Shown: positions 1 to 20,778 of the stretch, one piece after another
How the letters are laid out: the number at the start of each line of letters is the position of its first letter
Position numbering within the stretch: the stretch's first letter is position 1
DNA from: a virus
Length of the DNA: 20,778 bases
Direction: 5' to 3' (one strand)
IMG/VR virus record: IMGVR_UViG_3300036846_000685
Span: 1-20,778 of that record
The notes under the pieces: model-generated
What the model was told of the DNA's origin: nothing
The model's database searches: none
What the model saw: only the letters and a program-made list of their open reading frames with translations
Position numbers and translations under genes: made by a program

Positions 1-87
1 GACGGCGAAGCCCGCGGGGTGGTCTAAGGCCACGGAGTACCTTTATCCTACCTAACCCATTTGTTATCAGCTATATCTAAGGTACGT

Positions 88-134
88 ACCTAAGGGTATG
101 GTATAGGCGTGGACTATAGGCGTGTACCCTAAGG
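88..134. repeat. Inverted repeat enclosing two direct repeats
   Basis: CCTAAGGGTA (89-98) is matched on the opposite strand by TACCCTAAGG (125-134) with one mismatch. Between the arms lie two identical copies of TATAGGCGTG (102-111 and 115-124). The perfect palindrome GGTACGTACC sits just upstream (81-90). The arrangement looks like a protein-binding or control site, but no regulator is visible nearby and no function can be assigned. This AT-richer stretch precedes the GC-rich repeat block. Confidence 0.45.
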
Positions 135-503
135 AACTTCCCGCGATCGCGGGCGGGTGTGGTGGTACCAGGTGGCTGGTGGTGCCGCGGACGCGCGCTA
201 GAGGCGCGCAGCGCGATCGCCGGCGGGTGTGGTGGCAGTGCGCCGGCTGTGGTGGCTGTGGCGGGCGTCTATTAGGCGCGTGGTGCAATCGCCGGCGGTT
301 GTGGCGGGCGTGGTGGCTGGGATAGGTGAGGCGATCGCTACGAGGCGCGTAGCGCGATTTAGCGGGCGTGGTGGCAGCGCCGGCTGGGACGGCGCGCCAG
401 GTGGCGCTACGAGGCGCGTGGTGCGATCGCCGCGGGCGTGGGTGGGTGGCAGCGGCTGGACAGCCGGCGGCGGGCGTGTAGAGGCGCGTGGTGCAAAAGA
501 AAA
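135..503. repeat. Degenerate ~70-bp tandem repeat array with GCGATCGC cores
   Basis: A gene-free GC-rich block. Equivalent core positions recur at 143, 213, 285, 353, 423 and 493, a spacing of 68-72 bp. A typical unit reads GAGGCGCGTGGTGCGATCGC followed by CGGCGGGCGTGGTGGC and a variable part. The octamer GCGATCGC is intact at 143, 213, 331 and 423 and decayed in the other copies. The period is not a multiple of three and units differ by indels, so the open frames across it (for example 229-516, plus strand) are not credible proteins. Possible roles are an iteron-like binding array, a recombination site or neutral expanded DNA. None is proven. Confidence 0.6.
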
Positions 504-526
504 ACGGCGCCGTTAGACGGCGCCGT
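494..526 (-). terminator. Intrinsic terminator for the leftward GP88-like operon
   Basis: ACGGCGCCGT (517-526) and ACGGCGCCGT (504-513) form a perfect 10-bp stem with a 3-nt loop. Read leftward it is followed by TTTTTCTTTT. It lies 30 bp beyond the stop of the 53-aa gene, where the transcript of the two leftward genes should end. Confidence 0.88.
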
Positions 527-555
527 CGGTAGCGAATCGATCGATTGTAGGCGCG

Positions 556-717
556 CTATGCGCGCGTGTGGTGGGATTTAGAAACGTCGGCTGACAGGCA
601 GGATTCTAGACGCTCGATGGTTTGGTTAACGCGGGCGTGAATGTGGACAGCGTCAAGCCCGTTATCCAGCGCGCTATTGACGATTGCGAAAATGCGGTTG
701 ATTTGTTCGGTTGTCAT
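556..717 (-). CDS. Small hypothetical protein, 53 aa, coupled to the GP88-like gene
   Basis: The start ATG overlaps the stop of the upstream GP88-like gene as TAATG, a common translational-coupling arrangement. GGGGTG about 10 nt upstream can act as a ribosome binding site. The protein begins MTTEQINRIFAIVNSALDNG and ends in a polar tail (KSHHTRA). It is predicted to be mostly helical with one cysteine and no membrane segment. I do not recognise the family. The coupling and the terminator 30 bp downstream indicate a real two-gene operon, and the partner suggests a minor phage accessory function. It is too short for most gene finders. Confidence 0.62.
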   Translation of the reverse strand: MTTEQINRIFAIVNSALDNGLDAVHIHARVNQTIERLESCLSADVSKSHHTRA

Positions 718-1412
718 TAGGCCGTCACCCCAATCTGAATGAAACCACCCGCCGTCATCGTTCGCGCTGTACCCTTGGCCTTCAATCCCACAATGACGCC
801 CGCAGCGTCGCGAAACCGTAGGTCGGATAAATCCCCGTCAATCACGGGGAAACCGCGCCACGTAGCAGGCAGCGCGCCAGAAAACACAACAGCCACGTTG
901 ATACCGTGAAGCAGCGCTTCGGCGGCGTCGGTAAAATTGTCACCTGAGAATGAAAACGTCAGATGGTAATTTGCCGCGGTACGCTTCCACGGCGCCGGAA
1001 TTTTCGTATAGTCGTAAAATTGCACGTTCGGGAACATTGAAGCGAGCTCAAGCGCCAATTGGGGTAGGTCGGATGTCCCATTAATTCGGACAGCGGGCGT
1101 CATATCGCGACGCTTAGCCTCAGCAATTAGCTTGTGAATGTCGCGTACCAGCGTAGCTTTGAACGCGTCGCGATTATTCAGGTATTCCAGCGTCTTCGCG
1201 ATACGAGCTCGCTTGATTGAAGGGAATACGCCTGCCATCCCAGCGCCGTAAAGACAAGCTTCCCTACATTCGGGCGTCGACATGGTGCACAGGTTATGTA
1301 TTCCGTCTGCTTCCATTGCAGGCGCCAAGTAAAGAATCCCGCTCAGAACAAAATATTTGCTGCCCTTAGATGTTTTCGCGTCTTGTTCGACGCTCAGTAA
1401 TTTGTATGCCAT
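717..1412 (-). CDS. Phage GP88-like protein (family of unknown function)
   Basis: A 231-aa protein. Near its N-terminus is a cysteine cluster, C42-x6-C49-x3-C53, in the context NLCTMSTPECREACLYGAG, followed by a basic stretch (KRARIAKTLEYLNN). This resembles the mycobacteriophage gene product 88 family, with a C-x(n)-C-x3-C motif and a C-terminal GVIVGLKAKG segment. The biochemical role of that family is unknown. The cysteines suggest metal or cluster binding, which is an inference. It is transcribed away from the structural genes, followed by a TAATG-coupled 53-aa gene and a terminator. No convincing Shine-Dalgarno is seen before its ATG. Assignment is by recognising the motif, not by alignment. 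Confidence 0.72.
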   Translation of the reverse strand: MAYKLLSVEQDAKTSKGSKYFVLSGILYLAPAMEADGIHNLCTMSTPECREACLYGAGMAGVFPSIKRARIAKTLEYLNNRDAFKATLVRDIHKLIAEAKRRDMTPAVRINGTSDLPQLALELASMFPNVQFYDYTKIPAPWKRTAANYHLTFSFSGDNFTDAAEALLHGINVAVVFSGALPATWRGFPVIDGDLSDLRFRDAAGVIVGLKAKGTARTMTAGGFIQIGVTA

Positions 1413-1500
1413 ATGAACGAGTGTAGAACATTAGCGCTTATGTTGTCTACAAGAATTTTCTTGACATCTAACGTTCGCGCTGAGGTAGCGTTCGGAATAA

Positions 1501-1550
1501 GCAGCGCGTCGGCAGCGTCGGCAGCGTCGGCAGCGCGTCGGCAGCACGCG
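1501..1550. repeat. Short tandem repeat, GCAGCG(CG)TCG x5
   Basis: Five consecutive units: GCAGCGCGTCG (1501), GCAGCGTCG (1512), GCAGCGTCG (1521), GCAGCGCGTCG (1530) and a decayed GCAGCACGCG (1541). The 11/9/9/11 alternation reflects presence or absence of a CG dinucleotide. The array probably arose by replication slippage. No coding role is seen. Confidence 0.75.
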
Positions 1551-1675
1551 TTAGACGTGTATCTAAACCTATACGTATCAATAAGTTACGTGGTACGTGA
1601 CGCGGGACACGAGGTACGTGGTAGGGGATACGGGGCGCGGGGCATAGACACAGGTCCTAGCTGCTGAGATAGCGA

Positions 1676-1708
1676 GAGGGCCGATTTTGCCTAGCAAAAG
1701 TGACCCTC
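1676..1708. repeat. Interrupted inverted repeat (hairpin-forming)
   Basis: GAGGG (1676-1680) pairs with CCCTC (1704-1708), and TTTTGC (1685-1690) with GCAAAA (1694-1699) around a 3-nt loop. A 4x4 internal loop that can partly pair separates the two stems. No U-tract follows on either strand, so it is not a standard intrinsic terminator. It lies 60 bp beyond the end of the leftward 69-aa gene and could be a transcript-end structure, operator or relic of a mobile-element end. Confidence 0.55.
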
Positions 1709-1768
1709 CACTTTGAAAGTTCATTTCTCTTTTTCAGAAATCGGTTTTGGGTCCTCCTTTTGGGGGCT

Positions 1769-1978
1769 TTACGCGCCTTCTCCGATATCGAGCCCGGTGA
1801 GGTCTACGGTTTCGCGCGGGCTCTCGTCCGCTGCCAAAGCGCCGAGCAATACGCCGGCCCGAGCCAGCACATTGGCGAGTTCGACGCGCACCAACGCTTC
1901 GGCATCAGTGCGCGATTCCGCGGCGTTCTCAAGCGATTCCTCAAGGGCTTCCAGGCCGGCCAGCATTGTCGCGAACAT
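1769..1978 (-). CDS. Small acidic hypothetical protein, 69 aa
   Basis: Starts one base after the stop of the 54-aa gene and has a good ribosome binding site, AAGGAG, 8 nt before its ATG (the sequence lies inside the end of the upstream gene). The product is acidic and alanine/leucine-rich (for example EALEESLENAAESRTDAEAL), predicted helical, with no signal peptide or membrane segment. Function is unknown. The tight operon with the 54-aa gene and the strong Shine-Dalgarno favour it over the longer opposite-strand frames (1700-2212 and 1713-2153), which are serine/arginine-rich as expected of shadows. Confidence 0.66.
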   Translation of the reverse strand: MFATMLAGLEALEESLENAAESRTDAEALVRVELANVLARAGVLLGALAADESPRETVDLTGLDIGEGA

Positions 1979-1979
1979 G

Positions 1980-2144
1980 TTAGCGATCTCCTTTTTCAGC
2001 GAGTCGTTCCTCGCGTCGCAATTTGCGCGTTTCGAGCGCCTTGCGCATCACTTCGGGCGAGGCAAAGCCTTTGCTCACCTTCACCCGTCCACCGCGGCGC
2101 CCGAGGGCGGCAGCGGCTCTATTCTTCTTCTTGGGTTGTTCCAT
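1980..2144 (-). CDS. Small basic ALGRRGG-motif protein, 54 aa
   Basis: Begins MEQPKKKNRAAAALGRRGGR and continues with a basic helical part (SPEVMRKALETRKLRREERL). The A-A-A-L-G-R-R-G-G motif with surrounding lysines and arginines recurs in small hypothetical proteins of phages and GC-rich bacteria. Nucleic-acid binding is a reasonable guess but unproven. It is the first gene of a leftward two-gene operon with the 69-aa gene. There is no Shine-Dalgarno. Instead TATTCT, preceded by TG (extended -10 form), ends only 7 nt before the ATG, so the mRNA is probably leaderless. It faces the divergent zinc-ribbon gene across a 64-bp spacer. Confidence 0.68.
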   Translation of the reverse strand: MEQPKKKNRAAAALGRRGGRVKVSKGFASPEVMRKALETRKLRREERLAEKGDR

Positions 2145-2208
2145 GCAGATTAGAATACCACACTAGCGGTTATGTCGCTTCGCCGGATTTACGTTATGCT
2201 GGTTCGCA
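2145..2208. promoter_or_regulatory. Divergent promoter region with leaderless-type starts
   Basis: This 64-bp spacer separates two divergent genes. Leftward, TATTCT (2157-2152, minus strand) preceded by TGG ends 7 nt from the ATG at 2144. Rightward, TATGCT (2195-2200) ends 8 nt from the ATG at 2209. Neither start has a Shine-Dalgarno, and -35 matches are weak on both sides. Transcription starting 6-8 nt after each -10 box would begin at or next to the start codon. This is an inference from spacing. Confidence 0.5.
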
Positions 2209-2538
2209 ATGATCTGCACCGAATGCGGGCGCGAAGTAAAGCGCGTGTGCCGCGACTGCCAGCGCGATCGCGCCTACCGCGGGCTGCTGTTGCATCAGCG
2301 GCGTTTCCTTCAGACTTGGCTGGCGGGCGCGATTGAATTACGCGTCCGAACTTACGATGGCGCGCTACACATGGAACTGTTCGACGACCGTTGGCACGCC
2401 TACTGCGGCGCCGCCATGATGCAGTACACCGAGCGCCGGCGCGTGCGCGAACTGCCGGCGGATCTATGCCCTGGCTGCTTGAAAGTCTTCAACGAACTGA
2501 CGGCGAAAGCCGCCGTGGAGGAAACGTATGCACGCTGA
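2209..2538 (+). CDS. Zinc-ribbon-like phage hypothetical protein, 109 aa
   Basis: The N-terminus has two CxxC pairs (C3/C6 and C14/C17, in ICTECGREVKRVCRDC), a layout typical of a small zinc-binding ribbon. A second cysteine set follows near the C-terminus (HAYCG and LCPGC), so one or two structural zinc sites are likely. No catalytic domain is recognised. The first residue is placed at the ATG 8 nt after a -10-like TATGCT. It overlaps the following small membrane-protein gene by 11 nt, forming a two-gene rightward operon closed by the terminator at 2713-2749. Being just upstream of the terminase genes, it may be a packaging or early accessory protein, but that is position only. Confidence 0.66.
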   Translation: MICTECGREVKRVCRDCQRDRAYRGLLLHQRRFLQTWLAGAIELRVRTYDGALHMELFDDRWHAYCGAAMMQYTERRRVRELPADLCPGCLKVFNELTAKAAVEETYAR

Positions 2539-2671
2539 TCTACGCACCGTTCTGCTGATCCTGGCGCTAGTGTGTTTTGTGCTCGGCGCCATGGGAGTCG
2601 CAAGCTGGAAATGGGATCGCTTCATCGCCGCCGGCCTCGCGTTTGCGACGCTGGGCCTGCTGGTGGGATAA
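2528..2671 (+). CDS. Small two-helix membrane protein, 47 aa
   Basis: Begins at an ATG overlapping the end of the zinc-ribbon gene, with GGAGG 7 nt upstream. The product has a short polar start (MHADLR), a hydrophobic helix (TVLLILALVCFVLGAMGVA), a short charged turn (SWKWDR) and a second hydrophobic helix (FIAAGLAFATLGLLVG), so both termini should lie on the same side. Small two-helix proteins of this type recur in phages and bacteria without assigned function. A holin role is conceivable from topology alone, but no endolysin gene is nearby and the charged tail usual for holins is missing. Confidence 0.62.
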   Translation: MHADLRTVLLILALVCFVLGAMGVASWKWDRFIAAGLAFATLGLLVG

Positions 2672-2712
2672 TCCAAGCGGTCTTTGCATTTTGTTTGGTT
2701 GATACTCATGAC

Positions 2713-2749
2713 GCCCGCCGGCTCTCTACTTCTTCCGGCGGGCTTTTTT
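2713..2749 (+). terminator. Intrinsic terminator before the late operon
   Basis: GCCCGCCGG (2713-2721) and CCGGCGGGC (2735-2743) form a perfect 9-bp GC stem with a 13-nt loop, followed by TTTTTT (2744-2749). It ends the zinc-ribbon/membrane-protein operon and insulates it from the packaging genes, which have their own promoter 70 bp downstream. Confidence 0.92.
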
Positions 2750-2818
2750 GTGCTGCTGCAATAATTTTTCTACGCCATTGCAATAACAGCAAGCCTAGAG
2801 ATTTCAACAACTTAAAGG

Positions 2819-2847
2819 GTGACAGCGCCAGCATTCAGGGTTAGAAT
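2819..2847 (+). promoter_or_regulatory. Predicted sigma70-type promoter of the structural operon
   Basis: GTGACA (2819-2824; 5 of 6 matches to TTGACA), a 17-bp spacer, then TAGAAT (2842-2847; 5 of 6 to TATAAT). Expected initiation near 2854 leaves only a 4-6 nt leader before the small-terminase ATG at 2859. The preceding 70 bp after the terminator is AT-rich, as expected for an upstream promoter region. Confidence 0.68.
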
Positions 2848-2858
2848 GTCCACAACCT

Positions 2859-3395
2859 ATGGCGTTGGTCGGCGAAGTAGAACTGGCGCGCGTGCTGAAG
2901 CGCGATCGCATGGCGATCCGCAAGGCCGTGACGGCTGGCCGCATCACGCAGCGGCCTGACGGATTGTTCGAACTCGACGCCGCAATTGCGGAGTTCAACG
3001 CCAACACAAACCACGCGAAAGGCCACAACAACCGCTCCGGTTTAGCCGCTTCGCCAAAGCCGGAACCCGCCGATGCGCCGCCCGAGATTCCCGCCGATCT
3101 GCCGGCAATGACGAAGCAGTCGACCTACGCAACGGCGCGGGCGAATCGCGAATGGTACGACGCCAAGCTCAAGCGTTTGCGCTATGAGGAACGCGCGCAC
3201 AGTCTGACGCCGACCGCGGATGTGGAAGCTGCGCGCTTCACTGAATTCCGAACTCTGCGCGAGGCGTGCTTTCAGATTCCCTCTCGCGTGGCGGCATTGC
3301 TGGCTGGGGAATCGGATGTGGCGCGCTGCCAGCAATTGCTCGACGCCGAACTCACCAAAGTCTTTGAAGCATTCGCCGACGGGACAGCCGCATGA
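2859..3395 (+). CDS. terS: Terminase small subunit (Nu1-like)
   Basis: A 178-aa DNA-recognition subunit of the packaging motor. Residues about 5-45 form a winged-helix/HTH-like segment (VELARVLKRDRMAIRKAVTA, then GRI and DGLFELDAA), the Nu1 pattern in which the protein binds the packaging site. The middle is a proline-rich linker. The C-terminal half has the helical YATARANREWYDAKLKRLRY segment and a four-helix end typical of GpA partners. The stop overlaps the start of the large subunit (ATGA). The chosen ATG has no Shine-Dalgarno but lies 11 nt after the promoter -10 box. An upstream ATG at 2846 is out of frame. Confidence 0.85.
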   Translation: MALVGEVELARVLKRDRMAIRKAVTAGRITQRPDGLFELDAAIAEFNANTNHAKGHNNRSGLAASPKPEPADAPPEIPADLPAMTKQSTYATARANREWYDAKLKRLRYEERAHSLTPTADVEAARFTEFRTLREACFQIPSRVAALLAGESDVARCQQLLDAELTKVFEAFADGTAA

Positions 3396-6300
3396 TGTCG
3401 ACAACCACGCTGCACCAATCACTGCCCGGTTTGGCCGATGCCTTCGACATCACGCGCCGCGCGGCGCGTGCCGGCGCGCGTCCAGATCCCAAAATTCGGA
3501 TCAGCGATTGGGCCGACCAATACCGCGTCTTGACGACCCGTTCATCGCCCGAGCCAGGGATCTGGCGCACCAGCCGCACGCCTTTCCTGAAAGACATCAT
3601 GGATTCGCTGATGGCCGATTCGAAATGGGAACGCGTCGTGTTTATGAAAGGTTCGCAAGTCGGCGCGCCGCTTGCGCTCGACACGCCTGTGCCGACAGTC
3701 AACGGCTGGACGACGATGGCAGATATCCGAATCGGCGATCAGGTGTTTGATGAGAACGGAGCGCCATGCTGGGTATGGGGCGCTTCGCCGGTATTTGAAC
3801 AGCGGGACTGTTATCGCGTGCAATTCTCAGACGGCTGTTCGATTGTGGCGGATAGTTCTCATCTCTGGAGCGTTTGGGATGATCTCGGCGGCAGCACGAG
3901 ACGGCATCGCCGGATTCTCACTACGGCGGATATGCTGCCGCAGCACAAGAGGCGCGAACGCAACCGCTATGCCATCGATGTAACTGGCCCGCTTACGTTA
4001 CCAAGCGCCGATTTACCAATCGACCCATATTTGTTGGGCTATTGGCTCGGCAATGGTTCAGCTTGCATGAACCATCTCACTCTGCATGAAGATGATGGCG
4101 AAGAGATCGCTGGGTTGCTACGAGAGTCGGGCCGCGGGATCGCGCTGCGCCACCCAGATTGGCTCAAAGGTAAGGCGGCAAATATTCTCATCGATGGGCG
4201 CGACACGCTGGTCGAGGAACGCGAAGAGGAGCAGGAGCCATTTGGTATTGCAATTCGCTCATTGAACCTTTTCCGAAACAAGCACATTCCAGTCGCTTAT
4301 TTACGGGCATCGATGTCGCAACGGTTGGCGTTGCTGCAAGGCTTGATGGACTCTGACGGCCACGTCGGCAAAAACGGGCGCTGTGAATACTCGACCATCA
4401 CGCCCGAATTGAGGGACGGCTGTTACGAGCTTTTGGTCAGCCTCGGATTCAAGCCGACAGTCGCATGGCGTCCCGCGAAATCCAAGACGATAGGCGACCG
4501 CCCGGTCGAGTCAAAACCGTACTGGCGTCTGAGCTTCCTGGCCTATGCCGCGCTGCCGGTTTTTCGCTTAAGCCGAAAACGAAAGCGGTTGAAAGTTGCA
4601 GATGCCAAATGTCGAGTGTCTGAAACATGCCGCCGCCGCATCGTTGCTATCGAACCTGTCGCATCCGAACCCGTTCGCTGCATTGCGGTGACTTCGGAGT
4701 CAAATCTATTTCTCGCGGGCCGCGGGATGATTCCGACGCATAACACAGAGTCTGGAAATAATTGGATCGGCTATATCATCCATCTCGCGCCAGGGCCGAT
4801 GCTGGTTGTGCAGCCAACCGAAACGATGGCCAAGCGCAATTCGAAGCAGCGCATCGGGCCATTGATCGAAGATTGCCCGGTGCTGCGATCGCTGGTGCGA
4901 TCTCCCAGAATGCGCGATAGCGGCAACACGATTCTCGCCAAGGAATTTCTGGGCGGCATCCTGGTGCTGGCCGGCGCGAACAGCGCAAAGCAACTGCGTT
5001 CGATGGCCGTGCGCTACCTGATGCTCGACGAAGTCGACGCCTATCCGCCAAACGTCGATCGCGAAGGTGAACCGTGTGATCTCGCGATCGCGCGCACCTC
5101 GAATTTCCGGCAGCGCAAAATCTTCATCGCGTCGACGCCGACGATCGCTGGCCGCAGCCGCATCGAGCAGTTTTTCGCGTCGAGCGACCAGTGCTACTTT
5201 TTTGTGCCGTGCCCGCGCTGCGGAAAGTTCATCACGTTCCTGCCGGAACAGTTGGGCTGGTCGAACACGCATCCGCACGAGGCTGCATATCGTTGCCAGG
5301 AATGCGAACGCGAGATCTTCGATCACGAGAAGACCAAGATGCTCGATCTTGGCGAATGGCATTCGACGGCGCAAGGCGACGGCATCACGCGCGGCTATCA
5401 CCTGTCGAGCTATTACTCGCCGGTAGGCTGGCTGAGTTGGACGCAGATCATGCGCAAGCGCGACGTCGCGCTCACTTCGCCGGAGAAGCTGCAGACGTTC
5501 TACAACACGATTCTCGGCGTGCCGTGGGCTGACCAGGGCGAAGTTCCAGACGTCGATCGCTTGTATGAACGCCGTGAGAATTACGTGATCGGCGAGGTCC
5601 CCGAGGGCGGTTTGATTCTGACTGCCGGCGCCGACGTGCAGCGCGATCGCATCGAATGCGAGATCGTCGCCTGGGGCCGCGATCGCCATTCCTGGTCGAT
5701 CGATTACCGCGTGTACGAAGGCAACACCAACCAGCCCGAGGTGTGGATGAAACTGGCTGCGCTGCTCGATGAGGATTTCCCGAGTTATTACGGCGCCGCG
5801 CTGCGCATCAAGAAGTTGGCTGTTGACTCAGGCTTCAACACGCTGCGCGTTTATCAATGGGCGCGCCAGATGGGCTCGATGCACGTAATGGCGGTCAAGG
5901 GTGAGAACCATACGCATGTCTCGGCCTTTGTGGGCGCGCCCACGCTGGTGGACGTGACGCCGGGTGGCCGTATGATCCGCGGTGGCGTCAGGCTCTGGCC
6001 GGTGAATACTTCGGTCGGCAAAGAGGAACTCTATCGATCTCTTCGTTTGAGCGCGCCCGACCTAGCCGCCGGCGAATCGTGGCCTGCCGGCTATTGTCAC
6101 TTCCCGAACTACGGCAAGGAATTTTTCGAGCAGCTATGCGCCGAGCAGTTGATCACGCACACGATTGCAGGGCGCACGACCACGCGCTGGGAAAAGCGCC
6201 GCGACCGCAACGAAGCCTTGGACATTCGCGTTTACGCGCGGGCTGCTGCCGCGGTGCTGCGCATCGAAACGTGGCCGGCGCGCAAGTGGGATGACATCGA

Positions 6301-6421
6301 GGCCTCGCTGCGCGAATCCGCCGGCATGCAACGCGCGCCGACCGCCGCGGCGCTCAACAGGCCGCGGACGCCGATGCCGCAATTTCGACCGATGAAAGCC
6401 AACGAGAGTTTTCTGGAGTGA
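3392..6421 (+). CDS. terL: Terminase large subunit, GpA family, interrupted by an intein
   Basis: A 1009-aa precursor. Removing the 359-residue intein (residues 93-451) leaves about 650 aa, the usual GpA size (lambda gpA has 641). The protein is the ATP-driven DNA translocase and the nuclease that cuts concatemers at packaging. The spliced P-loop would read KGSQVGATESGNN. Walker B is LMLDEVD (D546, E547). A zinc ribbon follows at C607-PR-C610 and C635-QE-C638. The nuclease domain starts around TAGADVQRDRIE (D748) with AVDSGFNT downstream. Splicing is required for activity because the intein divides the ATP-binding loop. The gene starts within the stop of the small subunit, implying coupled translation. 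Confidence 0.95.
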   Translation: MMSTTTLHQSLPGLADAFDITRRAARAGARPDPKIRISDWADQYRVLTTRSSPEPGIWRTSRTPFLKDIMDSLMADSKWERVVFMKGSQVGAPLALDTPVPTVNGWTTMADIRIGDQVFDENGAPCWVWGASPVFEQRDCYRVQFSDGCSIVADSSHLWSVWDDLGGSTRRHRRILTTADMLPQHKRRERNRYAIDVTGPLTLPSADLPIDPYLLGYWLGNGSACMNHLTLHEDDGEEIAGLLRESGRGIALRHPDWLKGKAANILIDGRDTLVEEREEEQEPFGIAIRSLNLFRNKHIPVAYLRASMSQRLALLQGLMDSDGHVGKNGRCEYSTITPELRDGCYELLVSLGFKPTVAWRPAKSKTIGDRPVESKPYWRLSFLAYAALPVFRLSRKRKRLKVADAKCRVSETCRRRIVAIEPVASEPVRCIAVTSESNLFLAGRGMIPTHNTESGNNWIGYIIHLAPGPMLVVQPTETMAKRNSKQRIGPLIEDCPVLRSLVRSPRMRDSGNTILAKEFLGGILVLAGANSAKQLRSMAVRYLMLDEVDAYPPNVDREGEPCDLAIARTSNFRQRKIFIASTPTIAGRSRIEQFFASSDQCYFFVPCPRCGKFITFLPEQLGWSNTHPHEAAYRCQECEREIFDHEKTKMLDLGEWHSTAQGDGITRGYHLSSYYSPVGWLSWTQIMRKRDVALTSPEKLQTFYNTILGVPWADQGEVPDVDRLYERRENYVIGEVPEGGLILTAGADVQRDRIECEIVAWGRDRHSWSIDYRVYEGNTNQPEVWMKLAALLDEDFPSYYGAALRIKKLAVDSGFNTLRVYQWARQMGSMHVMAVKGENHTHVSAFVGAPTLVDVTPGGRMIRGGVRLWPVNTSVGKEELYRSLRLSAPDLAAGESWPAGYCHFPNYGKEFFEQLCAEQLITHTIAGRTTTRWEKRRDRNEALDIRVYARAAAAVLRIETWPARKWDDIEASLRESAGMQRAPTAAALNRPRTPMPQFRPMKANESFLE
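3668..4744 (+). other. Class 3-type intein with LAGLIDADG endonuclease domain
   Basis: A 359-residue in-frame protein intron between A92 and T452 of the terminase. It starts PLALDTPVPTVNGWTTM, the block A pattern with proline instead of Cys/Ser at position 1, and ends GMIPTHN with T as the first downstream extein residue. The class 3 triplet is present: Trp159 after His157 in block B (SSHLWSV), Cys430 in block F (VRCIAV) and Thr449 in block G. Class 3 inteins use the block F Cys as the initiating nucleophile. The endonuclease part has LLGYWLGNG (214-222) and LLQGLMDSDG (314-323). The first motif has N221 where a catalytic Asp is expected. Confidence 0.93.
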
Positions 6422-6424
6422 TTT

Positions 6425-6748
6425 ATGGGACCTCCATTTCCTAGACCCGTAGCGCCGATGCCGATGGATCTCAAGGTCGCGCTGAGAGACATCACGCCCG
6501 ATCAGGCCGCGACCATGCTAGTGCAGGCGCAGGCCGCGTATTTCAACTTACTGACCGGCCAATTGCCGTCGGGCGTCGACACGCCGCAGTTGGGCCGCGT
6601 CACGTTTTGCTCTACCAACGCTGCGGACTTGCAGCGGCTGATCGATTTCCTGAACAGCGTCGTCGCCAGTGGCGGCAACGGCAGCAACGGCAATGGCAGT
6701 AGCGGCGCGAGAGTCCGTAAGCCGTTCAGCATTTACGGATGGCCATAG
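6425..6748 (+). CDS. gpW-like head completion (head-tail joining) protein
   Basis: A 107-aa protein between terminase and portal, the position of lambda W, whose product plugs the filled head below the portal. The segment from ITPDQAATMLVQAQAAYFNL through LLTG to the helix NAADLQRLIDFLNSV matches the two-helix plus beta-hairpin layout of the family. It is longer than lambda gpW (68 aa), with a proline-rich N-terminus and a Gly/Ser/Asn-rich tail (about residues 82-94) ending RKPFSIYGWP. GGAG lies 7 nt before the ATG. It overlaps the portal gene by 10 nt. Confidence 0.78.
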   Translation: MGPPFPRPVAPMPMDLKVALRDITPDQAATMLVQAQAAYFNLLTGQLPSGVDTPQLGRVTFCSTNAADLQRLIDFLNSVVASGGNGSNGNGSSGARVRKPFSIYGWP

Positions 6749-8406
6749 ACCGTATGATCGCCGAGATCCCCAAGAACGCGACGCAACCTCCGAAGCCGCC
6801 AGTGCGCCGGCCTGGGATGCTCTCGCGCGTCTGGCATGCGATCCGCGCCCAATCGCCGGATGGCGGCTGGGATTACGGAATCGGCTATGGCGGCTACAGC
6901 TATCGCGACACGCCGTACAACGGCGCCTCATGGATCCGCAAGCAACTGAGCAACTGGCTTCCGATCCGCGCCGCGGCGGATGCGGAACTGCTGAGCGACC
7001 AGGGCACGCTGGTTGCGCGATCGCGCGATCTCGACCGCAACACCGGCATCGCCGCCGGCGCGTTTCAAACCATGCTCGACAACGTGGTCGGCGCCAACCT
7101 GCGTTTGTCGTGCTGGCCCGATTACCGCGCGCTGAACAAAGACGCGATGTGGGCCGAAACCTGGGGACGCAACGTGGAGAGTTTGTGGAAAAGCTGGGCC
7201 GAAACCACGGCGATCGACGTGGCCAACAAGCTCACCTTCACCGGCCTCACCACGCTGGTGTACCGCAGCGTGCTGCAAAACGGCGAAGCCCTGGCGCTGC
7301 CGCTCTGGCTTGACCGCCCTGATCTCGGGCAGTTCAAAACCTGCATGCAGCTTGTGGATTCCGACCGGCTATCGAATCCCGGCAACATGACGCCGACGCT
7401 TTGCCTGCGCGGCGGCATCGAGATGGACAACTACGGTCGACCGACCGCATATCACATCCGCAAGATTTCCACATGGCCGGCGATGTTTTTCCCTGCGATT
7501 GGCGGCATCGCCGGCGAATGGGAATGCATTCCAGCGACAACGGACTGGGGACGCAAGCGGGTCCTTCATATCTATCAGCCCGACCGCATCGATCAGACGC
7601 GCGGCAAGCCGCTGCTTGCGCCCGTGATTGAGCAGTTCCGCATGCTCGACAGCTACCAGCGCGCCGAGCTTCAGAGCGCGATCGTCAACGCGCTCGTGGC
7701 GGGCATCATCGAGACGCCGCTCGATCCGACCACGTTGAGCGAGTTGATGGGCGGCGATCCGAACGGCTATCTACAGGCTAAGAACGAATATCGCGTGCAG
7801 CTCGAGGGCGGCACGCTCATTCCCTTGTACCCTGGCGACAAAATGACGCCATTTGCGCCCGACCGCCCGGCGCCGCAATTCGCTGCGTTCTCGGAATTTG
7901 TTCTGCGCCAGATCGGCGTGTCGATGGGCCTGCCGTACGAACAGGTGATGAAGGATTACAGCAAAACGAATTACAGCAGCGCGCGGGCGGCGCTGCTCGA
8001 ATCGTGGCGCTACTTCACCACGCGCCGCGCATGGCTCACCACGTATTGGGCGCAGCCGGTCTACGAATTGTGGTTTGAAGAGGCCGTCAACGCCGGCTTG
8101 ATTGATGCGCCGGATTTCTATGAGCAACGCACGTTCTACACGCGCGCCAAATGGATCGGTCCTGGCCGCGGCTGGATCGATCCGGTCAAAGAGGCCGAGG
8201 CCGCGCAGATACGCATGTCGACGGGCATTTCGACATTGGAGATTGAATGCGCCGAGCAAGGATTGGATTTCAACGATGTGATTGATCAGCGCATGATCGA
8301 AAAACAGCGGCTGCAGGAAGCGGGTTTGTGGCAGGAACCGCCGCCGCCGAAGCCGATGGGATTTCCCGCGGAACCAGAGGAAAGTCCTGTCAGGGAGCAA
8401 GTGTGA
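6739..8406 (+). CDS. Portal protein, lambda gpB family
   Basis: A 555-aa protein forming the dodecameric DNA entry channel at one capsid vertex, the docking site for terminase and later the neck. Recognisable family features are ARSRDLDRNTGIAAGAFQTM and NVVGANLRLSCWPD near residues 90-130, QLVDSDRL in the middle, HIYQPDRIDQTRGKPLLAPV (around residue 275), and GLPYEQVMKDYSKTNYSSAR (around residue 400). Length fits the family (lambda gpB has 533). It ends in a proline-rich tail. Translation probably couples to gpW through the 10-nt overlap, since no good Shine-Dalgarno is seen. An alternative start is the ATG at 6754. The protease gene follows after one base. Confidence 0.94.
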   Translation: MAIDRMIAEIPKNATQPPKPPVRRPGMLSRVWHAIRAQSPDGGWDYGIGYGGYSYRDTPYNGASWIRKQLSNWLPIRAAADAELLSDQGTLVARSRDLDRNTGIAAGAFQTMLDNVVGANLRLSCWPDYRALNKDAMWAETWGRNVESLWKSWAETTAIDVANKLTFTGLTTLVYRSVLQNGEALALPLWLDRPDLGQFKTCMQLVDSDRLSNPGNMTPTLCLRGGIEMDNYGRPTAYHIRKISTWPAMFFPAIGGIAGEWECIPATTDWGRKRVLHIYQPDRIDQTRGKPLLAPVIEQFRMLDSYQRAELQSAIVNALVAGIIETPLDPTTLSELMGGDPNGYLQAKNEYRVQLEGGTLIPLYPGDKMTPFAPDRPAPQFAAFSEFVLRQIGVSMGLPYEQVMKDYSKTNYSSARAALLESWRYFTTRRAWLTTYWAQPVYELWFEEAVNAGLIDAPDFYEQRTFYTRAKWIGPGRGWIDPVKEAEAAQIRMSTGISTLEIECAEQGLDFNDVIDQRMIEKQRLQEAGLWQEPPPPKPMGFPAEPEESPVREQV

Positions 8407-8407
8407 T

Positions 8408-9877
8408 ATGGCAGCATCAGCGACAACGATCACCATTCCCGCCGGCGAACAAGCTCCGCTGGCCATGCAATTTCTCGCCATGTCCGACCGGCCATGGGCC
8501 ATCACGCCGCGCGCCATCCGCGCCATGGTCCGCGCCGCCAGCCATCCCGATTTCGGCGCCGCTTACGACGCCGTGGCCGCGCGCATGGGCAAATCGCTTC
8601 CCGGCGCCAGCCGGCGCGATGTTGCGGTCCACGGCTCGACTGCGGTGCTCGATGTCCGCGGGCCGCTGTTCCGCTATCGGTCGATTTTTACCTGGTTGTT
8701 GGGCGGCACGGCGGTCGAAGACACCGCTCTCGCCCTGCACGCTGCGCTCGACGACGACAGCGTGAAATCGATCGTGATGGGCATCAACTCACCCGGCGGT
8801 CAAATCGACGGCATCAATGAACTGGCCAACATGATCCGCTCGGCCAACGGCCAGAAGCCGGTGACCGCATATGTAGACTCGCTGGCCGGCTCGGGCGCCT
8901 ACTGGCTGGCATCCGCCGCCGGCAGGGTCGTGGCCGACGAGACGGCGCAACTGGGCTCGATCGGCGTCCTGGCCACCGTGGTCGATGAAAGCGCCGCTGA
9001 CGAGAAACACGGCGTCAAGCGTTTCGAAGTCGTGTCATCGCAAAGCCCGCTCAAGCGCACCGATCCTGCGACCGATGAGGGCCGAGCCCAGCTTCAACAG
9101 ATGGTCGATGGACTGGCGCAGGTGTTCATCGGCAAGGTGGCGCAATTCCGCGGAACCAGCCCAGAACGGGTGGAGCGCGAGTTCGGTCGCGGCGCCGTCA
9201 TGTCCGCTCAATCCGCGGTGGATGTCGGCATGGCGGATTCGCTCGGTTCTCTATCCGGTCTGCTCTCTGGCGAAACGTCGGACGGCGCCACGCGCCAGAT
9301 TCGCGACAAACCCGGCTTGCGCGTCGCCGGCGCAGCCGCCGCCGCGGTAGCGGCAGATCCCTTCGACGAAGAAGAACTTGAAGAAGGGACCGAAGACGCC
9401 AATTTGAATAGCGACCCGGCGAATTGTCCTCCCGACACGCAGTGCCAGGATGATGACGAGAACGGCGATGAAGACGGCGACGAAGACGGTGATGAGTCCG
9501 AAGGAACCGAACAGGAACCCGACGACAGTTCTATTCCGAGAGGAGGAGGTGTCCCAATGACGCCAACTGAAGACCGGCAGCGAATCGCTGCAATTTTGAA
9601 CTGCGAGGAAGCGAAAGGCCGCGAAGAGTTGGCCCGCACGCTGGCACTCGATCCCGAAAACACATTCAGCGTCGACTCGGCTAAGAAGATCCTCTTGGCT
9701 GCGCCCGTCGCCGCTGCCAAAACCAATGCGCTCGATGCGCGCATGAACGCGCTGGCCAATCCCAGGGTCGGCGTACCCGGCGATCACCAGAGCGACGATT
9801 CCGTCGCCGCCGAGGTGCAGCGCGTACTGGCCTTTGTCCCGCAAGACCGCGTGAGGAAACACGCGCGCGTGCAGTGA
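8408..9877 (+). CDS. Capsid maturation protease (S49 family, gpC-like) with C-terminal scaffold domain
   Basis: A 489-aa protein. Residues about 70-300 are a ClpP/SppA-fold serine protease: NSPGG (127-131) for the oxyanion region, the nucleophile Ser162 in DSLAGSGAYWLAS, and the general base Lys216 in SPLKRTDP, the Ser-Lys dyad of S49 peptidases and close to lambda gpC spacing. It degrades scaffold and trims head proteins inside the prohead. Residues about 317-376 are an extremely acidic D/E/G tract. The last 106 residues form a scaffold-like part that can also be made separately from an internal start. GGGAG 9 nt upstream serves as the ribosome binding site. Confidence 0.9.
   Translation: MAASATTITIPAGEQAPLAMQFLAMSDRPWAITPRAIRAMVRAASHPDFGAAYDAVAARMGKSLPGASRRDVAVHGSTAVLDVRGPLFRYRSIFTWLLGGTAVEDTALALHAALDDDSVKSIVMGINSPGGQIDGINELANMIRSANGQKPVTAYVDSLAGSGAYWLASAAGRVVADETAQLGSIGVLATVVDESAADEKHGVKRFEVVSSQSPLKRTDPATDEGRAQLQQMVDGLAQVFIGKVAQFRGTSPERVEREFGRGAVMSAQSAVDVGMADSLGSLSGLLSGETSDGATRQIRDKPGLRVAGAAAAAVAADPFDEEELEEGTEDANLNSDPANCPPDTQCQDDDENGDEDGDEDGDESEGTEQEPDDSSIPRGGGVPMTPTEDRQRIAAILNCEEAKGREELARTLALDPENTFSVDSAKKILLAAPVAAAKTNALDARMNALANPRVGVPGDHQSDDSVAAEVQRVLAFVPQDRVRKHARVQ
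9544..9551 (+). promoter_or_regulatory. Perfect internal Shine-Dalgarno for the nested scaffold
   Basis: AGGAGGTG (9544-9551) matches the 16S anti-Shine-Dalgarno over eight bases, and the upstream AGAGGAGG extends the purine run. It ends 5 nt before the in-frame ATG at 9557. Such a site inside a gene, at the junction between the acidic linker and the C-terminal domain, is best explained by internal initiation. Confidence 0.8.
9557..9877 (+). CDS. Nested capsid scaffold protein (Nu3-like), internal start
   Basis: The same frame as the protease, starting at codon 384, gives 106 aa beginning MTPTEDRQRIAAILNCEEAK. In lambda, Nu3 is made from an internal start within gene C and is the prohead scaffold. 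Here the perfect internal Shine-Dalgarno, the position after the linker and the predicted helical content support the same arrangement. The scaffold would be produced in excess over the fusion and then degraded by the protease. Sequence similarity to Nu3 itself is not evident, so the assignment rests on architecture. Confidence 0.74.
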   Translation: MTPTEDRQRIAAILNCEEAKGREELARTLALDPENTFSVDSAKKILLAAPVAAAKTNALDARMNALANPRVGVPGDHQSDDSVAAEVQRVLAFVPQDRVRKHARVQ

Positions 9878-9890
9878 AAGGAGAACTTAA

Positions 9891-10757
9891 ATGGGAGCAG
9901 CACCTCCGACTTTTCCGGTTTCGACGGCGAGTTTTTACGCCAACACTTACACTTTCGACCCGCTCTACGCATATGACACGATTTCGCAGAGCGCGAACAT
10001 CGCCGGCGGGCTCAACGCCGCCGGTTCCGTTCTCAAGCGCGGCACCGTGCTTTGCGGCCCGCTGCAAAACGTGCCGGTCACGCAATCCACTCTGCTCACC
10101 ACCGTGGTAACCGGCGCCACTGCGCGCTTCATCCTGGCGCAGGACATCGACACCTCTGGCGGTCAAGTCACCGGCGTCGTGTATTCGCAGGGCAGGTTCC
10201 TCGATACCGCCATGACCTTCACGTCGCAGGGCGCGGCTCTCGACGTGGCGCAACTCTGGGACTTCGGCATCTACGTACTGACCGTGATGCAGAGGAGCGG
10301 GCTGGTGGTGCCGATGATGAAATTGCCGGCGACCGGAGGGCCGCTGCCGCAAGTGCTCTCTGCCAAGGATGCGAAGCAGGCGACAGAGGAGCAAGTCAAG
10401 GCCATCCAGGCAGCGATCCATGCCTTCCGGCCCGAGGGCTTCGCACCGCCGGCGCCGCCGCCGCCACGAGGCGCGCAGCCGGCCTGGGCGGTGGCGGCGT
10501 TCGGCGAATCCAAACCGACGCCGGCGCAACAGGCCGAGGAAAAGGCCGCGGAGCAGATCGACGAGCTTGTCGCCAAACAGACCGAGGAACTCGATAAGCT
10601 GAGAGCCGAACAGGCGAAGCAAATGGGCGATCTCGCCGAGAAGCAGGCAAAAGAGCGCGACAAATTGGCCAAGCAAGCCGCAGAGGCGATCAGCAAGGCA
10701 GAGCCGGCCCAGCCCGATAAGAACCCTAAGACGCCGATGGTTCCCGGCACGCACTAA
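9891..10757 (+). CDS. Head decoration protein (gpD-like) with long coiled-coil extension
   Basis: A 288-aa protein with AAAGGAGA before its ATG. Residues about 45-145 match the gpD-type capsid-stabilising fold: LKRGTVLCGPLQNVPV, then FILAQDIDTSGG, VVYSQGRF and a closing DFGIYVLTV. gpD trimers cap the three-fold sites of the expanded capsid. Unlike lambda gpD (110 aa), this protein continues through a proline-rich linker (APPAPPPPRGAQP, near 185-197) into a charged segment with heptad character (about 215-270, EELDKLRAEQAKQMGDLAEK). The extension might project from the capsid surface or engage the neighbouring 87-aa protein. That is inference. Confidence 0.82.
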   Translation: MGAAPPTFPVSTASFYANTYTFDPLYAYDTISQSANIAGGLNAAGSVLKRGTVLCGPLQNVPVTQSTLLTTVVTGATARFILAQDIDTSGGQVTGVVYSQGRFLDTAMTFTSQGAALDVAQLWDFGIYVLTVMQRSGLVVPMMKLPATGGPLPQVLSAKDAKQATEEQVKAIQAAIHAFRPEGFAPPAPPPPRGAQPAWAVAAFGESKPTPAQQAEEKAAEQIDELVAKQTEELDKLRAEQAKQMGDLAEKQAKERDKLAKQAAEAISKAEPAQPDKNPKTPMVPGTH

Positions 10758-10792
10758 CCGTCGTTTAACTAAGTCAGAAAGGAAAAACTTAT

Positions 10793-11056
10793 ATGCCTGG
10801 ACAAACAACGCAGCCACCGACCGGCCAACCGCCGGCGCCGTCCGATCTGGCGGCTTTGCAGAAAGCCGTCGAGAACGAAGTGACCGTCGATCAATCCGCT
10901 ATTACGTTGATCAAGGGAGTCGCGGCTCACGTAACGAAACTCGCCAGCCAGCCGAACGTCGCCCCCAGCGATCTCTCGGCGCTGGCCAAAAAGCTGAACG
11001 ATTCCGCCGCTGCCCTCGCCGCCGCGGTCACTGCCAACACGCCGGCGGAACACTAA
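10793..11056 (+). CDS. Small helical protein between decoration and capsid genes, 87 aa
   Basis: Begins with a proline/glutamine-rich leader (MPGQTTQPPTGQPPAP) followed by two or three amphipathic helices (LAALQKAVENEVTVDQSAIT and LSALAKKLNDSAAALAAAV) and ends NTPAEH. Comparable short helical proteins of unknown function are common in phage head modules. AAGGA precedes the ATG at normal spacing. The location inside the head operon suggests a virion or assembly role, perhaps with the coiled-coil tail of the preceding protein. No family function is known to me. Confidence 0.72.
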   Translation: MPGQTTQPPTGQPPAPSDLAALQKAVENEVTVDQSAITLIKGVAAHVTKLASQPNVAPSDLSALAKKLNDSAAALAAAVTANTPAEH

Positions 11057-11068
11057 TCGCATCTGAAG

Positions 11069-11106
11069 CGCGGCCCGCCGGCCTCTGGTACAGACGGCGG
11101 GCCGCG
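11069..11106 (+). other. Strong RNA hairpin upstream of the major capsid gene
   Basis: CGCGGCCCGCCG (11069-11080) and CGGCGGGCCGCG (11095-11106) form a perfect 12-bp GC stem with a 14-nt loop. No U-tract follows, so full intrinsic termination is unlikely. It ends 40 nt before the capsid ATG and may pause transcription or protect/process the mRNA to raise capsid expression. Confidence 0.7.
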
Positions 11107-11146
11107 GAACCGTTAACTTTCCCAGTGCGACCGGAGGCTAGCCACC

Positions 11147-12169
11147 ATGGCTGATGTCTTTAGTACGGACGTGCTGACAGCCGTGCTCCAGAGTCTGTTG
11201 GGCAACCCGCAGTTTCTTTTGGACCGCTTTTTCGGCATCACTCAGGCTGAGAGCACTGAGCAAATCCATTTCGATGTGATCCAGGGCAAACGCAGGATTT
11301 CTCCGTTTGTCTCGCCGCTGGTGGAAGGGCAGGTGGTGGCATCGCAAGGATTCGTCACCAATACTTTTACGCCCGCCTATGTCAAGGATAAGCGGGTGTT
11401 CGATATGAACCGGCCTCTGAAACGTATGGCCGGGGAGCAGATCGGCGGCGTGATGGCGCCGGCGGATCGCTTGCGAGCGTTAATTGCGTTTGATATGCAA
11501 GACCAACTCAACATGTTCCGCAGACGCCTGGAGGTGATGTGCGGCGAAGTGTTGACGACCGGCAAATCGACCATCTCGGGCGATAAGTATCCGACGCAGG
11601 TGGTGGATTTCCAGCGATCGGCGACTCACACGATCACCGCGAATCCGTTGTGGTCCGCCGCGACGCCGCCAATCCTCAATAACCTTCAGGATTGGGCGCA
11701 GATCTGCCTGGAAGACACCGGCGTGTTCCCGAGTGACGTGATCATGACCGTGGATGTGTGGAAGATCTTCCGCGCCGACGCCGGCGTGACCAACGTGCTG
11801 AACGTCTTCCGCAAGTACACTGACTTGCCCAGCGTGATGCCGATGGCTCAGGTCACCGAGGGCGGCGTGCAGATGGGGCAGCTTGAGGGATTCAATATCT
11901 GGGTCTACAGCGGGTGGTACGTCGACCCAACGACCGGCATCGAGGTCCCGATCCTGCCTGCCGGCACGCTGATCATGTGTTCGCCGGCGCTAGAGGGCGT
12001 GCAGGCCTTCGGCGCCATCCGCGATGAAGAGATCGGGTTGCAGAGCGTGCCGTATTACGTCAAATCCTGGATTCAACCGGACCCGGCGGTGCGCTACGTC
12101 ATGCTGCAATCCGCGCCGATCATGGTGCCATTCAGGCCGAACGCCAGTTTCATGGCGAAGGTGCTCTAA
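11147..12169 (+). CDS. Major capsid protein, gpE family
   Basis: A 340-aa HK97-fold capsid subunit, nearly the length of lambda gpE (341). Family features are the N-terminal LLDRFFGITQAESTEQIHFD, the segment SPFVSPLVEGQV, FTPAYVKDKRVF near residue 75, and the C-terminal VPYYVKSWIQPDPAVRYVML followed by SAPIMVPFRPNA. It forms the icosahedral shell around the scaffold and is bound by the decoration protein after expansion. GGAGG lies 9 nt before the ATG. It is the only gene of the module bracketed on both sides by strong intergenic hairpins. Confidence 0.94.
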   Translation: MADVFSTDVLTAVLQSLLGNPQFLLDRFFGITQAESTEQIHFDVIQGKRRISPFVSPLVEGQVVASQGFVTNTFTPAYVKDKRVFDMNRPLKRMAGEQIGGVMAPADRLRALIAFDMQDQLNMFRRRLEVMCGEVLTTGKSTISGDKYPTQVVDFQRSATHTITANPLWSAATPPILNNLQDWAQICLEDTGVFPSDVIMTVDVWKIFRADAGVTNVLNVFRKYTDLPSVMPMAQVTEGGVQMGQLEGFNIWVYSGWYVDPTTGIEVPILPAGTLIMCSPALEGVQAFGAIRDEEIGLQSVPYYVKSWIQPDPAVRYVMLQSAPIMVPFRPNASFMAKVL

Positions 12170-12172
12170 GGC

Positions 12173-12243
12173 TTCCGTCGTGCCAGGACGGAAATACGCC
12201 GCGCCGCTGGGCCATCAGCGCACTGGGGGTTCGGGGGCGCGGC
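12173..12243 (+). other. Structured intergenic RNA downstream of the capsid gene
   Basis: Two hairpins fill the 89-nt gap. TTCCGTC (12173-12179) pairs with GACGGAA (12187-12193). GCCGCGCC (12198-12205) pairs with GGCGCGGC (12236-12243), enclosing a smaller CGCTG/CAGCG stem. There is no U-tract. The position directly after the capsid stop codon suggests mRNA 3'-end protection or differential expression. Confidence 0.6.
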
Positions 12244-12258
12244 AAAAGCGAGGTTGAG

Positions 12259-12594
12259 ATGGCGACGTCGAATCCATTCATCGGTTCCTACCTGCCGAAT
12301 ATGTTCTGGCCGGCGCAGATCGCCACCTTCGGCAGTCAGGTAGTCTATCTGCCGCAGGGCGATTCGGCGCAGGCCGTGACCATCTCGGTGCTCTGGAAGG
12401 ATGGCGCGTCCGACGAAGACGTCTCGCCTGGGCGCTACAGCCACATGGACGTGAATAACGCGGACCTTCCGGCGCCGCCCGCGAGGCGCGACATGGTGCA
12501 GCGCAACGGCAAGCAGTATCAGGTCGTGGATCTCAACGCGCTCTACATCGGCTTCTCGGTCGTGGTGCTGCAAGAAGCAGGAGCAGTGCTATAG
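12259..12594 (+). CDS. Head-tail joining protein, gpFII-like
   Basis: A 111-aa protein directly after the capsid gene. The central ISVLWKDGASDEDVSPGRYS, the ADLPAPPARRDMVQRNGKQY segment and the ending in alternating beta strands (QVVDLNALYIGFSVVVLQE) resemble the FII-type connector fold, in which a small beta protein binds below gpW and gives the tail its docking surface. Lambda FII has 117 aa, close to this length. GAGG lies near the ATG. The identification depends on pattern and on its lambda-like position, since individual residues are poorly conserved in this family. Confidence 0.68.
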   Translation: MATSNPFIGSYLPNMFWPAQIATFGSQVVYLPQGDSAQAVTISVLWKDGASDEDVSPGRYSHMDVNNADLPAPPARRDMVQRNGKQYQVVDLNALYIGFSVVVLQEAGAVL

Positions 12595-12623
12595 CCCTAT
12601 TTATCGAAAGGAGATGATTCGCC

Positions 12624-13019
12624 ATGCCTTCACCCAACATTACGGAAAGCCTCTCTTTGACCCATGCCATCACGCCTGCGGCGCCTGGAATTCCTTCCAG
12701 CCCTAAGACCGTATCCATGGCCGCATCGAAGATCAACCAGACCGGGAGCGGCGTATCGAGCGGAATCCAGACGGTGACCACCACCGCAGCCGTCATCGCT
12801 CTCGGCGCGCTGGCGGGCGGCACGCTGGGCCGTTTTGCCATCAAGAACCTGGACGGAACGAACAACCTGAGCATCCTTCCGGCGGTAGCGGGAACTGCGT
12901 TTCTCACGTTACTGCCGGGGGAAATGGCGCAAGGCCGCTTCGACGCCGGCGTGACTGCGCCAGCGGTCGTGGCCAGCGGCGCTCCGCTCTTGATGGAATA
13001 CGTTGTTTGCGAGGCCTGA
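12624..13019 (+). CDS. Putative minor virion protein, 131 aa
   Basis: An excellent AAAGGAG precedes the ATG. The sequence is rich in Ala, Gly, Thr and Ser, predicted mainly beta, with NQTGSGVSSGIQTVTTTAAV followed by GRFAIKNLDGTNNLSIL and LTLLPGEMAQGRFD. The KNLDxTN and PGE motifs recall small beta-sandwich structural proteins that phages encode near the head-tail connector. There is no lambda counterpart at this position. No signal peptide is seen, and the hydrophobic stretch (AAVIALGALAGG) is too small for a clear membrane anchor. Function is unassigned. A structural protein is the most likely reading. Confidence 0.64.
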   Translation: MPSPNITESLSLTHAITPAAPGIPSSPKTVSMAASKINQTGSGVSSGIQTVTTTAAVIALGALAGGTLGRFAIKNLDGTNNLSILPAVAGTAFLTLLPGEMAQGRFDAGVTAPAVVASGAPLLMEYVVCEA

Positions 13020-13023
13020 CTTC

Positions 13024-13581
13024 ATGGCTGACGGGATGAAGACGACAGTCAAGGGCGGGCGCATCCGCGGCCCGAACCTGAGCGATCCGCAATTGAAGGC
13101 CATCGGCGATCTGATGGTGGCGGCGCAGAAGGAACGCTGGCTGAAAGGCATTGACGCCGCCGGCCAGCCCGCGGCGAAGCTCTCGGTGCGCTACGCGATC
13201 GTCAAACAGGCCGTGCTGCACAAGCGGCCTATCCGAGACAACGTGATGACCGGCCTGCTGTTCAATAACTTCACGCTGCGCAAAGCCGCCGGCGGCGTGA
13301 TCCGCGCAGAGAACACCACGCGCCTCGCGCGCGACCATGCGCGGCGCGCCAATGACTACGACCAGATGATCGGGTTCGCTCTCACCGACGCCAAGGTGGT
13401 CTTCGATGAGACGCAGGCGCAATACGGCGAATATGCCAAGCGCGCATGGATTCCTTTGTCGGGAGTCGAGTCGGTCATACCGGCGAAATCGACTTACGGC
13501 CAAAACGCGCCGCCGGTGTTCACGGTGGGAGCAAGCGCGCGAAAGCCGTCGCTGATGCGGAAAGCGAGAACCAGAAAATGA
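13024..13581 (+). CDS. Tail completion / minor tail protein, gpZ-position (virion morphogenesis-like)
   Basis: A 185-aa basic protein located where lambda Z lies. Features include AQKERWLKGIDAAGQPAAKL, RPIRDNVMTGLLFNNFTLRK and a basic C-terminus (SLMRKARTRK). The pattern of a mid-protein GIDAxGQPxxxL followed by a TGxL motif is shared with phage virion morphogenesis and tail-completion proteins that close the head-proximal end of the tail. The ATG at 13024 with GAGG 9 nt upstream is preferred over an in-frame TTG at 13003, which overlaps the previous gene. It overlaps the next gene by 4 nt. Confidence 0.62.
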   Translation: MADGMKTTVKGGRIRGPNLSDPQLKAIGDLMVAAQKERWLKGIDAAGQPAAKLSVRYAIVKQAVLHKRPIRDNVMTGLLFNNFTLRKAAGGVIRAENTTRLARDHARRANDYDQMIGFALTDAKVVFDETQAQYGEYAKRAWIPLSGVESVIPAKSTYGQNAPPVFTVGASARKPSLMRKARTRK

Positions 13582-14039
13582 TCCGCCGATCCGATCTCGT
13601 GAACGCGATGGCCGCGGCGCTGGGCAATGTGCCAGAGATCGCGGCGGTTCTCGCGCCGGTCGACCCGATCGTGCCCTACATTGATCTGAGCCCGGTCATG
13701 AACTCGGTGGATAAGGCGACATACCAGATGCAGCCGGGGCAACTGTTGGTGATGTGGATCTCGACCCGTCTCATCAAAGGCGAGATGAGCAAGTGGTCGC
13801 ACATTATCGAAATTCTCTGTCGTTCCCTGCCGGATCAATCCGATATGGAACTGGAAGACCTCATCGTGGCCGGCGTGCCGATTCCCGGCGACGGCATGGT
13901 ATGGCGCAACTGCCCGTTGATCAACGGCGTGTACCCCACCGAGGTACTGGATATTGAACGGCGCACCGACACCGAGGGCGTCGACTACGGAGTAATCGTG
14001 ACGGAGACGGCTGAAACCGGAGACTGGCCGAATCCTTAA
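13578..14039 (+). CDS. Tail terminator-like protein (gpU position)
   Basis: A 153-aa protein that starts in an ATGA overlap with the preceding stop. It begins MIRRSDLVNAMAAALGNVPE, a start typical of tail-terminator and neck proteins, followed by a beta-rich part (QPGQLLVMWISTRLIKGEMS and HIIEILCRSL) and an acidic C-terminus. In lambda the equivalent gpU hexamer caps the tail tube and stops its elongation. Assignment comes mainly from synteny between the Z-like gene and the tail tube gene. The longer in-frame reading from 13446 is rejected because it would overlap the neighbour by 136 nt. Confidence 0.62.
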   Translation: MIRRSDLVNAMAAALGNVPEIAAVLAPVDPIVPYIDLSPVMNSVDKATYQMQPGQLLVMWISTRLIKGEMSKWSHIIEILCRSLPDQSDMELEDLIVAGVPIPGDGMVWRNCPLINGVYPTEVLDIERRTDTEGVDYGVIVTETAETGDWPNP

Positions 14040-14054
14040 GGAGGTTTTAAAACC

Positions 14055-15194
14055 ATGGCAACGCTAACAATGCAGCCGCCCGCTGCGCCACCGCAGCTAC
14101 CCCAGCCGCTTAATGCGCCGCCGAAGGGGACAGCGAAGGCGCCGGCGTCCTGTCCTGCCAACATTCAGGAAACGCAGATCGCGTTCGGCTTTGCGCCGCA
14201 GGCCGACGTGCCGACCATCAACACGCTGGCCCAGATGTGGAGCTTGACCAAGGTCAACCCGGCGTTGTCGGTAGTAAACCCGGTTAACGAAACCAACGCG
14301 TTGGACATTGGCAAGATGAACGAGTTTCCGAGCCAGGTCTTCCCGTCCTACCAGGACGCGAGCGTGGCCTTGGAAAAGTACGTATCGAGCGAGTTCATGG
14401 CGTGGCTGTTCTGCTTCACGACCGGCAAGGCTACCAAGACCGCGGCGGGCACCGGCTGGACCTACGCCGCAGTGCCGAATGATCCCACGGTCAATTGCAT
14501 CAACCTGCCGTGCTTCACCTATGACGAGCTGTTGCGGCCCGAGCCGAATTCAGTAGTGGACCGCGCGCTCATCGGCTGCGTCGTGGGCGACTGGACGCTC
14601 ACCATGTCGAGCGGGCCGGGGCGCGCCAATTGCCGCGTCGCTTGCACGTTGCCGGCATCGGGGCGCGTGCAGATACCGGGTCTGACGCCGCTGCCGGCGG
14701 TGACGCAGGAACATTTTCTCAACGCCGCAGGCGCGACCATCACGATCAATGGCATTGATTACGTGCTGGCGCAATCCTTCATGAGCTTGGAATTCCGCTG
14801 GAACAACAACGTGCGCCTCGATACCGGCCTGTACCCTGGCAGCGGCACGCAGAACGGCTACGCGGTGCGCGGGCGCATGGAATACGGCATCCGCGAGATG
14901 ACGCTCAGCTTCGTCGCCCGTGCGGAAAAGGGTAGTACGGAGTACAACAACCTCATCAATGGGGTGGAAGGGCCGGCTACGTTCGGCGTCAAGGGCGCGT
15001 CTATCGACGCCAGCGATTTTCATGGGTTCACGATCACCATGCCACGGACGCGCATGCAGAGCGTGGTGAACGGGGACGACAACAACATCGTGACCGTGCA
15101 GTGCGGCGTGACGGCCTTGCAGCCGACCGATGGCGTGACGCCCATCATCACGATGTCGGCGACGACCGGGTTTGACGGCATTCTGGGGCTTTAG
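14055..15194 (+). CDS. Major tail tube protein (gpV-like position)
   Basis: A 379-aa protein with a near-perfect AAGGAGG before the ATG, consistent with high expression. It starts with a proline-rich disordered segment (about residues 1-30), then alternates strands and loops: QETQIAFGFAPQADVPTIN, the middle LSFVARAEKGSTEYNNLING region and the ending TMSATTGFDGILGL. Long-tailed phages place the tube protein immediately before the tail assembly chaperones, as here if the inserted lipoprotein gene is ignored. Length exceeds lambda gpV (246 aa), and other tube families reach this size. Fold assignment is by context and beta-rich pattern. Confidence 0.75.
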   Translation: MATLTMQPPAAPPQLPQPLNAPPKGTAKAPASCPANIQETQIAFGFAPQADVPTINTLAQMWSLTKVNPALSVVNPVNETNALDIGKMNEFPSQVFPSYQDASVALEKYVSSEFMAWLFCFTTGKATKTAAGTGWTYAAVPNDPTVNCINLPCFTYDELLRPEPNSVVDRALIGCVVGDWTLTMSSGPGRANCRVACTLPASGRVQIPGLTPLPAVTQEHFLNAAGATITINGIDYVLAQSFMSLEFRWNNNVRLDTGLYPGSGTQNGYAVRGRMEYGIREMTLSFVARAEKGSTEYNNLINGVEGPATFGVKGASIDASDFHGFTITMPRTRMQSVVNGDDNNIVTVQCGVTALQPTDGVTPIITMSATTGFDGILGL

Positions 15195-15201
15195 ATGGAA
15201 A

Positions 15202-15801
15202 TTACTCCTCCCAGGTGAACTTCACCAATGATGCTTGCTTCCTATCTTCGGAGTATTGCAGTTCGCAGCGATAGGGATGTTCCGGCCCAAGAGGCTTGAA
15301 TACTATGCCGCCTTTGATCACTGCCGTGCCATCCCGAAGGTCCCACAAACGCCGATGCCGAGGCGTGAAATACATGCCATCCTCTGGTTGCCATTCCTGT
15401 TTAATCCTGGCTTCGCAGGCATCTTCGGTAGCACGAATGAAATTGTCCCTGAGAACAATGACGAGGTTATCGAGAGCGTCGTCGGCGTGCAAATCCTCGC
15501 CGCGGATTGTGAATCGAGTGAGTTGGAGATCGCGGGCTGCGCCAACCGGCAGCGAATTTTCGTCGTCAGAACGCACCGGATCTACGGGCAAACACGAACG
15601 ATTAGGGCTATTCGACAATATCCCAGGTACATCGTCTACGGGAATGCACCGCGGTTTTGATTGGCTGGCATTGGCCCTCGATTGCGAAGCAGTCTCCGTG
15701 ACGCGAGTTTTATCTTCAGGGGCGCCGGTAACCATCTGGCAGGAGCACATCCCACATCCCAGTAAAACTATGAAAACAAGCGAACTCAAGCAACCTTTCA
15801 A
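15202..15801 (-). CDS. Opposite-strand secreted lipoprotein (putative moron)
   Basis: A 199-aa protein encoded against the direction of the tail operon. It starts at TTG with AGGAG 7 nt upstream. The N-terminus MKGCLSSLVFIVLLGCGMCS has a short positive start, a hydrophobic core and a lipobox LLGC (Cys16 lipidated), so the mature protein should be membrane-anchored outside the cytoplasm. The rest is polar with several cysteines (near 52, 70, 128 and 178) that could form disulfides. No known domain is recognised. GC is about 40-50% in sampled lines against about 60% in neighbours. Its stop lies 7 nt from the tail tube stop. Phage lipoproteins of this layout often block superinfection or alter the host surface, but that is inference. 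Confidence 0.8.
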   Translation of the reverse strand: MKGCLSSLVFIVLLGCGMCSCQMVTGAPEDKTRVTETASQSRANASQSKPRCIPVDDVPGILSNSPNRSCLPVDPVRSDDENSLPVGAARDLQLTRFTIRGEDLHADDALDNLVIVLRDNFIRATEDACEARIKQEWQPEDGMYFTPRHRRLWDLRDGTAVIKGGIVFKPLGPEHPYRCELQYSEDRKQASLVKFTWEE

Positions 15802-15821
15802 CGTAGATCTCCTATGTCGCT

Positions 15822-15852
15822 ATTTTAACGATTCATCCATAAACTCTGACAG
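15822..15852 (-). promoter_or_regulatory. Predicted promoter of the lipoprotein gene
   Basis: On the minus strand TAAAAT (15827-15822; 5 of 6) is the -10 candidate. Possible -35 elements are GTCAGA (spacer 17) or CTGTCA (spacer 19), both weak. The region is AT-rich, and the -10 lies 20 nt before the TTG start. It points to expression independent of the late operon, for example from a prophage. Confidence 0.48.
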
Positions 15853-15868
15853 ATCAATGGGATAAACC

Positions 15869-16465
15869 ATGTTTGACACCAACACCACGATCACCATCGG
15901 GCTACGCACGACGCATGGCAAAGCCGATATCACCGTGCGCTGGCCGACCGACGAAGAATGGGCGGCGCACCGCAAGCGGCGCCGCATCATGCAGAAAACA
16001 TTGGGCCGCGGCGCCACCGAGACGGAGATCGATACCACTGAGGCCGACGCCAAGCTGTATGACGCGATCAAGCAGAACGGCGCGCCGCCGCTTTCGGTAG
16101 GCGAGGCCAATCGCGTCATCGATACGATCTCCACCTGCGATGTGCTGGGCGTGGACCTGCACGCCGAAGACGCCGAGGTCGAACTGAACACCGTGATGTG
16201 CTCTGTGAAGCACACCGTCAGGATTCCGAATATGGATGAGGTGCGGACGCTGCAACGCTCGACGCGGCTGATCACGTTGCCTTACAACCGGGCGGAGATC
16301 CGCACCAATCTGGAGTCGAGCGCCGGCCTATGGGACAAGTGCGGCGGGCGCGCCGAGGGCTATGCAGGCGCCGTTCCGAATCTGCACAAGGACGTAGCGA
16401 TCCGCGCCGTGATTTCGGCGATCGAGCAAGAGGCGATGCCGAGCAATGCCGAAGGAAATTTTTAG
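15869..16465 (+). CDS. Tail assembly chaperone G
   Basis: A 198-aa protein lying just before the tape measure region. It has an alpha-helical acidic/basic character (WPTDEEWAAHRKRRRIMQKT near the N-terminus) and ends GNF at a slippery sequence. G-type chaperones coat the tape measure protein and recruit tube subunits during tail assembly, and they are not found in the virion. The identification is supported by the frameshift site at its stop codon and by position. The ribosome binding site is weak (GGGA). Transcription must pass through the opposing lipoprotein gene. Confidence 0.82.
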   Translation: MFDTNTTITIGLRTTHGKADITVRWPTDEEWAAHRKRRRIMQKTLGRGATETEIDTTEADAKLYDAIKQNGAPPLSVGEANRVIDTISTCDVLGVDLHAEDAEVELNTVMCSVKHTVRIPNMDEVRTLQRSTRLITLPYNRAEIRTNLESSAGLWDKCGGRAEGYAGAVPNLHKDVAIRAVISAIEQEAMPSNAEGNF

Positions 16466-16812
16466 CCGGCGGCGGCTGGCCGGAATCGCCGTCGCCACGT
16501 TTCATCTTTCACCGGATGCTGCGCCGGAACGATCTTTGTCCTGGCGCAACGCAATGTCCCTACACACCGCCGCTGATGCACGACCCGCAGCCGTGCGACG
16601 AATGCCCGGTCACGCTGCTCGACGAATATCTCACGACGGGCGCGGGCCAGTCGATCCTCGCCACCATCGATCTCGACTTCGCGCTGCAAGCGGGAGTGAC
16701 GGTTAATCTCGCCGACATCACGTTCCCCGAATTCTTGAGATTGCGTTTGCTGAGCGAGGAACGGAACAAGTTCCACGAGGAGACGGTGCGGAAAGGGCGT
16801 CATGGCCGCTAA
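15869..16812 (+). CDS. Tail assembly chaperone G-T, made by -1 frameshift
   Basis: Join of 15869-16462 and 16462-16812, giving 314 aa: all 198 residues of G, then 116 residues from the -1 frame beginning LAGGGWPESPSPRFI. The T part has two cysteine pairs (LCPGATQC and CDEC), a possible metal site, then DEYLTTGAGQSILATIDLDF and a helical end EERNKFHEETVRKGRHGR. In lambda the G-T fusion bridges tape measure and tube proteins, with the G:G-T ratio set by slippage. The T frame has no good start of its own: the in-frame ATG at 16330 lies deep in G. The stop overlaps the tape measure start by 11 nt. Confidence 0.82.
16456..16496 (+). promoter_or_regulatory. Programmed -1 ribosomal frameshift signal
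   Basis: The heptamer A_AAT_TTT (16456-16462) fits the X_XXY_YYZ rule in the G frame and is followed at once by the G stop TAG. After a 5-nt spacer, GGCGGCGG (16468-16475) pairs with CCGTCGCC (16489-16496; one G-U), an 8-bp GC stem that can stall the ribosome. Slippage by -1 enters the open T frame. Confidence 0.86.
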
Positions 16813-19800
16813 CAACATCTACATCCAGGTCGACCTCAACAGCAGCAACGCCCAGACGAACGTCAACGCGCTCAATAGCGCACTTGCGCAGACCGGCCCC
16901 ACCTCCGAGAAGAGCGCAAAGCAGACGACCGCCGCGCTCTCCAGCGTCAACGTCCAGGTCAACCAGACTACGAAAGCGTTCGGGGAACTGCAAACCGCAT
17001 TGGCGGGCCTAGGCATCGCGCGGGTCGTCTCCTCCATCGTGCAGGTCGGCTCTGAAGTAAGCCGCGCGCAGGTGATGATGGAAGCGTTCACGGGCAGCGC
17101 CCAGGACGCCACCAAGGTTTTCGAACAGATTTACGCTCTTTCGCAACGAGAACCGTTCAAATTTAAAGACCTGGAGGAGACGGGGCGGCAACTCCTCGCG
17201 TTCGGGTTCCAGGCGAAGGACGTCGCCCCGACGCTCAAGATCATCGCGGACCAGGTCGCAGCGACGGGCGGCTCGATCGAAAACGTCAATTCGATCGTGA
17301 AGGTGTTCGGGCGCGTCATGGACAAGGATTTCGTAGGCGCGATGGATCTTCTACGCCTGCTGCCGGCCAACGCCGTGAGGATCGGGGATGCGCTCAAGAA
17401 AGCACTTGGCGCGGCGGATATGCAGGAGGTACAGAAGACCCTCAAGGAAGGCGCGCTTGATCCGATGAAGACGCTCACCGTGGTCCTCCAGGCCATGCAG
17501 GAGCGAACCAAGGGCGCGGGTTCCCTGATTCGCGATTTTGCGAATACGTTCAAGAAGCTGGGCGATGTAGCGGACTACGTTTATACGAAACTGATGGGCG
17601 ACCAGGGCTTTGGGCCGGCCTTGGCCAAACTCGGCGACGAGATCGAGAAATTGCTGGCGCCGCTGGCGGGGTTGATTGATCTTCTGATGAAACTGCCGGA
17701 GCCCACCAAGGAAAAGATCGTTAACTATACGGCGTTGACAGCCGCTCTGATCGGCCTCGGCGGCGCGTTCATGATCATCGCCAACGTCGCCGCGCCGGCG
17801 GCAAGCGGCCTCATCGCCGTCAGCGGCGCTTTGGCCAAGATGCTCCTTGTGGTTCTGGCGAATCCCGAAATCCTGCTGGCCGTCGGCACGATCACGGCGG
17901 GTCTGGCGATCTGGGCCAATCAATTCCCAGAACAGGCGAAAAAATTGGAGACTACCGCCACTAAGTGGATCAGCGACATGTGGGGAAAGCTGAAGGACAC
18001 CGTGACCCGGCTGGCGAAGGAAAGCGGGCTATTCCCGAAAGACCTGTTCGAAACGCCCGACGTAAAGGGCGGCGATCCCACGGTGGAAACAGAAACCAAC
18101 TTCAAGGCGGTCCAGAAGCAGGTCAACGAATGGGCTACCGCGGCGGGGAGGACGATGTTGCAGGCGCTCGGCGCGCCGGCGGACGCCGTCGCCGCCAAAT
18201 ACGCCGATCTGTTTGCCAAACTGAACGACCTCATCAAGGACAAAGTCATCAAAGACCCCGCGCACATCAAGCAGCTTACGGACCAGTTGACGGAAGCGCA
18301 GACGATGGAGACGCAGGCCAAAATTTTCGAAGAGCAAAAGAAGCATATCGACGCAGTGGCCAAGCTCGATGAGGAGCGTATCAAAGGTTCCTACGAATTA
18401 CAGATCGCCTACATCGAAGCGTTGGATCAGCAGGACCTGCGCAGCAAGGTGGCGGCGATCGATCACATCACCGACCTGCGGGTGCAATCGGCGAAGGAGG
18501 TGGCCAAGGTCGAGGATGACGAGCTAACGCGGGTTTATAAGATGCAGGAGGATTTCATCACCGCGCATGCCACATTGTTGACGAGCGAGGGCGTTGACGT
18601 GGAACAGGCATTGGCGGATCTGCGAAAGCAGATGACGGACAAGCAGAACATCATCATCCAGAAAGCGATCGACGAAGAGCAGAAATACCGGCTGGAGGGT
18701 TGGAAGAAAGCGAACGACGCCATCATCGAAGACCAGAAGCGGATCTTCGACGCCTTCAAGAGCGAGTTCGATGAAATCTTCGACGCCTTCACCCAGAAGT
18801 CGAAATCCATCGGGCAGGCGTTGGGCGATGTGTTCAAGAAACTGGCGCTGGGCGAAGCCAGGGAAATCTTCAGTTCCCAGTTGGCTGGCGTCTCCACTGA
18901 ACTCGCGGGCTACGGTCGGCCCGAACCTGGAATAATGCGCGGTGGCGGCATCCTGAGTCAGCTATTCCAGCGCGGAATGCCGCCGCGTGCGCCGGGACCG
19001 CCGCCTGAGGCGTATACGCCCGTGCGGCCCTCGGCATCGCAGCCGAACTTCGAGAACGTCAGCGGCGCCAATCGCACCATTTCCGACGCCGCCGGCGTGT
19101 ACAACGTGTCGGCGGTCGTGTTCAGCGATGCGGTCAACCGATTCAGCAACGCGACCATCCAGCACCAGGGCTCTGCCGATCGCATGATGGCCAGCAGCGC
19201 CGATATCAGCGAGGCCTCTGACGCCATTCAAAAGGCCAGCGTGGCCACCGGCGTAAGTCCCACGCTCTTGCGCGCCATGGTGCAAACCGAATCGAACTTC
19301 AACGCAGCCGCGATATCGCCCGCAGGCGCGATGGGCCTCATGCAACTGATGCCGGGAACGGCGAAGAAATACGGAGCTACCGACCCGTTCAATATCCAAC
19401 AGAATGTCACGGCAGGCGCGACCTATTTCTCAGATCTGCTTTCGAGGTACAGCGGTAATCTTCCGTCGGCCCTGGCGGCTTACAACATGGGGCCGGCGGC
19501 TTTTGAGAAAACCATGGCGCGAGGCGGCAACCTGCCGCAAGAGACGCGGCTTTACGTGCAGCGAGTGCAGGCCCTGACGGCGCAAGGCGATCTGGGACAG
19601 GGTGCGCCCGCCGCGCAGGTATTGCGTCAATTCCAGATGCCACCGGCAGTGCCGTCAGGCATCGGCGGCGCAGACTTACCAAGCTTGGCCGAGCCGCCCG
19701 TGGTCACTCCACAATTCGCGGCGCCGGGGCAACTCCCCACTGCATTGCTGGGCAAGATGGGCAGCGTCGAAATCGCGCAGGTGGAAAAGATGGCCGGTGT

Positions 19801-20778
19801 TGGCGGCGGCGGCGGCTCGGGCGGAAGTCAGAGCCTCTTCGCTGGATTGCTCAAGCTGGGCGCCGCGCCAGGGCAACTGGCGTCGCTATTCGGGATCGCT
19901 ACCACGCCGATGCGAACCGGCGGTGAAGGAATCCTCGGCCTGCCGTCCATCAACCGCGCCGCGCAGGCGCAAAATCTGGCGCTGGGGATCGGAGGACCGA
20001 CCACGCTGAAGTCGATTCTGACGTCACGCGGCGTGGAAGGCATCGCCGGCATGGCGGCTACCATGGGCGGCGCGGCGCTGTTCAGCAAAGGGCTGCAACA
20101 GTACAACGCGCCGGCTACCGCGCTAGGAGGTGGTCTTGTCGGCGCGGGCACGGTGCTCATGAACCCGAAGTTGCTGGCGGGCGGTCCCATGGCGATCGGC
20201 GCAGGCGCGGCGGCAGGCGTAGGCTTGGGGCTGTTCGCCTCGGGCTTCCAGAAGGGTGGCGCCGGCGGGCTGGCCATGGATGTGGGCGGCGGCGCGTTGG
20301 CCGGCGCGGGCATCGGCTTCCTGGCCGGCGGTCCCCTTGGCGCAGCCATCGGCGCCGGGATCGGCGCGGTGGCCGGCGCCATCACGGGCGTGGTGCGCTT
20401 GTTCGTCAAGACCGAGCAAGAGAAGATCCGCGCGCAGATCAAGCAGGTTTACGGCATCGACATTTCGAACCGCCAGATCCTCACGCAGATCCAGCAGATC
20501 GTCGATCAGAACTACGGCGGCAACGTGGCCGTCGGCGTCCGCTCCAGCCAGGTGCAGGATCTGGTGCGCCTTTACGCGCTCTCGACTGGCCAAGCGGCCA
20601 ATATGCCGCGGCCAATGTACGCGGCAACGATCGCGCAATCGACGCAAGGCCTGCAGTTGCAGCCCGTCTACCAGGGCGGTACGCAAGTCCCGAATCCTTA
20701 TTCAGGACCCACGACGTACCAGTATCAAACCGCGGTCGCAGCGGCAGGGGGCCTGCTGCCGGGATTCCAGGCCGGCTC
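16802..20778 (+). CDS. Tape measure protein with lytic transglycosylase domain (partial, 3' end outside window)
   Basis: An open frame of at least 1325 codons with no stop before the window edge. The N-terminus starts MAANNIYIQVDLNSSNAQTN and leads into a long helical region (QREPFKFKDLEETGRQLLAF near residue 120 is a common tape measure motif). Residues about 308-378 contain hydrophobic segments, followed by a charged coiled-coil region (about 510-700). Residues about 805-925 are a soluble lytic transglycosylase-type domain with catalytic Glu830 in QTESNFNAAAISPAGAMGLM and a later ALAAYNMGP. A Gly/Ala-rich hydrophobic stretch (about 1120-1200) precedes a conserved VYGIDISNRQIL segment. The protein sets tail length and probably opens peptidoglycan at DNA entry. 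Confidence 0.93.
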   Translation, partial: MAANNIYIQVDLNSSNAQTNVNALNSALAQTGPTSEKSAKQTTAALSSVNVQVNQTTKAFGELQTALAGLGIARVVSSIVQVGSEVSRAQVMMEAFTGSAQDATKVFEQIYALSQREPFKFKDLEETGRQLLAFGFQAKDVAPTLKIIADQVAATGGSIENVNSIVKVFGRVMDKDFVGAMDLLRLLPANAVRIGDALKKALGAADMQEVQKTLKEGALDPMKTLTVVLQAMQERTKGAGSLIRDFANTFKKLGDVADYVYTKLMGDQGFGPALAKLGDEIEKLLAPLAGLIDLLMKLPEPTKEKIVNYTALTAALIGLGGAFMIIANVAAPAASGLIAVSGALAKMLLVVLANPEILLAVGTITAGLAIWANQFPEQAKKLETTATKWISDMWGKLKDTVTRLAKESGLFPKDLFETPDVKGGDPTVETETNFKAVQKQVNEWATAAGRTMLQALGAPADAVAAKYADLFAKLNDLIKDKVIKDPAHIKQLTDQLTEAQTMETQAKIFEEQKKHIDAVAKLDEERIKGSYELQIAYIEALDQQDLRSKVAAIDHITDLRVQSAKEVAKVEDDELTRVYKMQEDFITAHATLLTSEGVDVEQALADLRKQMTDKQNIIIQKAIDEEQKYRLEGWKKANDAIIEDQKRIFDAFKSEFDEIFDAFTQKSKSIGQALGDVFKKLALGEAREIFSSQLAGVSTELAGYGRPEPGIMRGGGILSQLFQRGMPPRAPGPPPEAYTPVRPSASQPNFENVSGANRTISDAAGVYNVSAVVFSDAVNRFSNATIQHQGSADRMMASSADISEASDAIQKASVATGVSPTLLRAMVQTESNFNAAAISPAGAMGLMQLMPGTAKKYGATDPFNIQQNVTAGATYFSDLLSRYSGNLPSALAAYNMGPAAFEKTMARGGNLPQETRLYVQRVQALTAQGDLGQGAPAAQVLRQFQMPPAVPSGIGGADLPSLAEPPVVTPQFAAPGQLPTALLGKMGSVEIAQVEKMAGVGGGGGSGGSQSLFAGLLKLGAAPGQLASLFGIATTPMRTGGEGILGLPSINRAAQAQNLALGIGGPTTLKSILTSRGVEGIAGMAATMGGAALFSKGLQQYNAPATALGGGLVGAGTVLMNPKLLAGGPMAIGAGAAAGVGLGLFASGFQKGGAGGLAMDVGGGALAGAGIGFLAGGPLGAAIGAGIGAVAGAITGVVRLFVKTEQEKIRAQIKQVYGIDISNRQILTQIQQIVDQNYGGNVAVGVRSSQVQDLVRLYALSTGQAANMPRPMYAATIAQSTQGLQLQPVYQGGTQVPNPYSGPTTYQYQTAVAAAGGLLPGFQAG

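What the first reader, a model, noticed from the sequence alone, without database searches (positions are those of the whole stretch)
15202..15868. Antisense, low-GC lipoprotein gene inserted in the tail operon
A signal-peptide lipoprotein with its own promoter-like sequence and a TTG start with good ribosome binding site is wedged, in reverse, between the tail tube gene and G, with lower GC than its neighbours. This is the classical position and make-up of a moron. Expression from a prophage could block superinfection or modify the host envelope. I recognise no known family, so it may be a novel exclusion factor.
Basis: partly seen in the sequence, partly recalled or inferred. Interest (0 to 1): 0.68.

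Follow-up and report, generated by a model that had tools for sequence, protein, structure and literature searches.

The report
Swappable antisense membrane-protein gene in prophage
In a group of uncultured temperate phages, the gap between two tail genes either is empty or holds a backwards-facing gene with its own promoter for an exported, membrane-anchored protein whose outer part has been swapped many times, probably a gene that the dormant phage uses to alter or defend its bacterial host.

Summary
In detail: a 199-codon TTG-started ORF (15202-15801, minus) with a good Shine-Dalgarno and an N-terminal export/anchor segment lies in a 674-bp, 51% GC insert between the tail-tube gene and G (neighbours 60-64% GC). 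Relatives in IMG/VR show that this is a moron site. In the window's tail-tube clade (24 distinct tubes) 12 have no insert (0-17 bp gap) and 12 have one, interleaved on the tree. Every insert faces backwards and encodes a protein with an N-terminal hydrophobic segment, but the cargo differs. The 5' module (promoter-like block, start, first codons) is shared between inserts whose downstream parts are unrelated; L011 is a visible chimera with the window's 5' module and another insert's ectodomain. 14 of 15 near-complete relatives carry an integrase, so the clade is temperate. The window's ectodomain matched nothing I could search. The lipoprotein call is only permissive: the homologous segment in L011 is a transmembrane anchor without a lipobox cysteine. 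Best reading: lysogen-expressed envelope moron, with superinfection exclusion the most likely single function, untested. The locus is a new variant of a known kind, with constant promoter/anchor modules and exchangeable ectodomains.

The parts
15195..15868 (.). Whole insert between tail-tube stop and G start (674 bp, 51% GC); absent (0-17 bp gap) in half of the close relatives
15202..15801 (-). Antisense CDS, TTG start, 199 aa; residues 1-37 match the anchor of the family found in other inserts, residues 46-199 orphan ectodomain
15730..15792 (-). N-terminal hydrophobic segment (residues 4-24), signal peptide or membrane anchor; helix 4-24 in the AlphaFold2 model (pLDDT about 83-89 in its first 20 residues)
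15739..15756 (-). Two candidate lipobox cysteines, Cys16 (LLG|C) and Cys21 (MCS|C), fitting PS00013 only
15808..15813 (-). Shine-Dalgarno AGGAGA, 6 nt before TTG; SD and TTG both conserved in L011
15815..15868 (-). Conserved 5' promoter-like block (nhmmer E 1.3e-7), shared with inserts of other cargo
15822..15827 (-). -10-like hexamer TAAAAT, aligned with TACAAT/TATAAT/TAAAAT of most other inserts
15859..15865 (+). GGGATAA, probable ribosome binding site that the insert's end supplies to G (inference)
14055..15194 (+). Tail-tube gene (PF18906), left neighbour
15869..16465 (+). Tail assembly chaperone G, right neighbour
16456..16462 (+). A_AAT_TTT slippery heptamer for G-T frameshift

Best explanation
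The insert is a moron of a temperate phage: a self-contained antisense gene with its own promoter that the prophage can express while the late tail operon is silent. Its product is inserted into the cell envelope by an N-terminal anchor (signal anchor or lipid anchor) and exposes a roughly 150-residue ectodomain outside the cytoplasm. The locus evolves by cassette exchange: 5' modules (promoter-like block, start, anchor) are kept while the ectodomain behind them is replaced, and the whole gene is gained and lost at the tube/G junction. Shown: antisense exported gene, patchy presence, shared 5' modules with unrelated cargo, integrases in the clade. Inferred: expression in the lysogen and envelope location. 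Most likely single function (about 0.4): superinfection exclusion, the ectodomain interfering with DNA entry of phages with long tails, as HK97 gp15 or TP-J34 Ltp do. The confidence given is for the moron; it covers both exclusion and other envelope functions.
For: 36, then 80, IMG/VR relatives found by the tail tube; gap either empty or filled; tree of 67 tubes: 12 filled and 12 empty in the window's clade, 7 changes needed (bootstrap 6-8). All 12 complete inserts are antisense and start with a hydrophobic segment, against 9 of 140 background ORFs. 5' module shared with different cargo: window/L011 74% over 133 bp, L018/L036 89% over 73 bp, L040/L006 81% over 73 bp; L011/L006 85% over the last 317 bp only. 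Promoter block hits only insert 5' ends among all loci held when it was run, and exact-match scans of IMG/VR find it only in this clade. Purifying selection on the antisense frame in the L011/L006 pair (28 synonymous, 10 non-synonymous codons). Integrases in 14 of 15 near-complete relatives. Precedent: an antisense, self-promoted gene in the late genes of a Salmonella prophage, transcribed in lysogens (PMC7067206).
Against: No expression data. Codon usage of the window ORF resembles the phage's late genes in no frame, and a plus-strand shadow frame of 196 codons also exists. No sigma-70 -35 box. No relative in the GTDB representative genomes by tube or capsid (few patterns used), so no prophage was seen directly. 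Temperate life of the window's own phage is inferred from relatives, as the 20.8-kb contig is a fragment. No similarity to any known exclusion or defence protein.
Confidence: 0.75

Rival explanations
1. Moron for host fitness rather than exclusion: the exported protein alters the envelope or handles stress, grazing or another host trait, with no effect on phages. (A rival to the exclusion step only, not to the moron.)
For: All cargoes are exported, with several unrelated ectodomains; the family domain is widespread in phages in many gene contexts; its fold looks like a generic cystatin/NTF2-like domain.
Against: Cargo turnover at a tail locus of long-tailed temperate phages fits antagonism between phages at least as well; no host-function homologue was found.
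Confidence: 0.33
2. The antisense RNA is the agent: a transcript from the conserved promoter runs against the tail-tube mRNA, keeping late genes silent in the lysogen or blocking tail genes of a superinfecting phage.
For: Orientation is antisense in 12 of 12; no terminator was found at the gene's 3' end, so the transcript could run into the tube gene; an antisense RNA in BTP1 late genes excludes superinfection (PMC7067206).
Against: The antisense reading frame is under purifying selection in sister inserts and encodes exported proteins in every insert, which an RNA-only role would not need.
Confidence: 0.12
3. A virion or tail accessory protein encoded in reverse.
For: Location among tail genes.
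Against: Absent from half of close relatives with intact neighbours; antisense to the late operon; export signals.
Confidence: 0.02
4. Spurious ORF, with the insert being non-coding filler or the plus-strand frame being the real gene.
For: The ectodomain is an orphan and a plus-strand frame is open for 196 codons; codon usage does not decide.
Against: SD and TTG start conserved in L011; antisense frame conserved as protein in sister inserts; chance of such an ORF about 1 in 2000.
Confidence: 0.06

Closest known systems
HK97 gp15 (and the lambdoid tail-region morons)
   Same: Membrane protein gene inserted in the tail module of a long-tailed temperate phage; in HK97 it follows the G/T-like genes.
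   Different: gp15 is 62 aa, on the sense strand and after the frameshifted pair; here 199 aa, antisense, before G, with a large ectodomain. No sequence match was tested beyond inspection.
HK97 gp23 ('reverse moron product')
   Same: Moron in the tail region on the strand opposite to the late genes.
   Different: Different position; no shared 5' module or family is known to me.
TP-J34 Ltp superinfection-exclusion lipoproteins
   Same: Phage-encoded surface lipoprotein proposed to be a moron (PMC3952083); acts on DNA injection, target tape measure protein.
   Different: No Ltp Pfam match; Gram-positive host; lipidation here uncertain.
PHROG 13160 / 2320 / 26910 proteins ('LKxPxTAxF ... VDxQNxFGAxxR' domain)
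   Same: Most sister inserts at this site encode this family; the window shares their first 37 residues.
   Different: The window's ectodomain does not match the family profile better than shuffled sequence.
ST64B STMMW_20121
   Same: Self-promoted gene antisense to prophage late genes, transcribed in lysogens (PMC7067206).
   Different: Homology not tested; no cassette exchange described there as far as I read.

Membership tests
Moron (lysogen-expressed accessory gene in a temperate phage) | Present in some and absent from other close relatives, neighbours intact | tested here: met
Moron (lysogen-expressed accessory gene in a temperate phage) | Base composition differs from flanks | tested here: met
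   51% against 60-64% GC; GC3 0.56 against 0.80-0.83
Moron (lysogen-expressed accessory gene in a temperate phage) | Own promoter | tested here: inconclusive
   Conserved block with -10-like hexamer, but no sigma-70 consensus site
Moron (lysogen-expressed accessory gene in a temperate phage) | Own terminator (common in classical morons, not required of all) | tested here: inconclusive
   No terminator-like site on the minus strand in a simple consensus scan
Moron (lysogen-expressed accessory gene in a temperate phage) | Carrier phage is temperate | tested here: met
   Integrase in 14 of 15 near-complete relatives; inferred for the window's own phage
Moron (lysogen-expressed accessory gene in a temperate phage) | Expressed from the prophage | not testable with these tools
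   -
Bacterial lipoprotein | Signal peptide with lipobox cysteine | tested here: inconclusive
   Cys16 and Cys21 fit PS00013; homologous anchor in L011/L091 has none
Ltp-type exclusion lipoprotein | Lipoprotein_Ltp Pfam domain | tested here: not met
   no match to it in Pfam-A at E up to 1
PHROG 13160/2320 domain family | N-terminal anchor of the inserts' family members | tested here: met
   residues 1-37, E 4.6e-6 in one pairwise comparison
PHROG 13160/2320 domain family | Ectodomain with LKxPxTAxF and VDxQNxFGA motifs | tested here: not met
   score within the range of shuffles
Known anti-phage defence proteins (PADLOC-DB) | Match to a PADLOC model | tested here: not met
Superinfection exclusion protein | Blocks infection by other phages when expressed | not testable with these tools

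The most novel reading that the evidence does not exclude
The tube/G junction of this phage clade is a dedicated cassette site: constant 5' modules (promoter, near-leaderless start, membrane anchor) kept in place while ectodomains are exchanged behind them, giving each prophage a different envelope-displayed exclusion protein, linked to the tail genes that determine its own sensitivity.
Probability: 0.3. Interest if true: 0.65.

Novelty: new variant of a known kind. Interest (0 to 1): 0.47.

Why it matters
Morons are usually found one at a time. Here one site in uncultured temperate phages has a dozen occupants to compare, with constant and variable parts separated by natural recombination. 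[quoted passage not shown]

Tried and rejected
Family searches of the window protein in Pfam, PHROGs, NCBIfam, PADLOC, PDB sequences, phage and plasmid records and IMG/VR gave nothing credible. The idea that the window's ectodomain is a diverged member of the FGAxxR family (it has 'YRCELQY...LVKF', like the family's end) was tested with a 76-sequence profile and shuffles and not supported. AlphaFold2 of the window protein is too weak to search (pLDDT 55), so I did not run a fold search with it. For the sister family the model is good (pLDDT 85): an anchor helix and a cystatin/NTF2-like domain (best PDB Z 9.5 and 9.3 to designed proteins, 7.7 to cystatin C); Foldseek E-values in the PDB are weak, and a shared fold gives no function. 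In BFVD the best matches are uncharacterised phage proteins and one 'lipoprotein' of a Gordonia phage. Host search by tube and capsid in genome representatives failed. The SD-type promoter pattern scan returned 16 contigs outside the clade, taken as chance matches and not followed. The plus-strand ORFs across the inserts were considered as the real genes and rejected from codon substitution patterns in L011/L006.

Full report
What is there. The ORF 15202-15801 (minus, TTG, 199 aa) is real as described, with AGGAGA six bases before the start. It fills most of a 674-bp insert (15195-15868, 51.5% GC) between the tail-tube gene (PF18906) and G. G is identified by position and by an A_AAT_TTT heptamer at its end, with an open -1 frame after it. 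The window is an entire IMG/VR record of 20,778 bases, with a lambda-like order of terminase, portal, S49 protease, capsid and tail genes.

Relatives. The tail tube drew 36 and then 80 related loci from IMG/VR. In each I located the tube stop and the G start. Three states occur: no insert; an antisense insert of 416-843 bp; and, in a sister clade, a short sense ORF of about 50 codons with two hydrophobic stretches. In a maximum-likelihood tree of 67 distinct tubes, the window's clade of 24 rows has 12 antisense inserts and 12 empty sites, interleaved; the antisense state needs 7 changes (6-8 in bootstraps; strongly supported branches alone force at least 2). L004 has a further, truncated insert. 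The site is therefore gained and lost, with neighbours intact.

Cargo. All 12 complete inserts face against the tail operon and encode a protein with an N-terminal hydrophobic segment; by the same measure 9 of 140 background ORFs have one. Eight carry, or resemble, one family with LKxPxTAxF and VDxQNxFGAxxR motifs, matching PHROGs 13160 and 2320 of unknown function for seven of them. L036 and L040 share a second cargo type, L026 is a third, and the window's ectodomain a fourth. At least 369 IMG/VR contigs encode the first family, in varied contexts. Its AlphaFold2 model is a membrane helix, a linker helix and a cystatin/NTF2-like domain. One phage with an empty tube/G site (L017) carries a family member elsewhere, beyond its terminase gene (L091:12076-12519).

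Constant 5' modules. The inserts share their beginnings more than their bodies. A block of about 55 bases running from the G start codon, with TAxAAT and in most cases an ATG nine to ten bases after it, is common to nearly all. Given the usual distance from a -10 box to the transcription start, such genes would be leaderless or nearly so (inference). In L003, L006 and L013 that ATG opens a 13-codon leader whose stop overlaps the ATG of the anchor gene. In the window and L011 the leader is replaced by a Shine-Dalgarno and TTG. A profile of the block hits only insert 5' ends among the loci then held, and exact patterns find it in IMG/VR only in this clade. A sigma-70 consensus scan finds no site in the window, so the -35 side is unexplained.

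Chimeras. DNA comparison shows the joints directly. Window and L011 are 74% identical over 133 bp at the 5' end and then unrelated. L011 and L006 are 85% identical over the last 317 bp and differ before. L018 and L036 are 89% identical over the first 73 bp and carry different cargo; L040 shares its 73-bp module with L006, L013, L003, L002 and L008. By profile comparison the window protein matches the family only in residues 1-37 (E 4.6e-6), and its ectodomain scores like shuffled sequence.

Coding strand. Long frames are open on both strands of many inserts. In the L011/L006 pair the antisense frame has 28 synonymous and 10 non-synonymous changed codons; the only other frame with a similar ratio contains stops. 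For the window alone, codon usage does not decide; the case rests on the conserved start, the anchor homology and the length of the frame.

Lifestyle. Of 15 near-complete relatives (46.8-57.7 kb), 3 have a tyrosine integrase and 11 a large serine integrase. The nearest named capsid homologues (35-45% identity) are mostly in phages of Gram-negative bacteria, so a diderm host is likely, not shown.

Interpretation. A self-contained, exported, antisense gene that comes and goes in the late operon of a temperate phage is a moron. That it is an exclusion factor is the most likely specific function, because comparable membrane or surface morons of long-tailed phages act on DNA injection (HK97 gp15, Ltp; [quoted passage not shown] It remains inference; host-fitness functions are nearly as likely. 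An antisense RNA role has precedent (PMC7067206) and could coexist.

What is new. The kind is known. The variant is a single site where 5' modules are conserved and ectodomains exchanged, seen in a dozen uncultured phages. The window's own ectodomain is an orphan in everything I could search.

Noticed in passing
window 3392-6421 (+): The terminase large-subunit gene contains an intein of about 359 residues with a LAGLIDADG domain. It seems to begin with Pro ('GA|PLALDTPVPT'), ends 'PTHN|T' and has Cys in 'PVRCIAV', which resembles class 3 inteins (from memory).
   Followed up: partly
L028-L032, L043, L045-L047, L050-L056, L058-L066, L070, L071, L075, L076, L080, L083, tube/G junction: The sister clade has a conserved sense ORF of about 45-52 codons with two hydrophobic stretches at the same junction ('..FLIGTVN.Q.P..R.INW..AGLALLTL..'), possibly another membrane-protein moron or a fixed gene.
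   Followed up: partly
L091:12076-12519 (+), also L100: A family member with the window-type anchor lies beyond the terminase gene in a phage with an empty tube/G site, so the family moves between sites.
   Followed up: partly
window 16456-16462 (+): A_AAT_TTT slippery heptamer at the end of G with an open -1 frame to 16812, a G-T type frameshift.
   Followed up: partly
window 717-1412 (-): Gp88-family protein (PF17338, E 1.6e-38) on the minus strand upstream of the terminase, outside the late operon.
   Followed up: no
15 near-complete relatives (G001-G015): Closely related phages use two unrelated integrase classes: 3 tyrosine, 11 large serine, so the integration module has been exchanged.
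   Followed up: partly
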